64,000 nt of DNA, from the NCBI RefSeq assembly GCF_008933165.1, contig NZ_WBVQ01000002.1, forward strand, positions 953,569 through 1,017,568, written 5' to 3'. Below, in pieces: positions 1-64,000 of this stretch (position 1 is its first letter; each line of letters begins with the position of its first letter). The notes beneath the pieces were generated by a model. That model did no database searches and had not been told where the DNA came from. It was given only the letters and a program-made list of their open reading frames with translations. The DNA is from Phaeocystidibacter marisrubri (GTDB taxonomy: Bacteria; Bacteroidota; Bacteroidia; Flavobacteriales; Schleiferiaceae). The position numbers and the translations under genes were made by a program.

Positions 1-1614
1 GCTATTGGATTTCCGCACACGAACCGTCATGGCCTTCACTTCTACCAACTCCAAATTCTTACCTGCAAACCAGAATACATCACCGGGTTTCAAGCGAGCA
101 ATAAACCATTCTTCAATAGAACCGAGAAATCCTCCACCCAGCAGACGAACCTGCAACATGGCTTCTGAAACAATGGTACCCATGCTCAGCCGATGACGCA
201 TGGCCACTTTTCGCTTCTCAACAAAATACCGACCGTCCGCATCTATCGCTACTCGATGAAATTCGTCATAGCCACCCAAAGGTTCTCCTCCTGTGGTAAT
301 GAAGTTCAATATCCACAACCACTCTTCATCGGTCATGCTGGAAAAGGACACGGTAGACCTAACCTGCTTCAGCACCACTTCGGGATAGAAACCTTCACCA
401 ACGGCAAGGGTCACCAGCCATTGAATGAGCACATCAAAAGACCGGATGTAAGGAACGCGCTCTTCAATAATATGGGAGTCGATCGCAGAACGGAGAGCCG
501 CAGCTTCCACCAACTCAAGAGAATGAGTAGGGACAAAGTAGATTCGTGAAGTGGCTCCAGGTTGGTGGCCGGAACGACCTGCGCGCTGAATAAATCGAGC
601 AACTCCTTTCGGACTTCCAATCTGAATAATAGTTTCTACCGGACGAAAGTCAACCCCTAAATCAAGGCTACTCGTACAAACCACCGCTTTCAAGTCGCCC
701 GAATGCAACGCATCTTCCACCCAATGGCGAAGTTCTCTACTAATGCTTCCGTGGTGCATCCCTAACCATCCGGCCAATTCTGGGGCAACATCTAAAATGC
801 GCTGGTACCAAATTTCAGCCTGACTCCTCGTATTGGTGAAAATCAAGCAGCTTCCACTCGATTTAATAATGGGAATGACCTTTTCCAATAGTCGAATTCC
901 AAGATGACCTGCCCACGGAAGAACTTCTAGCTCATCTGGCAAGATGGAGGTCACTTCAATACGCTTTTCGTGTTGGGCTCGAATAATCACAGGCTTGGGT
1001 CGGACGGGCTCTGCTCCCATCAAGATTTGCATGGCTTCCTCCATATTTCCTATGGTGGCACTAATTCCCCAAACCCGAAGTTTTGGTCGCATTCCCTTCA
1101 ATGCCGAAAGAGCTAACTCCACTTGAACTGCGCGTTTTGAACCGATCAACTCATGCCACTCATCCACCACCACACATTGCAAGTTTCTAAACAAGTGAGA
1201 AGCCTGCTTTTGTGAAAGGAGTAAGTGCAAGCTTTCTGGTGTAGTGATAAGAATATCAGGAAGCGAAGATTTTTGTCGGCGTTTCTCCGCTTGAGAAGTA
1301 TCTCCGGTGCGCACACCTACCTCCCACGGTAGATTCAATCCTTCTATCGCACGACGAGAGGCTTGTTCAATTTCCTTGCTGAGTGCGCGAATGGGGGTAA
1401 TCCAAATTAACTTCACCCCGGCAGCGGGGAGCTTCGGTTGAAGAATAGCAGGAAGGAGAAGGCTGTAGGTTTTACCACTTCCTGTAGGCGCATTGACCAA
1501 TCCACATCTTCCTTTCTCATAGGCCTCCCACGCTTCCTCCTGAAAGTAAAAGGGAGTCCATCCCATTCGGGCGAACCAATCTTTTGCTGCGTTTATGGGT
1601 GAGGACGATGCCAT
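1..1614 (-). CDS. Lhr-type DEXH-box DNA helicase (ligase-associated type), 3' end outside window
   Basis: The reading frame is open from an ATG at 1614 to the window edge: 538 codons, with the C-terminus missing. Superfamily 2 helicase motifs appear in order: Walker A APTGSGKT (Lys48), TTPES, DEWH (motif II), SATIG (motif III), and QRAGRSGH (motif VI). The protein is an ATP-driven DNA helicase of the Lhr family. The DEWH box and N-terminus resemble the short Lhr form that is encoded with an ATP-dependent DNA ligase and a metallo-nuclease in bacterial DNA repair clusters; the partners would lie left of the window and cannot be confirmed. A -7 box (TACCTTTT) ends 4 nt before the ATG, so the message may be leaderless. 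Family assignment is firm; the ligase-associated subtype is inferred. Confidence 0.88.
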   Translation of the reverse strand, partial: MASSSPINAAKDWFARMGWTPFYFQEEAWEAYEKGRCGLVNAPTGSGKTYSLLLPAILQPKLPAAGVKLIWITPIRALSKEIEQASRRAIEGLNLPWEVGVRTGDTSQAEKRRQKSSLPDILITTPESLHLLLSQKQASHLFRNLQCVVVDEWHELIGSKRAVQVELALSALKGMRPKLRVWGISATIGNMEEAMQILMGAEPVRPKPVIIRAQHEKRIEVTSILPDELEVLPWAGHLGIRLLEKVIPIIKSSGSCLIFTNTRSQAEIWYQRILDVAPELAGWLGMHHGSISRELRHWVEDALHSGDLKAVVCTSSLDLGVDFRPVETIIQIGSPKGVARFIQRAGRSGHQPGATSRIYFVPTHSLELVEAAALRSAIDSHIIEERVPYIRSFDVLIQWLVTLAVGEGFYPEVVLKQVRSTVSFSSMTDEEWLWILNFITTGGEPLGGYDEFHRVAIDADGRYFVEKRKVAMRHRLSMGTIVSEAMLQVRLLGGGFLGSIEEWFIARLKPGDVFWFAGKNLELVEVKAMTVRVRKSNS

Positions 1615-1618
1615 GGAG

Positions 1619-1626
1619 AAAAGGTA
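1619..1626 (-). promoter_or_regulatory. -7 promoter box of the Lhr-type helicase
   Basis: On the minus strand TACCTTTT is followed by CTCC and then the ATG. It matches the Bacteroidota TAnnTTTG box in 7 of 8 positions. The 4-nt gap predicts a transcript beginning at or next to the start codon. Confidence 0.5.
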
Positions 1627-1654
1627 CATCAACCCGTGAAAAAGTGCGGAAAAC

Positions 1655-2203
1655 TCAGTCGCCTATTTTTTGAGCGAGCCAGATGAGTTCGTCGATGGTC
1701 TTTCCAGCATTCTTGAGAAAGCGTTCATCTACTACATTGGATGGATCTTCAAATATCTCGTTCACATTGCTAACCAGCAGCTTCTGTGGAGATACGATCC
1801 CACCGTTATACGTCATCCAAAACCACAGTTGATGCAGGGCGTTTACCCCTCCAAAATTCCCAGAGCTCACCGTGACAGCGGTCATTGGCTTTCTGTTGAA
1901 TTCCGGACGGAAGTAATCAAGGGTGTTCTTTAAACTCCCCGCCATACCGCCGTTGTACTCTGGGGTAACAATGATCAGCGCATCACAATGGGTCAACACC
2001 TGACTAAACTCTGCAGTTCCTTCAACGGGTGGGTCTAGCCTGCCGTGACGCTCTTCCATCACCGGAAAATCATACGCATGAACATCCAATAGGGTCACCT
2101 TTTGAACCTCTTCTCGGCGTTCCAATTCACGCACGAAGAACTCAGCCACTTTGTGACTCATTCTTCCAATACGATTTGATCCTGAGATGATGGCGATGTG
2201 CAT
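1655..2203 (-). CDS. NADPH-dependent FMN reductase family protein
   Basis: A 182-residue flavodoxin-like protein. The N-terminal phosphate-binding loop reads SGSNRIGRMSHKVAEF (about residues 8-23) and the family motif TPEYNGGMAGSLKNTLDYF lies about residues 80-98; both are diagnostic of the NADPH-dependent FMN reductase / chromate reductase / azoreductase-like group. It probably reduces FMN or quinone-like substrates in the cytoplasm using NAD(P)H; the physiological substrate cannot be read from sequence. The start lies 11 bp after the thiL stop on the same strand, so the two are probably co-transcribed from the thiL promoter. No separate promoter is visible. Length is normal for the family. 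Confidence 0.87.
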   Translation of the reverse strand: MHIAIISGSNRIGRMSHKVAEFFVRELERREEVQKVTLLDVHAYDFPVMEERHGRLDPPVEGTAEFSQVLTHCDALIIVTPEYNGGMAGSLKNTLDYFRPEFNRKPMTAVTVSSGNFGGVNALHQLWFWMTYNGGIVSPQKLLVSNVNEIFEDPSNVVDERFLKNAGKTIDELIWLAQKIGD

Positions 2204-2214
2204 ATCCTACCGAT

Positions 2215-3261
2215 TTATTCTTCGCCCTTGATCGGGTTCCACCCTTGGGCCGTTAACTCAATGGCGTTGTTATCACGCGTCACCAAGTAACGATTTTCAT
2301 CTTCGGTAATGTGACCAATCACTGTGAGATTTGGATTTCCTTTAATCTTGTCAAAGTCTTCCAGTGCAATCGTGAAGAGCAATTCATAATCTTCACCGCC
2401 ATTCAGTGCTACCGTAGTAGTGTTGAGATTGAACTCTTCACAAGCGGTATAAACGGTAGGGTCAATTGGAATCTTCTCTTCGAAAATTCTACATCCTCTT
2501 TTGGACGCCTCACAGATGTGAAGGATTTCAGAAGAAAGTCCGTCAGAGATGTCAATCATGGAAGTAGGAACAACGTCCAACTCTTCGAGAATTTTCACCA
2601 CATCCTGACGCGCTTCTGGTTTCAACTGGCGTTCTAGAATGTACTCGTTTCCTTGGAGGTCGGGTTGAACATCAGGGTTGTCGATAAATACCGACTTCTC
2701 TCTTTCGAGAATTTGCAAACCCATGTAAGCCCCCCCTAAATCACCAGAAACCACAATGAGGTCACTCGGCTTGGCACCACTTCGCTTAACTATCTTCTCT
2801 TTCTTGGCCTTTCCAATAACGGTTAAACTCAAGATGAGACCGCTGGTAGACGACGTCGTGTCACCTCCTACCAAATCGACGTGGAAACGCTCACACGCAT
2901 GACGAAGTCCGCGGTAGAGTTCTTCTATGGCCTCTACCGGAAAACGACTAGAAACGGCGAGGGATACCACTAATTGGGTGGCCTGACCATTCATTGCGTA
3001 GATATCGGAGAAATTAACCACAGCCGCCTTGTATCCCAAGTGCGTCAACGGCACATAGCTCAAATCAAAATGAACGCCTTCAACCAGCATATCGGTACTC
3101 ACCAAAGTCTGTTCATCTCTAGCGTCAATAACGGCGCAATCATCACCTACACCTTCTACGGTATCGTTGTAGAGCGGAATGTCTGAGGTAATGTGCTTTA
3201 TCAATCCAAACTCTCCTAATTCACTTAGGGGGGTGCGTTGTGGGCTTTTCTCTTCTAACAT
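2215..3261 (-). CDS. thiL: thiamine-monophosphate kinase
   Basis: A 348-residue ThiL. It phosphorylates thiamine monophosphate to thiamine pyrophosphate, the last step of cofactor synthesis, in the cytoplasm. Mg/ATP-binding motifs of the AIR synthase-related fold are present: VGDDCAVID near residue 40, STDMLVEGVHFDL near 55, VGGDTTSS near 135 and IDISDGLSSEI near 237. The N-terminus ELGEFGLIKHIT is typical of the family. No other thiamine gene is nearby. The start is fixed by a perfect TACCTTTG box ending 4 nt upstream of the ATG. The FMN reductase gene follows after 11 bp. Confidence 0.96.
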   Translation of the reverse strand: MLEEKSPQRTPLSELGEFGLIKHITSDIPLYNDTVEGVGDDCAVIDARDEQTLVSTDMLVEGVHFDLSYVPLTHLGYKAAVVNFSDIYAMNGQATQLVVSLAVSSRFPVEAIEELYRGLRHACERFHVDLVGGDTTSSTSGLILSLTVIGKAKKEKIVKRSGAKPSDLIVVSGDLGGAYMGLQILEREKSVFIDNPDVQPDLQGNEYILERQLKPEARQDVVKILEELDVVPTSMIDISDGLSSEILHICEASKRGCRIFEEKIPIDPTVYTACEEFNLNTTTVALNGGEDYELLFTIALEDFDKIKGNPNLTVIGHITEDENRYLVTRDNNAIELTAQGWNPIKGEE

Positions 3262-3265
3262 GATG

Positions 3266-3273
3266 CAAAGGTA
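3266..3273 (-). promoter_or_regulatory. -7 promoter box of thiL
   Basis: A perfect TACCTTTG on the minus strand, then CATC, then the ATG of thiL. No clear -33 TTG is visible; the upstream DNA is the degenerate repeat at 3283-3300. Confidence 0.6.
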
Positions 3274-3282
3274 TGAAAGGGA

Positions 3283-3300
3283 TGAGGAATGAGAGCTGAG
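3283..3300. repeat. degenerate intergenic repeat, copy 1
   Basis: TGAGGAATGAGAGCTGAG matches 53263-53280 in 16 of 18 positions. It is flanked by more GATGAG/GAGACGAG-like units (about 3281-3308). Both copies lie just upstream of a minus-strand -7 box that sits 4 nt from its start codon. Confidence 0.55.
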
Positions 3301-3507
3301 AGACGAGGGCTGTGCGTTGGGAGTTTTGGCGGCTCATTGTTGGCGACGGAATAACAGTCGAGTACGGGTCGGGAAGAAAGCCACCATGTGCCTCCATTAA
3401 AGTCTTGGAAGAAATGTGCAGGTATTGGCATAAATCATCCATTCCATAGGGTTTACAGGCTTTCCAACTTTGTCCTGTCCAATTAATAACTCTAAAAAGA
3501 GAAAACG

Positions 3508-4041
3508 ATGACAACAAAATTCAACGTACCGACACGCTCAGAAGTGAATGCATCCAATGCTGAAATCTTTGACAACCTGAATAAGAATTTGGGATTCGTT
3601 CCAAACCTCTATGCAGCCATGGCTCATTCTGAACATGGACTGGGAAGATACCTGAACTTTCAAGGTGCAAAGACATCTTTGAGCAACAAAGAGAAAGAAG
3701 CCATTAATTTGGTAGTAAGTCAGGTGAACAATTGTCGCTATTGCCAAAGTGCGCACACCGTGCTCGGCAAGATGAACGGTTTTGACGATGAAGAGGTGGT
3801 TCGACTTCGTCGTGGGGAAAGTACAGATGCCAAGTTGAACAGCTTGGCGAAACTCACCAAAGACATCACTGAAAACAAAGGCCGAGTAGACGAAGCTAAC
3901 TTGAATGCTTTTTATGCACAAGGCTACAACCACGGTCATTTGGTAGATACCATTCTTCAGGTGAGCGATAAGATCGCCATGAACTACTTGCACAACCTGA
4001 CGCAAATTGATATTGATTTTCCATTGGCAAAGGAACTTTAA
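3508..4041 (+). CDS. AhpD-like carboxymuconolactone decarboxylase-family peroxidase
   Basis: A 177-residue all-helical protein of the AhpD/carboxymuconolactone decarboxylase superfamily. The redox centre is [10 protein letters not shown], with Cys76, Cys79 and His83 (CxxCxxxH), the arrangement of alkylhydroperoxidase-type members, so a thiol-peroxidase role in the cytoplasm is more likely than decarboxylation. The N-terminus with [18 protein letters not shown] is typical of the uncharacterised peroxidase-related branch. It leads an operon: the DUF1348 ORF begins 1 bp after its stop and an AraC regulator follows. The upstream 246 bp have the repeat at 3283 but no convincing plus-strand promoter. 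Confidence 0.9.
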
Positions 4042-4042
4042 G

Positions 4043-4459
4043 ATGAGTCAGGTCGTGCGATTTCCCGTTCCTCCCTTCAATTTTGAAAGTGCTAGCGAGA
4101 AAGTACGTCTAGCAGAGGAAGCATGGAATTCTCGTGATCCCAAACGCGTGTCTGAAGCCTATAGCGAAGACACGGAATGGCGCAACCGAACGGAGTTTAT
4201 ACACGGCAGAGATGCTGTTCAGGCCTTCTTACAACGAAAGTGGCAAAAGGAGCGGAACTACAAACTCAAGAAGGAGCTCTGGGGATTTCGTGAAAACAGA
4301 ATGGCAGTTCGCTTTGAGTACGAGTATTGCGACCCTACTGGTCAATGGTATCGGGCCTATGGAAATGAACTCTGGGAGTTCGATTCACAGGGATTCATGA
4401 CGAAACGCTATGCGAGTATTAACGATCTTCGAATAGAAGAAAGTCAACGGAAATTGTGA
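4043..4459 (+). CDS. DUF1348 family protein (NTF2-like fold)
   Basis: A 138-residue protein with the DUF1348 pattern: an N-terminal helix with [10 protein letters not shown], then [21 protein letters not shown], and the closing [10 protein letters not shown]. The fold is the NTF2-like cone; the function of the family is unknown, though members often sit beside oxidative-stress or aldehyde-metabolism genes. The ATG at 4043 begins 1 bp after the AhpD-like stop; a start further upstream would overlap that gene and is not needed. The stop overlaps the GTG of the AraC gene (GTGA), which points to translational coupling. The three genes probably act in one response. Confidence 0.87.
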
Positions 4460-5352
4460 TTGATAAACAAACGCACACCCTGGTGAATCCACAAAGTGGC
4501 GAATTAGCTTTCAAACTGTATCGGTTTGAAAGCATTCGTCATTTTGATCACATTCAAAGGCCCAACTACTACTCACTGGTTTGGATACAAAGCGGAGAAG
4601 GTGAGGCTCAAGTGGAAACGGAGAAATATGTGTATCGAGCAAATCAGCTCTTTAGTTTTTCCCCGTATCAGCCTTTTATGTTTCAACCACAGCAACCTAG
4701 CAGCGGTGTGGTTATTCACTTTCACCCTGATTTCTTTTGTATCCACAAGCACCATACGGAAGTGGCCTGTGACGGAGTCCTCTTCAACAACATCTATGAG
4801 TCGCCCTTCATACAACTCTGTGAGAGAGACGCTCAATCTTTGAAATGGATTGTTGAAGAGATGGAACACGATATCCAACAAAACAGCTTGGCGACAAATG
4901 AGGCCATTCTTTCCTACCTCAAGCTCTTTCTGATACATTGCTCGCGCATCAAGAAAAAGGAGGACGTTTCTAACCGTGAATTGGAAGAAGACCAACCGGA
5001 AAAGTTCATCGTACAACGCTTGAGGGAATACATTGAAACGCACTATAGAACCTTGCACACTCCCAGTGATTATGCAGCTCTACTCAACATCACTCCCAAT
5101 GCATTGACGAAACTTGTCCGAGCCACGCATCACAAAACCCCATCAGCCCTGATTTCGGAACGAATTATCATTGAAGCAAAACGAGAGCTCTATCTCACGG
5201 ACAAATCGGTGGAGGAAATTGCTTTGGAATTAGGGTATGACGACCCCTTCTACTTCAGTCGTTTCTTCAAGAAACAAACCGAGGTCTCTCCATCTGTTTA
5301 TCGAAAAACGGTAGGACAAAACAAGATGGCTGCCCTGCTGAAAAAGTCATAA
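4456..5352 (+). CDS. AraC family transcriptional regulator
   Basis: A 298-residue regulator with an N-terminal cupin-like sensing domain (about residues 15-115, with [15 protein letters not shown] and [14 protein letters not shown]) and a C-terminal pair of helix-turn-helix motifs (about 185-290, ending in [21 protein letters not shown], the conserved AraC signature). The start is a GTG overlapping the stop of the DUF1348 gene. It is the last gene of its operon and probably regulates it; the inducer is unknown. The peroxidase-like first gene makes a peroxide or reactive-carbonyl signal plausible, which is inference only. Confidence 0.93.
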
Positions 5353-5356
5353 AAAA

Positions 5357-5377
5357 AGCCGGAACAATGTCCCGGCT
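5357..5377. terminator. intrinsic terminator between convergent genes
   Basis: AGCCGG and CCGGCT pair around a 9-nt loop. The minus strand continues into seven T residues, so it mainly ends the giant secreted protein gene; on the plus side it may also serve the AraC operon. Confidence 0.8.
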
Positions 5378-5386
5378 CTTTCATTT

Positions 5387-8300
5387 CTATTGTTTGATAA
5401 GTCGTTCGTGAACCACTCTTCCATCCTCATTCGTCACTCGGAGAATGTACATGGCATCTGGCAAATGGCTCAAGTCTAAATCAAGTCGGTTTTCCCCAGT
5501 TGCATCAGTGTGATAGAGAACGGCACCTCGAGAATCGAGAAGGTCGATTTGAACGCGGCTAAACGATGTTGCCGACCAATCAACAGTAAAGAATCCACTG
5601 GAAGGGTTTGGATAAAGTTGAAGACTTCCGGCAAGGCTCTCATCTACACCAATTCCACTGATGATCCAGTACGACTTCACATACGTGTCTTTACACCCGG
5701 CCGTATCTTCCACCTCTAACGAGATCTGGAAGTTACCCACGCTTGAATACGTATGCGTAGGGTTTTGAAGGGTTGAAACCGTTCCATCGCCCAAGTACCA
5801 CTTCCAGGTTGATCCCGTCAAACTACTATCGAGAAACTGGATGAGCGTATTCTTGTAGAGCGTGTCATTGGTAACCAAAGATCCGTTCATTTCAATCTCG
5901 AATCCAACGTACAGTGGATTCACAGTAACATATTGAGTGATGGTATCCCATCCGTATGAATTTGAAGCTGTGAGTCGTACCGCATACGTTCCAGGCTTCT
6001 CATAATCATGTACTGGGTTCTGAATGTTGGATATTGTACCATCGCCAAACTCCCAAGAGAACGCTGTTGGGTTTCTCGTTGAGTGATCGGAGAAGTAAAC
6101 CTGTCCTGAACACGGATCAATAATGTTGTATTGGAAATCGGCAATTGGAGTGGCATTTGCCGAACCATTCACACAGAAGGTTTCAATGCCGGCATTGCTA
6201 TTCACTGTAATGCTTGAACTGTAGTTGGAAATCGAAGTTGGAACGAAATCAACAGTTACTTGCACACTGTCTTTGGCAGGTACGGAGAATACCGTCGGAT
6301 TTACTTTAAACACATTGCTAGCCGAAGTAATGCTCGTCACATTCAAGGCCACACATCCATCGTTTACCACCCAAATTGTCGCTGAACTGGTATCGCCCAC
6401 TTGAGTGATAGGGAAGCTCAAACACGTATCGGACAGTCGAATAGATGGTTCTTCGCGAACATCGAAAATAACGGGAACCACCTTCCTAGGGGTTACAGGG
6501 TCATTCGAAAGAACAATCATATCGATGGTATATGTTCCCGCAGGAACAACTGTAGCGTTAAAGAGCAGCGATTTAGTATCGGTTGCACCAACCGCCAACG
6601 TACCAGTTGAAGTAGACGGGAATGTCAACCACGGCGGCATTGCAGAAGAGTAGATTTCTACTTGAACTTCTACAGAGTTTGGCAAGGTTGAATAATACCC
6701 AACACTGGAGTTGTTGTAAACATCTACGTCTAAGGTGCCATCGGCCAGCCAAGTACCCAACGATTGTGTAGGATTTACAAACACAAAGGATACAGTATCC
6801 GGCTGACCAAAGGTGCTTGTTCTACCGTTGGTAGTTGCCAAATAGCTGCCCTCTACATAGAGGTTGTAGTATTCGTACGACTGTTCATAATCACCTACAG
6901 TAATAACGGTGACAACAATGGAATCTGCCGTTGCTGGCGTTCCCGTAAAGGAGTGATTGGTTACCGCTCCAGAAGAAGCGAAGGTCTGATAACTGGTATC
7001 CGCATAGTAATCGCCAAAAATGACTTCATACGTCAACGAACCAGCACCTGTATTCGTCAGGTCATATGTTTCTAGGACAAAGTTGTCGCATTTGTTCAAC
7101 TCCACTACCAAACTATCGCTTTGTACACTTAGTTGAGGAGCTCCTAACCCTAATCCGTTCACACAAAGTGGAAGCGTATCGCTAGAGGCATAAACCCAAA
7201 GCGTATCATCTCTATTACCCATCGCGGTTGGAGTAAAAACCACTTCAACATCAAGGGAATCACCCGGAGCAATGTGCAATGGAAGAGTTCCTTGGAAGGC
7301 ATAATCTCCCGTTGAACTGTTGGTTCCTGTAATCACAAGTGTGTCGCAGCCATCGTTGTAAACCGTAGTCGTATCTATCTTTTGGAGTCCAACAATCAGT
7401 GAATCGAAATCGAGGCAACCACCAGACAAACGCATAGATGCTTCACCATTCACGTCGAATACCACTGGAATTTCAACAACTGCATTTGCAGGATCATTGG
7501 TATTCACTTGTATGACGCCGGTGTAACGACCATTAGGCAATCCTGCAGAGAACAAATGAACCCCAGTATTGGAAGTTGCTCCACTAGCCACTGTGGCGGT
7601 ATCGTTTGTGAGGTAAGCCCAATCTACAGAACCTACATTTGGCGCAACGTATTGAACCAAATTAGCCAATCCCAATTGGGTTTGGACATCATAAGAATAG
7701 AAGTCAAATCCGTAATACCCCACCTTACCTGAACCGTAAGGATGAACGGATACCACACTGTAGGTTGAACTAGAATAGTAAGCCAATTGCTCCAAGCCTG
7801 GGTTGGTAATATTCATATACAAGGTTGCGGAGTACGCATAGAATGCACTTGTATTGATACCCGTAAATACCGGACTACTCGGATTGTTAATGGTGAGGAG
7901 TCCACCGGACGTGTTATTAGCATACGATGCTGTCATCACACCAAAGCCATTGACAACCGAAAGACTGTTTCCGCAAATCACAACGCTACCTCCATTATTT
8001 ACAAAGGCTTGAATGGCCGGCGCCAAGGTAGCTGCGATGGTAGAGCTTATGTTCTCTTGCTCTGCAATCACCAACACATGTGCATTGACGAGGTCTGCTG
8101 TCAATGCTGCCGCGGTTGAAGCCGTAGACTCTGTAATCGTTGCATTTGGCAGATTAGTAGTTAGTGCAGCAAGGGTAGGCGGATATTCACGATTCAGATC
8201 TGAATAGGTCTTAAGCACGGTAACATTCAAGGCAGATGTTGCGCCTCCTTTAATGCTATCCATTTGATAAGTAAGCGGAGAAAGTCCTCCTGCGTTGGTA

Positions 8301-11287
8301 ACCGCGAGGTTGACAAAGAGAGAATCGTCACATGAATTCGTTGAAACATAAATGGAATCTGGAGTAACCGCAAAGTTAGGAGCTCCAATTCCAAGAGCGG
8401 TCAAACAGATCGCCGCGATACTATCATTGCTTTGTATAGTCAGCGTATCCGAAAGCGTTCCAATAGAGGTTGATGTAAAGGTGATGTGCAAGTATGCTGA
8501 ATCTCCCGCTGCAATAGAGCTCGGGCTCATCGTTCCAACAAATTCCGCATTCGTAGAACTCACTCCAGAAAAGTGTAAGGAATCACAACCATCGTTATAA
8601 ACCAATACAGAATCTGTAAGTACATTTCCATTGATCACATTTCCAAAATCAACACAAGATGAGGAAGCCACTACCATGTTTGGCTCCCCTTGGATAGTGA
8701 GTGTCACTGGGAAAGTCAGAATAGGTTGAGATGGATCGTTCGAGCTCAGAATCACATTGTACGTGTACGTTCCACTCACCAAATCACCTACGTATACACT
8801 TGCTTGTACCTGGGTGGTATCATTTGCAGGGGTAGATGCCGTGCTTGGATGGAAGACAAATCGTCCAGATTGACCTGAGATTTGGAAATCATCAACCAAA
8901 TAATGGTCATTACCCGAACCCGTAAAGCTCGATTGATAAAGGCGAATTTGAACAGTGCCTGTTACCGGAATCAAATAGGAATAGCGAGTAGGTGTTGTAT
9001 AGGTATTGTAGATGGTTCCTAGAGTCGTCCAAGTAATTCCGTTTGTAGAATACTGCACGAAGAGATTCTCACCGCCATCTGGTCTTTCACAAGGACTGGA
9101 TGAAAATCCTGGTCGTGCCCAAAAGGAAACCGAGTCAGATCCATATGTGTCAAAAGGAACGGTAATCGCCGAACGATTGCTACCGTACATGGAAAGGGAA
9201 TTTCCCGATCGAGCGTAGCAATGTGCGCCAATGAGGTTCGTTCCAATCGACTGCCAAAGCGCGCTCGGCGTAGTAGAAGCATTAAAATCATCCATAAATT
9301 GACTGGACGTTTGAAGGTCCCAGTTCAATGCCGCCTGTCCTGTATTGATCACCTCCAAATTGAAGTGTACAGAGTCGTTACAACCAACGGAGGTGATATT
9401 GTAAGCGCTGGAATCCAGGGACCCAATGGCCGAAGCCAATCCGGTTGCAGTGAGACAAATCGCCGTATCACCCGCATTGGAAACCAAGTGGATACTATCC
9501 GTATACACTCCTGCGGCACTCGGATTAAAGGTGACGTATAAGTACGCCGTGTCAAAAGGTTCAACCGTTAATGCACTTGCACTGGTCACGAAATCAGCGT
9601 TGGTTGAAGTAATCGAAGATATCACCAAGCTATCACAGCCAGAATTGATGATTTCTACAGAGTCTGTTGTGGTAATCGCGGTATACTGACTCCCATAATT
9701 CAAGCAATACTGATCCAAATCCATGGAACTCGCGCCTTGAATATCCAACACGAACGGAATCGTTTTCAATGAATCTAAACCACTTGAATTGGTATGAATG
9801 GCTACTTCATAATTGTAAGTGCCCGCAATCATTCCTGTCGTATTGATGGAAGCGGTTACTGAAACCGAATTCCCTGCGTTCAACAAACCAGAAGTTTGAG
9901 AAAGGGTGAGCGGCGTTGGACGATTGTCGTCTCTCAATTGAATCAAGTCAAAAGAGATACCCGGAGTGCTACTCGTATTGGAGATCAACAAAGCAGAAAC
10001 TTCAGTTAGAGTGCTATGTGTAAAGGTCAAACCAGTTTGCACCACTGCTCCATTAATTCGCAAATCGTAGGTGTGGGTGGTATAGTTGATATTGATAACT
10101 TCAATCTGATTCCAATTGGAGGTATTCAGTGGGTAGGCATAGGTAGACGTACCCGTTTGAACATAGAGACTTCCGTAACGGATGTACGAGCTATAGAGCT
10201 GCGGACTGTACGGATAGGCTGGATCTTGAATCAAGTAGGTTCTCCCCAAGTACGACGAGGTATAAGGAACCGAAACGTAGTATGAGAAATAATTAGGTTG
10301 TGCTGGGGTGAACGAATTCACTAGACCTTCGTAGGTACTGGTATATCCAGTCAAGTAGAGGTACTTACTTCCCGAAGGAGAAACTCCCGTAAAATTGGTA
10401 GCTCCGAAACCAGTTGCCGCGTTGGGTGAAACTGAAAAACTTCCCAATCCCGATTCAAAATCTTCATTGATGATATAGGGATCAGGAGCGGGCAGCTCGT
10501 AATTGGTCAGGGAATAACCCAGTGTTCCCGATGTATCATTGGAAATCACAAAGCTGCCTTGGGCAAATCCTCCACAAGAAACTGATGCATAAAGCGAATC
10601 TGGAGCAACGGTATAAACAGGCGCACCTTGTACCGTAACCGTCTGACTTGACGATGCTGTTCCTCCACCACAAGTAGTGACCGTCAACTGAACAGTATAT
10701 GTTCCTGACGCTGTATACACGTGACTCGGATCTTTATCGGTACTAGTAGAACCATCCCCAAAATCCCACGAATAATCGCCAGTAGAAGACGTATTCGTAA
10801 ATGAAATTGGGAAATTCAAAGGTGGGTTTGAAGTAGACGTTGTGAAAGAAACCGATGGAGTAGTACTACCTCCAGACGAAATCCAGTCCATGGCAAATCC
10901 ACTTCTCACTACAGAGCCATCTGAAGTAAAGCGCACCGTAGCCGTACCACTTGGTGCAACAATTGGGTTGCCTCCATTCGGAATGGCAGTGCCGTTCGCG
11001 GTTAGTAACAATGCGCCAGTGGTACCAATTCCATCATAGATACGAACATAGTCGCAGCACGATTCCAATTGAAACGCGGTGAAAGTCATACTGAGCGAAG
11101 AACCCGGTGCGGTGATATAGAAAATGCCATTTGCTCCATTGCTATAACCCCCCGTGGCGCCTCCGTGGTCATAGAGTGTTCCGGTACAAGCATTAGATGA
11201 GTCACTTCCAGAATGAGGCACGATGTACTGTGCAAAAGCGATGGTCGAGAAAAACGCCATCACCACTGTGTAGAGAGCTTTTTGCAT
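5387..11287 (-). CDS. giant secreted adhesin-like protein (CUB, PKD, four ASH super-modules, T9SS sorting domain)
   Basis: A 1966-residue surface or secreted protein. The ATG at 11287 is preferred over an upstream TTG because it starts directly with a signal peptide (ending IAFAQ) and follows a TATATTTG promoter. Order, in residues from this ATG: CUB domain (about 30-136, with SCCDYVRIYDG), PKD domain (about 145-222, WDFGDGS), four super-modules (about 223-619, 620-967, 968-1382, 1383-1711), two PKD domains (about 1711-1877), and a type IX secretion C-terminal sorting domain (about 1888-1966, LQLYPNPSSGFFTV). Each super-module has a leader with a conserved Cys, a unique inserted domain, an immunoglobulin-like strand set (GTYTYNV..SNDP) and an ASH/choice-of-anchor-D domain with YNDGCD. 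It is expected to be exported through the T9SS and anchored or released at the surface; adhesion is inferred from domain content. Confidence 0.93.
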   Translation of the reverse strand: MQKALYTVVMAFFSTIAFAQYIVPHSGSDSSNACTGTLYDHGGATGGYSNGANGIFYITAPGSSLSMTFTAFQLESCCDYVRIYDGIGTTGALLLTANGTAIPNGGNPIVAPSGTATVRFTSDGSVVRSGFAMDWISSGGSTTPSVSFTTSTSNPPLNFPISFTNTSSTGDYSWDFGDGSTSTDKDPSHVYTASGTYTVQLTVTTCGGGTASSSQTVTVQGAPVYTVAPDSLYASVSCGGFAQGSFVISNDTSGTLGYSLTNYELPAPDPYIINEDFESGLGSFSVSPNAATGFGATNFTGVSPSGSKYLYLTGYTSTYEGLVNSFTPAQPNYFSYYVSVPYTSSYLGRTYLIQDPAYPYSPQLYSSYIRYGSLYVQTGTSTYAYPLNTSNWNQIEVININYTTHTYDLRINGAVVQTGLTFTHSTLTEVSALLISNTSSTPGISFDLIQLRDDNRPTPLTLSQTSGLLNAGNSVSVTASINTTGMIAGTYNYEVAIHTNSSGLDSLKTIPFVLDIQGASSMDLDQYCLNYGSQYTAITTTDSVEIINSGCDSLVISSITSTNADFVTSASALTVEPFDTAYLYVTFNPSAAGVYTDSIHLVSNAGDTAICLTATGLASAIGSLDSSAYNITSVGCNDSVHFNLEVINTGQAALNWDLQTSSQFMDDFNASTTPSALWQSIGTNLIGAHCYARSGNSLSMYGSNRSAITVPFDTYGSDSVSFWARPGFSSSPCERPDGGENLFVQYSTNGITWTTLGTIYNTYTTPTRYSYLIPVTGTVQIRLYQSSFTGSGNDHYLVDDFQISGQSGRFVFHPSTASTPANDTTQVQASVYVGDLVSGTYTYNVILSSNDPSQPILTFPVTLTIQGEPNMVVASSSCVDFGNVINGNVLTDSVLVYNDGCDSLHFSGVSSTNAEFVGTMSPSSIAAGDSAYLHITFTSTSIGTLSDTLTIQSNDSIAAICLTALGIGAPNFAVTPDSIYVSTNSCDDSLFVNLAVTNAGGLSPLTYQMDSIKGGATSALNVTVLKTYSDLNREYPPTLAALTTNLPNATITESTASTAAALTADLVNAHVLVIAEQENISSTIAATLAPAIQAFVNNGGSVVICGNSLSVVNGFGVMTASYANNTSGGLLTINNPSSPVFTGINTSAFYAYSATLYMNITNPGLEQLAYYSSSTYSVVSVHPYGSGKVGYYGFDFYSYDVQTQLGLANLVQYVAPNVGSVDWAYLTNDTATVASGATSNTGVHLFSAGLPNGRYTGVIQVNTNDPANAVVEIPVVFDVNGEASMRLSGGCLDFDSLIVGLQKIDTTTVYNDGCDTLVITGTNSSTGDYAFQGTLPLHIAPGDSLDVEVVFTPTAMGNRDDTLWVYASSDTLPLCVNGLGLGAPQLSVQSDSLVVELNKCDNFVLETYDLTNTGAGSLTYEVIFGDYYADTSYQTFASSGAVTNHSFTGTPATADSIVVTVITVGDYEQSYEYYNLYVEGSYLATTNGRTSTFGQPDTVSFVFVNPTQSLGTWLADGTLDVDVYNNSSVGYYSTLPNSVEVQVEIYSSAMPPWLTFPSTSTGTLAVGATDTKSLLFNATVVPAGTYTIDMIVLSNDPVTPRKVVPVIFDVREEPSIRLSDTCLSFPITQVGDTSSATIWVVNDGCVALNVTSITSASNVFKVNPTVFSVPAKDSVQVTVDFVPTSISNYSSSITVNSNAGIETFCVNGSANATPIADFQYNIIDPCSGQVYFSDHSTRNPTAFSWEFGDGTISNIQNPVHDYEKPGTYAVRLTASNSYGWDTITQYVTVNPLYVGFEIEMNGSLVTNDTLYKNTLIQFLDSSLTGSTWKWYLGDGTVSTLQNPTHTYSSVGNFQISLEVEDTAGCKDTYVKSYWIISGIGVDESLAGSLQLYPNPSSGFFTVDWSATSFSRVQIDLLDSRGAVLYHTDATGENRLDLDLSHLPDAMYILRVTNEDGRVVHERLIKQ
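6155..10621 (-). repeat. four tandem super-modules inside the giant secreted protein
   Basis: Copies lie at 9431-10621, 8387-9430, 7142-8386 and 6155-7141. All share a leader (xxPDSxYxS..C), a SNDP-containing Ig-like part and an ASH part with NDGCD. What differs is the domain inserted after the leader: a LamG-like jelly roll, a MAM/cleaved-adhesin-like sandwich ending in YLVDDFQI, a glutamine-amidotransferase-like alpha/beta domain (7628-8230), and a Tyr-rich beta domain. Boundaries are approximate. Confidence 0.75.
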
Positions 11288-11310
11288 ATTGTGTTTGGTT
11301 GAATACAACG

Positions 11311-11318
11311 CAAATATA
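11311..11318 (-). promoter_or_regulatory. -7 promoter box of the giant secreted protein gene
   Basis: A perfect TATATTTG on the minus strand, 23 nt before the ATG. A TTG lies 23 nt further upstream (11342-11344) and may be the -33 element. This box overlaps the alternative TTG-started N-terminus in position, which supports the downstream ATG. Confidence 0.6.
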
Positions 11319-11344
11319 CTCCTGTTGGCCAATTAGTTTCACAA

Positions 11345-11619
11345 GTCAACAGTAAGTTAACCATACAGTTACAATTAAAACTGCCATCCTTTATACACGC
11401 ATTATCACCAAAAGGTCAGTAAACACTGACAAAATCTGTGATTCACACCCTTAAATGAAGGTCTGAATTTTAACATTTATTGTTGCGTTTTTCATGAAGA
11501 CATCCTGAGATTTGAATTCGCGTAGTAGATCTATTCTAACCCAAATCAAACTAGGCCACAAAAGGTACCTATGCACACCTAATTTCCTCATTCTCTGAGA
11601 AAAGAAACAGGATGCAAGA
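11345..11619. other. gene-free spacer between divergent genes
   Basis: About 275 bp of AT-rich DNA between the promoters of the giant protein gene (minus) and gdhA (plus). No reading frame, RNA gene or strong repeat was seen in it. Confidence 0.6.
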
Positions 11620-13053
<1,434 letters not shown>

Positions 13054-13075
13054 ACCTCACTTGACTATATATAGA

Positions 13076-13100
13076 AATCCCGCACCAATGGTGCGGGATT
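13076..13100 (+). terminator. strong intrinsic terminator of gdhA
   Basis: An 11-bp perfect stem (AATCCCGCACC / GGTGCGGGATT) with a 3-nt loop, followed by T residues. It may also stop the convergent lipoprotein gene that ends at 13121. Confidence 0.93.
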
Positions 13101-13120
13101 TTTTATTGAAATCGCTGCAA

Positions 13121-14182
13121 TTAAGGCTGTAGATCCCAAGTCCCACGCTCTCGGAAAAAATTGCAGGCATCTGTCATCATCACCACTTTCCAACCCTCTT
13201 CCATTTTACCTGTTGGGGCGTATGGGAAGAAAAGCCCAGTCTCACTAGATGGAATGCTACCTATTGCCAGTTCCTCATTTTCTATATCGAGGATAAAATA
13301 GGACCTACTAGGATTTTGTTGATTTCCAGAAAGCAGTAAGCCATTGGGAACCGATTGAATAGTGTAGAACGGCAAGAATTGCTCATCTACCGACATGTTC
13401 CAGGCCTTGAGTTCAGCAAGCGTTTCCATACTGTATAAATAGAGCGTAGAATTTCTCCGGATATACATCCAGTTTTTATCTGCGTCTACAGCAACTACAT
13501 TATAATATCCTTCCATTTCAAAAGGGCGTCTGCTGCCAGTTCGTACGTCAACAATAGACGATTTACGATTCCCGCCAATAATTCGCTCAACCATGTAGAC
13601 GTAATTCGTGGTTCGCGCCACTTGGTAAAGTGAATCTGGAAGATGTAAGGTTTCACGATCAAATGTACGCCTGAGCTTACCATCCACATACGTGTAAAAG
13701 CGGATTTCATCTTCAGAGGGATGATACCCGTACAACGTAGAATCTGTCATGAATTGCGGATATGCTACAGAACCTGTTGGACAACGAGCAATGACCTCTC
13801 CGTTCAAGTTCATCAGCTTCATTTCAAAGTGGAAGTTCTCGGTTTCTTCATTGCTGTAAACGCCAGTGGCCAATGCAATTACGTCTCCTCTCTGAGCATG
13901 AGCAATGATGGAAAATCGACCAACGCGTTCAATCTTCCAATTCTCAAAATCATCTGTGGTATATAAATCTGTTGTAGATACACTCCCTTCTGATGTATTC
14001 TCCGTCTCGTCTCCTGCCAACAAGCAAAAGGTCTTTCCTTTTTGAAAAGCAAGTTTAGGAGTCATGGTAAAGGATTGTGGATCAATATAACCTGGCTCAA
14101 CCGTGGCCACAACAGGCTCTTCACAGGAAGAGAGAAAGAATAACCCCGCCAAAAACAATCCTACATTATATAGAGAGCGCAT
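13121..14182 (-). CDS. lipoprotein of unknown function
   Basis: A 353-residue protein with a lipoprotein signal: a hydrophobic stretch ending LFFLSSC, with the acylated Cys at residue 20. The rest is rich in beta-strand-like segments with repeated aromatic and Asp/Thr-containing turns (for example DDFENWKIERVGRF and YVYMVERIIGG), compatible with a beta-propeller-like fold, but no family was recognised. It is likely membrane-anchored facing the periplasm or surface. A TATCTTCA box lies 16 nt before the ATG (14199-14206). It stands alone between gdhA and the Spy-like gene. No function is proposed. Confidence 0.8.
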   Translation of the reverse strand: MRSLYNVGLFLAGLFFLSSCEEPVVATVEPGYIDPQSFTMTPKLAFQKGKTFCLLAGDETENTSEGSVSTTDLYTTDDFENWKIERVGRFSIIAHAQRGDVIALATGVYSNEETENFHFEMKLMNLNGEVIARCPTGSVAYPQFMTDSTLYGYHPSEDEIRFYTYVDGKLRRTFDRETLHLPDSLYQVARTTNYVYMVERIIGGNRKSSIVDVRTGSRRPFEMEGYYNVVAVDADKNWMYIRRNSTLYLYSMETLAELKAWNMSVDEQFLPFYTIQSVPNGLLLSGNQQNPSRSYFILDIENEELAIGSIPSSETGLFFPYAPTGKMEEGWKVVMMTDACNFFRERGTWDLQP

Positions 14183-14261
14183 ACATCATATTTTGGGTTG
14201 AAGATAAAGAATCACTGGGAGGAATTCATAGGTCGGATTAGGCAAGAGACTTCAGGCTCCC

Positions 14262-14305
14262 GACGAATGTTCGTCCCTCTGATTGTCGAGACAAGTCTAT
14301 AGACT
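14262..14305. repeat. three consecutive short palindromes in an intergenic spacer
   Basis: GACGAA-TG-TTCGTC (14262-14275), TTGTC-GA-GACAA (14283-14294) and AGTCTATAGACT (14294-14305, perfect 12-bp palindrome) stand in a row between a lipoprotein gene and the Spy-like gene. Their role is unknown; see findings. Confidence 0.6.
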
Positions 14306-14353
14306 GAGTAAGGGCTGGCGCAAAGACCTCACAGACTCTATTAACCAAAAAAA

Positions 14354-14377
14354 GAGCCCCGATCTCCACCGGGGCTC
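14354..14377 (-). terminator. intrinsic terminator of the Spy-like gene
   Basis: GAGCCCCG and CGGGGCTC pair around an 8-nt loop; on the minus strand the stem is followed by a run of T residues. It begins 25 nt after the stop of the gene ending at 14402. Confidence 0.9.
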
Positions 14378-14401
14378 AAAACTAACCTAACTACTACTCA
14401 A

Positions 14402-15031
14402 CTATTCTTCTCGACCTCGATGAGCTCTTTGGCCGTGTGATTTTTTCCATTCCACCATTTGTTCTTCGGTGAGAACCTCTTGCATTTCGCGCATCATCGC
14501 GCTTCTTTCTTCACGCATTTGTTCGCGGCGTTCCCTCATCTTGATTCTATTCGCCTCTATGATTGCCTCCACTCTAGTGCGTTGCTCCTCCGTCAATTCG
14601 AGATCCTCGGCTATTCGATCGAGATGGAGATTTGAACGTGCTGAATTATCTCGTCGACCGCCTCTTGTCCCCCTTTCGCTGTTGTACTCCCCTCTTATGG
14701 GACGAGAAGGTCGAGATTCATTCCACTTCTCCAACTGCTCTTTGGTGAGAACGGCTTGAATCTCACTTTTAGTCTCCTCGCGAATGGCTCTTACCTCCTC
14801 CATTTTGGCGCGAGTACGTTCTTGCTGAGTGGCAAAGATAGCACCGATGCTTTCACGTTGTTCATCAGACAACTCCAATTCTTCGGCCATTCGATTCAAT
14901 TGAGCTTCTCCTCCTCGCCCTTTTGGCTGGGCTTCTTGAGCCACAACTGGAACGGCAACTAGAGTGGAGAAAACAATGGCTCCCATGGAAGCCAACACAG
15001 AGAAATTTACTCGCTTCATGATCTTTTTCAT
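14402..15031 (-). CDS. Spy/CpxP-like periplasmic protein with two tandem LTxxQ domains
   Basis: A 209-residue exported protein. Residues 1-32 form a signal peptide (cleavage after VVAQ or nearby). Two copies of the same about 61-residue helical unit follow: residues 44-104 (LNRMAEELELSDEQRE ... VLTKEQLEKW) and 136-196 (LDRIAEDLELTEEQRT ... VLTEEQMVEW). Each carries the LTxxQ-like motifs of the Spy/CpxP family, which includes periplasmic chaperones and metal-stress sensors. The Arg/Gly-rich linker (about 105-135, with GTRGGRRD) and the tail are positively charged. Ordinary family members carry one unit per chain. A chaperone or envelope-stress role is inferred from the family. Confidence 0.85.
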   Translation of the reverse strand: MKKIMKRVNFSVLASMGAIVFSTLVAVPVVAQEAQPKGRGGEAQLNRMAEELELSDEQRESIGAIFATQQERTRAKMEEVRAIREETKSEIQAVLTKEQLEKWNESRPSRPIRGEYNSERGTRGGRRDNSARSNLHLDRIAEDLELTEEQRTRVEAIIEANRIKMRERREQMREERSAMMREMQEVLTEEQMVEWKKSHGQRAHRGREE

Positions 15032-15143
15032 TTTGGTGTTGATTTACTTCTACGATGATGAAAGACACATGAGGTTTAAACCCCTCCACAAAAAAGATTG
15101 GAATCCGAATTTCGATTGTCGCCACTCCAATAGTCCATTTACA

Positions 15144-15151
15144 TACCTTTA
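15144..15151 (+). promoter_or_regulatory. -7 promoter box of plsC
   Basis: TACCTTTA followed by CAGCC and the GTG start: one mismatch to TAnnTTTG and a 5-nt gap. Confidence 0.45.
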
Positions 15152-15156
15152 CAGCC

Positions 15157-15897
15157 GTGAAAAACCTCATTGTAAAAGGATTCGGAATCATATACCATCT
15201 TTGGTATTACGTGGTAATGGCTGCAGTAATTTTAGCCATTTTTCCATTTATATATGCCACTTCTCGCAAGCCAGAAGACTATCCAAAGTTTTTCCGGTGG
15301 GCTCGAATTTGGGCGAAGTCCACACTCTTTTTGATGGGGATACGCGTCCGATCGGAAGGAAGGGAGAAAATCAAAAAAGACCAGTTGTACGTGATCTGTG
15401 CCAACCACACCTCTGAGTTAGACATCATGATGACCCTTGCACTGGTGCCCAATTGTTTCGTGTTCATCGGCAAGAAGGAGCTGGCATCACTTCCCCTCTT
15501 TGGCTACTTCTACAAGAAAACCAACGTGCTGGTAGATCGCAAAAGCGTGAGTTCAAAACGCCGTGCGATGGACCGAGCTGCCGAGAAATTAGAAGCGGGA
15601 ATTGGCATGTGCATTTTCCCAGAAGGTGGCATTCCGCAAACCGATGAATTGGCTCCATTTAAAATGGGAGCCTTTAAACTAGCTGTAGATTATCAAGTTC
15701 CCATCTTGTCCATTGCCTACCCAGACAACAAGCGTCACTTCCCCGATTTCTCGAAAGGGGGATACCCTGGGATAGTCCGTGCTCGAATTATCGGAAACGA
15801 CGATACAACGGGCTTGACCGAAAGCGATTTGAAGGCATTGCGAGACCGCACCTATCATCGTATCTTTGACGCTCTAAAAGAGTTACGCGCATCATGA
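15157..15897 (+). CDS. plsC: 1-acyl-sn-glycerol-3-phosphate acyltransferase
   Basis: A 246-residue membrane-associated acyltransferase that adds the second acyl chain to lysophosphatidic acid in phospholipid synthesis. Catalytic motif NHTSELD (His84 and Asp89, HX4D) and the substrate motif FPEGG (154-158) are present, and residues about 10-33 form a membrane anchor. The GTG start gives a complete N-terminus and lies just after a promoter-like box; the next in-frame ATG would remove the membrane anchor. Its last codon overlaps gatC by 4 bp, so the two are coupled. Confidence in the family is high; substrate details are by homology. Confidence 0.93.
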   Translation: MKNLIVKGFGIIYHLWYYVVMAAVILAIFPFIYATSRKPEDYPKFFRWARIWAKSTLFLMGIRVRSEGREKIKKDQLYVICANHTSELDIMMTLALVPNCFVFIGKKELASLPLFGYFYKKTNVLVDRKSVSSKRRAMDRAAEKLEAGIGMCIFPEGGIPQTDELAPFKMGAFKLAVDYQVPILSIAYPDNKRHFPDFSKGGYPGIVRARIIGNDDTTGLTESDLKALRDRTYHRIFDALKELRAS

Positions 15898-16181
15898 ACA
15901 TCTCACGCGAAGAAATAAACAAGCTTGCTCATTTATCCCGACTTGAATTGGACGATAAGGCCGTAGACAAGATGCAGGAAGACTTGAATAAGATTCTCGG
16001 CTTTGTAGCGCAGATTGAAAAGATGGAGCTAGATGGTGTTGAGCCCTTGGTATACATGACCGAGGAGACCAATATTCTTCGCGAAGACACGGTTGTTCAA
16101 GAAATCACTCATGCTGAGGCATTGAAAAATGCTCCAGATGCCGACACGGACTACTTCCGCGTTTCTACGGTAAAGAAGTAA
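15894..16181 (+). CDS. gatC: Asp-tRNA(Asn)/Glu-tRNA(Gln) amidotransferase subunit C
   Basis: A 95-residue GatC. Together with GatA and GatB it converts mischarged Glu-tRNA(Gln) or Asp-tRNA(Asn) to the amide forms. The N-terminal LAHLSRLELDD, the central LNKILGFVAQIEKMELDGVEP and the C-terminal LREDTVV and APDADTDYFRVSTVKK are characteristic. The ATGA overlap with plsC implies joint translation. GatA and GatB are not in the window, so the complex is encoded at scattered loci, as is common. Confidence 0.96.
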   Translation: MNISREEINKLAHLSRLELDDKAVDKMQEDLNKILGFVAQIEKMELDGVEPLVYMTEETNILREDTVVQEITHAEALKNAPDADTDYFRVSTVKK

Positions 16182-16204
16182 CTCACCCTGCTACATTTTT
16201 AATA

Positions 16205-16330
16205 GCGTTTCCAATTGCCCTACTTTCCTAGGAAACGTAACTGACTGTATTCGAAGCTGGTGAATCACCCAGTTCTCGCAAAGGTTAAATCCACACGTAT
16301 TGGAAACATTTTTCACTTAAAACGTTTCCA
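16205..16330. promoter_or_regulatory. GTTTCC/GGAAAC inverted-repeat cluster, probable TetR operators
   Basis: Four half-sites: CGTTTCC (16206-16212), GGAAACG (16231-16237), TGGAAAC (16301-16307) and GTTTCCA (16324-16330), arranged as two inverted pairs. The second site belongs to a perfect 12-bp palindrome TTTCCTAGGAAA (16224-16235). They fill the spacer in front of the TetR-efflux operon, and the last one ends 18 nt before the TAATTTCG -7 box (16348-16355). Binding by the adjacent TetR protein is inferred. Confidence 0.55.
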
Positions 16331-16363
16331 TTGTCGATGTTGTACTCTAATTTCGCGCCCGAA

Positions 16364-16993
16364 ATGGAGAACCAAGAGAGAGAAATAATCGCTGGAAGCG
16401 TTGAATTGTTCTTGAAATACGGCATTCGCAGTATTACAATGGACGATGTTGCACGCGAATTGACCATCTCGAAAAAGACTCTTTACAAATATGTGAGCAA
16501 CAAGGCCGACTTGGTGGATCGCAGTGTAAAGTTGGCTTTTAGAGGGATACATCAGGCGATTGATGATGTGAGAGCGCATTCCACCAATGCTATTGACGAA
16601 ATTTTTGACATCGATGAAGCGGTGAACGAAACGATCCGTCAAAAGCACCCAGCTATCGAATTCCAATTAGCGAAGTACTATCCAAAAACTTGGAAGTGGC
16701 TTGAATCCAATCAACACAGGATTGTATTTGAACACACCAAAGAAAACTTGCTAAAGGGGATGGAACAGGGCTTGTACCGTTCAGACCTGAACGCTGAGTA
16801 CATCGCTCATGTGTATTTCGGAAGATTTATGGGGATGCGCATGGACAATGTTTTCCCAGAGAGCATTTGCGAGAATCCTGAATTCCTTCACCAAAGTTTG
16901 ATTTACCACGTGAGAGGAATTGCTTCAGCAAATGGCTTGGAATACTTGGAGCAGAAACTCCAAAGAGAAATTGAAACAACACAAACTATATAA
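16364..16993 (+). CDS. TetR family transcriptional regulator of the efflux operon
   Basis: A 209-residue TetR-type repressor. The N-terminal helix-turn-helix (about residues 5-50: LFLKYGIRSITMDDVARELTISKKTLYKYVSNK) is a textbook TetR DNA-binding domain; the C-terminal helical part would bind a ligand. The ATG at 16364 is chosen over ATG 16337 and TTG 16331 because a TAATTTCG box sits 8 nt upstream and the HTH starts a few residues later. The stop overlaps the ATG of the TolC gene (TAATG). It most likely represses its own operon, through the GGAAAC repeats, until a pump substrate appears. Confidence 0.92.
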   Translation: MENQEREIIAGSVELFLKYGIRSITMDDVARELTISKKTLYKYVSNKADLVDRSVKLAFRGIHQAIDDVRAHSTNAIDEIFDIDEAVNETIRQKHPAIEFQLAKYYPKTWKWLESNQHRIVFEHTKENLLKGMEQGLYRSDLNAEYIAHVYFGRFMGMRMDNVFPESICENPEFLHQSLIYHVRGIASANGLEYLEQKLQREIETTQTI

Positions 16994-18351
16994 TGATGAA
17001 CTATAAAAGCATCGGTCTAGCTCTTGCCTCGCTGGTTAGCGTTGCGGTTGCGGGTCAGGAGGCCACCTCAGAAAAGAGGTCGTTCTCCCGCGCAGAAGCT
17101 GAGATGTATGCACTGGAGAACAGCTACGATATGCAGCGCTATTCTCTAGAACTCGATCGTGCGAAAGCTGTAATTTTTGAGAATGTCGCTACGGGTTTGC
17201 CGCAAGTAACGGCTTCTGCCAGTTTCACGGACAACATCCAAATTCAGCAACAAGTCATCGAGTTTAACGGTCAACCTACCCTCCTTGCCTTCGGTGTCCG
17301 ATACGGTGCTATGGGTACGCTTCAGGTAGACCAGCTCATCTTTGACGGTTCATATATCGTTGCCCTCCTCGCTACAGAGGTGGTAAAGGAAACTGCGCAG
17401 AATAGTTATGAGAAATCGGCTATTGATGTGCGCGAGCAAGTGGCGCAAGCCTACCACCTCGTGCTCACCACCGAGCGTTCCCTGCAGATTATCCGCGATA
17501 ACCTCACCTTCATTCGCCAGAGTTTATTTGAAACTCGCGAACTCTTCAATACAGGTATGGTAGAAAAGCAAGACGTAGATCAATTGGATCTTCTTGTAAC
17601 CAACTTGGAATCGAATGAAGACTACCTAGAGCGCCAGGCGGAGGTAGCAAGAACCATCCTCAAATTGAGAATGGGTATTCCCGTTACAGAGTCGGTGACG
17701 CTTACGGATAACATCGAAACACTCGTGATTTCTGCGGAAGATGCGACCGAATTATTGAGTACCACATTCGATCCAACCACCCACATCGACTACCGCACAT
17801 TGGAAACCGGCATTCACGGTCAGGAGTTAACCTTGCGCAACGAGCAGGTTCAGTGGCTACCCAAATTAAATGGGTACTACTCATACAACCACGGTGTTCA
17901 AAGTTCTTCTTTTGATGGACTCACCAATTTCGACAGCCCAAACAATTTTAACTTCCCTTACCAAAGTTGGGGATTGAGTTTGCGCTGGTCGCTCTTCCAA
18001 GGTGGACGAAGAGTTGCGCGTGTTCAGGAGGCCAAAGTAGCCTTAGAGCAACTTGAAGTTCAAGAAGCGCAATTGTCGGACATGCTAAAACTCCAGTACC
18101 AAACAGCGAAAGCCGAATACGCTTTTGCGGTCAACAATTTTGTGGCCCAGCGAAAGAACATGGAGATCGCGAAGGACATTCGAGACCGCACGGCCATCAA
18201 GTTCCGTGAGGGGATTTCATCCAGCCTCGAATTCACTCAAGCTGAAAATCAATATCAAGATGCGTTGAGAAGTATGATCAACGCTGCCCAAACTGCCCTT
18301 GACAAACGAGTAGCCCTCGAAAAAGTCCTTGGCAACTTCAACCTAAACTAA
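16993..18351 (+). CDS. TolC family outer-membrane efflux channel
   Basis: A 452-residue outer-membrane factor with a signal peptide (about residues 1-21, ending VAVAGQ) and two TolC-type repeats of long helices with beta strands (ALENSYDMQRYSLELDRAK at the first, NEQVQWLPKLNGYYSYN and ALDKRVALEKVLG in the second). It forms the channel through which the RND pump downstream expels substrates. ATG codons at 16993 and 16996 are both possible; the first overlaps the tetR stop by one base. The operon order tetR-tolC-MFP-RND is complete. Confidence 0.92.
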   Translation: MMNYKSIGLALASLVSVAVAGQEATSEKRSFSRAEAEMYALENSYDMQRYSLELDRAKAVIFENVATGLPQVTASASFTDNIQIQQQVIEFNGQPTLLAFGVRYGAMGTLQVDQLIFDGSYIVALLATEVVKETAQNSYEKSAIDVREQVAQAYHLVLTTERSLQIIRDNLTFIRQSLFETRELFNTGMVEKQDVDQLDLLVTNLESNEDYLERQAEVARTILKLRMGIPVTESVTLTDNIETLVISAEDATELLSTTFDPTTHIDYRTLETGIHGQELTLRNEQVQWLPKLNGYYSYNHGVQSSSFDGLTNFDSPNNFNFPYQSWGLSLRWSLFQGGRRVARVQEAKVALEQLEVQEAQLSDMLKLQYQTAKAEYAFAVNNFVAQRKNMEIAKDIRDRTAIKFREGISSSLEFTQAENQYQDALRSMINAAQTALDKRVALEKVLGNFNLN

Positions 18352-18374
18352 ACAGTAGCAATACGACATAAGTG

Positions 18375-19514
18375 ATGAAAGCACTATACTACATTCTTCC
18401 CCTAGCTGCGATGTCTATCGTTTCGTGCCAAGAGGAAAAAGGCGATCTCCAAAAGCTTCAAGACGAAAGAGACAGCCTATCCACATTAACCAATACCATT
18501 CAACAGCGAATCTTGGAATTGGACGGTGAAATTGCTGAACTAGACAGCACCATTAAATTCACCACTGTAACGCTCTATCAAGTAGAAGCACAACCGTTTG
18601 CTCATTATTTCCAAGTATACGGTTCTGTTGAAGCGGATAGAAACGTGACACTCTTTGCCGAAACTCAAGGTATGATTGAGGAAATTCACGTTCGTGAAGG
18701 ACAGACCGTAAAGGAAGGTCAAAGATTGATCAGCATTGACGACGAAGTTATCCGCAGAAACATCGAAGAAGCGCAAACTTCATTGGAATTGGCCGATACG
18801 CTTTATCAAAAGCAGAGCAAGTTATGGGCACAAGGAATTGGATCTCAAGTTCAATACCTTGAGGCGAAGAACCGCTTCGAAAGCCTTCAAAGCCGATTGA
18901 ACGTTCTGAACGCTCAGTTGAGAATGGCCAACCTTACCGCTCCATTTAGCGGTGTAGTAGACGAAATTTTCCCTAAAGGTGGAGAGTACACCGGCCCAGG
19001 GCAACCGCTCATTCGCTTGGTAAACATGAACAGCGTTTACGTTACCGCAGACGTTCCTGAAGATTACATCAACCGCGTAGCAACGGGAAGCGAAGCCACC
19101 ATGTATTTCCGCTCTATCAATGACACCGTTGAAGCCAAGGTGATTCAAGTAGGTCAGTACATCAATCCAGATAACCGCACCTTCAAAATCAAAGTGGGTA
19201 TCAACGATGCAAACGGTACATACAAGCCAAACATGATGGCTTCTGTTCAGTTGAAAGACTACAGCACAGAAACCGCTATGGTACTTCCAAACCACATCAT
19301 TCAACAAGATCCTGAGGGACGCTCTTATGTGTATTCTTTTGAGAATCACGAAGGAACAGATGAAATTGGTACGGTGGTAAAACACTACCTCGAACTCGGA
19401 CATTCGTACAACGGTATCACAGAGATTCTAAGCGGACTTACTGGAACGGAACGCATCATTGACCGCGGAGCACGCAGTGTTCAGGCCGATGAGCACGTAC
19501 GCATGATCAAATAA
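18375..19514 (+). CDS. RND efflux periplasmic adaptor (membrane fusion protein), lipoprotein
   Basis: A 379-residue adaptor that links the inner-membrane RND pump to the TolC channel. A lipoprotein signal ends AMSIVSC (Cys at residue 18). After a coiled segment (about 22-55), the lipoyl-like half (VEADRNVTLFAETQGMIEE and REGQTVKEGQ), a helical hairpin (about 125-175), the second lipoyl half (LTAPFSGVVDEIFPKGGEY) and beta-barrel domains follow. The ATG at 18375 is preferred to the GTG at 18372. The gene lies 23 bp after tolC and 42 bp before the pump gene. Confidence 0.93.
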   Translation: MKALYYILPLAAMSIVSCQEEKGDLQKLQDERDSLSTLTNTIQQRILELDGEIAELDSTIKFTTVTLYQVEAQPFAHYFQVYGSVEADRNVTLFAETQGMIEEIHVREGQTVKEGQRLISIDDEVIRRNIEEAQTSLELADTLYQKQSKLWAQGIGSQVQYLEAKNRFESLQSRLNVLNAQLRMANLTAPFSGVVDEIFPKGGEYTGPGQPLIRLVNMNSVYVTADVPEDYINRVATGSEATMYFRSINDTVEAKVIQVGQYINPDNRTFKIKVGINDANGTYKPNMMASVQLKDYSTETAMVLPNHIIQQDPEGRSYVYSFENHEGTDEIGTVVKHYLELGHSYNGITEILSGLTGTERIIDRGARSVQADEHVRMIK

Positions 19515-19556
19515 GAAAGACGGAAACCTAATTTCCAAACGACACATCCATAGATA

Positions 19557-22500
19557 ATGGAAGATCTTCATAAAATTAACCCGGACGACATCAAGGAGTT
19601 TGGCGTGTCTACCTTCTCGGTAAACAACCGAATGACTGCCTTCGTACTCACTTTTATCATTTTCGTTTCGGGATTGATGGCCTACATCGGGATGCCTTCT
19701 GAGGCCTTTCCTGAAGTAGTGATCCCACAGGTTTATGTGGGAACTCCGTATCCTGGTAACTCACCAGTAGATATGGAGAAACTCATTACCCGTCCCATTG
19801 AAAAAGAAATCAATGGCATCACGGGGGTAGATGTAATCACCTCTACTTCTGTACAGGGCTATTCTACCATTCAGGTGGAGTTTGATTTCTCGGTGAGTAC
19901 CGAAGAAGCCCTTCGCAAGGTGAAGGACAAAGTAGACGTTGCGAAGAGTGACGCCGACTTCCCTAAAGATTTGCCAGCTGATCCGAATGTTTTCGAATTG
20001 AACTTTAGCGAATTGATGCCTATTCGCAATATCAACTTATCGGGTCCTTTCACCATTGAGCAACTCAACGAATACGCCGAATACCTCGAAGATGAAATTG
20101 AAGACCTTCCGGAAATTACCAAGGTTGAAATTCGCGGTGTAGACGACAAGGAGGTTGCCGTTCGCCTAAACATGCAAAAAATGGAAGCTCTCAACTTGAG
20201 CTTTGGCGATGTTGCGGGTGCTATTACCAATGAAAACATCACCATTTCTGGCGGTGATCTCTTGGTTGATGGATACCGCAGAAACGTCCGTGTGGTTGGT
20301 GAATTCAGCTCGGCTGAAGAAATCGGGAACATCATTGTAAAGCATGAAAACGCCGATGTAGTCTACCTCAAAAACATCGCTGAAGTTTCCTTTGGCGAGG
20401 TAGAAAAAGAGAGCTTCGCCCGTCAGCGTGGTGAGCCTGTTGTGATGCTCGATGTCATGAAGCGATCAGGTGAAAACCTCATCATTGCATCCGATAAAAT
20501 CGACGCGTTAATTGAGAAAGCCAAAGAGGAGGTATTCCCAGACGGCTTGCACATTACCATTACGGGCGATCAATCTGATCAAACCAAAACCCAGTTGAGC
20601 GATTTGGAAAACAGTATCATTCTCGGGGTACTCCTCGTAGTAGTGGTATTGATGTTCTTCTTGGGATTGAGGAACGCGCTATTTGTGGGTATTGCCATCC
20701 CACTTTCCATGTTCATGAGCTTCTTCATTTTGAACTCCATGGGCGTGACCTTGAACACCATGGTACTCTTTGCCCTTGTATTGGCGCTGGGTATGTTGGT
20801 AGACAACGGTATTGTAGTGGTAGAGAACATCTATCGAATGATGGATGAAGGCATGGATCCCGTTACCGCTGCAAAGAAAGGAGCCGGTGAGGTTGCTGTA
20901 GCCATTATCGCTTCCACCGCAACTACTTTGGCTGCCTTTGTTCCATTGGCATTCTGGCCGGGCATCATGGGTGAGTTCATGAAGTACCTCCCTATTACGC
21001 TTATCATCGTATTGGGCTCTTCCCTCTTCGTGGCATTGGTCATCAACCCTGCGCTTACTTCCAAGTTCATGAAACTGGAAGAAGAAGCCATGAAAGTGAA
21101 GAAGTGGAGAAACATCGGTATTGTTCTCACTTTAGCAGGACTCTTCATCGGGTACTTGGCCGAATCCTTCATGCCAAACATGGGACTACGCGCCATTGGA
21201 AACCTCATGATCATTACCGCACTGATCATTTTGAGCTACATGTACTTTGTGGTTCCAATGACCGTTCGTTTCCAAACAAAGTTCCTTCCTAGACTGGAAA
21301 AGCGCTATGAGCGAATGCTGAAGTATGCCTTGCGTGGTAGAAATGCCTACTTGTTCTTCTTCGGTTCAGTTGGATTGTTGATTTTCTCTTTCATGCTATT
21401 GGGAGTGAGTCAGCCTAAAGTGCTCTTCTTCCCAGAAAACCAACCGCGTCAAGCGCTTGTATACATCGAGTTGCCGATTGGAACGGATATTCTAGAGACC
21501 GACAAAATCTGTCGACAAATTGAAGATCAAGTATTCGAAATCGTAGACAACTACACCTACCCAATCTACGAGAATGGGGATACGATTGAATACAACTACA
21601 TGGTTGAATCGGTGATTGCTCAGGTAGGAGAAGGAACTTCCGACCCGAACCAAGGCCCTTCTATGGCTCAAACGCCAAACAAGGCCAAGATTACCGTAGC
21701 ATTCCGACCATTCGCTGATCGTGTAGATGAGAACCACATTCCAGTTCGAAGTTCAGACGTTCTTCAAACCATTCGTGAAGCCATTTCCGATTACCCGGGG
21801 GTGAACATTGCGGTAGACAAAGACAAAAATGGTCCAGATAGCAAGCCGCCAATCAATATCGAAATCAACGGTGAAGACTATGGTCAGCTTCTTGAAACTG
21901 CTGAAAACATGCGTCGTTTCATCAACGAAAGAGGCATTAAGGGAATTGAAGAACTTCAAATTGACGTTCAATCGGGCAAGCCAGAAATGCCGATTGAAAT
22001 TGACCGTGTAAAAGCCCGCACCTTAGGGATTAGCACTGCGCAAATTGGTGATGCACTTCGCACGGCACTTTTCGGAAAAGAGGTTTCTCGTTTCAAAGAT
22101 GGCGAAGACGACTACCCAATTAATCTGCGTTTCAGCGATAACTTCCGCTATAACATAGACGACTTGTTAAACCAACGCATCACCTTTAGAGATCCCGCTT
22201 CTGGTAGAATCAAGCAAGTGCCGATTAGTGCTGTTGCTCAGCCGCAGTTGGCATCTACTTTCTCTGCCGTTAAGCGCAAAGATCTCGATCGTGTCATCAC
22301 CATTTACTCCAACACAGAAGAAGGAGCGAATGGCAACGAAGTGGTTGCTAAAATTCAAGCGGCTCTTTCTGGATACGAAACCCCACGAGGAGTGAACTTC
22401 AAGTTTACGGGTGAACAAGAAGAGATGGCCGAGCAGATGGCCTTCTTGAGCAAAGCCCTCATGGCTGCGGTGTTCCTTATCTTCTTGATCTTGGTGGCAC

Positions 22501-23084
22501 AATTCAACAGTGCATCAACACCATTCATTATCCTTACCACTGTTGTATTGAGCTTGGTAGGTGTGCTTCTTGGGTTGATCATCTTCAACATGGAGTTTGT
22601 GATTATGATGACCATGATTGGTATCATTTCACTGGCGGGTATTGTGGTAAACAACGCCATTGTATTGATTGATTACACCAAGCAGTTGATGGACCGCAGA
22701 AGAGCCATTCTCAAATTGCGCGACAACGAATTGTTGCCAAGGGAAGAGCTTTATTTGATGATTGTTGAAGCGGGTAAAACGCGTTTGCGCCCAGTACTTC
22801 TCACCGCCATCACTACCATTCTTGGTTTGCTTCCATTGGCTACGGGGATGAACATCAACTTCATCACCTTGGTTACCCAATCTGATCCGCAAATTTACTT
22901 TGGTGGAGACAACGTAATCTTCTGGGGGCCGATGTCGTGGACCGTAATCTTCGGTCTCACCTTCGCCACCTTCCTTACTCTTATTGTAGTTCCCGTCATG
23001 TTCTACTTAATGGAGCGTGGAAAACGAAGATTCTCACGTGTAAAATCACCTGAAGATCTAGCCGATCTTCAATTGGAAGAATAA
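19557..23084 (+). CDS. RND efflux permease with extra membrane segments and altered proton-relay residues
   Basis: An 1175-residue inner-membrane RND pump, longer than AcrB (1049). TM1 lies at about 27-46, the first periplasmic loop at 50-350, TM2-6 at 352-500, the second loop at 620-960 and the last TMs at 965-1160. Two additional hydrophobic segments (about 520-537 and 545-567) lie between the usual TM6 and TM7. In TM4 the AcrB pair Asp407/Asp408 reads Asp416/Asn417 (GMLVDNGIVVVEN), and AcrB Lys940 aligns with Asn1032 (GIVVNNAIVLIDY). The protein is therefore a pump of a distinct, probably Bacteroidota-type, subfamily; drug or lipid-like substrates are likely but unknown. It is the last gene of the TetR-controlled operon. 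Confidence 0.93.
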   Translation: MEDLHKINPDDIKEFGVSTFSVNNRMTAFVLTFIIFVSGLMAYIGMPSEAFPEVVIPQVYVGTPYPGNSPVDMEKLITRPIEKEINGITGVDVITSTSVQGYSTIQVEFDFSVSTEEALRKVKDKVDVAKSDADFPKDLPADPNVFELNFSELMPIRNINLSGPFTIEQLNEYAEYLEDEIEDLPEITKVEIRGVDDKEVAVRLNMQKMEALNLSFGDVAGAITNENITISGGDLLVDGYRRNVRVVGEFSSAEEIGNIIVKHENADVVYLKNIAEVSFGEVEKESFARQRGEPVVMLDVMKRSGENLIIASDKIDALIEKAKEEVFPDGLHITITGDQSDQTKTQLSDLENSIILGVLLVVVVLMFFLGLRNALFVGIAIPLSMFMSFFILNSMGVTLNTMVLFALVLALGMLVDNGIVVVENIYRMMDEGMDPVTAAKKGAGEVAVAIIASTATTLAAFVPLAFWPGIMGEFMKYLPITLIIVLGSSLFVALVINPALTSKFMKLEEEAMKVKKWRNIGIVLTLAGLFIGYLAESFMPNMGLRAIGNLMIITALIILSYMYFVVPMTVRFQTKFLPRLEKRYERMLKYALRGRNAYLFFFGSVGLLIFSFMLLGVSQPKVLFFPENQPRQALVYIELPIGTDILETDKICRQIEDQVFEIVDNYTYPIYENGDTIEYNYMVESVIAQVGEGTSDPNQGPSMAQTPNKAKITVAFRPFADRVDENHIPVRSSDVLQTIREAISDYPGVNIAVDKDKNGPDSKPPINIEINGEDYGQLLETAENMRRFINERGIKGIEELQIDVQSGKPEMPIEIDRVKARTLGISTAQIGDALRTALFGKEVSRFKDGEDDYPINLRFSDNFRYNIDDLLNQRITFRDPASGRIKQVPISAVAQPQLASTFSAVKRKDLDRVITIYSNTEEGANGNEVVAKIQAALSGYETPRGVNFKFTGEQEEMAEQMAFLSKALMAAVFLIFLILVAQFNSASTPFIILTTVVLSLVGVLLGLIIFNMEFVIMMTMIGIISLAGIVVNNAIVLIDYTKQLMDRRRAILKLRDNELLPREELYLMIVEAGKTRLRPVLLTAITTILGLLPLATGMNINFITLVTQSDPQIYFGGDNVIFWGPMSWTVIFGLTFATFLTLIVVPVMFYLMERGKRRFSRVKSPEDLADLQLEE

Positions 23085-23091
23085 AGCAAAG

Positions 23092-23113
23092 ACCCTCTGA
23101 GAAATCAGGGGGT
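23092..23113 (+). terminator. intrinsic terminator of the efflux operon
   Basis: ACCCTCTGA pairs with TCAGGGGGT (one G-T wobble) around GAAA, followed by six T residues. Confidence 0.9.
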
Positions 23114-23214
23114 TTTTTGTTGGACTTTGGAGTCTAACTTATAGATACCGCAGACAAGTTTAATATCTACAGAACTCAAGAGCCCGGAAACGTCCTCCCT
23201 TCATGGCCTTTGTT

Positions 23215-23955
23215 TCAGTCCCTCCGAACCTCTCCATTAAACACCCGATTAAAACCCGGTCTTCGGCGTCTAGAAACTGGAAGCGTGTCGCCATTGGTAA
23301 GCACCACATGAGTGGAGCCCTTACTGGCTACCGAATCAATGTGCTTCAAATTGGCCACATAGCTGTTGTGAATCCGGTAAAATCCGTTCTCCTCTAACTC
23401 TTCCTGAAAGTGGTTCATCGCTTTTGAAACCATGATACTCTTCCCCGAGCGCAATACAAATGATGTGTATGCACCCATGGAGCGACAGTATAGAATCTGA
23501 CTCATTCTTATGGTGTACTGACGCCCAGAACCACTCAATACGAGCACCTTGTCCGAAATCGACTTCCGACTTTTCTGTTCCGTTAAATACTGTAAACACT
23601 TGTCCATGCATTGAACAAACTCCTTTGGGCTTAAGGGTTTCAGTAGATAGTCGAAGGGGCGGGTTCGGATAGCCTCAAACGCATACTCTTTATGACCAGT
23701 TACAAAGATCAACACCTCATCTGTGAAGAGATCTCCTTCGTTGAGAAGCTTGAAGACGGTACTGTCCTGCATGCGAATATCGAGAAACAACAAATCCATT
23801 TTGCGATGGGTCAGAATTTCACGAGCACGAATAAGATTCTCCGCAGTATGGAGGTGTTGAACTGTTGGAAAGTACGTCCGGAGCAATTCAACGATGTAAT
23901 TGATCCCATCCGGCTCGTCATCAACGATCAGTACATGTAGATTATCGAGATTCAT
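23215..23955 (-). CDS. LytTR family two-component response regulator
   Basis: A 246-residue regulator. The receiver domain (about residues 6-125) has the acidic pair Asp12/Asp13, phospho-acceptor Asp59 (LLFLDIR) and the conserved Lys in FDYLLKPL. The LytTR DNA-binding domain follows (about 145-240; LYCRSMGAYTSFVLRSG and FYRIHNSYVANLKHI). Its start overlaps the end of the histidine kinase gene by 14 bp, so the two form one two-component system. The target promoters are not known; the exported protein at 27150 is divergently encoded from the kinase and is a candidate. Confidence 0.95.
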   Translation of the reverse strand: MNLDNLHVLIVDDEPDGINYIVELLRTYFPTVQHLHTAENLIRAREILTHRKMDLLFLDIRMQDSTVFKLLNEGDLFTDEVLIFVTGHKEYAFEAIRTRPFDYLLKPLSPKEFVQCMDKCLQYLTEQKSRKSISDKVLVLSGSGRQYTIRMSQILYCRSMGAYTSFVLRSGKSIMVSKAMNHFQEELEENGFYRIHNSYVANLKHIDSVASKGSTHVVLTNGDTLPVSRRRRPGFNRVFNGEVRRD

Positions 23956-26818
23956 TTTTGAAGGTAAGGTGAGTATAGGTGCCTATCGCCTTTTCAGACT
24001 GTGTTAGTTCAATGCGATAGTGATAAACATCTTTATAGATTCTGATTCGGTCCTGAATCAATTGTAAGCCCATTCCCATTCCACTGCTCGACACATTCGA
24101 GAATCCCTTCCCATCATCTTCAATTACCACCTCTATGGTTTGCTCATCCACTCTGCTAAAACGGACATCAACCGTTAATGGGGCATTAGTCTTACGACCG
24201 TGTTTGATGGAGTTCTCCACAAATATCTGAACGAAGAAACAAGGTATCAAGGTTTGGGTATCTAGCTCTTCATCAAGGTGTATGTAGGTAATTAACTGAT
24301 CTTTAAAACGCAGACCTTCTAACTCCAAGTAGTTTCTCAAGTACTCCACTTCATCTTGAATTGTGTGATAGATCGTCTCCGAAATATCCAAGTTAACCTT
24401 GATCATTCGCGAGAAAGAAAGGATGTAGTGCCCTACTTGCTCATATTGCTTTTTGAAGTTCAACAACAATATGGAGTTCAAACAATTAAAAATGAAGTGT
24501 GGATTGATCTGTGCTCTAATCATTCGGAAGCTGAGATCAGACACTTCCTTCTTATGATTTAGCTCCTGAATTCTACGTGTCTGCACGCGATAATTCACGT
24601 AGTAAATCAACGAGAAAGCCAGTCCTACCCAAAAGAGCACAACCAGCCACTGGAACACAGAAGTCTCCCAAAAATGAGGTTCAACCACAAAGGCAACAAC
24701 GAGGTTTTGGTCTGAAAATGCATTCTCCAGATTGTTCTTCAGACGAACCTCCAATTGATAGCTACCTGGTGCGAGATCGTAGAAGGACAATTCAGGACGA
24801 TCGGTCTTTGTCCAATTCTCACGTATTGGCAACAAACGGAATTCATAATTGAGAAAATCAACATTCTCCCAATGGTTATTCGAAAGGAAGAAACGGATAA
24901 TAGACTCGTCTGGACGGAAGGTGTAGGATGTTGCGCGATCTAAGTACCGATCGTTAGCTTCGGCCGCCGCCAACTCAACACGGTACGTTAATGAGGGGCT
25001 TTCACCCAAAGTAAAGCGATACACTTCTCCGGCAATAGCAACGTACATACAGCCCTTCAAAACCTCTATATCCTTAATCGCTTTGTCCGGTAATCCATTG
25101 AGCTCACTGTAGTGTTGCATCCTCATATTTACCGGATTTAAACAGGTAATAGACCTTCCGTGGTTGGCGTACAATCTGCCCTCCCGAAAAATGATCTTCT
25201 CCGTACGCAAGTCCACTATTCGTTCCAACTTCACAACTTCTTCCATCCTATTAAAAGGCGTCGTAGTCAATTGATGCGTTGGAATTCTAAACAAACCCGT
25301 AATTGAAGCGATGTAGGCATAGCCCTGTTTACGATCGATATACAAGTCCTGTATAGCCCCTGTCCTATCTGAAAGACTACTCAACTTCACTCGAGTTTTG
25401 GTTCGGTGATTAAAGACGTAAAGTCCGTCTATCAGCGCCATTAAGCTTCTCGTACTATCTATGAAGTCAATGTGATAGATTCTCTCCGACAGCACTTCTT
25501 CGGCGCGATTACTATCCAAACCTTCCTCGAATCTGTAAAGACCGTTATGAAGGCAAACCCAGAGATCGCCATTGTATATCGTCTTTGATTTGAATACTCC
25601 AAAACCGACTACACTTTGGAATACATCCTCTACAAAAGCTTCAGGGGCAAATAAAGCACCGTCCACCATCAAATGCGATTGGTAGGTATATACCTCCGAC
25701 AAACTAGGTTTTAAGTATCTATACTCGCTCGTTTGAACATTCTGGAAATCATCGTGATGCGCAGTTGTCAACGTTAATCGATTCTCACTCAACCCAGCAT
25801 ATCCGATGCGATCTCCAACACGAAATAAACATTGAAAATGATGGGGTTCAAATACCGTTTGGGTCTCCATCCGATGATGTGCATTTCGAATCACCTGTAA
25901 TCCTTGCCCACGGGTACCTAAATAGTAGTGTCCTCTAAATTCATGAACGAAATTGATCAAGTACTCTTCAGCCAATAACGATCCTGGACTAAGTTTTAGG
26001 TCGTACTCTCTGAAACCACCGGAGCGATACGTAACGAAAACACCATTTTCCGACTGGCACAAATTGATCACTTCACTACCCAAGCCCACGCTCCGTCGAT
26101 TCGTTATGTGAAGATTCGAGTTGAAATTGAAGTAGATCAGTGAATCGACAACCCCAGGTTTAACAAGGGCTAAGGTCGTGTCTGACAATTGCCTTGCAGA
26201 TCTAAAAACTACGTCGTCCAATTTGATCAAAGGATATTTCTGATCCGACTGCAAATCCAAAACGAACACCGACTGACCTGGAGTACTTATAAGCAATTGC
26301 TTGCCTCCCCACAGATCGATACTGGCAATAAAGTGCTCTAGTGGCATTGGATATCCCTTGTACTCGAATACAACAGATCCATCACCACTGAGCTCTACGT
26401 AGGTTGAATCCTCCAAGAATCCATTAAAAATTGGAATGTGGTTCAGTGATCTACCAAAAGTGAATCCTCGTCCTATCAAATGGATCAAACGATCATTGAC
26501 AGAGTCAGGTGCAGAGACTCTCTCTCCGGAATTTCCAATGACCAAGTTCTTCGAAAAATAGCTCGGAAAGAGTTGATTATCCTCATTGATACTAACATCC
26601 AGCACATCCGTTCTATACTCCAAAACGCTACGCAAAGAATAACCGTCATAAACAAACAATCCCTGATCTGACCCCACTACAAGACGTCCACAGTTATCGT
26701 GCTTAATCACGTAAACATCTCCCGTTCGCAGCTCGTTCCACGAATCTTGGCACTGTGCAACTACGGTGAGTTGAAAGAATAGAAAGGCCAAGAAAAAACG
26801 TATAGTTGATTTATTCAC
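23942..26818 (-). CDS. two-component sensor: beta-propeller, Y_Y_Y domain and LytS-type histidine kinase
   Basis: A 958-residue membrane sensor. A signal peptide (about residues 1-23) is followed by a large periplasmic region of propeller-like repeats (about 25-640; GLFVYDGYSL, GLYRFEEG, GLFRIPTH), a Y_Y_Y domain (about 645-725, with YEFRLLPIRENWTKT and LAPGSYQLEVRLKN), one TM helix (about 733-757) and a His_kinase/LytS-type module with His774 (INPHFIFNCLNSI), Asn869 (FVENSIKHG) and the G box DDGKGF. Start codon is GTG: the signal peptide begins immediately after it. Related Bacteroidota sensors regulate polysaccharide or surface-protein loci; the ligand here is unknown. Confidence 0.93.
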   Translation of the reverse strand: MNKSTIRFFLAFLFFQLTVVAQCQDSWNELRTGDVYVIKHDNCGRLVVGSDQGLFVYDGYSLRSVLEYRTDVLDVSINEDNQLFPSYFSKNLVIGNSGERVSAPDSVNDRLIHLIGRGFTFGRSLNHIPIFNGFLEDSTYVELSGDGSVVFEYKGYPMPLEHFIASIDLWGGKQLLISTPGQSVFVLDLQSDQKYPLIKLDDVVFRSARQLSDTTLALVKPGVVDSLIYFNFNSNLHITNRRSVGLGSEVINLCQSENGVFVTYRSGGFREYDLKLSPGSLLAEEYLINFVHEFRGHYYLGTRGQGLQVIRNAHHRMETQTVFEPHHFQCLFRVGDRIGYAGLSENRLTLTTAHHDDFQNVQTSEYRYLKPSLSEVYTYQSHLMVDGALFAPEAFVEDVFQSVVGFGVFKSKTIYNGDLWVCLHNGLYRFEEGLDSNRAEEVLSERIYHIDFIDSTRSLMALIDGLYVFNHRTKTRVKLSSLSDRTGAIQDLYIDRKQGYAYIASITGLFRIPTHQLTTTPFNRMEEVVKLERIVDLRTEKIIFREGRLYANHGRSITCLNPVNMRMQHYSELNGLPDKAIKDIEVLKGCMYVAIAGEVYRFTLGESPSLTYRVELAAAEANDRYLDRATSYTFRPDESIIRFFLSNNHWENVDFLNYEFRLLPIRENWTKTDRPELSFYDLAPGSYQLEVRLKNNLENAFSDQNLVVAFVVEPHFWETSVFQWLVVLFWVGLAFSLIYYVNYRVQTRRIQELNHKKEVSDLSFRMIRAQINPHFIFNCLNSILLLNFKKQYEQVGHYILSFSRMIKVNLDISETIYHTIQDEVEYLRNYLELEGLRFKDQLITYIHLDEELDTQTLIPCFFVQIFVENSIKHGRKTNAPLTVDVRFSRVDEQTIEVVIEDDGKGFSNVSSSGMGMGLQLIQDRIRIYKDVYHYRIELTQSEKAIGTYTHLTFKNESR

Positions 26819-27149
26819 ATTTATACAATTGAAATCTGAACTGATCCTGATGAATTATACGATCCCTGAAGTTCAATAAAAGCAAATGGATATCAGGAAA
26901 AATACCTACCCATTATTAAAAGAAAATTACCCCCTTATCCAGAGGAATGCAATATGGCGAAGAACGATCATCACATGATAAACGACCCATTTCCATTCAA
27001 GAACAAGTGCAAAAACCACCCCATCTACAAGTTTGAACTTTCAATAACGACCAACTAGAAAGAATAACCTACCATATAGAAAGTAATTCAGTTTTTACTT
27101 CATGTGTATCGATAGATTGGAAGTACAAATTTTTAACAATATCAATGCC
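26819..27149. other. AT-rich spacer between divergent sensor kinase and T9SS protein
   Basis: 331 bp without a convincing gene. The sequence is AT-rich and should hold the promoters of both neighbours, but no clear TAnnTTTG box was found for either. An upstream in-frame start for the plus gene at 27102 exists but lacks a signal peptide at that position. Confidence 0.6.
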
Positions 27150-28802
27150 ATGAAAAACATGTACCAGAAGGCCTGCCTTCTTACGAGTTTAATGCTCTCG
27201 CTGACCTCCTTAAACGGTCAGGTTAATCCATCCATGGAACCTGACTTCTTCTACCAAAATCGAATAATCTTCACTTCAAGTGAAGTATCCAGTGCCACAG
27301 TGAATGGCATGGACTTAACAGCCGTAATGGACTATGACAACTCTATCATCCCGCCAGTTGTACATGTTGACATTGTTGACCGAACGGGTGGCGGTGGAGC
27401 CAATCTCTTGCAAACCTTGGTGATCTCATCTCCAAGTGGCGGAAGCTGCAACCCTGGCGATGTCCAAATGACCCATGGTGGAGAAAACCTCTATGTGGTG
27501 TACGACTGTGCCTCACCAATTCCTGGCGGTTCGGAACAAGTGTTCTTAGATAAGTATTACTTCGACTCTTTCAGCGGCTCATATATCCCAATGGCCACAG
27601 CCATTTTCATCGGAGACGGCCGAAGTGCCCTAATCGACATGGGCCCAGAAGGCTTCGGAGGAGTGGTATATTCCAATAGAGACGACATCTTTGTGGCTTC
27701 CGTAGAATCTGACCCTAGCAATGTTTCCAACGGCACTGTAAACGTAAGCCCTCCTACGCTGGTACATACATTGGGAACACCAACGAGTACTTTCAGTTAT
27801 TACGATATCGCTGCACATGAACCATACAGTCTCCCCACGCTCACCGACATCCGCTATACTGTTGCCTTGTTAGACGGAGGTGTCTTGCATGCCATTACTC
27901 TCGACTCACCTCCGGGACTAGCACCGATATTTCACAGTGTAGACGCGTTTTACGACGTAGAAGGTGGTGCACGAGTGCGCATTTGCTCACCAAAAGAAAA
28001 CGGGATGGTGGCTCACACTTCGCCATATACCGAATTCACCATTGCAGTGAACAAAAGCGCGACATCTCCGTACAATGAGGATCTTGGACTTATTACGGGA
28101 GATGCTTCCATTGGAGGACTATCCCCATTTGTTGGAGTGAATAGCATACCTGGAAGTAGTCCATGTACCCTGGCTGTAGATTTCAAGTCGAGTTTCTATT
28201 GTAGCTATGCCATTGATTGGAATCAAAACAGTGCGGTGTCCATGACATGGCATGGACCAAGTGCTGCATGCATGGGAGAAACCTTCTCGGTAGAATTCGA
28301 CCCAACCTCTTCCACCTATTTAACTCCTCCTGGAATGGCAAATGCAGTTTCAGCTATTACTCAAGGAATAGATGAATCTTACGCCCCTATGAGTTCAAGC
28401 ATGAACAGTACGGAGATTGTACCTGTATTTGCTTTACAGAAATATGCTCAATCGGCTCCTAACATTTTTATTGTAGTCTCTGCAGACTATATGATCAAGT
28501 CAAAAGACTTGGTAGGTATGACCGTTTTCCCTTCCACTTATAAAACTGCCTTGGAGGAGAATTTGACAGGTGAATTCAACCTCATCATGGAGAGCGATCA
28601 TCAATGGAAATTAACATTCCCTTCCTTGGAGACTAGCACACAAATCGCCCTTTTCTCGATCTCTGGAGCCCTTGTATTCGAACGTGAAGTAGACGCTTCC
28701 AACAACGAGATCACTCTTTCGCTCGCTGATCTAGCATCAGGAGTTTACGTTGTCAACTGCAAAAGAGGTGAACAAACCGAGAGTTTCCGTATCATACGAT
28801 AA
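27150..28802 (+). CDS. secreted protein of unknown function with T9SS C-terminal sorting domain
   Basis: A 550-residue exported protein. The ATG at 27150 starts a signal peptide (MKNMYQKACLLTSLMLSL, cleaved near SLNGQ); the earlier start at 27102 would bury it. The mature part looks all-beta, with several Cys residues (for example SGGSCNPGDVQM, VYDCASP, HGPSAACMG) and propeller-like strands. The final about 80 residues (LTFPSLETSTQIALFSISG ... LASGVYVVNCKRG) match the type IX secretion sorting domain of Bacteroidota. It sits divergent to a LytTR two-component system. No enzyme motif was recognised. Confidence 0.85.
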   Translation: MKNMYQKACLLTSLMLSLTSLNGQVNPSMEPDFFYQNRIIFTSSEVSSATVNGMDLTAVMDYDNSIIPPVVHVDIVDRTGGGGANLLQTLVISSPSGGSCNPGDVQMTHGGENLYVVYDCASPIPGGSEQVFLDKYYFDSFSGSYIPMATAIFIGDGRSALIDMGPEGFGGVVYSNRDDIFVASVESDPSNVSNGTVNVSPPTLVHTLGTPTSTFSYYDIAAHEPYSLPTLTDIRYTVALLDGGVLHAITLDSPPGLAPIFHSVDAFYDVEGGARVRICSPKENGMVAHTSPYTEFTIAVNKSATSPYNEDLGLITGDASIGGLSPFVGVNSIPGSSPCTLAVDFKSSFYCSYAIDWNQNSAVSMTWHGPSAACMGETFSVEFDPTSSTYLTPPGMANAVSAITQGIDESYAPMSSSMNSTEIVPVFALQKYAQSAPNIFIVVSADYMIKSKDLVGMTVFPSTYKTALEENLTGEFNLIMESDHQWKLTFPSLETSTQIALFSISGALVFEREVDASNNEITLSLADLASGVYVVNCKRGEQTESFRIIR

Positions 28803-28827
28803 AGCTTCACAAACACCTTGTATAACA

Positions 28828-28853
28828 TGCCCGGCCTATATAGGCTGGGCATT
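28828..28853 (+). terminator. intrinsic terminator after the T9SS protein gene
   Basis: ATGCCCGGCCTATATAGGCT continues to GGGCAT: a 26-bp near-palindrome with one G-T pair, followed by TTTGTTT. Confidence 0.8.
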
Positions 28854-29427
28854 TGTTTATGAATATCAATACCGTTGGACTCAAGGGAGTTCCTCGGAAG
28901 AGATTCCACTGATAAAATGTGAAAGCACGAAACCTAAGGACCTGATGCTTTCAATGATGGATGCATTATGGTGTTATACTAAGAACACCCTTCATACCGC
29001 GCTATTAAACCGTTAACGTATCGGAATAAGATAGTGTGTCATTCCGTTCGCACTAGAAGCACTCACCATATGAGGGGAGATTCTCTAAGACCTTCTTTTC
29101 AATAAGAAAACCAAGCCTTGAGAAATAAAGAGTTCCACAAGGCCTAACGTTTCAGGGAATCGACTACTCTCTTTTTAGATAGCATTTTCATGCGCACCGG
29201 TTGCTCTGCTATTACGATAAGGCAACTTTAGTGTAATTCTTTAAAACAATTCTGCTAATTCGTGGAAGACTCAAACGGAACTGGGATATGTCTCCGAATG
29301 AATACCTTAAATAGCTCGAATTTTCCAGTTTTGACGGGTCCAATATAAGGGAGTACGCCGGAGTACGTTAGCACATGGTACTTCGCACTAGTCCATCGCA
29401 CCCTATCACTTTCCCACCCCTAATCTA
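28854..29427. other. long gene-free region upstream of kbl
   Basis: 574 bp without a supported gene: an ORF crossing 28750-29016 starts inside the previous gene in another frame and has no typical coding features. Two GGAGTACG units stand 2 bp apart at 29350-29357 and 29360-29367. No tRNA-like fold or family RNA was recognised. It could hold an undetected small RNA. Confidence 0.5.
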
Positions 29428-29435
29428 TATCTTCG
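29428..29435 (+). promoter_or_regulatory. -7 promoter box of kbl
   Basis: TATCTTCG followed by CATC and the ATG, the same 4-nt gap and the same CATC as at thiL. One mismatch to TAnnTTTG. Confidence 0.5.
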
Positions 29436-29439
29436 CATC

Positions 29440-30633
29440 ATGTACGGAAAACTTCAACAACAACTTCAAGCCGAACTTCAACAGATTGAAGCAGACGGCC
29501 TATACAAGAAAGAGCGAATAATCACTACTCCCCAAGATGCTGTGATCAAAACGGCCGAAGGGAAGGAAGTGTTGAATTTTTGCTCGAACAATTACCTCGG
29601 ACTTTCTTCTCACCCTAAGGTGATCGAAGCGGCGCATCAGGCGCTCAATTCACATGGTTTTGGAATGTCATCGGTTCGCTTTATTTGCGGTACACAAGAC
29701 ATTCACAAAACGCTTGAAAAGAAGATTGCCGACTTCCTAGGAACGGAAGACACCATCCTTTACGCTGCGGCATTTGATGCGAACGGCGGAGTGTTTGAAC
29801 CGCTTCTAGGTCCAGAAGATGCCATCATCTCGGATAGCTTGAACCACGCTTCCATCATAGACGGTGTTCGTTTGTGTAAGGCAATGCGCTTCCGCTACGA
29901 GAACAACAACATGGCAGATCTTGAAGAGAGATTGAAAGAAGCCAACGAGAAAGGCGCTCGCAATAAAATCATCGTTACCGATGGAGTGTTCTCTATGGAC
30001 GGCTATGTGGCGCAATTGGACAAAATCTGTGACCTTGCCGAACAATACGACGCTCTGGTAATGGTAGACGAATGTCACGCTACAGGGTTCATCGGTGCCA
30101 CGGGTAGAGGTACGCACGAACTCCGCAATGTGATGGGTAGAATTGACATCATTACTGGAACCTTGGGTAAGGCCTTGGGTGGTGCGATGGGCGGATTTAC
30201 CACAGGTAGAAAGGAAATTGTTGAACTTCTTCGCCAACGTTCTCGCCCTTACTTGTTCTCTAACTCGCTTGCCCCTTCTATTGTGGGTGCATCTATCGCG
30301 GTATTCGACCTTCTGAGCGAAACCACCGACCTCCGCGACAAGTTGGAAAACAACGTAAATCACTTTAAGAAAGGCATCAAGGCAGCTGGTTTTGATATCA
30401 AAGACGGCGATAGCGCTATTGTTCCTATCATGCTTTACGATGCAGCTCTTTCACAACAGTTTGCCGATAAACTTCTCGAAAAAGGTGTTTACGTGATTGG
30501 ATTCTTCTATCCAGTGGTTCCAAAAGGTCAGGCTCGAATTCGCGTTCAGCTTTCTGCTGCGCATGAAATAGAGCACTTGGACCAAGCGATTGCTGCCTTT
30601 ACTGAGGTAGGTAAAGAATTGGGCGTGATCTAA
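29440..30633 (+). CDS. kbl: glycine C-acetyltransferase (2-amino-3-ketobutyrate CoA ligase)
   Basis: A 397-residue PLP enzyme of the alpha-oxoamine synthase family. It splits 2-amino-3-oxobutyrate with CoA into glycine and acetyl-CoA in threonine breakdown. Motifs: [14 protein letters not shown] near the N-terminus, [35 protein letters not shown] (PLP Asp) and the PLP-Lys site [15 protein letters not shown]-terminal [10 protein letters not shown] fits Kbl rather than BioF. Threonine dehydrogenase is not adjacent. The stop codon overlaps the stop of the convergent helicase gene by two bases. Confidence 0.93.
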
Positions 30634-33600
30634 AGAAGAGTAAGCTGTTCTCCTCCACTTGGAGCTGAACGCACTTCTACGATGCGAACATCATCGTTAA
30701 TGTATACTAGGACAGATCGAACGGTCTGTCCTACTCCTAACAAATCCGCGTACCGGCGGATTTGTTTTTTATGGGAACTGAGCTCATCTCCGGTTTTGTA
30801 ATCCAGTACTGTCCACACGCCATTCTTAGAGGTGATTCTATCTGGTCGATGCACGCGGTCATCACCTACCCAATCTCGCTCGTTATAGACTTTTTCCGCT
30901 GTAAAGGAATCTGACAATTCTGGGTGGTTGACCACCTTCTCCAGTACTTCCCGTATTTCGCTAACGGACGATTTGGGCAGTTTTCCAGATACTACCGCAC
31001 GCCGCAGCACTTGAGGCAAATCAGAAGCCCTTTCGACTTCTGCCAACAAATTGTGAATGGTGTTTCCCCACATTCTAGGGCGATCGCTGAGTTGATCTTT
31101 TATACCATCTGTATCTCTACTCAGCTGCACTCTTCCCCTCCAAGCATTACTCACAAAGGTGTCTATGCTTCGTGCAGAGGCACCTTCATCCTCTTCTTGT
31201 GAAGGCGCAGGCGTTTCCGATCCGAGAATGAGTCGCTCGTCACCTTCGGGACGCAGTCCCTTCTCTTCCAGATAGCAAAGGAGGTAGTCGTTGATCTTTC
31301 CCTTATCCATGGAAGGCCCAGTCTTGCTATTGTTCTGCTCACTGATAATATAGAGACGATCTACAGGACGGGTGAGCACCACATAGAGCAGGTTGATGTT
31401 GTCGAAAACAGTCTCTCGATCAAAGCGTTCATATGTTGCCGTATACGATGGATGGGTGGTTTCTGCACGTGCGGCTAGTTCGGAATTCATACCCATCAAA
31501 GCCACGGGCAAACCTTCAAATTGATCTTCGTCTAAGCGAACCCACCGAGTGTCGCCTCCCTTTCGCTTTGCCTCAAAATTGGCAAACGGAAAAATGACCA
31601 CAGGGAATTCCAAGCCTTTGGATTTGTGGATGGACATCACCTGTACGGCTTCTCTGGAGTTCGGAACGGTGATGGATTGATTATGCCCCTTCTCATACCA
31701 CCAAGTTAGGAAGTCGACAATATTATGGGATTTCCTCTGTCCAAAAGCGTAGAGTTCATCCAAGAAAAACTGGATGAAGGGATCGGGCTTTCTTCCGTCA
31801 ATGAGGCGAAGTGCACGTGCGGCATTCTCCCCCCACTCAAAAAGTCCCGCTGCATCCTTAGCCGCTAAAGCTTCCGCGATTTCGTGATCGGCGGTCCACT
31901 TTTGCCAAGCATCCCCACGAACATCGGAAGCTGCCAATAGTCCCGCGTGTAATTCTTCAGCAGTCATGCTATACACACCCGATTGATGAAGCATGTCCAC
32001 CAACTCCATCCTAGCCTCCAAATCCGCCGGATTGAGTTTAAGTCGGATGAAAGCAATAATAGCCCGAACGGCAGAACTGTTCTGTAGTTTAAGTGAATCT
32101 ACACTCACTACATTGATTCCTTCTTGTGTGAGAACACGGGCTACTTTCTCTCCGTACACATTGTTCCGAACTAGGATGGCAATATCACCTGGATGATATC
32201 CAGCATCCAAGCATTCTCGCACGCGAACCAACGTTTTCTGCAGGCAGCCCGCATGAAAGAGATCGTTCTTCCTCTCCGTTTCTAGAAACTCTATGGAAAC
32301 CATCCCCCCTTCTTGTCCCATGGCCTTTTGGGCAACCTCTCGGTACAATTGCTGATGCTGATCCTCCCCTAGAACCTCAGCTAACCGACCGAAGAAATCG
32401 TTGTTGAAGTTGATGATTTCAGTGGCAGATCTCCAGTTGTGCTCTAAGGAAACATGCTTCAAGGCATAAGCGACATCGCCCCCCAGCTCATCTGGGTTTC
32501 GAGCGCTTTCTATCAACCCTAAAAACTGCTCAGCTTCTCCGCCTCTCCATCGATAAATACTTTGCTTGGCGTCCCCCACAATCATGGTTGAACCTCCAGA
32601 AGCAACGGCGTTGTGCACCAAAGGAGTTAAGTTGAGCCATTGAAGGCTACTGGTATCTTGAAATTCATCGATGAAATAATGGCGATATTTTTCACCAATT
32701 CGCTCGTAGATGTAGGGAGTGGGCAGATTAATCAGGGATTCATAAATAAGCTTGTTGAAGGTCTTCAAACTCTCCAGGTTATTCGCCTCTTTATAGTCGT
32801 TTAGTTTGGCAGCAATTTCATGCAATACCGCCATTCCATCATAGTTGGCAAGAACTTTCTCAAGAATCAGTGCATGAACAACTTCCTCATCTTCAAAGGC
32901 GATACATCGACCGATCAAATCAGTGAGTGCATCGTTGATAGGTTCGATTGCGGCAGCTGCTTCTGGCGCTGGCTTCGCCTTGGTGTACACCCCTTTTTCG
33001 TGAAAATCGCGAATGCGTTTCCCAGCCATGAAAGCGGACAAATCATTCTGAAGCGCTTTTTTGAAATAGGATGGAACAGCTCCGTAATTAAAGTAAGCAG
33101 CAGGAATTCCGGCTATCAACTTCATGCCTTCTTCACCTAATCCGTGCATTTTGGCCTTGTAAGCCGCAAGCTGACTCTCTAGTTTGCCGCGTACTTCAAT
33201 GAATTGCGGAAGCGTCCACGACTCGAGTTTATCTAGAATCTCCGCACTGTTCTCATCACCCAAATGAGCAGCCATTTTGAGCATTTCTCCCTCCGGCTTC
33301 CAGTACTTACCTTCATCCATCTTACGATCTACATAGCGATGAAGGAGTTTAGTCAGCTCTGCATGCCTTCCACTGTCATCCAAGAGCAGATCAATAGATT
33401 GACGGTACATTTCTGCATCGTCTAACTCCACGTCGAAGTTGGAAGCTAGTCCCAAATCGTGACTAAACGTGCGGACCAGTCGGTACGTGAATTTGTCGAT
33501 GGTAGAAATACTCAATCCCGTATAATCATGCAAAATGGACTTGAGCACTTCGTGGGATCTACGAGAAAGCGTGGCATCGTCTATTTCCAAATCATCCGCT

Positions 33601-33851
33601 ACTGCATCGTACAATCCTCGAAACTTTGAAGGCACTGTTGGTTGACGAAAGGCATTCAAGGCTTCCAACACCCTTCTCTTCATTTCCCCAGCCGCCTTAA
33701 GGGTGAACGTGATAGCGAGAATTCGAGTAAATTCGGAGGATGTTTCAGATCGCAAGCAGATCTTTAAATACTCCCGCACCAAACTAAACGTTTTTCCAGC
33801 ACCAGCACTGGCACTGTAAACTTGAAATGTTTTGGGATGGGATGTACTCAT
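30630..33851 (-). CDS. RecB/AddA-like UvrD-family helicase-nuclease
   Basis: A 1073-residue superfamily 1 helicase. Walker A is SASAGAGKT (Lys20) and motif II is [13 protein letters not shown]; the [13 protein letters not shown] motif (motif V region) and LLYVVLTRP (motif VI) are also present. The C-terminus carries a PD-(D/E)XK nuclease core with HRPDRI and VLDYKTG. This is the layout of AddA/RecB-type subunits that process DNA double-strand ends for recombination. An AddB-like partner would be expected, but neither neighbour (kbl, DUF5686) is one, so the partner must lie elsewhere. A TACCTTTA box is found 18 nt before the ATG. Assignment to AddA rather than a solitary RecB-like enzyme is uncertain. 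Confidence 0.9.
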
Positions 33852-33970
33852 GAGAGGCGAATCTTCTCGTAAAGGTAGGGAATGCGAAACATGTTAAAAG
33901 TCGAAATTTATACTGAAAATACGGTACTAGACGTACGATAATTAGAATCCTTCTCTACCTTAGAAGCTCA

Positions 33971-36385
33971 ATGAAGAATACACCTGCATCATATATTCTT
34001 TTCGGACTTTTTCTCATTCTCTCTTTCCACACTGAAGCACAGCAGTATGTGGGGCAGATATTGGATGAACACGGAGAAACACTTCCCAACGTAACCATCT
34101 CGTGGGGAGAGGATCGTTCGCAAAAATTGATCTCGGATATCAATGGAAACTTCACCCTTCCTCATCGTCGATTTCGCATTGTGAAGTTTGAACTCATTGG
34201 GTATGAACCGAGCTCGTACCGCCCTGAAGATCTTCCCTCTGATGGAAAAATCGTCCTTTACGAAAAGGCCGAAGCGCTGAACGAGGTAACCATCTTTGCC
34301 CGTGAAAACCCAGCTTGGCGAATCGTTCGCAATGCAGTTCGACACAAGTCGGTGAACAACCCAAACCGCTACGATTCCTATCGATACACCAGCTATAACA
34401 AGAATGTAATCACCTACAACTTCGACATTGATTCCACCATGAGTTCAGCCGATAGTGCCGAGATTATGGCCGACAAGGCGAATGCCGTTAACCGACATTT
34501 GTTGGTGATTGAATCGGTGACGAAGAAGTACTACCACACGCCGAATCAGCATGCGGAAGAGGTAATAGGCACTAAAATTTCTGGATTCGAAAATCCAAAC
34601 ATCGCTACCATTCCAGATGGTATTCAGCACTTTGGTTTTTATGATGATTACATGCGATTATTGAACAAAGAATACCTCAACCCTATCGCCAAAGGGTTTG
34701 AAGATCGCTATGCCTTCATCCTACAAGATACCACTTACTCGGGAACGGACACCACCTTCATCATGAAGTACTTCCCCACGCGAGGGTCAAATTTTGAAGG
34801 GTTTGAAGGAGTGATTCACATCAACTCCAACGGCTGGGCGATTGAATATGTTACAGCAGAACCATGGGATAAAGGGAAGATTAGCCTGAGCATGGAGCAG
34901 CGCTACGAACGAGTTTACGGTGGCTATTGGTTTCCCGTTCAACTCAACTTCACCTTAGAACTAGAGCGTTTCCCCTTCCGAAAAAACGGAGCGGTGATGA
35001 TTGGAAAGACCTACCTCGATTCCATCTACGTGAACGTTCCCGTCCCGGAAGAAAAATTCAGCCATGTTCAAGTGAAAATGCGTGAAGATGCAGGCTTGGT
35101 GGACGATAGCTTCTGGGAACTTCGTCGGCCAACGGAACTCGACCCCCTAGAGCGTGAAACCGTTCGCCACATGGATAGCATCGGCGAGCGCTATAATTTA
35201 GGTGGGGTAATGCGCTCCACGCGACATGCGTATAGAGGCTTTCTTGCATTAGGCCCTATCAACTTAGACATGAAGCGACTTATTGCCAGTAGTCAATACG
35301 AAGGTTTACGACTGGGAATGGGGGTATACACCAACGAAGTGATCTCACCTTTCATCAGCGGAGGGGGATACTTTGGCTATGGTTTTAACGATGAACGATT
35401 GAAATACGGGGGCGAAATCAAACTCACCTTTGACACCGAAAATGACGGTTGGTTTAAGTATGAATACAAGAATGATGTTCGTGGCCCCGGGGTGATTGGC
35501 ATCAATTATTGGGAACGAACGTCCTTTGCCGAACAATTCTACAACGTGCGGATGGACCGCATTGAATCTCACGAAGTGATGTTGCGATCTCGTGCGTGGA
35601 CGTATCACATTTTTGAAGTGGGAGCCAAGAACTTCTCGCTTACTCCAACTTATGACTATGCCTTTGTAAACGACGAAGGGGAAGCCTCAACTTTCTACCA
35701 ATTTTCTGAAATCAACTTCGGTTGGCGATGGGTTCAAGATGAGCGAATCTTAGCTAACTATGGTCAGAAAATCACCACAGGTAGCAAGCTTTGGCCTGCT
35801 GTTCGATTGAACTATAGTCGAGGAATATCTGGCATATTTGGCTCCGACTTCGATTACAACAAATTGGAATTGGGGATTCAATTTGATCGCTTTACCAAGA
35901 ACTTAGGAAGAACGCTCATCAGTTTGGAGACCGGTATCGTAGATAGAGCTCTTCCCATTGGGATGAACTTTGGCGCTCGTCCATCCTACAGTTCCTCCTT
36001 CAGTGTAGTAGTGCCTAACTCCTTTCAGGCCATGCGATTCAACGAGTTCTTCAATTCCAGATATGTCGCCATGTACTTCATGCACGATTTCCGTTCCCTC
36101 CTTCTTCGAAGTGGATGGTTCAAGCCAGAAATTCGAATCTTTCAGGGCGTAGGTTATGGATTGCTCGACGAACCCGAAAGACATTTGAATGAAGATATCA
36201 AGGATATGCGCTATGGGTATTACGAATCAGGACTGGCGTTCGACAACTTGATACGAATCAATTTAGGCAACATGGGCTACTTCGGCATTGGCGTAGGTGC
36301 ATTTTACCGATATGGGCCGTATTCATTCCCGAATACACTGGATAACTTCTCTCTTAAAATGGCCTTCATGCTGTCCGTAAACTAA
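33971..36385 (+). CDS. DUF5686 outer-membrane protein with carboxypeptidase-like regulatory domain
   Basis: An 804-residue exported protein. Signal peptide about residues 1-23 (ending HTEAQQ); a carboxypeptidase-regulatory-like beta sandwich (about 25-100, VGQILDEHGETLPNVTISWG) follows, then the DUF5686 region, which starts with NPAWRIVRNAV and ends in many alternating strands (IRINLGNMGYFGIGVGAFYRYG), consistent with an outer-membrane beta barrel. Function is not established for the family. The ATG follows a weak TACCTTAG box by 7 nt. The esterase gene starts 4 bp after its stop, so the pair is an operon. Confidence 0.88.
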   Translation: MKNTPASYILFGLFLILSFHTEAQQYVGQILDEHGETLPNVTISWGEDRSQKLISDINGNFTLPHRRFRIVKFELIGYEPSSYRPEDLPSDGKIVLYEKAEALNEVTIFARENPAWRIVRNAVRHKSVNNPNRYDSYRYTSYNKNVITYNFDIDSTMSSADSAEIMADKANAVNRHLLVIESVTKKYYHTPNQHAEEVIGTKISGFENPNIATIPDGIQHFGFYDDYMRLLNKEYLNPIAKGFEDRYAFILQDTTYSGTDTTFIMKYFPTRGSNFEGFEGVIHINSNGWAIEYVTAEPWDKGKISLSMEQRYERVYGGYWFPVQLNFTLELERFPFRKNGAVMIGKTYLDSIYVNVPVPEEKFSHVQVKMREDAGLVDDSFWELRRPTELDPLERETVRHMDSIGERYNLGGVMRSTRHAYRGFLALGPINLDMKRLIASSQYEGLRLGMGVYTNEVISPFISGGGYFGYGFNDERLKYGGEIKLTFDTENDGWFKYEYKNDVRGPGVIGINYWERTSFAEQFYNVRMDRIESHEVMLRSRAWTYHIFEVGAKNFSLTPTYDYAFVNDEGEASTFYQFSEINFGWRWVQDERILANYGQKITTGSKLWPAVRLNYSRGISGIFGSDFDYNKLELGIQFDRFTKNLGRTLISLETGIVDRALPIGMNFGARPSYSSSFSVVVPNSFQAMRFNEFFNSRYVAMYFMHDFRSLLLRSGWFKPEIRIFQGVGYGLLDEPERHLNEDIKDMRYGYYESGLAFDNLIRINLGNMGYFGIGVGAFYRYGPYSFPNTLDNFSLKMAFMLSVN

Positions 36386-36389
36386 GCGA

Positions 36390-37301
36390 ATGAAACACCT
36401 CTACCTCACTCTTATCACCCTATCTGCCCTTGTCGTTGGTTGCAACAACCCGAAAGAACCCGTGAATGAAAAAGGTCAGCTTACCTTGCTGGGCAACTGG
36501 GCACCTGAGGGTTTGAGTTGGCGAGATGTGTGGGTTTGGACGCCCCCAGGCTACGATTCAAGCCAGAGCTATCCTGTACTCTACATGCACGACGGTCAAA
36601 TGCTGTTTGATTCGACGAACACATGGAATCACCAAGAGTGGCAGGTAGATGAAACCATGGAACGACTCATTTCTAAGGGTGTGATTCAACCAACTATAGT
36701 GGTAGCCATTGCCAATGGTGGTTCAATTTATAGAACGAGCGACTACTTTCCAGAAGACGTTATTCCAAGCCTTCCAGAAGCCATTGCAGATTCTCTTATT
36801 CAAAACGATTTGGCAGGAAAAGCCAGAGGTAATCGATACGTAGATTTCCTCATTCACGAACTCAAGCCTTTCATCAAAGAGCGATATGCAGTATCCGATA
36901 ATCCCATGGATCACTACATCATGGGTTCAAGCATGGGAGGGTTGATTTCCCTTTATGCCACCTTACAATATCCCGAAGAATTTGGCGGTGCTGCCTGTTT
37001 ATCCACCCACTGGCTCGGCGCGCGACGCACTCGAAATGCCGAGTTGTCATCGGCTATTTTGGACTACACGGCTGAACATCTACCCAACCCATATTCCACA
37101 CACTTGTACTTCGATCACGGAACAGTAGGTCTCGATTCACTCTACGCACCCTATCAATCTAAAATGGATAGCATCTTAGTGGCCAACGACTTTGTGGAAG
37201 GTAGAGGAATGAGCAAAGTGTTTGAAGGAGCAGATCACAACGAACGCTCTTGGTCTAGAAGACTTGAGGTTCCACTCACGTATCTTCTTGGAGCAAAGTA
37301 G
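36390..37301 (+). CDS. esterase-like alpha/beta hydrolase, lipoprotein
   Basis: A 303-residue lipoprotein (signal ends ALVVGC, Cys18) with the fold of the esterase D / enterochelin-esterase-like family. DVWVWTPPGYDSSQSYPVLY is the typical first strand; the nucleophile elbow is GSSMG with Ser181; the later DHGT and GADHNERSW motifs carry the likely acid and His of the triad. It probably hydrolyses an ester at the cell envelope; the substrate is unknown. Position 4 bp after the DUF5686 gene suggests co-expression. Its 3' end overlaps the convergent MFS gene by 26 bp. Confidence 0.88.
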   Translation: MKHLYLTLITLSALVVGCNNPKEPVNEKGQLTLLGNWAPEGLSWRDVWVWTPPGYDSSQSYPVLYMHDGQMLFDSTNTWNHQEWQVDETMERLISKGVIQPTIVVAIANGGSIYRTSDYFPEDVIPSLPEAIADSLIQNDLAGKARGNRYVDFLIHELKPFIKERYAVSDNPMDHYIMGSSMGGLISLYATLQYPEEFGGAACLSTHWLGARRTRNAELSSAILDYTAEHLPNPYSTHLYFDHGTVGLDSLYAPYQSKMDSILVANDFVEGRGMSKVFEGADHNERSWSRRLEVPLTYLLGAK

Positions 37302-38526
37302 GCTTATTTACAGCGCGAACTATTCCGTAGAAACCGAGAGCCGTAAGAAGTCCAAACCCTCCCAAAACTCCATAGAGAAGGTCAAACCCTCCGTATGTAA
37401 TGAGTTGCGTACCCGCTAACGGTGCAATAATGTGGGCAACCGCATAACTGGAAGTGTACAATCCCATGTAACTCCCTCTGCTGGCTTCACCCGCACGGTT
37501 GGAAACCCATGCAATGGCAAATGGCATAGCGAAGATTTCAGCAAAACTCAAGAGCACCATAGAGGTAATTAATAGTGCATTGGAATGAGTGAAAATCAGC
37601 ATTAAATAGGCCAATCCATTCAGAGCTGCACCAAAAATAACGAAGGTCATCACTTTGAATTTATGGCCCCATAAATGAACCACAATCATTTCAAAAGCGA
37701 ATACCACCAATCCGTTAAGCGCCAGCATGTATCCTACAAAAGTGGTATCTACCGCATATTCTTCCACGTAAAAAAGCGGTAGGGTGTAGAGGATTTGGAA
37801 AAAGACCAAGGCAAAACACGCATTCAGAATACAGAAGAGAACAAAGGGAATATCCGTATACGCCTTTCGAACGGGAACGCTGGACTTCTTTCTCTCTTCT
37901 CGATCCGCATCTTCTCCTTTTCGCAAGTTTCGAAAGTAAAGGATGAAGGCAATTCCAGCCAAAATACAAGTGGTACCATCCGTGATAAAAAGAAGCGTGT
38001 AACTAAACGTAGCAAGCCAGCCACCGATGGAAGGACCAATAGAAATACCTAGGTTGATTGCCAGTCGGTTCAGCGAAAACGCCTTGGTCACATTCTCTTT
38101 CTTTGCGTAATATCCAATACTGGCCCCATTCGCGGGACGGATCGTATCGGCAATGATGCTCAAGGTAGTCACCCCCACAATCAATCCTACAAACGAGGAT
38201 AGAAGAGGTAAGATAAACAGGTACACACCAGTGGCAATCAGCGATCCTGCTTGAACTTTATAATGTCCAAACCGCTCTGTAAGTTGACCTCCCAAGGTGG
38301 TTCCTATCACAGCCCCTACGCCATATCCCATCAAAACATAGCCGGCTTCAACCTTTGAGAGTCCAATTTTCTCTGTCAAATAAATCGACAAAAACGGAAT
38401 CACCATCGCCCCACTTCGGTTGATGAGCATCACAAGACTTAACATCCAAGTAGGCGTGCTCAATCCACCAAAAGCATCTCGGTAGAGGTTAAAGATTCGA
38501 ATGAAAGGAATGGCGAGCTGTTTCAC
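37276..38526 (-). CDS. MFS transporter
   Basis: A 416-residue inner-membrane transporter with about 12 hydrophobic segments. The motif GYGVGAVIGTTLGGQLTERFG (about 68-88) in the TM2-3 loop is typical of the major facilitator superfamily, and the second half has the matching FVGYMLALNGLVVF. A drug or metabolite exporter is likely; the substrate cannot be told. The start is a GTG; a TATCTTCA box lies 4 nt upstream, which supports this choice. The 26-bp overlap with the esterase gene at the 3' end is unusual but both reading frames are complete. Confidence 0.9.
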   Translation of the reverse strand: MKQLAIPFIRIFNLYRDAFGGLSTPTWMLSLVMLINRSGAMVIPFLSIYLTEKIGLSKVEAGYVLMGYGVGAVIGTTLGGQLTERFGHYKVQAGSLIATGVYLFILPLLSSFVGLIVGVTTLSIIADTIRPANGASIGYYAKKENVTKAFSLNRLAINLGISIGPSIGGWLATFSYTLLFITDGTTCILAGIAFILYFRNLRKGEDADREERKKSSVPVRKAYTDIPFVLFCILNACFALVFFQILYTLPLFYVEEYAVDTTFVGYMLALNGLVVFAFEMIVVHLWGHKFKVMTFVIFGAALNGLAYLMLIFTHSNALLITSMVLLSFAEIFAMPFAIAWVSNRAGEASRGSYMGLYTSSYAVAHIIAPLAGTQLITYGGFDLLYGVLGGFGLLTALGFYGIVRAVNKPTLLQEDT

Positions 38527-38530
38527 AGAA

Positions 38531-38538
38531 TGAAGATA
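38531..38538 (-). promoter_or_regulatory. -7 promoter box of the MFS gene
   Basis: On the minus strand TATCTTCA, then TTCT, then the GTG start. One mismatch to TAnnTTTG and a 4-nt gap. Confidence 0.45.
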
Positions 38539-38600
38539 CTCATCCTCTACATTGCATACATGTGTTTAAACAATGAAAATATAGAGGTAATCAATGTCGC

Positions 38601-38631
38601 TTCGCTGTGAACATATCAAACCCTACATTTG
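38601..38631 (+). promoter_or_regulatory. superoxide dismutase promoter
   Basis: TTCG (38601-38604), 19-nt spacer and a perfect TACATTTG (38624-38631), 38 nt before the ATG. This is a conventional Bacteroidota promoter with a leader, in contrast to the 4-nt class. Confidence 0.6.
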
Positions 38632-38669
38632 TACTACAACATGAAAGTTAAATCATAATATAACGAACC

Positions 38670-39275
38670 ATGGCATTTGAATTACCAGCACTTCCATACG
38701 CACATGATGCATTGGAACCACATATCGACGCTCGCACAATGGAAATCCACCACGGAAAGCACCACGCGGGTTACACCAACAACCTAAACGCTGCCATTGA
38801 AGGCACGGACATGGCAGGTAAGAGCATTGAAGAGCTTCTTGCCAACCATACAGACAACACTGCAGTTCGCAACAACGGCGGCGGTTACTATAACCACGAC
38901 TTGTTCTGGAAGGTGATGTCGCCAAACGGCGGTGGTGCTCCAACTGGTGCAGTTGCAGCGGCTATTGACGAAGCTTTTGGTAGCTACGAATCGTTCAAAG
39001 ACGCATTTGCAAAAGCAGCGGCTACTCGTTTTGGTTCAGGTTGGGCATGGCTTTGTGTTCACCCTGGTGGTAAGGTTGAAGTTTGTAGCACTGCAAACCA
39101 AGACAATCCATTGATGCCAAGTGTAGGTTGTTCAGGAACTCCAATCCTCGGTTTGGACGTTTGGGAGCACGCTTACTACTTGAACTACCAAAACCGTCGT
39201 CCAGATTACATCAACGCGTTCTTCAACGTGATCAACTGGGACGAAGTGAACAAGCGTTACGAAGCAGGGAAATAA
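38670..39275 (+). CDS. sodA: Fe/Mn superoxide dismutase, manganese-type signature
   Basis: A 201-residue cytoplasmic superoxide dismutase that converts superoxide to oxygen and hydrogen peroxide. Metal ligands: His in [11 protein letters not shown] (His27-type), His in [10 protein letters not shown], and Asp and His in [11 protein letters not shown]. The GG-YYNH pattern (Gly where iron enzymes have the Gln of their AAQ-x-WNH motif) and the later TANQDNPL Gln point to the Mn type, though cambialistic use of iron cannot be excluded. No signal peptide is present. It is monocistronic, with its own promoter and terminator. Confidence 0.93.
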
Positions 39276-39297
39276 TATTTCCTGTTAGACATGATAG

Positions 39298-39320
39298 AGC
39301 CCGGCCAGTTTGGTCGGGCT
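39298..39320 (+). terminator. intrinsic terminator of superoxide dismutase gene
   Basis: AGCCCGGCCA pairs with TGGTCGGGCT (one wobble) around GTT, followed by seven T residues. Confidence 0.9.
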
Positions 39321-39442
39321 TTTTTTGGTTCTGGACTTTAAGCACCAGTCACTGACCAGTGATATTCTAACGCTCTCCTAGTTTAGCTCCCTTGCCTAAA
39401 CCCTTATGAAGTACTACCTTACCTTCACTCAACCTCTCTCAA

Positions 39443-40165
39443 ATGAAAAAGGCACTTGTAGTATGGTTATTTGTTTCAATGATTGCGCTATTTGTTTACT
39501 ATAGCACTAGCGACTACTATAATCGGCCTTTGCTCTCTTCACCAAACACGGCCGCTCAAACGGCGTCGGACACTGGACCTATAAATTCCGAAATTTACTT
39601 TCCAAATCACCCGCGGCTTCAAGCCATGATTGATACGATTCAGAAGACCCCAATAGAGCTTCGAATGACGGCTTTTTCCAGTAAGTCAGCCCTATTCCAC
39701 CATACTACGGTTGTAAAGTCGGACAGCACAGGACAGCCCACTCATGTATTTGTTCCGCCTTTTTCTTTGGACCAACTGTCACATGACAAATCTCTGACGG
39801 AAGAAGAGCGAGAGATCGTCTTGGATAAAATAAGCGAGCTCAAAGCAAACTTTGAGAACAAACTCCTACGTAGAGAGGGATTAGGACATCAGGAATACTT
39901 TCCAGAACATCCCAAATTACAAGCCATTGCTGACTCCATCGATCTGTACTCCTTCCGCATGATGGCAACGAGTAAATCCATCTACATTCACGATGCTGAG
40001 CCTTCCTCTTCAGGCACAATCTCTTTTGGAGGAGAAAGCACATTTGTCATTCCAAGCGATCTGAAAACAATGCTTGAAATGGACAACCTCACCAAAAGTG
40101 ATCGGGCCATTATTGAAAAAGTGGTAGCCGAACTTCGCATGCAACACCAGGAGCGAAATGAATGA
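39443..40165 (+). CDS. membrane-anchored protein of unknown family with internal duplication
   Basis: A 240-residue protein not recognised as any known family. Residues about 4-21 form an uncleaved anchor or signal peptide. Two copies of an about 88-residue unit follow, residues 49-138 and 149-236. Each starts YFPxHPxLQAxxDxI, contains RM.A.SKS, then FVxPxxL..L..D.LT, and ends in a helix (EREIVLDKISELKANF; DRAIIEKVVAELRMQH). The unit thus looks like a beta-alpha domain; the copies are diverged but clearly alignable. TACCTTCA lies 15 nt before the ATG. The hydroxylase gene overlaps its end by 8 bp, so function may be linked to that enzyme. Confidence 0.8.
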   Translation: MKKALVVWLFVSMIALFVYYSTSDYYNRPLLSSPNTAAQTASDTGPINSEIYFPNHPRLQAMIDTIQKTPIELRMTAFSSKSALFHHTTVVKSDSTGQPTHVFVPPFSLDQLSHDKSLTEEEREIVLDKISELKANFENKLLRREGLGHQEYFPEHPKLQAIADSIDLYSFRMMATSKSIYIHDAEPSSSGTISFGGESTFVIPSDLKTMLEMDNLTKSDRAIIEKVVAELRMQHQERNE

Positions 40166-41009
40166 ATTAGCTGGCACATTTTGGGTGTATTTCGAATCGA
40201 TTGGAGTGAGCCTGCTCTTCTTGTTTATCACTTTTATTCCCCTTGAAAAGACCTTTCCAGCAAATCCAGGGCAGCGGGTATTTCGACCTCAATGGATTCT
40301 AGATTTTTGCTTCATGGTAGGCCAATACCTTCTTTGGGGCGGATTGGTTCTCTGGGCCATGCAGCTCTATGCGGGCGAAGTGAGAAGCTGGTTACCCTTT
40401 GGATGGTTCAGCGAAGTGCGAAGTTGGCCTCTCTGGGTACAAGCCTGTGTAGTTATTGTGGCCAGCGATTTCCTCATTTACTGGGGTCACCGCTTACAGC
40501 ACAATGTTGATTTCCTGTGGCGTTTCCACAAGGTCCACCACAGTTCAAAAACCCTAGATTGGCTGGCGGCTTATCGCGAACATCCTTTGGATTCTATTTA
40601 CACCATAGGCCTGATCAACACACCTGCTTTTCTCTTAGGTTTTGATTTGAATGCCATAGCCGCTGTGATTGCTTTTAGAGGTGTCTGGGCCATCTACATT
40701 CACTCCAATGTAAGAATGCCAATTGGGCCACTGAAAATGATAATCGGCGCGCCTGAATTACACCATTGGCATCACAACCTAGAAAGAGACACAGGCAATT
40801 ATGCCAATATTAGTCCGCTAATGGACCTCTTATTCGGAACCTACGTCTGTCCCGATTACGAACCAGAAGCCTTTGGAATCGTGGAGGAAACACCTACATC
40901 TTACGTTGGACAAATGATTGAACCTCTACTGCCCAAGCAACTCTATCAGCGAATTCTTCGTTCTGACATTACTCTCTACTCCAACTTTAAAAAACCACGT
41001 GCCTCATGA
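40158..41009 (+). CDS. fatty acid hydroxylase / sterol desaturase family protein
   Basis: A 283-residue integral membrane di-iron enzyme. Histidine boxes: HRLQH (His111, His115), HKVHH (His124, His127, His128) and HHWHH near residue 198-202; about four hydrophobic segments surround them. The family hydroxylates or desaturates lipids, sterols or carotenoids; substrate is unknown here. Bacteroidota homologues commonly act on hydroxy fatty acids or carotenoids. The start overlaps the upstream duplicated-domain gene by 8 bp and the stop overlaps the next gene by 4 bp (ATGA), so the three are translationally coupled. Confidence 0.9.
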   Translation: MNELAGTFWVYFESIGVSLLFLFITFIPLEKTFPANPGQRVFRPQWILDFCFMVGQYLLWGGLVLWAMQLYAGEVRSWLPFGWFSEVRSWPLWVQACVVIVASDFLIYWGHRLQHNVDFLWRFHKVHHSSKTLDWLAAYREHPLDSIYTIGLINTPAFLLGFDLNAIAAVIAFRGVWAIYIHSNVRMPIGPLKMIIGAPELHHWHHNLERDTGNYANISPLMDLLFGTYVCPDYEPEAFGIVEETPTSYVGQMIEPLLPKQLYQRILRSDITLYSNFKKPRAS

Positions 41010-41668
41010 AAAAATCAACGCTCTCAGCTTTTGCATTACTTGCAGCTACCGCATTATCCGCACAAGAACTAGAATGCAACAATCCCTTTATTCGTGCTGG
41101 TGAATCCTTTCAAATAAACATCGATCTTAAATCATTCGAGAAGGAAATAGAAGACCAGCTTCCTGAAGGAGTAGAATACGACAGCCATGGTTTCGGATTT
41201 CAATCCAATTTCGATCTCATCATTGATGAACCGGGACAACACACCATTGGTCCATTCACCTTCGATTGGAACGGAACTCTCGTTTCTACAAATGAAATAA
41301 CAGTAACTATTCTTCCTGCGCTTGAGCCCAAAGAAGCTCTTTTTGTGAATTATATTGAACTCCCTAACGGGGAACACTACCTCATCACCGAAGAGTTTAT
41401 TGAGGGAAAGACAGATGAAGACGACTTTATAGGAGTGGAAGGGGATCAAATAGAAGGAATGAACCTCCGAAATTGTCGAATGCTAACGACTTCAGCGGAA
41501 AATGATGAAGGCACCAAATTCTCGTATCGCAAAGCGATATACATCGTGAGCGGCTCATCTGAATACCAGAGTATTGATGAAGGCATCTTTGACAATGATC
41601 CCGACGAAATCGTGTGGCAGTGCGAATGCAAAATCAGTGGCGGGCCTGTCCTGTCGCTGGGATACTGA
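41006..41668 (+). CDS. exported protein with BatD-like N-terminal beta domain
   Basis: A 220-residue protein with a signal peptide (about 1-20, ending TALSAQ). Residues about 24-110 resemble the first domain of the BatD/oxygen-tolerance family: ECNNPFIRAGESFQINID, then GQHTIGPFTFDWNGTLVSTNEITVTILP, which has the typical layout of a conserved Gly-Pro strand and a closing VTI. BatD proteins are larger (about 500-600) and have a C-terminal membrane helix, so this is a short, single-domain relative. The rest (about 115-220) is unknown, with Cys residues in LRNCRML and WQCECKI. It ends the three-gene operon. Confidence 0.7.
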   Translation: MKKSTLSAFALLAATALSAQELECNNPFIRAGESFQINIDLKSFEKEIEDQLPEGVEYDSHGFGFQSNFDLIIDEPGQHTIGPFTFDWNGTLVSTNEITVTILPALEPKEALFVNYIELPNGEHYLITEEFIEGKTDEDDFIGVEGDQIEGMNLRNCRMLTTSAENDEGTKFSYRKAIYIVSGSSEYQSIDEGIFDNDPDEIVWQCECKISGGPVLSLGY

Positions 41669-41692
41669 CGTACGAACGCGTTGAATAAAACA

Positions 41693-41720
41693 AAACCCCT
41701 GACAAATCTGCCAGGGGTTT
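41693..41720. terminator. bidirectional intrinsic terminator
   Basis: AAACCCCTG and CAGGGGTTT pair across a 10-nt loop with T residues on the plus side and A residues (T on minus) on the other, between the convergent exported-protein operon and icd. Confidence 0.88.
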
Positions 41721-41744
41721 TTCTATTTGCGACGGTATCGAACC

Positions 41745-43985
<2,241 letters not shown>

Positions 43986-44084
43986 TTATTCAGTAAAAAC
44001 AGCAAAAGTGGCCGGAAATGACCTCATTGCTGAACGATGAGGTGCAAAAATAACGTTTAAACGCCAAATTTTAAGAGATAATGA

Positions 44085-44225
44085 AGGCAAATGCGGTTGC
44101 GCTGCGTAAGGCTAACGCGTGGATCTGCGCTAAGCGTAGCAAGGATGAGCACGGACATAGGACTGTAGTCTTGAGACCAAAGCTGTATGTCCCCACCGAT
44201 AGGGTGTAGACAGCAGACAGCAGAC
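44085..44225. repeat. composite degenerate repeat element in the icd upstream spacer
   Basis: Three repeat types in series: GCGCT/GCG-rich motifs (44097-44140), an inverted pair GGACATA (44153-44159) / TATGTCC (44186-44192) enclosing GACTGTAGTC (44161-44170), and AGACAGCAGACAGCAGACC (44207-44225). No reading frame of significance occurs within it. Similar mixtures are scattered in this window; see findings. Confidence 0.55.
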
Positions 44226-44234
44226 CATAAAAAA

Positions 44235-44263
44235 ACCCCGATAATACTTTCGTACATCGAGGT
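44235..44263 (-). terminator. intrinsic terminator of the sigma-factor operon
   Basis: On the minus strand ACCTCGAT pairs with ATCGGGGT (one mismatch) around a short loop, followed by seven T residues. It lies 36 nt after the lipoprotein stop. Confidence 0.8.
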
Positions 44264-44298
44264 CTTTCCTTTGTGTTTTAGTTGAAGTCGCTTCCCAG

Positions 44299-45438
44299 TT
44301 ACGGGTCGCTGGTTGCGACGGCAATAACAAACTCAGCATTGTCAATGCGCAATTCGTCGCCAGTCGCGTCCTGGAGGAGAAAAGATCCACTCACGATGAG
44401 CTTAACCGTTGGACGGCCTTCTGCATCGTTCACGTAATCTGTAACTTCTTGAATAGACACAGTTCCAGGATTGCTGTGCATAGAAGTAGAATATACGGTA
44501 CCACTCGGAGTGGTATATGTGATGTTCACTTTATTGAGTTGAAGAGAATCGATGGTCATGCCGGATTCCACTTTATACTGGAAGTCCATATTAGGCGGAA
44601 CCAAATCGGAATTGAGGATAACCACATCACGGCTCTCACAGGTTCTCGCACCATTGGTGTGACGGAATCCCGCTGTCACAAAAAACTTAGAACCTACAAC
44701 TCCTGTCGGGTGACGATAGAACAACGTATCACCCTGCCCAGCTGCATCACCGTTGATATCCCAATAAACCTGATTTACCTGTGAAGAGAAATAAGGAGAT
44801 ATGTAAAAAATATACACTCCCGGTTGAACGACTTCTACTTCAAAAGCCGCCCAATCCTCTGGGTGGAGGATGTCCACACAACGAGAGGTTTCAATGTCGT
44901 ATCGATTGTAGAAACGCGAGCCGATGGTTACAATAGGTTGCTTACCTGAATAATTAGTAGAGTCGAAAGTGAAAACAGGATTGATCAAAGGGATGCTTGC
45001 ACCATGCTGATATCTCCAATAGTAGCTCGGCATATCACTCGTCTCTGCGCCAAAACTAGCCTTCGGCTTAATGTTGAGAATCGACTTATTCTGAACGATG
45101 TCGGAAGAGGCAAGCGATTTATCACCCAGTGCAAGAACACTTTCCAAATCAATTTCTTCGTCGGTGGAATTATTGGTAAACTCAAATTTCCAAGAACTGG
45201 TGCCCTCAACAGAAGAGCGCAGGTCGCCAACAATAATAGGTGCCTTGTCTTCAGGAAACTGATAATCGGTATACATGTAGTATCCACCGTCACCAGCAAT
45301 CACAGATTCTTCCACTCCATCTACCAATGCATGCACGTAGAAATCTGGAGAGGTTGGAGCCGGCAATGGCGCATCTTTACGACAAGAGGCCAAGGCAACC
45401 ACAAGAAGTGCGGATATATAGAGTGTAGACTTTTTCAT
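44299..45438 (-). CDS. lipoprotein of unknown function, third gene of sigma operon
   Basis: A 379-residue lipoprotein from the ATG at 45438 (signal ends VALASC). The mature part is all-beta in appearance, with Gly/Asn/Tyr-rich strands, and no known domain was recognised. The start ATG overlaps the stop of the upstream anti-sigma-like gene (TAATG), so it is translationally coupled to it. Likely location: periplasm-facing or surface membrane. In this context it could be a ligand, stress or cargo protein sensed by the anti-sigma-like protein, which is inference. The two-codon extension at TTG 45444 is not preferred. Confidence 0.85.
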   Translation of the reverse strand: MKKSTLYISALLVVALASCRKDAPLPAPTSPDFYVHALVDGVEESVIAGDGGYYMYTDYQFPEDKAPIIVGDLRSSVEGTSSWKFEFTNNSTDEEIDLESVLALGDKSLASSDIVQNKSILNIKPKASFGAETSDMPSYYWRYQHGASIPLINPVFTFDSTNYSGKQPIVTIGSRFYNRYDIETSRCVDILHPEDWAAFEVEVVQPGVYIFYISPYFSSQVNQVYWDINGDAAGQGDTLFYRHPTGVVGSKFFVTAGFRHTNGARTCESRDVVILNSDLVPPNMDFQYKVESGMTIDSLQLNKVNITYTTPSGTVYSTSMHSNPGTVSIQEVTDYVNDAEGRPTVKLIVSGSFLLQDATGDELRIDNAEFVIAVATSDP

Positions 45439-46697
45439 TACCAAAGCATGTATCTACCTCCCAATCGGAACTGGAGATGTTGGTTATTCCCTGAATTCTC
45501 AAAGGCAAAGCCATCTGTAAGTCCTACTACGCCATTCGCTGTAATCTTCCATCGGTCGCTTACGCGGTAAGCATAACCCATTTGAAGACCCATATCGAAA
45601 TCGGAGTTATCATCGTCGGTATCTTGAGCGAGATAGGTATCTGTGGTAGAACGTGCGTTAGTCGCTTCCGTCGTACGCGTTACCTTGCTCATACCCATCA
45701 ACTTATATGCTGCATAGATACCCGCTTCTAGCTGGTGATCTCCAAAGGCATATGTAGCTGAAACAGGAAGCTCGAGATAGTCTACCCATTTGGATTGAAC
45801 CGTAACATCAATGCGGGTAGATCCAAAGCCGTAGTCCACTGTAGAACTTGCTCGGCTATCACCAAAACTAGAGCGACGAGCGTAGGTAAGTCCAGATTGA
45901 ACACCCCAAGTGTCATTCAAGGAGTAGTTCACAAGACCTCCACCATAGTAAGAGGGAGTCATCCCCCTTGCTCCACCAGTCATGGATGTCATATTCACTC
46001 CACCTTCAACTGCAACGGTCCAAGGCTTCACACTGTGACGTGGTCTATTGATCACTTCCTCTTCTGAACGTTCGTCAAATTCGTTCACGGCGCTAACATC
46101 CGCAATCTCGTACATCATAGATTCATCCGATTCCGTTAACCCAGCTAGGGCTAATTCATCGGCACGGTAGGTGTACGATTTAGCGTCAACCACAAGTAAT
46201 TCTTGTGATTCAAAGCTCATGTTATCGCTCATCTCTGCACGCGCAAAAGAAGTTTCAGAAGATGATTGATCTGAGCGACCTCGAATACTGCTCGCATGGG
46301 ATGCAAGGCTTGTTGTTGAGGCAGAAGATTCATCTCCACCCGAACGACTCTCTACTTGAGGTGACGAGGCATCCGCAGGCTCACCTCCTACATTTCTGCT
46401 TGGGGTAGATTCCGATTGGGATGCAATCGTTTCAACATCGGCGTTGGCTTCCATTGAAGGCCAAGCGACAGCGTTGTTAGCAGGCGACTCCGGAGTAGTC
46501 ATTGCGTTCCAAGACATGAGACCGCCGATCAGGGCCACCGATGCAGCTGCTGACCACGACGCAATCACACGACGACGCTTCCTACGCTCACCTTGGACAA
46601 TCAGCTTTTCAGCTCCTTCCCAGGCAGCAGGATTAAATTCAAAGGTTCTACCTTCAAATTTCTTCCGGAATAATTTTTCTAATTCCTTCTCGGTCAT
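45438..46697 (-). CDS. anti-sigma-like protein spanning both membranes (outer-membrane barrel C-terminus)
   Basis: A 419-residue protein with an unusual order: a short cytoplasmic, charged N-terminus (1-43, MTEKELEKLFRKKFEGRTFE ... RRKRRR), one inner-membrane helix (44-64), a Ser/Asp/Glu-rich linker of about 155 residues (65-220), and an outer-membrane beta barrel (221-419) ending in Trp, the terminal aromatic typical of barrels. The start overlaps the sigma gene stop by 4 bp (ATGA). Position and N-terminus fit an anti-sigma factor; the barrel resembles the dual-membrane-spanning anti-sigma proteins described in Bacteroides. No zinc-binding HxxxCxxC anti-sigma motif is visible. Regulation of the ECF factor by an outer-membrane event is inferred. 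Confidence 0.8.
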   Translation of the reverse strand: MTEKELEKLFRKKFEGRTFEFNPAAWEGAEKLIVQGERRKRRRVIASWSAAASVALIGGLMSWNAMTTPESPANNAVAWPSMEANADVETIASQSESTPSRNVGGEPADASSPQVESRSGGDESSASTTSLASHASSIRGRSDQSSSETSFARAEMSDNMSFESQELLVVDAKSYTYRADELALAGLTESDESMMYEIADVSAVNEFDERSEEEVINRPRHSVKPWTVAVEGGVNMTSMTGGARGMTPSYYGGGLVNYSLNDTWGVQSGLTYARRSSFGDSRASSTVDYGFGSTRIDVTVQSKWVDYLELPVSATYAFGDHQLEAGIYAAYKLMGMSKVTRTTEATNARSTTDTYLAQDTDDDNSDFDMGLQMGYAYRVSDRWKITANGVVGLTDGFAFENSGNNQHLQFRLGGRYMLW

Positions 46698-47257
46698 AAC
46701 ATGATACTTGCCACTTTAGTGACGAAGCCCCTCAACTTGTTTTTCAATGTCTTACGAGCAGTACTCAGGTGCCATTTAGACGTTCCTTCGCTGATGCCCA
46801 GCATTTCTCCAATTTCCTTATGGTTGTACCCGTCAATCACGTATAGGTTGAAAACCTTCTGACTTACGGGTGGCAACTCTCGAATCATTATCTCCAATTC
46901 TTCTGCATCAAACTGACGATCAGCCTCGTTGTAGTCCATAGACGAAACAGGCACATGACCTTCTAATTGATCGAAGAAAGCGTGACGATCTCTGTTCTTC
47001 TTGCGGAATTCATCGATTACCGTATTAATGGTGATGCGGCGAATCCACGCTTCAAACGGAGTATCGTCGTGGTATTTATCTAATCGTGTTAGTATCTTGT
47101 AGAAGGCGAGGTTCAGAAGTTCTTCTGCATCCTCCTTGTTCTTCTCGTAGCGCATACAAACACTTAAGAGAATTCCATAGCAGTCTTTGTACAGCTCAAA
47201 TTGGGCTGCCCGTTCGTGCTTTCTGCACCTTGCTATGAGTTCTTTACTTACCTGCAT
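46694..47257 (-). CDS. ECF-type RNA polymerase sigma factor
   Basis: A 187-residue sigma-70 family protein of the extracytoplasmic function group. Region 2 (about 25-95; LLSVCMRYEKNKEDAEELLNLAFYKIL and AWIRRITINTVIDEFRKKNR) and region 4 (about 130-180; VSQKVFNLYVIDGYNHKEIGEMLGISEGTSKWHLSTARKTLKNKL) are complete. The ATG at 47257 (MQVSKELIARC) gives the usual length; the longer start at 47326 adds an unlikely leader. The next gene overlaps by 4 bp. An ECF-type promoter lies 140 nt upstream, suggesting autoregulation. Confidence 0.93.
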   Translation of the reverse strand: MQVSKELIARCRKHERAAQFELYKDCYGILLSVCMRYEKNKEDAEELLNLAFYKILTRLDKYHDDTPFEAWIRRITINTVIDEFRKKNRDRHAFFDQLEGHVPVSSMDYNEADRQFDAEELEIMIRELPPVSQKVFNLYVIDGYNHKEIGEMLGISEGTSKWHLSTARKTLKNKLRGFVTKVASIML

Positions 47258-47275
47258 GTTTAAGCCAAAAGAAAA

Positions 47276-47315
47276 TCCAGAGATCCAATGTACGCATTCG
47301 ACACAGATCTCCGGA
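47276..47315 (-). other. leader inverted repeat followed by T-rich tract
   Basis: In transcript orientation TCCGGAGATC and GATCTCTGGA (9 of 10 paired) flank a 20-nt loop and are followed by TTTTCTTTT. It sits in the predicted 5' leader of the sigma-factor mRNA, 19 nt before the ATG. It could act as an attenuator or simply as an RNA-stability element. Confidence 0.5.
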
Positions 47316-47395
47316 TTATCGAACAATCCACCTACTGAACAACTAACCTAATCTTAATCTGTTCATAAGGGTCACGGAGACTCTTTCTGAATGTA

Positions 47396-47427
47396 TAGAC
47401 GGTCGTGTTTTGAAAAGGGTTGGTACA
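47396..47427 (-). promoter_or_regulatory. ECF-type promoter of the sigma operon
   Basis: On the minus strand TGTACCAACCC (47427-47417, -35-like AACC core) and CGTCTA (47401-47396, -10-like) are separated by 16 nt from AACC to CGTC. AACC and CGTC cores with about this spacing are a common autoregulated ECF promoter layout. The predicted transcript would start about 7 nt downstream, giving a leader of about 130 nt. Confidence 0.6.
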
Positions 47428-47462
47428 GTTTGAAACTTTTTTTGCAAAAACTTAAATCCGCC

Positions 47463-48548
47463 TTAATGTGTATGTCCTCCTGCTGCATCCATCAACAGGT
47501 GAGCCTTCTCTAGAACCACCGGAAATTCGAGGGAATCTAAGATCTCGACGTTCCCATTGATCACTACTCCTGTGCGGACTGCACGTTGACGATATTCTCC
47601 ATCTACCACTTCAAATACGAAGTTTTCATCGCCTTTACTGACTACAGCCGATTGCGGTAAAACCATGCCCACGTGTGGCGCGATGATGATTTCACCATCT
47701 ACATACTGCCCCGGACGCAGTGCCTCAATAGCCTCCTCTGGATGCGCATGGATGATAAAGGCACCCGACTCAGGTCGAACTTGCCGACCAACCTGTTGAA
47801 TGTCCCCTTTGTAAATGGTTGGATCACCTGGCAGCATGAAGCGAATAGATTGCCCTTCACGCACCCCTTGAATATCTCTTGGGAAAACGGATAATTCGAT
47901 GTGCATGTGCGTGTCGTCTACGATTTCATAAATCAAGTCTTCTGGCGTAACATGCTGACCCAAGTTGCCATCAATATGTGTGATATGTCCCGTGATTGGT
48001 GATCGGAGAATCAACTCACTTTGAATGGTTTCAGCGGTGAGGTCATTGGGGTTAATTCCCATCTGAAGAAGACTTGCCGCAGCGGCCATCATGGTTGACT
48101 TCTGAACTTCGTATTGCGAAACCACTTCTTGAAGTGCACGCTCGTTGATGGCTTGAGATTCGTATAGCTCGCGCTTTCGATCTAAATCGGCCTCATAAAA
48201 AGCGGTCTTCGCTTTAGAGTCGAGGTATGTGCGTTGCAGCTCCACGTAATCGGGATGGGCAATTCGAGCGAGGACATCTCCCTTGTTCACTCGCTCTCCT
48301 GGATAGAAGCGAACTTCTCGCAGATAACCTCCAAGCGGCGCACTTACCGTCGCTCTACTTTGAGGAGGAACATCTACAACTCCTGTACATTGAATAATGC
48401 TGTAAACCGTATCCTTTGTGGGCATACCAGTTTTGAACTCTGCCGAATGTGAATGACCCTGATCTTCCATCATGGTTTCCGGCGATTCCGACTCACCGCA
48501 ACTCGCGGCAAATAGAACTAATGCGATATATAGAAACTTACTTTTCAT
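47463..48548 (-). CDS. periplasmic adaptor of heavy-metal RND pump (CusB/CzcB-like), lipoprotein
   Basis: A 361-residue membrane fusion protein. Lipoprotein signal ends LFAASC (Cys17). A His-containing start (GHSHS) and a His-rich end (GGHTH) flank the core. The lipoyl halves are SAPLGGYLREVRFYPGERV and LRSPITGHITHIDGN. The adaptor would link the CusA-like pump to its fused TolC channel. It overlaps the end of the pump gene by 4 bp (ATGA), and ends 36 bp upstream of the ECF promoter of the next operon. The His clusters suggest binding of divalent metal such as zinc, cobalt, nickel or copper; which one is unknown. Confidence 0.9.
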   Translation of the reverse strand: MKSKFLYIALVLFAASCGESESPETMMEDQGHSHSAEFKTGMPTKDTVYSIIQCTGVVDVPPQSRATVSAPLGGYLREVRFYPGERVNKGDVLARIAHPDYVELQRTYLDSKAKTAFYEADLDRKRELYESQAINERALQEVVSQYEVQKSTMMAAAASLLQMGINPNDLTAETIQSELILRSPITGHITHIDGNLGQHVTPEDLIYEIVDDTHMHIELSVFPRDIQGVREGQSIRFMLPGDPTIYKGDIQQVGRQVRPESGAFIIHAHPEEAIEALRPGQYVDGEIIIAPHVGMVLPQSAVVSKGDENFVFEVVDGEYRQRAVRTGVVINGNVEILDSLEFPVVLEKAHLLMDAAGGHTH

Positions 48549-51500
48549 TGTGTAAGAAATTCATAGTGAAGAACTGTGCTGTTGTATTGATGGATAGTTT
48601 CCAATCGATCCATCTTCAAATTGACGGCGGTGCGGATGAGTTGAAAATATGCGTAGAATTCAATCTCACCGCCCTCCCACTCAGCGTTGGCTGTTTTCAA
48701 CAACCTCTCGGCATCTGCCTGTGAAGGGCGAGCGAAACTCTCCAACTGATCGGCTTGAAGCAGCAGTTGCGAATGGATCACTTCCAATTGATTCACATAC
48801 ACCTGTTGCTCGTATGCCATCTGACTTCTGGTCACTTCGGCGTCTAGCTTCGCCTGTCGAAGGTTGGCGCGCTCACGAGCAAACCACAAAGGAAAACTCA
48901 TTCCCACTGAAATTCCTTGAAATCCCGAAACCCCCTCTAACATCTGATTGAAGTACCCCACAGAAATCTTTGGGAAGTAAACGGCTCCGCTTTCATTCAC
49001 CTTTGCTTCGCTGTACATCATTTGTGCCTGAAGCGGCATCAACAATGCGCTGTCTAAGGCCGCTTCTGTCGTCACTAAAGACAACTCCATAAAATCACTT
49101 CCCGCAGGAACAAAAGCCGAATCGGTTTGGAGCAATGTGAACAGAGCGCGTTGTGCATTTAAGAAGGAGATCCGCTGATTGGTCACGCTATTGTAAAATC
49201 GCCTGAGCTCCGCTCGGTATTGGAGTGCTTCCGAAGGACGCGCATCACCCAACTCTGCCCGAAGATTGATCTTATCTTCAAAAGTGCTCAGGCTATCGTA
49301 TTGGTTCTTGAGCGTTCTCCATTTCCAATATTGAAGTTCCCAATCGAGATGGGCCTGTCGAATGACCCAGACTAACCGCTGTTCTTCTCGCTGGAATTCT
49401 GCCTCCCGCAATTGAATGAGTGCTTCTCCAGATTGGCCTCTTCGAAGATGCTCCAAGATGGATCCAATGTCTTGATTCACGGAAATGTTGTAATCCATAT
49501 CAGAGGCATTGATTTGGCCATATTGGAATTGAGCCTGTAGGGGATCCAACGTAACAGCGGCACTCTTTTCAGCGCGCGCACTGGCTACGGCCGCCTCCGC
49601 CTGTATCCACTTTGGATGATTCAACAATCCAATTTCCACTGCTTTATCCGCGGTAAGTGGCTGCTGACCAAAAAGTGACCCGCTGGATAGGAACAACAGT
49701 AAAACTACCGCTGAATGAGGCACACTTACCTTCGTTTTATGATGCAGCCATTGGTACAAGACTGGCAGTACAATCAAAGTGAGCAAGGTGGCCGAAATCA
49801 ACCCTCCAATCACCACAGTGGCTAGAGGCTTTTGAACTTCTGCACCGGCCGAGCTACTCAAAGCCATGGGCAAAAATCCAAGAGCAGCAACTGATGCGGT
49901 CATGAGCACTGGACGAAGTCGGTCGCTCCCCCCCTGTACAATAACCTCTCGCAAGGATTTGGTTGATTTCATACGCAGATCATTAAGGTGACTCACCATC
50001 ACAATTCCATTTAAAACGGCCACTCCAAACAGTGCAATGAAACCGATTCCCGCAGAAATGGAGAAAGGCATGCCGCGAATCCACAGAGCCGCAATTCCAC
50101 CAATGGCGGACAGAGGAATGGCGCTAAAGATCAACAGAGAATACTTTGCCGATCCAAAAGCAGCGAAGAGCAAAACGAGAATCAAAGCCAAAGCCACTGG
50201 CACGGCTACGAGTAATCGATCTGTGGCATTCTGAAGATTTTCAAAATCCCCACCATATTCCACTCTGTATCCTGGAGGAAGGTCGATTTTCTGATCAAAA
50301 ATCTTCTGAATATCTCCAACCACTCCCGTGATATCGCGCTCGCGAACGTTGACCCCAATAGCGACACGTCGCATGGTGTTATCTCTAGAGATTTGGCTTG
50401 GTCCTTCAATGTTTTCTACCACAATCAAAGCCGACAATGGGATGGTGTGACCGTGAGCGGTGTGTACCATAATCTGGCTGAGGTTATTGTCGATTCGGGA
50501 TTCGGGATTTAAACGCACGACCAATTCAAATCGTCGTTCGCCCTCGTATACCGTACCAGCCACCCCGCCGGCATAGGCAAACTCAATCAGACGGGCTACC
50601 TCATCTACACTAACTCCGTGAAAGGCCAATAACGACCTGTTGGGAACTACTCGCTGAAAGCGCATCCCCTGTGTAGCTTCCACTTTTACGTCGGCGGCAC
50701 CGGGAACATCTGCAATAAAAGGAGCTACATCGTTGGCCAAATCCGCTAGAGTATCGAGATCTTCCCCATAGATCTTTACGGCAACATCGGCCTTCGAACC
50801 ACTTAACAATTCGTTGAAGCGAAGTTGAATCGGCTGAGTAAACTCGAAAGTTGCTCCAGGAACCGCTTCCAGTGCATGTTCCATCTTCTCCATCAGCTCC
50901 TCTCGAGTTTCAGCGCTCGTCCACTCCTCTTTTGGCTTGAGTAAGATCATTACGTCCGCAGCCTCTACCGGCATAGGGTCGGTTGGAACTTCTGCTGTAC
51001 CAATTTTACTCACCACATGATTTACTTCTGGAAACTCCTCCATCAGCACATGCTCTGCCGCTGTTGTGGTTCGAATAACTTCGGTCAAGTTGGTACCTGT
51101 TCGCATACTCACTTGCATGGCTAAATCTCCTTCTTCCAAAGTTGGAATGAAGACAGAACCTAGGTGAGTGAAACTGTAAACCGCACCTGCAAGCACTATG
51201 GCCGAAATGGAAATGACAGTTTTTGGCTGAGAAAGCGCCCGTTCCAATGTAGATCGATACATCTTCTTTAAACGGTCCATGATGCGATTGCTCAAAGACT
51301 TCGGGTTCTCATTCACTTCTTTCAAGAAAACTGCCGACATCCATGGAACATAGGTAATCGACAAGATCAATGCCCCTACCAATGCGAAGCTCACTGTTTG
51401 CGCCATTGGGCGGAACATTCGTCCCTCTACCCCTTCAAGGGTGAGTACCGGAAGGAACACCACCAAGATAATCAGCACACCAAAGGCCGCCGATTTATAA

Positions 51501-52822
51501 ATGGAACTCGAAGAGCGAACGACCAGAGCTTGATGTTCTTCTCGTCCCAACTTCCCTTTGCCATGTAAGTGAAAGAGGATACTTTCGACAATAATCACCG
51601 CTCCATCTACCACAATTCCAAAGTCGATGGCACCCAACGACATCAAGTTCGCACTCACTCCAAAGTAGTTCATGCAGATGATTGCGAACAACATGGAAAG
51701 TGGGATCACAGACGCCACGATGAATCCAGCTCTCCAATTGCCAAGCAGGACAATTAGAACGAGTATGACAATTAATCCGCCTTCAATTAAGTTCTTGCTA
51801 ACGGTTTGAATGGTTCTTCCCACCAAATCCGCACGATCTAGATAAGGAACGATGGTTACGCCTTCAGGCAGCGTTTGCTGGATATTGTGCACGCGCTTTT
51901 CCACTTCCTCCGTAACGGCATAGGCATTCTCCCCCTTCAACATCAAAGTGATTCCACCTACAGTTTCACCTTTACCATCTTTAGTCATTGCCCCAAAGCG
52001 AGGCGCCGACCCTTCGATAACGCGGGCAAAAGAACCCAATCGAATAGGCGTTCCATCACTTGCCGCTACAGAAATAGCATCAATATCAGAGGTGTTCTTG
52101 ATCAATCCTTCTACCCGGATATACCAAGCATCTGGGCCTTTCTCAATGTAGCTCCCTCCTGCGTTCAGGTTGTTCGCACTCAGTGCATCCCAAACATCTT
52201 CCAGTGTAATGCCCATGGAGTTTAATGCCCGAGGGTCTACACTCACTTCATACTGCTTCAACTTTCCACCAAAACTGCTGATCTCAACCACACCGGGAAT
52301 TCCCGCCAATTGTCGTTTTACAATCCAGTCTTGAAGAGTTCGCAGTTCTTGCGGACCATATTTATCCGAAAATGCGGGATCTACTTCAAGGGTATATTGA
52401 TACACTTCACCCAACCCTGTTGTAATGGGCATGAGTCCGGGGGCGCCCATTCCCGGTGGAATTTCCTCCATGGCCATATCAATCTGTTCCTTCACATATT
52501 GACGAGCATCGAGGGTGGGTAAATCCTTGTCAAATACAACCGTCACTACGGAGAGTCCGTAACGAGAAACCGATCGTATTTCCTCCACTTTTGGCAAGTT
52601 TGCCATGGCGATTTCCACAGGATAGGTAATGAATTGTTCCACTTCCTGAGGGGCAAGCGATGGAGACACCGTAACCACTTGCACTTGATTGTTCGTTATG
52701 TCTGGCACGGCATCAATGGTCAATCCATTTAGCGACCAAATGCCTCCGCCTATAATTCCTGCAACAAGCAGGATGACCAAGAGACCGTTCTTTACGGACC
52801 CTCGAATAATTTTTTCAAACAT
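48545..52822 (-). CDS. heavy-metal efflux RND pump (CusA/CzcA type) fused to a TolC-like channel
   Basis: A 1425-residue fusion. Residues 1-1028 form a complete HME-type RND pump: the TM4 motif GAIDFGIVVDGAVIIVES has the conserved acidic residues of CzcA/CusA. Residues 1029-1425 are a TolC-family outer-membrane factor with long helices (for example REAEFQREEQRLVWVIRQAH). The junction (1033-1054, SVPHSAVVLLLFLSSGSLFG) looks like a signal peptide left inside the chain, which could be cut or serve as an extra membrane pass. Channel and pump in one chain would fix the stoichiometry. Such fusions occur in Bacteroidota. The adaptor gene overlaps at the 3' end; an HVHH protein precedes it. Confidence 0.93.
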   Translation of the reverse strand: MFEKIIRGSVKNGLLVILLVAGIIGGGIWSLNGLTIDAVPDITNNQVQVVTVSPSLAPQEVEQFITYPVEIAMANLPKVEEIRSVSRYGLSVVTVVFDKDLPTLDARQYVKEQIDMAMEEIPPGMGAPGLMPITTGLGEVYQYTLEVDPAFSDKYGPQELRTLQDWIVKRQLAGIPGVVEISSFGGKLKQYEVSVDPRALNSMGITLEDVWDALSANNLNAGGSYIEKGPDAWYIRVEGLIKNTSDIDAISVAASDGTPIRLGSFARVIEGSAPRFGAMTKDGKGETVGGITLMLKGENAYAVTEEVEKRVHNIQQTLPEGVTIVPYLDRADLVGRTIQTVSKNLIEGGLIVILVLIVLLGNWRAGFIVASVIPLSMLFAIICMNYFGVSANLMSLGAIDFGIVVDGAVIIVESILFHLHGKGKLGREEHQALVVRSSSSIYKSAAFGVLIILVVFLPVLTLEGVEGRMFRPMAQTVSFALVGALILSITYVPWMSAVFLKEVNENPKSLSNRIMDRLKKMYRSTLERALSQPKTVISISAIVLAGAVYSFTHLGSVFIPTLEEGDLAMQVSMRTGTNLTEVIRTTTAAEHVLMEEFPEVNHVVSKIGTAEVPTDPMPVEAADVMILLKPKEEWTSAETREELMEKMEHALEAVPGATFEFTQPIQLRFNELLSGSKADVAVKIYGEDLDTLADLANDVAPFIADVPGAADVKVEATQGMRFQRVVPNRSLLAFHGVSVDEVARLIEFAYAGGVAGTVYEGERRFELVVRLNPESRIDNNLSQIMVHTAHGHTIPLSALIVVENIEGPSQISRDNTMRRVAIGVNVRERDITGVVGDIQKIFDQKIDLPPGYRVEYGGDFENLQNATDRLLVAVPVALALILVLLFAAFGSAKYSLLIFSAIPLSAIGGIAALWIRGMPFSISAGIGFIALFGVAVLNGIVMVSHLNDLRMKSTKSLREVIVQGGSDRLRPVLMTASVAALGFLPMALSSSAGAEVQKPLATVVIGGLISATLLTLIVLPVLYQWLHHKTKVSVPHSAVVLLLFLSSGSLFGQQPLTADKAVEIGLLNHPKWIQAEAAVASARAEKSAAVTLDPLQAQFQYGQINASDMDYNISVNQDIGSILEHLRRGQSGEALIQLREAEFQREEQRLVWVIRQAHLDWELQYWKWRTLKNQYDSLSTFEDKINLRAELGDARPSEALQYRAELRRFYNSVTNQRISFLNAQRALFTLLQTDSAFVPAGSDFMELSLVTTEAALDSALLMPLQAQMMYSEAKVNESGAVYFPKISVGYFNQMLEGVSGFQGISVGMSFPLWFARERANLRQAKLDAEVTRSQMAYEQQVYVNQLEVIHSQLLLQADQLESFARPSQADAERLLKTANAEWEGGEIEFYAYFQLIRTAVNLKMDRLETIHQYNSTVLHYEFLTQ

Positions 52823-52866
52823 GATATAGTTGTGTTCGTTCTACAGCCGAAACTCTGACGGTAAAA

Positions 52867-53238
52867 TCAAACACGCGGGGGTCCACGAAGAGTGTGAGAC
52901 TCCACCCAGACTTTACTGGTGGGCAGCGCACATGGTGGAAAAGGGACAAACTGATAATCCTCTTCTACCGGAGGAAAAAGAAAAAGAGGCGAAGGAATAT
53001 CGCCCAATTGAATAGCTAATACATTGGCAGATGACACCTTCTGAACCTGAAAGTGATCAATGTCTCCCGTATTAAAATGGAAAATAGCAGCAAGTGCATC
53101 AATCAGTCCATCTGGCTGGGTCTCTTCACACTCCGCCACAGGCTCTTCGGCCGTATGGTGAACATGCGGCACCACAGAATGAGCGAAAAGGATTAATCCC
53201 GCCGTCCACAAAAACATGGTGTAGAGCAACTTGCGCAT
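52867..53238 (-). CDS. small exported His-containing protein of the metal-efflux operon
   Basis: A 123-residue protein with a signal peptide or anchor (about 1-20) followed by VPHVHHTAEE and a C-terminus ending SHTLRGPPRV. Small proteins with HxHH near the N-terminus and a C-terminal LR-x-PP box are frequently found ahead of Bacteroidota heavy-metal RND pumps; their role is unknown, perhaps periplasmic metal capture. The stop is 44 bp before the pump gene on the same strand. A perfect TAGCTTTG box ends 4 nt before the ATG and probably drives the whole operon 52867-47463. Confidence 0.75.
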   Translation of the reverse strand: MRKLLYTMFLWTAGLILFAHSVVPHVHHTAEEPVAECEETQPDGLIDALAAIFHFNTGDIDHFQVQKVSSANVLAIQLGDIPSPLFLFPPVEEDYQFVPFPPCALPTSKVWVESHTLRGPPRV

Positions 53239-53242
53239 GAAG

Positions 53243-53250
53243 CAAAGCTA
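53243..53250 (-). promoter_or_regulatory. -7 promoter box of the metal-efflux operon
   Basis: Minus-strand TAGCTTTG, CTTC, ATG: a perfect TAnnTTTG with a 4-nt gap. Confidence 0.55.
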
Positions 53251-53262
53251 GTAAAAAAGAGG

Positions 53263-53280
53263 TGAGGAATGGGAGATGAG
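53263..53280. repeat. degenerate intergenic repeat, copy 2
   Basis: TGAGGAATGGGAGATGAG, 16 of 18 identical to 3283-3300, again just upstream of a minus-strand leaderless-type promoter. Confidence 0.55.
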
Positions 53281-53302
53281 TTTGAAGACCCTCTAGCCTT
53301 CT

Positions 53303-53566
53303 TTAATCCTCCTCGGAAGAAACATAAGGCCGATCAACAAAAATGAACAAACTCAAAAAGAAGCACAGCAATCCAAGACCGATAAAACCCCACCACTCTA
53401 TTGCTCCTCCCGAGTTAACAGCATGGCTGCTTGTAGACCCTTCTTGAATAGACAGACTAGAGCCAGAAACGACCGTTTCGGTAAAAAGCAAGATTACTCC
53501 TATCGCAAGAAAAAGAAGACCTATGTATCTTGAAAAAATGCGTGCCTGTCTATTGAGCTTACCCAT
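53303..53566 (-). CDS. small two-helix membrane protein
   Basis: An 87-residue protein with two hydrophobic segments (about 14-34, YIGLLFLAIGVILLF, and 57-76, WWGFIGLGLLCFFLSLFIFV) around a short Ser-rich loop, and an acidic tail. No family was recognised. It stands between the metal-efflux operon and rseP on the same strand, with no obvious promoter box of its own. Reality is supported by the membrane-protein-like composition and the absence of a competing frame; function is unknown. Confidence 0.6.
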   Translation of the reverse strand: MGKLNRQARIFSRYIGLLFLAIGVILLFTETVVSGSSLSIQEGSTSSHAVNSGGAIEWWGFIGLGLLCFFLSLFIFVDRPYVSSEED

Positions 53567-53623
53567 GGCTTGAAATTGAGAATCATCTCAACAAGGTATA
53601 TAAACTACCATTATTTCAAACAA

Positions 53624-53656
53624 AAAGACGAACAACCTTGTCGGCTATTCGTCTTT
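53624..53656 (-). terminator. intrinsic terminator of rseP
   Basis: AAAGACGAA and TTCGTCTTT pair over 9 bp with a 15-nt loop; the minus strand continues TTTTT. It lies 35 nt after the rseP stop. Confidence 0.8.
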
Positions 53657-53690
53657 ATCGATTCTATAATAGGAGAATATGTTTACCTCA

Positions 53691-55016
53691 TCAACCCTTA
53701 AAAATATCCCAAACTCCGAAGTCGTTGAGGTTGGCATAAACTAGAAGTCCTAATAGTAGGAAGAAACCAATCATTTGAGCGTATTCTAACACCTTGATGC
53801 TCGGCTTGCGTCCCGTTGCCATTTCAATCAATGTGAAAACCACGTGACCACCATCTAGAGCAGGGATAGGAAGGATGTTCAAGAACCCTAGCATGATGCT
53901 AATAAAAGCGGTTGTGCCCCAGAATCTCTCCCAGTTCCAAGAACCTTCCTCATACTGTTGCATCATGGTTTTGAAACCTCCAATTTGTCCAGCCGCTCCC
54001 GTCTCTGGACTAAAAATGATCTTAAACTGACGGAGGTAATAATCGAGTTTAGAAATACTCTTGTCCCATCCAGCCGTGATCGCACTCATACCCGAATAGA
54101 TGGTGTGAGTTATAGGAATATTCATTTCAGCTCCAAGACCAATTTTGCCCGTTGAATCTACGTACACAGGAGTGCTCATCGCAACACCATCACGGTAGTA
54201 ATCCAAGGTAATCGTATCGAACTTGTAATTCGGAACCTCAGCTAGATATTGATCAAGGAAGAGTAATGGTTCACCGTTTAAAGCATAAATACTATCGCCG
54301 ATCTGAATTCCAGATGCCTCTGCTGCAGATCCTTCAATAATAGTACCTGCAATATATGGCACACGGAAATTAAGAGGGTAAATGGTGTCGTTTATATCGT
54401 TGATAATCGCGCTCACCAATGCGTCATCTGTGGTGAGGGAAACCATTTCCCCATTGCGATCAACAACGACCTCTTCGTCTAGACCTACGAGTAATGACAT
54501 ACGGACATCATCCGCACGATCGAGCGTATCACCACCAATACTGACAATCTTGTCGCCATCCCGGTAGCCGTGTTCTTTCATGCTTTCCGAGAAAGTGTAA
54601 CCGTATTTCACGTTCTTAGACTCGATGTAACTCTCGCCGTAATACGCCATCATTCCAGCGTAAATCACAATGGCTAAAACGAAGTTGACAATCACACCAC
54701 CGGTGAGAATAATCAGGCGCTGCCACGCTGGTTTAGCGCGAAATTCCCAAGGTTCAGGTTCTTTGGAAAGTCCATCGGTATCCATGCTTTCATCTACCAT
54801 TCCTGATATCTTCACATAGCCACCAAGTGGAATCCAGCCAATGCCGTAAACGGTATCGCCAATTTTCTTTTTGATTAGAGAAAACTTGTAATCGAAAAAG
54901 AGATAGAATTTCTCCACTCGTGTTCCGAAGAGCTTAGCCGGAATAAAGTGTCCGAATTCGTGAAGAACTATGAGGATGGAAAGCCCGAGGAGGAACTGGG
55001 CGATTTGTATAAACAT
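53691..55016 (-). CDS. rseP: site-2 membrane metalloprotease RseP
   Basis: A 441-residue inner-membrane zinc protease that cleaves membrane-embedded substrates such as anti-sigma factors. Zinc motif HEFGH (His19, Glu20, His23) in the first TM and ILPIPALDGGHV near the C-terminus are present, together with a PDZ region (about 130-300). Given the anti-sigma-like protein 7 kb away, an RseP role in its proteolysis is possible but not shown. TAACTTTG (55042-55049) is a perfect -7 box 25 nt before the ATG. Confidence 0.95.
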   Translation of the reverse strand: MFIQIAQFLLGLSILIVLHEFGHFIPAKLFGTRVEKFYLFFDYKFSLIKKKIGDTVYGIGWIPLGGYVKISGMVDESMDTDGLSKEPEPWEFRAKPAWQRLIILTGGVIVNFVLAIVIYAGMMAYYGESYIESKNVKYGYTFSESMKEHGYRDGDKIVSIGGDTLDRADDVRMSLLVGLDEEVVVDRNGEMVSLTTDDALVSAIINDINDTIYPLNFRVPYIAGTIIEGSAAEASGIQIGDSIYALNGEPLLFLDQYLAEVPNYKFDTITLDYYRDGVAMSTPVYVDSTGKIGLGAEMNIPITHTIYSGMSAITAGWDKSISKLDYYLRQFKIIFSPETGAAGQIGGFKTMMQQYEEGSWNWERFWGTTAFISIMLGFLNILPIPALDGGHVVFTLIEMATGRKPSIKVLEYAQMIGFFLLLGLLVYANLNDFGVWDIFKG

Positions 55017-55041
55017 TCTATTGTGTTTCTTTCTATTGCGT

Positions 55042-55049
55042 CAAAGTTA
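55042..55049 (-). promoter_or_regulatory. -7 promoter box of rseP
   Basis: A perfect TAACTTTG on the minus strand, in the 38-bp gap after the aminopeptidase gene and reaching to 25 nt before the rseP ATG. Confidence 0.5.
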
Positions 55050-55054
55050 CGTCC

Positions 55055-57568
55055 TTATTCAGAGTCTAGTAGCACTTTGAGCTGGCTTTCCCATCTTTTG
55101 CGCTCATTCAACTCTTCTTCAGATAAATCTGGGTTTTGAAGTTCACGTTGAACTCCGGCTCTAGCGATTCGAATTCCGTAATTAAAATAGCCCTCTGCAT
55201 TTGAGTTGCCGCTTTGAATCTCACGAGTCACGGAGTAAACGCGCTGGAAGTCGGATTCGTTCAATTGAATCATATATTTTGGCAACCACAAGTGAATAGA
55301 CGGTTGACGTTCTACCCCGGCAGTGTTCAAATAGCCGATTACTTGATCTGGTGTTGAACGACTGGGATCTTGTAGCAAGGCTATGTTGATACTGGTTTCC
55401 AATCCGCCGCGAACCTTTCCTACATGCGCTCTGGCATAAGTAAGCGCTGCCGCTTCATCCAATTGTATCCAAACATCAAAAGCGCCGCTTTTAGCTTCAT
55501 AAGATGTTTCGGTTTCTGTCGCATTCGCATAGAATGCCGCATCACCCTCTCCGTATACCTCATGCCAAATTTCATAGGCTTTGGATCGAATGGCGGTGTT
55601 TTCATCTGTCAACAATGCACGAACTTCACTCTTCACCTTGTTGGCCTCAACAGAATCCAATTCTGGAACTTTGCGAAGTGACATCATTCGAATGGCATGG
55701 AAATCATCCTTCAAACAAATGCGAACAATGGTACCCATTCTAACCACATTGGTGCTGAACAAGGCTTCCACAGCTTCATAGCGATCCAACATGCGCGGAC
55801 CATTCGCCAATTGGTGCAATAAGAAATCTGCAGGTTTGTTGTCTTGTATATCCGCCAACAAGTATTGCTGCGCATCGAAGTGCACCAAGAATGGTTTCGA
55901 CATCACGTCAAAGCGGAACTCTTGAACTTCTCGATCTACAATAATATCATAGGTTTTCACACCCAAACTGGTATGAACATCCACTTGAACAGGAAGACGA
56001 TAAAGCGGCACTTCCGACAAGTCTTGGGTCTGTGTAACCGTCATGATCTGTTGGCCTGATTCTCTATCGTATTTGTGTTCAATCTGAAGAATAGGGTGAC
56101 CTTTAGCCAAGAACCATTGGTTGAAGAACCAGTTTAAATCCAATCCAGAAACTTTCTCGAAAGCTAGTCGCAGGTTGTGAATTTCCACTGATTGATATCG
56201 ATTGTCTTCCAAGTAAACGCGAAGCCCTTCAAAGAAAGCCTCATCTCCCAAAATGGTGCGAAGCATGAGAAGTACTCTACCTCCTTTGGCATAGGAATGT
56301 CCATCAAACATTCCCAAAACCGATTCGTAATCGTAACGAATGAGGTCAACGCTCTTGCCTCGATTATACTCGCGGAAATATCCTCGAAGGTCGTTGTACG
56401 AATGCCAAGCTCCTTCGTCTTCACCGTACATGTGCTCTTTCCATAGCACTTCACCATAGGTGGCAAAAGACTCATTGAGGGGAAGGTTGGCCCAAGATTC
56501 ACACGTCACCAAATCACCAAACCAGTGGTGGAACATCTCGTGACTCACAACGTCTTCTCCCGTTCCATCTGCCCAAGAAAGACTATCACCGTACATGAAA
56601 TCGCCAAAAATGACTCCTGTTGTGTTCTCCATCGCTCCGCTCACATATTCGCGAACGGTGATTTGATCGTACTTCTGCCAAGGGTAGGGAGTACCGAGAA
56701 TTTCGGAGAAAAAGGTGAGCATTTCTGTGGTGTGTGGATACACCTTACGTGCAACATTTGCATATTCTGGCTCCACATAATAATTCACAGGGATGCCATT
56801 CCACTCATCCGATTGCGAGGCGAACTCACCTACGGCCATCATGACCAAGTAAGGAGCGTGCGGCTGATCCATCAACCAAAAATCTGTACGAGTACCATTG
56901 GAGTTGTTAGTGGTAAAATCCAAACGACCATTGGAAACCGTAGTGTAGCTCTTCGGCACAGTGATGGCTATCTCGTGTGTCATACGCTCATTCGGCTGAT
57001 CTACCGTTGGGAACCAAACCGAATTGCTAGCGGGCTCCCCTTGGGTCCACACTTGTGGCATCCACCCATTTTCATCGTGAGTGGGGTTGATAAAGTACAA
57101 TCCCTTCGCTTCCGTAATGGCAGCTCCACCTTCCACCTCCAATTCATTCGGCTTTGAAACGTAAACGATCTTCACCTTCATCGATTCCGAACGATTTAGC
57201 GTTTTACCGGCTGCAATCTTCAAGGTGCGACCATCATACTCGTAACCCAAGGTTTTATTCCTTCCCCCTCCAGATTCCGCAATCGATTTGATCTCCATGC
57301 CTTGAGCATCGAGAACAAAAGTGTCGAGTTCATAGAAATAAGGCTTCAGGGTGAGAACCGCTTCACCATTGAGGTATTGATGTTCCCAATCAAAGGAAAC
57401 CTTCAAATCCATGTGAACAACGTCGGTTGTACGGGGTGCTGAAGCGTGATAAACTGCTGTGTTCTCTTCTTTCGAAGCTGTGATGCTTACTTCTTCAATT
57501 TCTGCACTCTGTCCATTGGCGAAAAGACTCGCGGTAAACAAAGTGACTAGGAGGGTGTTCTTCTTCAT
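55055..57568 (-). CDS. M1 family metallopeptidase (aminopeptidase N-like)
   Basis: An 837-residue exported aminopeptidase. Signal peptide about 1-20 (ending ANGQ). The exopeptidase motif GAMEN (311-315) and the zinc motif HEMFHHW (His343, Glu344, His347) with Glu366 (NLPLNES) are intact. It would remove N-terminal residues from peptides in the periplasm. The region 630-837 is helical, similar to the C-terminal domain of M1 enzymes. A TAATTTTC box (57589-57596) is 20 nt before the ATG, back to back with the box of the biotin carrier gene. Confidence 0.93.
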   Translation of the reverse strand: MKKNTLLVTLFTASLFANGQSAEIEEVSITASKEENTAVYHASAPRTTDVVHMDLKVSFDWEHQYLNGEAVLTLKPYFYELDTFVLDAQGMEIKSIAESGGGRNKTLGYEYDGRTLKIAAGKTLNRSESMKVKIVYVSKPNELEVEGGAAITEAKGLYFINPTHDENGWMPQVWTQGEPASNSVWFPTVDQPNERMTHEIAITVPKSYTTVSNGRLDFTTNNSNGTRTDFWLMDQPHAPYLVMMAVGEFASQSDEWNGIPVNYYVEPEYANVARKVYPHTTEMLTFFSEILGTPYPWQKYDQITVREYVSGAMENTTGVIFGDFMYGDSLSWADGTGEDVVSHEMFHHWFGDLVTCESWANLPLNESFATYGEVLWKEHMYGEDEGAWHSYNDLRGYFREYNRGKSVDLIRYDYESVLGMFDGHSYAKGGRVLLMLRTILGDEAFFEGLRVYLEDNRYQSVEIHNLRLAFEKVSGLDLNWFFNQWFLAKGHPILQIEHKYDRESGQQIMTVTQTQDLSEVPLYRLPVQVDVHTSLGVKTYDIIVDREVQEFRFDVMSKPFLVHFDAQQYLLADIQDNKPADFLLHQLANGPRMLDRYEAVEALFSTNVVRMGTIVRICLKDDFHAIRMMSLRKVPELDSVEANKVKSEVRALLTDENTAIRSKAYEIWHEVYGEGDAAFYANATETETSYEAKSGAFDVWIQLDEAAALTYARAHVGKVRGGLETSINIALLQDPSRSTPDQVIGYLNTAGVERQPSIHLWLPKYMIQLNESDFQRVYSVTREIQSGNSNAEGYFNYGIRIARAGVQRELQNPDLSEEELNERKRWESQLKVLLDSE

Positions 57569-57588
57569 ATCATCTCATGTAGAGCGGC

Positions 57589-57606
57589 GAAAATTAAGTA
57601 TTTTTG
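57589..57606. promoter_or_regulatory. two back-to-back -7 boxes in a 42-bp divergent spacer
   Basis: Minus-strand TAATTTTC (57589-57596, aminopeptidase) and plus-strand TATTTTTG (57599-57606, biotin carrier, then ATGC and ATG) are 2 bp apart. The plus -7 box fits the 4-nt leaderless pattern. Confidence 0.5.
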
Positions 57607-57610
57607 ATGC

Positions 57611-58117
57611 ATGCTGAAGATTCAATCCAACGATAAAACATACGAGGTTGTACCAAACCGCCAAAATGCAGCGGCAGGAACGATCAACGGTAAGGAGTAC
57701 ACAATGGACATTGCAAGTCAGGATGGCGGGCGATTTAACGTGCGTTACGGCGACGGTTCATTTGAGGTTGAACTCCATGATTTTGATGCTGAAACCAAAA
57801 CGGCAATCCTCGCTGTAAACGGTATCATGCATGAGATGACGATGCAAGACGACATGGACTTGTTGCTCGACAAATTGGGCATGAGCGATGCGCTCGTTCA
57901 AAAAGTAGGCGACGTAAAAGCTCCAATGCCTGGACTTGTATTGGACATTCGTACTTCCATTGGTGCAGAAGTAGCAGAAGGCGATCCTCTTCTCGTTCTA
58001 GAAGCAATGAAGATGGAGAACGTTCTCAAATCACCAACCGCGGGTATTATCAAAAGCATATCGGTAGAAAAGGGTCAGGCCGTAGAAAAAAATCAGATCC
58101 TACTTTCATTTGAATAA
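57611..58117 (+). CDS. biotin carboxyl carrier subunit
   Basis: A 168-residue protein with a biotinyl domain (about 100-168). EAMKMEN (Lys134 is the biotin site) sits in the beta hairpin, with KAPMPGLVLDI as the first strand. The N-terminal 95 residues form the usual extra domain of Bacteroidota acyl-CoA carboxylase carrier subunits. It would carry carboxylate between a biotin carboxylase and a carboxyltransferase, but neither partner gene is in the window. The mRNA may be leaderless (4 nt). The DUF4399 gene follows after 10 bp. Confidence 0.9.
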   Translation: MLKIQSNDKTYEVVPNRQNAAAGTINGKEYTMDIASQDGGRFNVRYGDGSFEVELHDFDAETKTAILAVNGIMHEMTMQDDMDLLLDKLGMSDALVQKVGDVKAPMPGLVLDIRTSIGAEVAEGDPLLVLEAMKMENVLKSPTAGIIKSISVEKGQAVEKNQILLSFE

Positions 58118-58127
58118 TCACAACTAT

Positions 58128-58619
58128 ATGAAGTTTCAAACACTCACATTGGCTGCTGTTGTAGCCATGATGGCATCTTGCAGCAATGCAGATTCTAACA
58201 ACGAAGTATCAACAGAAGAGGCTCCAGCGATGGAGGAGGCTACGTCAACGAACATGCAGTCTGACGATCCACTCGCGTACGAAGAAGGCGCTCGTGTATT
58301 CTTCATGACTCCAACGGCTGGCGAGGTAGTTAGCTCACCGGTTCACGTGGACATGGGAGCTGAGAACATCGAAGTGGTTCCTGCGGGAGAGTTGTCTTAC
58401 AACACCGGTCACCACCACATCATCATCAACAAAGGACACATCTCTAAAGGTGAAACGGTTCCTGCTGATGAACAGCACATTCACTACGGTCAAGGTCAGG
58501 TTGAAACCGAACTCGAACTAGAGCCGGGCAACTACACATTGACCCTACAATTTGCCAATGGCTTGCACCAGAGTTACGGTGAAGCCCTCAGTGAAACTAT
58601 TGAGATTACGGTAGAGTAA
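58128..58619 (+). CDS. DUF4399 lipoprotein
   Basis: A 163-residue lipoprotein from the ATG at 58128 (signal ends AMMASC). An acidic, low-complexity stretch (about 20-45) follows, then a DUF4399 domain: RVFFMTPTAGEVVSSPVHVDMGAENIEV, then TGHHHIIINK and QHIHYGQGQVETELELEPGNYTLTLQFAN. The conserved His residues suggest a metal or small-ligand site; the family has no assigned function. It lies 10 bp after the biotin carrier gene; a start at 58110 would overlap it and lacks the signal at its N-terminus. Confidence 0.87.
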   Translation: MKFQTLTLAAVVAMMASCSNADSNNEVSTEEAPAMEEATSTNMQSDDPLAYEEGARVFFMTPTAGEVVSSPVHVDMGAENIEVVPAGELSYNTGHHHIIINKGHISKGETVPADEQHIHYGQGQVETELELEPGNYTLTLQFANGLHQSYGEALSETIEITVE

Positions 58620-58625
58620 AAAAAG

Positions 58626-58642
58626 GCCCCGCGATGCGGGGC
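58626..58642 (+). terminator. intrinsic terminator after DUF4399 gene
   Basis: GCCCCGC and GCGGGGC pair around GAT, followed by eight T residues; also useful to the convergent thioesterase gene. Confidence 0.93.
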
Positions 58643-58703
58643 TTTTTTTTGGTTATTCATTTATGGCACCATGCTTTTCGCTCCTACTATTGTCAAAAGT
58701 TCC

Positions 58704-59093
58704 CTAATCCTTTACCCTATCCTTTGCATATTCAATCTTTGTCTTGCCGTGCGGAGTGGGCTTTCCATCTTCTCCCACATTCACAAAGACCATCTTGTCA
58801 ATTTGAAGAATGGTTTTTTGCGTGAGTTTGTTGCGGACCTCTACTTGGATGGTAAGTGAGGTGGTTCCAAAATGCGTGGCCACCATTCCCAATTCAATGA
58901 TATCTCCTTGAACGGCTGATGAAACAAAGTTGATCTCTGAAATGTATTTCGTCACGACACGCACATTGTCCAATTGAATATGGGCGTAAATGGCTGCCTC
59001 TTCATCAATCCACCTAAGTAAGCTACCGCCAAAGAGGGTTCCATTGGGATTAAGGTCTTCTGGTTTGATCCATTTTCTGGTATGAAAGCGCAT
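58704..59093 (-). CDS. acyl-CoA thioesterase (hotdog fold)
   Basis: A 129-residue single-domain hotdog thioesterase of the YciA/BFIT-like group. PNGTLFGGSLLRWIDEEAAIYA holds the catalytic Asp, and the conserved TKYISEINF and GDIIELGMVATHFGTTSL are typical. It would hydrolyse acyl-CoA in the cytoplasm. TACCTTTG (59111-59118, perfect) lies 17 nt before the ATG. No operon partner. Confidence 0.92.
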   Translation of the reverse strand: MRFHTRKWIKPEDLNPNGTLFGGSLLRWIDEEAAIYAHIQLDNVRVVTKYISEINFVSSAVQGDIIELGMVATHFGTTSLTIQVEVRNKLTQKTILQIDKMVFVNVGEDGKPTPHGKTKIEYAKDRVKD

Positions 59094-59178
59094 ATTCTAC
59101 GTGTTTTATTCAAAGGTACTCCATCCTAGATCGAACCAAACATGATATCAATCAGGGTGATGCACGAATAGATGGAGT

Positions 59179-60672
59179 TTAATCCAATGCTGCCGTCTCT
59201 TCGGCTCGCACACTCATAATCTGCTTGAGCTTCAGATAGGCTGAGTGGCGTGAAGGTGTCCAACTGGGCCAACCGGAATCTTCATACTGCCGAAGAAACC
59301 TCATCGTTCGATCGTCAAGCTTCGCCATAAAAGATTCATAGTCATTGCTCACCCAACGGGTCGTGTTGGATGAATGCGCCGTTAATTGTTGTTGAATGAC
59401 GTCTAGGTTTTCATAGAGGATAGGAAAAGCATCGGGCTCCAAGTCCAAGTAGTAATCCACATCCACCTCGTTAGCTACAGGATGATTCAAATTGTGAATC
59501 GCCGTCCATCGATTCCAAGGTACGATTGCGCAAACTCCCAAAAGCAACAGTGTGAAAGCCGAGGTCCTTCTCGTCACCCAAGCCAAAGAATACAGACGAT
59601 TAATCTTGAAAATTACAGCCAGTAAAGCGGCGAACAAGACGGTTGTAAAAATCAGCACTCCCAATCGCAGCGGTGCCAAACCGTGAAACCCGATGTAGTG
59701 AAGCGTTCGAATAGCTACAGAAATCGTGAGGATGATATTCTGAATGGTCCAAAGAGATGCAAGCTGCACAAGGCGTTTATTCGCGGGGTAGTAATTCAAA
59801 TTTCCACGGAAGAAATACAGCAGAATTGCAGCGGAAATCATAGTAATGAAGATGAGATAGCTCACTCCATGATGGACGAATTCCTTCAAACTGAACTGAT
59901 CGGCCACATAGAACTGAAACCAAACCCACTTCACATCAATAAAATTCGCCACCGCGAAGAGGATATTCAGCATAGCGAAAAGGACTACGGCAATCTGGTA
60001 TTCCATTTTCAAATCGAGCATCTTCCCTTCATACCGCCTCTTCTTTCTGTATAAAGTATTCGAAGAATTTAAGGCGAAAATCTCGTGACGCTTTCCCAAA
60101 ATCGCCCATCGAACGAGGAACAATCCCAACACCATAAACGCAACCCAGGTAGTATTGATACCCTCAAACCAATTCGCGAAATGAGCAAAACTGGCATGAT
60201 GCATTTCTTTAAAAATGGGATTGCCATTCACAAACAGAGCATAGAACACGACAAATATGGCAACAGGTACGGCCGCAATGGTCACCTTCCTAAAGACCGG
60301 GAATCTCCGCCTTTGAGCGCGGGGAACTTCCGGCAACGCAGGGTGCCACGTATTCAATGAGAAAAACGAGAGTACACTGTTAAAGCCATTCTCAAGTACT
60401 GAAGATTGTTGATTGGCGATATACCCTGCGTAGGTCACGAATGTGAGAAACATGGCAACCACACTAAAGACGCTGTGGAAAGACAAAAGCCCTACAATAG
60501 ATGCGAGATAAGGCAGCAAATAGAGCCACTCATCAACGCCAAGCGGCTTAGCCTTTCGGAGGAAGAGTAAACTGGATGCCGAAAAGATGATCCCATTGAT
60601 TCCAATACCCTCATTCCAAAAGAGAATATGGTAAGCGATTAAGAAGCCAAGGTAGGTGAGTTGACGTTTCAT
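59179..60672 (-). CDS. DUF4173 multi-pass membrane protein
   Basis: A 497-residue integral membrane protein with about 12 hydrophobic segments. The segments around RTLHYIGFHGLAPLRLGVLIFTTVLFAA and YLIFITMISAAILLYFFRG match the DUF4173 family (also called DUF4153-like), common in Bacteroidota and Firmicutes and of unknown function. The C-terminal about 110 residues are soluble and Trp-rich. The start lies 71 bp after the small ORF 60744-60902 on the same strand, which could be co-transcribed. Confidence 0.8.
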   Translation of the reverse strand: MKRQLTYLGFLIAYHILFWNEGIGINGIIFSASSLLFLRKAKPLGVDEWLYLLPYLASIVGLLSFHSVFSVVAMFLTFVTYAGYIANQQSSVLENGFNSVLSFFSLNTWHPALPEVPRAQRRRFPVFRKVTIAAVPVAIFVVFYALFVNGNPIFKEMHHASFAHFANWFEGINTTWVAFMVLGLFLVRWAILGKRHEIFALNSSNTLYRKKRRYEGKMLDLKMEYQIAVVLFAMLNILFAVANFIDVKWVWFQFYVADQFSLKEFVHHGVSYLIFITMISAAILLYFFRGNLNYYPANKRLVQLASLWTIQNIILTISVAIRTLHYIGFHGLAPLRLGVLIFTTVLFAALLAVIFKINRLYSLAWVTRRTSAFTLLLLGVCAIVPWNRWTAIHNLNHPVANEVDVDYYLDLEPDAFPILYENLDVIQQQLTAHSSNTTRWVSNDYESFMAKLDDRTMRFLRQYEDSGWPSWTPSRHSAYLKLKQIMSVRAEETAALD

Positions 60673-60743
60673 GAGTGTAGGTTTGGACTCCTAACGACCT
60701 CACAATCCGCGCTATTATCACAGGAAATGTTAAACTGACGGAA

Positions 60744-60902
60744 TTAGGCCTCTACCCACTCCCCTTCGTACACGCTCTTCTCCGCTTCAGACAAGTGCAA
60801 TGCCTTCGTCGCTTCGTAGTAATTCAACCCACTCTCCTTGCAGTAGCGCAACATTCTTCGCGTTACAAATTGATCTAAACCGCGCTCTTCTGTAGTGACC
60901 AT
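60744..60902 (-). CDS. small hypothetical protein (52 residues)
   Basis: A frame below the usual length cut-off: ATG at 60902, TAA at 60746-60744. The protein starts MVTTEERGLDQF and contains an amphipathic helical region (VTRRMLRYCKESGLNYYEAT, then ALHLSEAEKSVYEGEW). Codon use and the Arg/Glu/Ser/Tyr composition look normal. It is in line with the DUF4173 gene and may belong with it. No motif or family was recognised; it is moderately likely to be real. Confidence 0.5.
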   Translation of the reverse strand: MVTTEERGLDQFVTRRMLRYCKESGLNYYEATKALHLSEAEKSVYEGEWVEA

Positions 60903-60938
60903 AACTCACGAGTTTTAATTCAACACAAGTTTAAACTC

Positions 60939-61023
60939 TCTGTATAAAGCACGATACACAGTTGTGTTAACCGTCTGTAAAACAGGTGTTTTTGATGCAA
61001 AAGTTATTCACAGGTGTTGATAA
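60939..61023. promoter_or_regulatory. cluster of DnaA-box-like 9-mers
   Basis: TTATTCACA (61004-61012, plus) and TTATCAACA (61015-61023, minus) lie 3 bp apart, and TTATACAGA (60939-60947, minus) further left; the first matches TTATNCACA fully, the others with one mismatch. Gene direction also diverges here. An origin role is speculative. Confidence 0.25.
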
Positions 61024-61045
61024 ATCTATCCCGTGAAATAAAATC

Positions 61046-61053
61046 TACCTTTG
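61046..61053 (+). promoter_or_regulatory. -7 promoter box of the lipoprotein gene at 61078
   Basis: A perfect TACCTTTG, 24 nt before the ATG at 61078. It overlaps an alternative upstream start at 61051, which is therefore rejected. Confidence 0.6.
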
Positions 61054-61077
61054 ATCATTACCGATACTTTTTCACCG

Positions 61078-62913
61078 ATGACTCTCTTTAAAAGCCTAGC
61101 GTGCGCAGCCTTTGCACTCACTCTTTCTTCTTGCAATTCTGATGACACAACACCCTATCAAACACTTGCAGACATCGTTGAAACAGAACCCCAGAACATC
61201 TCTTTCAATGCAAATGAAGATGCAGTGATTGAAGGGCGTGAAGGAGTGGTGATTGCCATTCCGAAAGGCGGATTAATAGACAAGTATGGTGATATAGTAA
61301 CTGGACATGTTTCTGCCGTGTTAGTAGAAGCCCTAACCCCATCAAGCCAGATCTTGCATGAATTGGCACTTTCAAGAGGTGACGAAGGATTCGAGAACAT
61401 CGGCGCCATTCAATTGACTTTTACCTCTAATGGAAGTGAAGTATTCATCAATCCTAAGAATCCGGTTTACGCTGAAATTCCATCGACAGAAGTAGGACGT
61501 GACCTTATGGTCTATTCTGGAGAACGGAAATCAAACGGAGATATCGCTTGGAAGGATTCCACGACACTACCCAACTATCTAATAAACGTTCCTTTTGAGC
61601 TGCTCACCTTCACCCCTCCTAATTTTGAAAGAACGGTTCAGGACATCATTTGTCCTTCTACTGATTCTTCCTACGTAGCCTACAACAAAGACTTACAAAT
61701 GGACGTGCTACTAACGGAAGCATGCGATGCGAAGTTCACCAAAGAAGAACTGGACAGCCTCTACTTCTCCATTGTAGGTTTCGAAGATGGATCACCGTGT
61801 TTCTATCATGACCCAGATAACGATGTGGAGTACCTAGCGTACCACCCTTGCAAACATATTCTTCCAAGATCAATCTTTACCATTCGCCAAAGTCCGTTCA
61901 ACCAGACTTTTATCGCTACCAGAGAGTTTGAACAACGACTTAAAACCATTCATCAAACTCAGAATCGAGAGTTACTCGAAATCTACATCAACAATTTAGA
62001 CAAGCACCTCTGGAAGGTAGACGAAATGGCCCATTCAAAAGCCTTAGAGCTATTTGGAGAAGAATCAGAATATTCCAAAAAGTTTCACAACTACGCCAAT
62101 GAGAAGTTAACCAATGTAGCAGATGCTCCTCTATCGGCCAAACTGCTTGCAGCTTACTACGAACGCAAACTAGACAGTTTACAGCAGCAACAGGCCCGCT
62201 TGATTCAAAAACTTCAAACCGATGTCACTCAACAAAACAAGTTGGCGGATCAAATGGTGAAACAGTACGTGACCACCGTGGTAAAAAGGAATAGATACCG
62301 TCTCAAGAAATACGGATTTACCACGACCTCTTCCATTACACTGTTAACCAAGAAAAGAGCATACGCGAGAGTGGACCCCGTAGATATCAAGGTGAAAGTA
62401 AACCATGCGGAAAACATGCATCTCATACGTTCCTACATCGTATTGAACACACCTAAATCGATATTGAAACTCAATAACCTAGGCACTGGTGAATTCTCTA
62501 GAACCATTACTGTAGATGCGTATTTCAACACTTCAACCCAAACTGGAAATCAACTGGTAACTATAGGTTTCACCGACAATACTCCGTGGTTGAATATCCA
62601 ACCTATTGAGCTTCATAAAGAAGACCAACTTATCCACATTTCTCTTGAAAAAACAAGTGATTCAGAACTGTCTTCTATTTTAAGGAAGCTTGACCAAAAG
62701 AAGGAAGAATTCAATAAGATTGAAGATGACATCAGGTATCATCTCACCATTCACGCCATGCATAGGGAACGTGAAAAACTCATCGCAGAGCAAACCCTAA
62801 TCTGCAAATTATACTGTGCCATTCACGAAGTAGAGTTCAAGAGATACGACATGGATTGGATGGATCAAGTAGACACGTATACTCAAAGTGAACTGTATAT
62901 CTCAAAACCCTAA
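61078..62913 (+). CDS. lipoprotein of unknown function with coiled-coil region
   Basis: A 611-residue lipoprotein (signal ends FALTLSSC, Cys19). Residues about 45-155 (VVIAIPKGGLIDKYGD, VSAVLVEALTPSS) have the look of a ZU5-like beta sandwich. A helical, Gln-rich coiled-coil-like region (about 360-395) and a second beta region (about 415-520) follow, then another helical tail with KEEFNKIEDDIRYH. Expected to be attached to a membrane and to project into the periplasm or outside. No enzyme motif and no confident family assignment. Confidence 0.8.
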   Translation: MTLFKSLACAAFALTLSSCNSDDTTPYQTLADIVETEPQNISFNANEDAVIEGREGVVIAIPKGGLIDKYGDIVTGHVSAVLVEALTPSSQILHELALSRGDEGFENIGAIQLTFTSNGSEVFINPKNPVYAEIPSTEVGRDLMVYSGERKSNGDIAWKDSTTLPNYLINVPFELLTFTPPNFERTVQDIICPSTDSSYVAYNKDLQMDVLLTEACDAKFTKEELDSLYFSIVGFEDGSPCFYHDPDNDVEYLAYHPCKHILPRSIFTIRQSPFNQTFIATREFEQRLKTIHQTQNRELLEIYINNLDKHLWKVDEMAHSKALELFGEESEYSKKFHNYANEKLTNVADAPLSAKLLAAYYERKLDSLQQQQARLIQKLQTDVTQQNKLADQMVKQYVTTVVKRNRYRLKKYGFTTTSSITLLTKKRAYARVDPVDIKVKVNHAENMHLIRSYIVLNTPKSILKLNNLGTGEFSRTITVDAYFNTSTQTGNQLVTIGFTDNTPWLNIQPIELHKEDQLIHISLEKTSDSELSSILRKLDQKKEEFNKIEDDIRYHLTIHAMHREREKLIAEQTLICKLYCAIHEVEFKRYDMDWMDQVDTYTQSELYISKP

Positions 62914-62958
62914 CCCTCCCTTTTCAGCACTCCGTGGGGATTTGTAAACCACGCTCCC

Positions 62959-62966
62959 TATCTTTG
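62959..62966 (+). promoter_or_regulatory. -7 promoter box of the PfkB-family gene
   Basis: A perfect TATCTTTG, 31 nt upstream of the ATG at 62998. Confidence 0.55.
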
Positions 62967-62997
62967 CCGCCGGTTTCATCCTTTAAACGATTTGAAA

Positions 62998-63918
62998 ATG
63001 AGCTTACTCATTGTGGGCACCGTGGCCTTTGATGCCATTGAAACTCCATTCGGAAAGACAGATAAGATTCTAGGCGGCGCAGCTACTTACATCGGATTGA
63101 GCGCTAGTCGCTATCTCGACAAACAGAATTTGGTTTCTGTGGTGGGCGAAGACTTCCCTCAGGAACACATGGATTTGCTTTCCAATAGAGGTGTAGATCT
63201 AGGCGGACTTCAAATCAAGAAAGGTGAAAAGACCTTCTTTTGGAGCGGAAAATACCGCAACGATATGAACACTCGCGACACACTTGACACACAGTTGAAT
63301 GTGTTGGGAACCTTTGATCCTATCGTTCCAGAAAACTACAAGGACTGTAAATACCTCATGCTTGGAAACCTTATGCCAAGCATTCAGCAACGCGTTCTCG
63401 ACCAGCTCCCTAACCGTCCAAAGTTAATTGTACTCGACACCATGAACTTCTGGATGGACAACTTTTGGGACGACTTGATCGACGCTCTTAAAAACGTAGA
63501 TGTCCTCACCATTAACGACGAAGAAGCTCGTCAGCTTTCCGGCGAATACAGCCTTGTAAAAGCCGCAAAGAAGATCTTGGGCATGGGTCCTAAGAACGTG
63601 ATCATTAAGAAAGGTGAGCACGGAGCGCTTCTCTTCAACCATAAAGAAGTATTCTTTGCTCCTGCCCTTCCGTTGGAAGAAGTGTTTGATCCAACCGGAG
63701 CGGGCGACACTTTTGCAGGTGGCTTCATCGGCTACTTGGCAAAGACAGACGACATCAGTTTTGAGAACATAAAGCGCGCCATTATTCACGGTTCTGCCAT
63801 GGCTAGTTTCTGCGTAGAAAAGTTCGGTACAGAAAGACTTCAGGGTGTAGACGAAAACGAAGTAGAAGAGCGCTTGAATGCGTTCATCGACTTGGTTCAA
63901 GTTGAGATGGCCCTTTAA
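62998..63918 (+). CDS. PfkB family carbohydrate (ribokinase-like) kinase
   Basis: A 306-residue ribokinase-family kinase. The N-terminus (GTVAFDAIETPFGK, GGAATYIGL) and the C-terminal catalytic motif DPTGAGDTFAGGFIGY (the Asp is the base) are intact; NDEEARQLSGE and IIKKGEHGALLF mark the ATP site. It phosphorylates a sugar or nucleoside with ATP; which one is unknown (adenosine or a pentose are options). The ATG at 62998 is preferred over the TTG at 62992. It is followed after 24 bp by the start of an lpxH-like gene. Confidence 0.9.
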   Translation: MSLLIVGTVAFDAIETPFGKTDKILGGAATYIGLSASRYLDKQNLVSVVGEDFPQEHMDLLSNRGVDLGGLQIKKGEKTFFWSGKYRNDMNTRDTLDTQLNVLGTFDPIVPENYKDCKYLMLGNLMPSIQQRVLDQLPNRPKLIVLDTMNFWMDNFWDDLIDALKNVDVLTINDEEARQLSGEYSLVKAAKKILGMGPKNVIIKKGEHGALLFNHKEVFFAPALPLEEVFDPTGAGDTFAGGFIGYLAKTDDISFENIKRAIIHGSAMASFCVEKFGTERLQGVDENEVEERLNAFIDLVQVEMAL

Positions 63919-63942
63919 TCAAATACTAGCGCTGCACCACGC

Positions 63943-64000
63943 ATGGGCGACCGCATTTACTTCATATCCGACCTCCACCTTGGTGCTCCCGATTACGAGA
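63943..64000 (+). CDS. lpxH: UDP-2,3-diacylglucosamine diphosphatase-like phosphoesterase, start only
   Basis: Nineteen codons are visible from the ATG at 63943: MGDRIYFISDLHLGAPDYE. The ISDLHLG motif, with Asp and His as metal ligands, is typical of calcineurin-like phosphoesterases, and in this position of LpxH, the lipid A pathway enzyme. The gene runs off the window; the assignment beyond the phosphoesterase fold is probable only. It follows the PfkB gene closely and may share its mRNA. Confidence 0.65.
   Translation, partial: MGDRIYFISDLHLGAPDYE

Follow-up and report, generated by a model that had tools for sequence, protein, structure and literature searches.

The window analysed here, a stretch of 64,000 nucleotides from Phaeocystidibacter marisrubri, carries one very large ORF on its reverse strand. 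The encoded protein comprises, in order, a putative signal peptide, a CUB domain, a PKD domain, four super-modules, two further PKD domains and a T9SS sorting domain. Searches against Pfam and NCBIfam matched the CUB domain, the three PKDs, several HYDIN/ASH-type Ig stretches, a Reelin subrepeat B and the sorting domain, and the signal-peptide-like stretch after Met16 (MQKALYTVVMAFFSTIAFAQ) was read from the sequence by eye. The region addressed by the original prediction, 6155-10621(-), corresponds to amino acids 238-1726 of the ORF. A genome of the same genus (G001, apparently Phaeocystidibacter luteus) showed 51% identity across the whole protein. The features, with the evidence for each, were as follows:

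5387..11332 (-), whole ORF: 1981 codons, with Met16 (window position 11287) as the likely start
11231..11287 (-), putative signal peptide MQKALYTVVMAFFSTIAFA: sequence inspection
10868..11227 (-), CUB domain: PF00431, 1e-05
10625..10867 (-), PKD domain 1: PF18911
10496..10624 (-), unit 1, first half of the split Ig host (Cys leader): SfaE alignment, leave-one-out profiles
9914..10495 (-), unit 1, insert, LamG/sialidase-lectin-like jelly roll: 5mqr, Z 19.0
9734..9913 (-), unit 1, second half of the split Ig host: structure comparison, profiles
9422..9733 (-), unit 1, ASH/HYDIN-type Ig domain: PF22544, PF15780; HYDIN 2ys4, Z 13.3
9305..9421 (-), unit 2, first half of the split Ig host: FimC on model residues 404..648
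8870..9304 (-), unit 2, insert, Reelin subrepeat B/MAM-like jelly roll: PF21471; 2ddu, Z 16.9
8687..8869 (-), unit 2, second half of the split Ig host: structure comparison, profiles
8372..8686 (-), unit 2, ASH/HYDIN-type Ig domain: PF22544, best stretch
8255..8371 (-), unit 3, first half of the split Ig host: leave-one-out profiles
7625..8254 (-), unit 3, insert, ThuA/class-I GATase-like alpha/beta domain: 2gk3 and 1t0b, each Z 16.9
7448..7624 (-), unit 3, second half of the split Ig host: leave-one-out profiles
7139..7447 (-), unit 3, ASH/HYDIN-type Ig domain: Pfam, profiles
7019..7138 (-), unit 4, first half of the split Ig host: FimC/SfaE on model residues 416..642
6644..7018 (-), unit 4, insert, Tyr-rich beta domain: nothing matched in Pfam or NCBIfam
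6452..6643 (-), unit 4, second half of the split Ig host: structure comparison, profiles
6149..6451 (-), unit 4, ASH/HYDIN-type Ig domain: PF15780, best stretch; CEP192 6fvi, Z 14.3
5663..6148 (-), PKD domains 2 and 3: PF18911/PF00801
5390..5617 (-), T9SS type A C-terminal sorting domain: TIGR04183, PF18962

The sorting domain scored 36.9 bits with TIGR04183 (cut-off 23) and 54.2 bits with PF18962. The genome from which the window was taken encodes the SprA translocon (TIGR04189, 2588 bits) and contained 111 sorting-domain matches, and the protein is presumably displayed at the cell surface by the T9SS. Another putative T9SS substrate lies in the same window: a 566-aa ORF at 27102-28802 (+), with a sorting-domain match near 28617-28796.

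The original prediction described four super-modules built on a common frame, each with a Cys leader, an insert, an Ig-like part and an ASH part, of which only the insert would change. The units (401, 351, 410 and 330 aa for units 1 to 4) matched one another by BLAST at E values of 2e-18 to 6e-29, and the four inserts gave no BLAST match among themselves at E<0.01. The whole protein scored 112.1 bits with PF22544 (gathering score 25.5) and 87.4 bits with PF15780 (gathering score 27), in several stretches. When profiles were built without one slot and then scored on that slot against 200 shuffles, the left-out second half of the Ig-like domain (Ig2) plus ASH was recovered at its expected place with 113-166 bits (shuffles at most 7.5). 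The left-out leaders, likewise found at their expected places, scored 10.8-29.4 bits, and the best shuffles reached 6.7-13.0; in every slot the real leader scored above the best shuffle, narrowly so for unit 1 (10.8 vs. 7.0 bits). Failure of the frames to align had been named beforehand as a possible refutation; they do align, and the inserts are what changes from unit to unit. Each unit has four conserved cysteines, one in the leader and three in the ASH domain, a number sufficient for two disulfides.

The leader and the Ig-like part did not hold up as two separate parts: according to the structural models they are the halves of a single HYDIN/MSP/PapD-type Ig domain, and the insert is nested between them. 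AlphaFold2 models were built from the window sequence and its orthologs (mean pLDDT 81 and 78; the pTM of 0.40-0.41 leaves the arrangement between domains uncertain) and compared with the PDB. In PapD-type chaperones the N-terminal domain is continuous, yet it covered both host halves around the inserts. In unit 1, SfaE residues 1-118 aligned over model residues 7..300, spanning the insert (Z 12.5, 2.5 Å, 102 aligned); in unit 2, FimC 1-117 did so over model residues 404..648 (Z 12.5, 2.2 Å, 100 aligned); and in unit 4 the insert was spanned by FimC over model residues 416..641 (Z 11.8, 2.5 Å) and also by SfaE, the two together covering 416..642. For unit 3, with no PapD-type chaperone alignment among the PDB matches listed, the split was assigned by sequence alignment. 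Judging from the predicted strands, the insert would enter after the fourth strand of the leader and ahead of the first strand of the second half, the C-D loop in PapD naming.

The same host was also found empty. Six proteins of other families have units in which 2-5 residues separate the leader from the second half, each such unit directly following one with a ThuA-like insert. Searched against Pfam, an empty host matched PF22544 (HYDIN-type Ig, 1.7e-09) and MSP (1.4e-07), and filled hosts joined without their inserts matched the HYDIN-type Ig models weakly or not at all. The residual identity of the leader correlated weakly with that of Ig2 (Spearman 0.34) and not with that of the ASH domain (about 0), a suggestive link between the two host halves. 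Because the chaperone alignments span the insert, the profiles recover both halves and relatives carry the host empty, leader and Ig-like part are best read as one split domain; by the same alignments and empty hosts, the super-module would consist of a HYDIN/MSP/PapD-type Ig domain, split by the domain nested in it, and an ASH domain behind it.

The identities given to the inserts in the original prediction stood for unit 1 and needed refinement for units 2 and 3. The “LamG-like” insert of unit 1 is a jelly roll closest to 5mqr (Z 19.0), with Z values of 15-16 to other sialidase lectin domains. The unit 2 insert, called “MAM-like”, is indeed a jelly roll, with Reelin subrepeat B as its best match (PF21471, 2.5e-12, 47-52 bits vs. 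a cut-off of 27; 2ddu, Z 16.9, 32% identity). The “glutamine-amidotransferase-like” insert of unit 3 does have a GATase-like fold, more exactly a ThuA-like one (2gk3 and 1t0b, both Z 16.9, 3.1-3.5 Å, 188-196 aligned), and matched Pfam and NCBIfam models below threshold only. A fifth insert type of about 218 aa, here called X5, was found in relatives; X5, the Tyr-rich insert and an insert named for its SYGDGWNG motif had no match in Pfam or NCBIfam.

Frame searches at strict thresholds found related hosts in 23 of 296 genomes of the order, 29 of 395 of the class and 49 of 395 of the phylum, counts that include ASH-only matches and come from overlapping samples. Host-bearing proteins reach at least 6204 aa, with six or more units, and the insert order varies: reelin-LamG-X5-ThuA in L172, ?-LamG-ThuA-X5-Tyr-reelin in L165, LamG-LamG-Tyr-X5-? 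in L171, and Tyr followed by six ThuA in L158. The last of these (G630 C213, 3459 aa) carries its six consecutive ThuA-like units at a spacing of almost exactly 1227 bp, apparently a recent amplification of the unit. Clustering gave 19 insert groups, singletons included, of which at least ten are distinct: LamG-like, reelin-B, ThuA-like, Tyr-rich, X5, SYGDGWNG, Laminin_G_3 (1.2e-27), GEVED (1.8e-18), a seven-bladed beta-propeller (3.9e-13) and a lamin-tail-like domain (1.8e-06, below its cut-off). Outside the class, the same layout occurred with ThuA-like and propeller-like inserts. The same hosts are carried by M4 metallopeptidases (L031), and related frames by proteins that, judged from their sequences, are subtilisin-like and other apparent peptidases. 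Within the order, these M4, subtilisin-like and other apparent peptidases (L031, L032, L115, L116 and L113) have split-host modules behind the catalytic domain, with differing inserts.

Replacement of inserts was followed in the family sample of 88 genomes, in which 26 proteins had three or more readable slots; every comparison is one between species, and many of the genomes are metagenome-assembled. Twenty-one of the 26 keep the order LamG, reelin-B, ThuA, Tyr as far as it is readable, and the other five hold another insert class. X5 stands in place of the ThuA-like insert in slot 3 of G014, G020 and G036 and in place of reelin-B in slot 2 of G017, and a SYGDGWNG domain (122 aa) in place of reelin-B (145 aa) in slot 2 of G100. 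At the level of species, inserts thus differ at one slot between collinear orthologs, so the second refutation named beforehand, that insert domains would never differ, did not come about either. The idea that functional domains are swapped within a fixed scaffold gains support from the X5 and SYGDGWNG replacements, and since orthologs mostly keep the same four inserts, exchange seems to be infrequent.

A further difference was found between G025 and G093. Their flanking DNA, the gene up to the end of the CUB domain (amino acid ~140) and the gene beyond amino acid ~640 are all about 95% identical, but the stretch of PKD1 and unit 1, amino acids ~150-630, is only 34-77% identical per 60 nt. This divergent block of ~1.4 kb is sharp, and its insert has the same class, place and length in both genomes. 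The simplest reading is that recombination replaced one allele by a divergent one whose insert is of the same class. The exchanged block often exceeds the insert, comprising the host plus the insert or a PKD plus a unit.

The replacements might be explained without any swapping of inserts, if an ancestor had possessed extra units (X5 beside ThuA) of which different lineages lost different ones, a case of hidden paralogy. A single clade of X5-bearing frames was not rejected (AU test, p 0.37); for X5, lineages may therefore have lost different duplicated units, and a swap of the insert alone is not claimed; moreover, G017 has both X5 and ThuA-like units, and the frame of its slot 2 resembles that of unit 3. 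Within the slot-3 trio, however, the leader (53-66%), X5 (40-47%) and Ig2 (56-61%) are alike, but the adjoining ASH domain of G014 is only 31-32% identical to those of its X5 partners, against 41-45% to those of five ThuA-bearing species. Because of this drop, the exchanged unit in the slot-3 cases looks like host plus insert. In G100, the halves of the slot-2 host are 61-69% and 60-63% identical to those of the closest congeners (51-69% across the genus, no more than about 42% beyond it), and the insert is unrelated; on these identities, slot 2 of G100 is an insert swap inside a conserved socket. Nor can loss explain a block of equal class, place and length such as that of G025 and G093. Hidden paralogy as a general explanation is therefore judged unlikely, though it keeps real weight for X5.

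Related copies of the gene were also observed. The whole four-slot gene is duplicated in tandem in L042 (5366 and 11498; G062 C22), both copies with the order LamG-reelinB-ThuA-Tyr, a natural setting in which to watch slots diverge. A shorter, two-slot paralog (LamG, reelin-B) occurs at L033/L075 (G036 C177), in a genome that also has an X5-bearing copy. The G098 copy (L118/L070, C75) is broken into two frames of 1467 and 683 aa by a frameshift or an assembly error.

The inserts are probably ligand-binding domains, for glycan or protein, of an adhesin or surface receptor, given the analogy with RTX adhesins discussed below and the predominance of lectin-like, reelin-like and propeller folds among them. 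Binding is the typical role of beta-propellers and of lectin- and reelin-type jelly rolls. They could instead be enzymes or structural spacers, the ThuA/GATase-like insert in particular being an amidotransferase, as its fold and the presence of the same hosts in proteases might suggest. Of 55 ThuA-like inserts, however, 36% had the Cys at the expected place and 2% had the reference His; with catalytic residues so poorly conserved, catalysis by this insert is unlikely, and the enzyme-or-spacer reading as a whole appears distinctly improbable beside a role in binding.

A chimeric contig in a metagenome bin could mimic an exchange between close relatives, and G025, G093, G098 and G100 are indeed drafts of 70-180 contigs, with 5% contamination in G093. 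Such an artefact is nevertheless very unlikely: both junctions of the G025/G093 block are in frame at domain borders, the matching flanks extend for 6 kb and 8 kb, the G093 version of the block recurs in the separate genome G098 (90% identity), and the G025 version is closest to those of G007, G110 and G102. The module-sized blocks might also point to phase or antigenic variation fed by silent cassettes at other sites of the genome, but this is scarcely credible, since the genome of the window holds only four full frames, all in this gene, with a single copy of unit 1, and the G093 block had no second copy outside this gene region in G025, G093, G098, G100 or G007; the donor was thus probably another lineage.

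We therefore favour, with fairly good confidence, a T9SS surface protein with split-Ig sockets whose inserts, host-plus-insert modules and units have been exchanged over evolution. The shaft would be a chain of ASH/HYDIN-type Ig domains. With its two ends adjacent, each insert would bud sideways from the shaft, the host closing behind it and the chain continuing into the ASH domain, so that the host may act as a socket in which inserts with adjacent ends are exchangeable and the shaft is undisturbed. Recombination, the likely route, would have exchanged inserts, host-plus-insert modules and whole units over evolutionary time, and each exchange would alter binding and leave export and shaft unaffected, a modular way to change cell-surface binding that may carry a selective advantage. 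Extended to the phylum, the proposal becomes a plug-and-socket system in which a HYDIN/MSP-type Ig socket accepts binding domains of unrelated structure as plugs at one fixed loop and recombination exchanges plugs and sockets, re-targeting T9SS-exported adhesins and proteases; to this wider form we lean only slightly.

No description of this host-insert arrangement in T9SS proteins was found in the literature searched, mainly open-access papers. The nearest known systems are the RTX adhesins FrhA, MpIBP and AhLap, in which split Ig-like domains, described as BIg-like, project ligand-binding domains sideways, different binding domains sit in different split hosts of one long protein, and the binding domains can be recognised by their emergence from split domains (PMC10865825, PMC12077191). 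As in these adhesins, the host Ig domains of the window protein are discontinuous in sequence and are predicted to enclose complete folded domains. Unlike them, it has a host that is recognised by HYDIN/MSP/PapD-type Ig models and opens behind the fourth strand, an ASH domain follows the host in all four units, one host type is common to at least ten insert classes with replacement at a slot documented, and the protein carries a T9SS sorting domain; no GGxGxD motif of RTX repeats was present in it.

Other parts resemble known families. The ASH domains are members of the choice-of-anchor D/ASH/HYDIN-type Ig group (NF012200, PF15780, PF22544), which the empty hosts also match (PF22544), but the family models describe no split, insert-bearing copy. 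Reelin repeats combine subrepeats A and B, whereas the unit 2 insert is a B-type jelly roll only and is nested in an Ig host. The unit 3 insert shares the fold of ThuA-like and class I GATase-like proteins but is presumably extracellular, and it is nested and without conserved catalytic residues.

The split-domain principle of the RTX adhesins would extend to T9SS proteins of Bacteroidota, where the host has another fold. What is new with respect to the papers searched is that one socket occurs empty, occurs with ten or more different domains, and has been filled anew in close relatives. For unannotated giant T9SS proteins this offers a rule, namely that probable ligand-binding domains sit between split HYDIN-type Ig halves, and the split HYDIN-type host may serve as a natural scaffold in which to study or engineer domain insertion.

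Follow-up and report, generated by a model that had tools for sequence, protein, structure and literature searches.

Two adjacent genes of Phaeocystidibacter marisrubri, encoding a small membrane-anchored protein with a repeated SSKS motif (A) and a membrane hydroxylase (B), constitute a self-contained, dedicated two-gene cassette, the members of which are linked in cis and, once, in trans. An anchored motif protein lies directly 5' of B in 78 of the 79 orthologues for which the upstream side is visible, and a common role of A and B at the membrane is very probable; the first-pass annotation had proposed such a role for these two together with a BatD-like protein (C), which does not belong to the conserved pair. 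The A-B pair is apparently a widespread and undescribed partnership in which a small anchored protein bearing the motif accompanies an oxygen-using membrane enzyme, and a search of mainly open-access, peer-reviewed literature found no account of the pair or of the motif. Our preferred reading, which we put forward tentatively and at a little below an even chance, is that A is a multi-site substrate of B, with B acting on its repeats.

In the window, i.e. the whole stretch of 64,000 nucleotides that was analysed, the locus has the following features.

39296-39322, + strand: terminator-like hairpin 5' of the unit, 12 pairs, before gene A
39443-40165, + strand: gene A, open reading frame of 240 aa; membrane-anchored motif protein
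39449-39508, + strand: predicted N-terminal hydrophobic anchor of A, about residues 3-22 from the sequence; helix 2-27 in a low-confidence model
39677-39688, + strand: A motif copy 1, S-S-K-S, residues 79-82, context RMTAFSSKSALF
39968-39979, + strand: A motif copy 2, T-S-K-S, residues 176-179, context FRMMATSKSIYI
40158-41009, + strand: gene B, open reading frame of 283 aa; membrane di-iron hydroxylase of the A-linked clade; PF04116
40488-40541, + strand: B His boxes H111-H115 and H124-H128, invariant in 72 sequences
40578-40583, + strand: B E141-H142, a clade-specific acidic residue beside a His; E141 is invariant in orthologues
40761-40775, + strand: B His box HHWHH, H202-H206, invariant in 72 sequences
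41006-41668, + strand: gene C, open reading frame of 220 aa; short BatD-like secreted protein
41692-41721, - strand (scored strand): terminator-like hairpin 3' of the unit, 13 pairs, after gene C

The three coupled genes described at first pass are real, with confirmed reading frames that overlap by 8 bp (A/B) and 4 bp (B/C), and, since the hairpins flank A-B-C on both sides, they look like a single transcription unit here. Elsewhere in the window, at 33971-36385, a DUF5686 protein with a CarboxypepD_reg-like match adjoins a putative esterase. A conserved site beside isocitrate dehydrogenase was considered and rejected, not being seen in either of the two congeners.

The linkage emerged from an order-level search, which returned two true B orthologues (63% and 62% identity to B), both directly preceded by a short anchored protein with one or two copies of SSSKT/SSSKS, resembling the most conserved part of the two units of window A. 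A profile-derived scan of genome contigs yielded 167 B relatives, of which the best 80, at 57-67% identity, were used; these include the two loci that suggested the motif (L100 and L135) and carry titles from Bacteroidota/Ignavibacteria, Planctomycetota and Verrucomicrobiota, with two (L165, L167) titled as the gut genus Akkermansia. By a fixed rule, that a partner is a same-strand upstream ORF with a loose motif, 77 of the 80 B loci have a partner. The exceptions are L119, which starts at a contig edge, L152, where B runs off the stretch and the partner is seen by eye, and L127, the only observable B orthologue without an upstream partner, the genome of which has a five-copy A gene elsewhere. 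With L119 counted as a miss and L152 left out (n = 79), the orthologues scored 74 for a strict motif, 77 for a loose one and 73 for a strict motif plus anchor; the same test on 49 paralogue loci (50 were given, one being without a usable ORF) scored 1, 2 and 0, respectively, and inspection of 8 B-paralogue loci revealed no A- or C-like neighbours. In 66 of 77 cases, A and B overlap or are separated by no more than 20 bases, some of the apparent overlaps reflecting over-long choices of the B start. The test of neighbourhood conservation set beforehand thus came out in favour of A-B and against C.

A profile (A5) was built from 25 A homologues, excluding window A. It matched in 37 of the 38 B-orthologue genomes searched, the remaining genome (G785/L172) having a motif ORF seen by regular expression; among 395 Bacteroidota genomes it matched in three, in each case next to a B orthologue, and 26 of 28 newly fetched A-profile loci have B inside the flank. 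The genome of L103 has a second, unlinked A gene. Unlinked A-family proteins were observed at L209 (1492-2067, with five motif copies) and L211 (1387-1755, - strand), in genomes that also have a B orthologue. Carriage by phages or plasmids was considered and rejected: two phage records hold a 36% relative, plasmid relatives reach at most 36%, there was no confirmed viral-contig relative among 12 stretches, and an A homologue had no match when searched against plasmids.

The motif of the A homologues is roughly [IL]-M-[SP]-[SG]-S-K-S-[GAMI]-x-[IV]-[FIL], about 11 residues, often with P next; its K was required by the search pattern, so that the invariance of the lysine is partly by construction. 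There are one to five copies per protein, spaced 9-192 residues apart, with 154 strict copies in 77 A proteins. Of these, 148 lie beyond residue 40, as compared with a mean of 6.4 (maximum 14) when that part is shuffled, and other ORFs, with 186,996 residues in total, contain 23 copies. Motif columns are 44% identical versus 26% in other tail columns (564 pairs). In two proteins (L102, L143) there are motif-centred repeats, and in at least six of the 80 loci (L108, L113, L122, L126, L169, L171) two tandem A genes lie 5' of a single B; a seventh candidate (L134) proved to be a false positive. A clear hydrophobic anchor segment is present in 75 of 78 A proteins, and the charges around it (D+E 0.13 before and 1.31 after; K+R 2.25 before and 1.92 after) suggest a topology in which the N terminus is inside and the tail outside. 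With respect to other features of the family, the anchor is followed at 16 of 77 loci by another short motif, S-P-N-G, two adjacent basic residues lie within a few residues of the C terminus in 31 of 77 proteins, and the proteins of L142, L147 and L166 carry an additional hydrophobic segment nearer the C terminus, such that their tails would be held at both ends.

Window A belongs, as a diverged member, to what we here define as the SSKS tail-protein family: profile A5 recovers it in its own genome (E = 1.6e-4, 23.4 bits), and it has the anchor, two motif copies and a position upstream of a hydroxylase of the B clade. The self-duplication initially reported for A holds in that there are two diverged copies (33% identity; local alignment score 97, whereas the best of 2000 shuffles reached 48), but not in its period, which is 100 residues, from starts at residues 52 and 152, rather than 88. 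Nor is the long unit a conserved element. It was found nowhere else, a two-unit profile search of 88 family genomes giving no other match, whereas the SSKS core, two copies of which lie at the centre of the two long units, and the N-terminal anchor are widely conserved. Plain protein searches found A only in its own genome: only itself in the 88 family genomes and in 395 order genomes, two matches at E 0.2-0.3, neither significant, in 60 relatives besides G000, and no confirmed match in the 27 pattern stretches from a scan of genome contigs. We nevertheless reject an orphan status for A; the result reflects a limit of sensitivity, because homologues retain only the anchor and the motif, and it illustrates how a conserved partner can pass for a one-genome orphan in ordinary sequence search. 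Window A gave nothing above cut-off in Pfam, no match in NCBIfam or PADLOC, and a best E of 0.046 in PHROGs, and we regard its matches in Pfam, the PDB and PHROGs as noise; homologues likewise gave nothing above cut-off in Pfam (10 proteins) or NCBIfam (7 proteins). A represents an unnamed protein family. Its single-sequence structure model is poor (pLDDT 39).

The initial assignment of B as a di-iron hydroxylase-type enzyme is well founded (FA_hydroxylase, PF04116, E = 1.3e-31, 110.1 bits versus a cut-off of 31). An alignment of 72 sequences reveals invariance of H111, H115, H124, H127, H128 and H142, as well as of H182, H202, H203, H205 and H206. By alignment and tree, B is a compact, distinct clade of the known fatty-acid-hydroxylase superfamily, with 77 orthologues split from 53 paralogues (support 1.0, long stem of 0.88) and an identity to the window protein of 55-64% over 71 aligned homologues. 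Clade-specific invariant residues include Q114, E141, N154, R174, W177, G197 and E200; E141 is present in 0% of the 53 paralogues and E200 in 6% of paralogues. Paralogues near 30% identity are many. At L093 and L094, a hydroxylase of about 380 aa, about 33-35% identical to B, has a membrane N-terminal extension and, by eye, FKBP-like, trmD-like and rplS-like genes and a monomeric isocitrate dehydrogenase as neighbours. The structure model of B is confident (pLDDT 90.5); a Foldseek search against the PDB gave no significant match, and the best solved relative, yeast Scs7p (4zr0), is a weak match (Z 4.3, rmsd 5.7, 172 aligned residues, 16% identity). Lysine and arginine are abundant on the side of B that bears the His boxes (11.4 in 78 residues, as against 1.4 in 26), so the His boxes are probably cytoplasmic.

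In the mechanism that we infer, which extends from an A-B interaction and the use of A as substrate to the residue changed and the role of the product, A would be held in the membrane by its N-terminal helix, with its mostly unconserved tail presenting one to five motif copies; B would recognise and hydroxylate the motif [IL]-M-x-[SG]-S-K-S-x-x-[IV]-[FIL] at each occurrence, in a manner similar to the action of OlsE on ornithine lipids, in which the ornithine head group is hydroxylated. The motif lysine would be the best candidate residue. The more specific proposal, that B hydroxylates the invariant lysine of the SSKS repeats as a post-translational modification in Bacteroidota, Planctomycetota and Verrucomicrobiota, is less probable than not. 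The invariant lysine, and the acidic residues E141 and E200 beside the His boxes, may be consistent with a cationic target. The rapid evolution of the partner beside a well-conserved enzyme is substrate-like, as are a copy number of up to five, free spacing, motif-centred repeats and tandem A genes before one B; the variable motif number, free spacers, tandem partners and persistence in trans are consistent with a multi-site substrate.

These features bear directly on the main alternative, that A is an accessory subunit which docks, stabilises or places B, or presents a lipid or periplasmic partner to it, while B hydroxylates a lipid. This we consider almost as probable as the substrate reading, and the choice between the two is close to even. 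Enzymes of the superfamily usually act on lipids, the closest solved fold found, albeit weakly matched, is that of a sphingolipid hydroxylase, the tail of A is predicted to be outside, and the anchor is nearly universal, all of which count in favour of this alternative. The predicted side of the A tail, being opposite to that of the B His boxes, also counts against A as a substrate, which would need to be modified before export or to be inserted in the reverse orientation; further, a repeated binding motif would look identical, the resemblance to OlsE is non-specific in that paralogues match the same model, and we know of no enzyme of the superfamily that acts on a protein. On the other hand, the variation in motif number, the free spacing and the tandem A genes exceed the needs of a subunit, and A is unlinked in G774. 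We favour A as substrate because it explains the behaviour of the repeats, which an accessory role does not.

Two further possibilities appear improbable. That the three genes form a membrane or surface modification system to which the BatD-like protein is essential would fit the B/C overlap and the hairpins that bound the unit in the window, but tblastn with C at E<=1 found no match in the 80 B loci, and C has two clear relatives among 60 related genomes, both of which adjoin a TPR gene and lie away from A and B; such a system is thus very unlikely, and C is a local addition outside the conserved A-B cassette. The resemblance of C to BatD itself is a weak match to PF13584 (20.1 bits, below the cut-off of 24.1), and by eye no Bat genes lie directly beside C in the window. 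The pairs of a short C-related BatD-like protein with a TPR gene lie at 6287-7809 of L058 and 6709-8036 of L059; about 3 kb from the pair in L058, a gene for a BatD-like protein of 589 aa was seen by eye. Equally improbable is that A and B are simply transferred together, as a pair in which neither acts on the other. The patchy distribution, in which 3 of 395 order genomes (the window included) have a B orthologue with an identity of 60% or more, and the rarity of other neighbour families, none of which was seen at more than 4 of the 80 B loci, would suit such a pair; however, the co-occurrence persists when A and B are unlinked, spans three phyla (as titled), and the motif linkage is specific to the clade of B.

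The fatty-acid-hydroxylase superfamily is known for its action on lipids, sterols and pigments. A deep clade tied near-invariably, in three phyla, to a repeat-motif membrane protein points either to a new protein modification or to a new type of hydroxylase subunit. Because the motif is short, defined and easily mutated, and the pair comprises just two genes, the question of substrate or subunit is directly answerable.

With respect to known systems, OlsE (NF052566) is of the same superfamily as B and is the only NCBIfam model that matches it, over the catalytic domain, but the score of 120.9 bits is far below the curated cut-off of 475 bits. To our knowledge, OlsE has no SSKS partner. We reject an assignment of B as OlsE, since 10 of 10 paralogues also match the model (52-118 bits, compared with 121 for B). 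Yeast Scs7p, a sphingolipid fatty acid 2-hydroxylase, may have a related catalytic-domain fold, the match being weak; its substrate is a lipid chain, and it is not known to have a linked motif protein. OlsE is reported to hydroxylate an amino-acid (ornithine) head group (PMC3972451). Multi-core RiPP pairs differ from A-B in that no conserved transporter, protease or other neighbour family is present at the A-B loci, and our search of the RiPP literature found no enzyme of the type of B. In their organisation, the two are nonetheless alike, both having a short gene before the enzyme, a repeated core, free spacers and tandem precursors, with the membrane anchor of A replacing the soluble leader.
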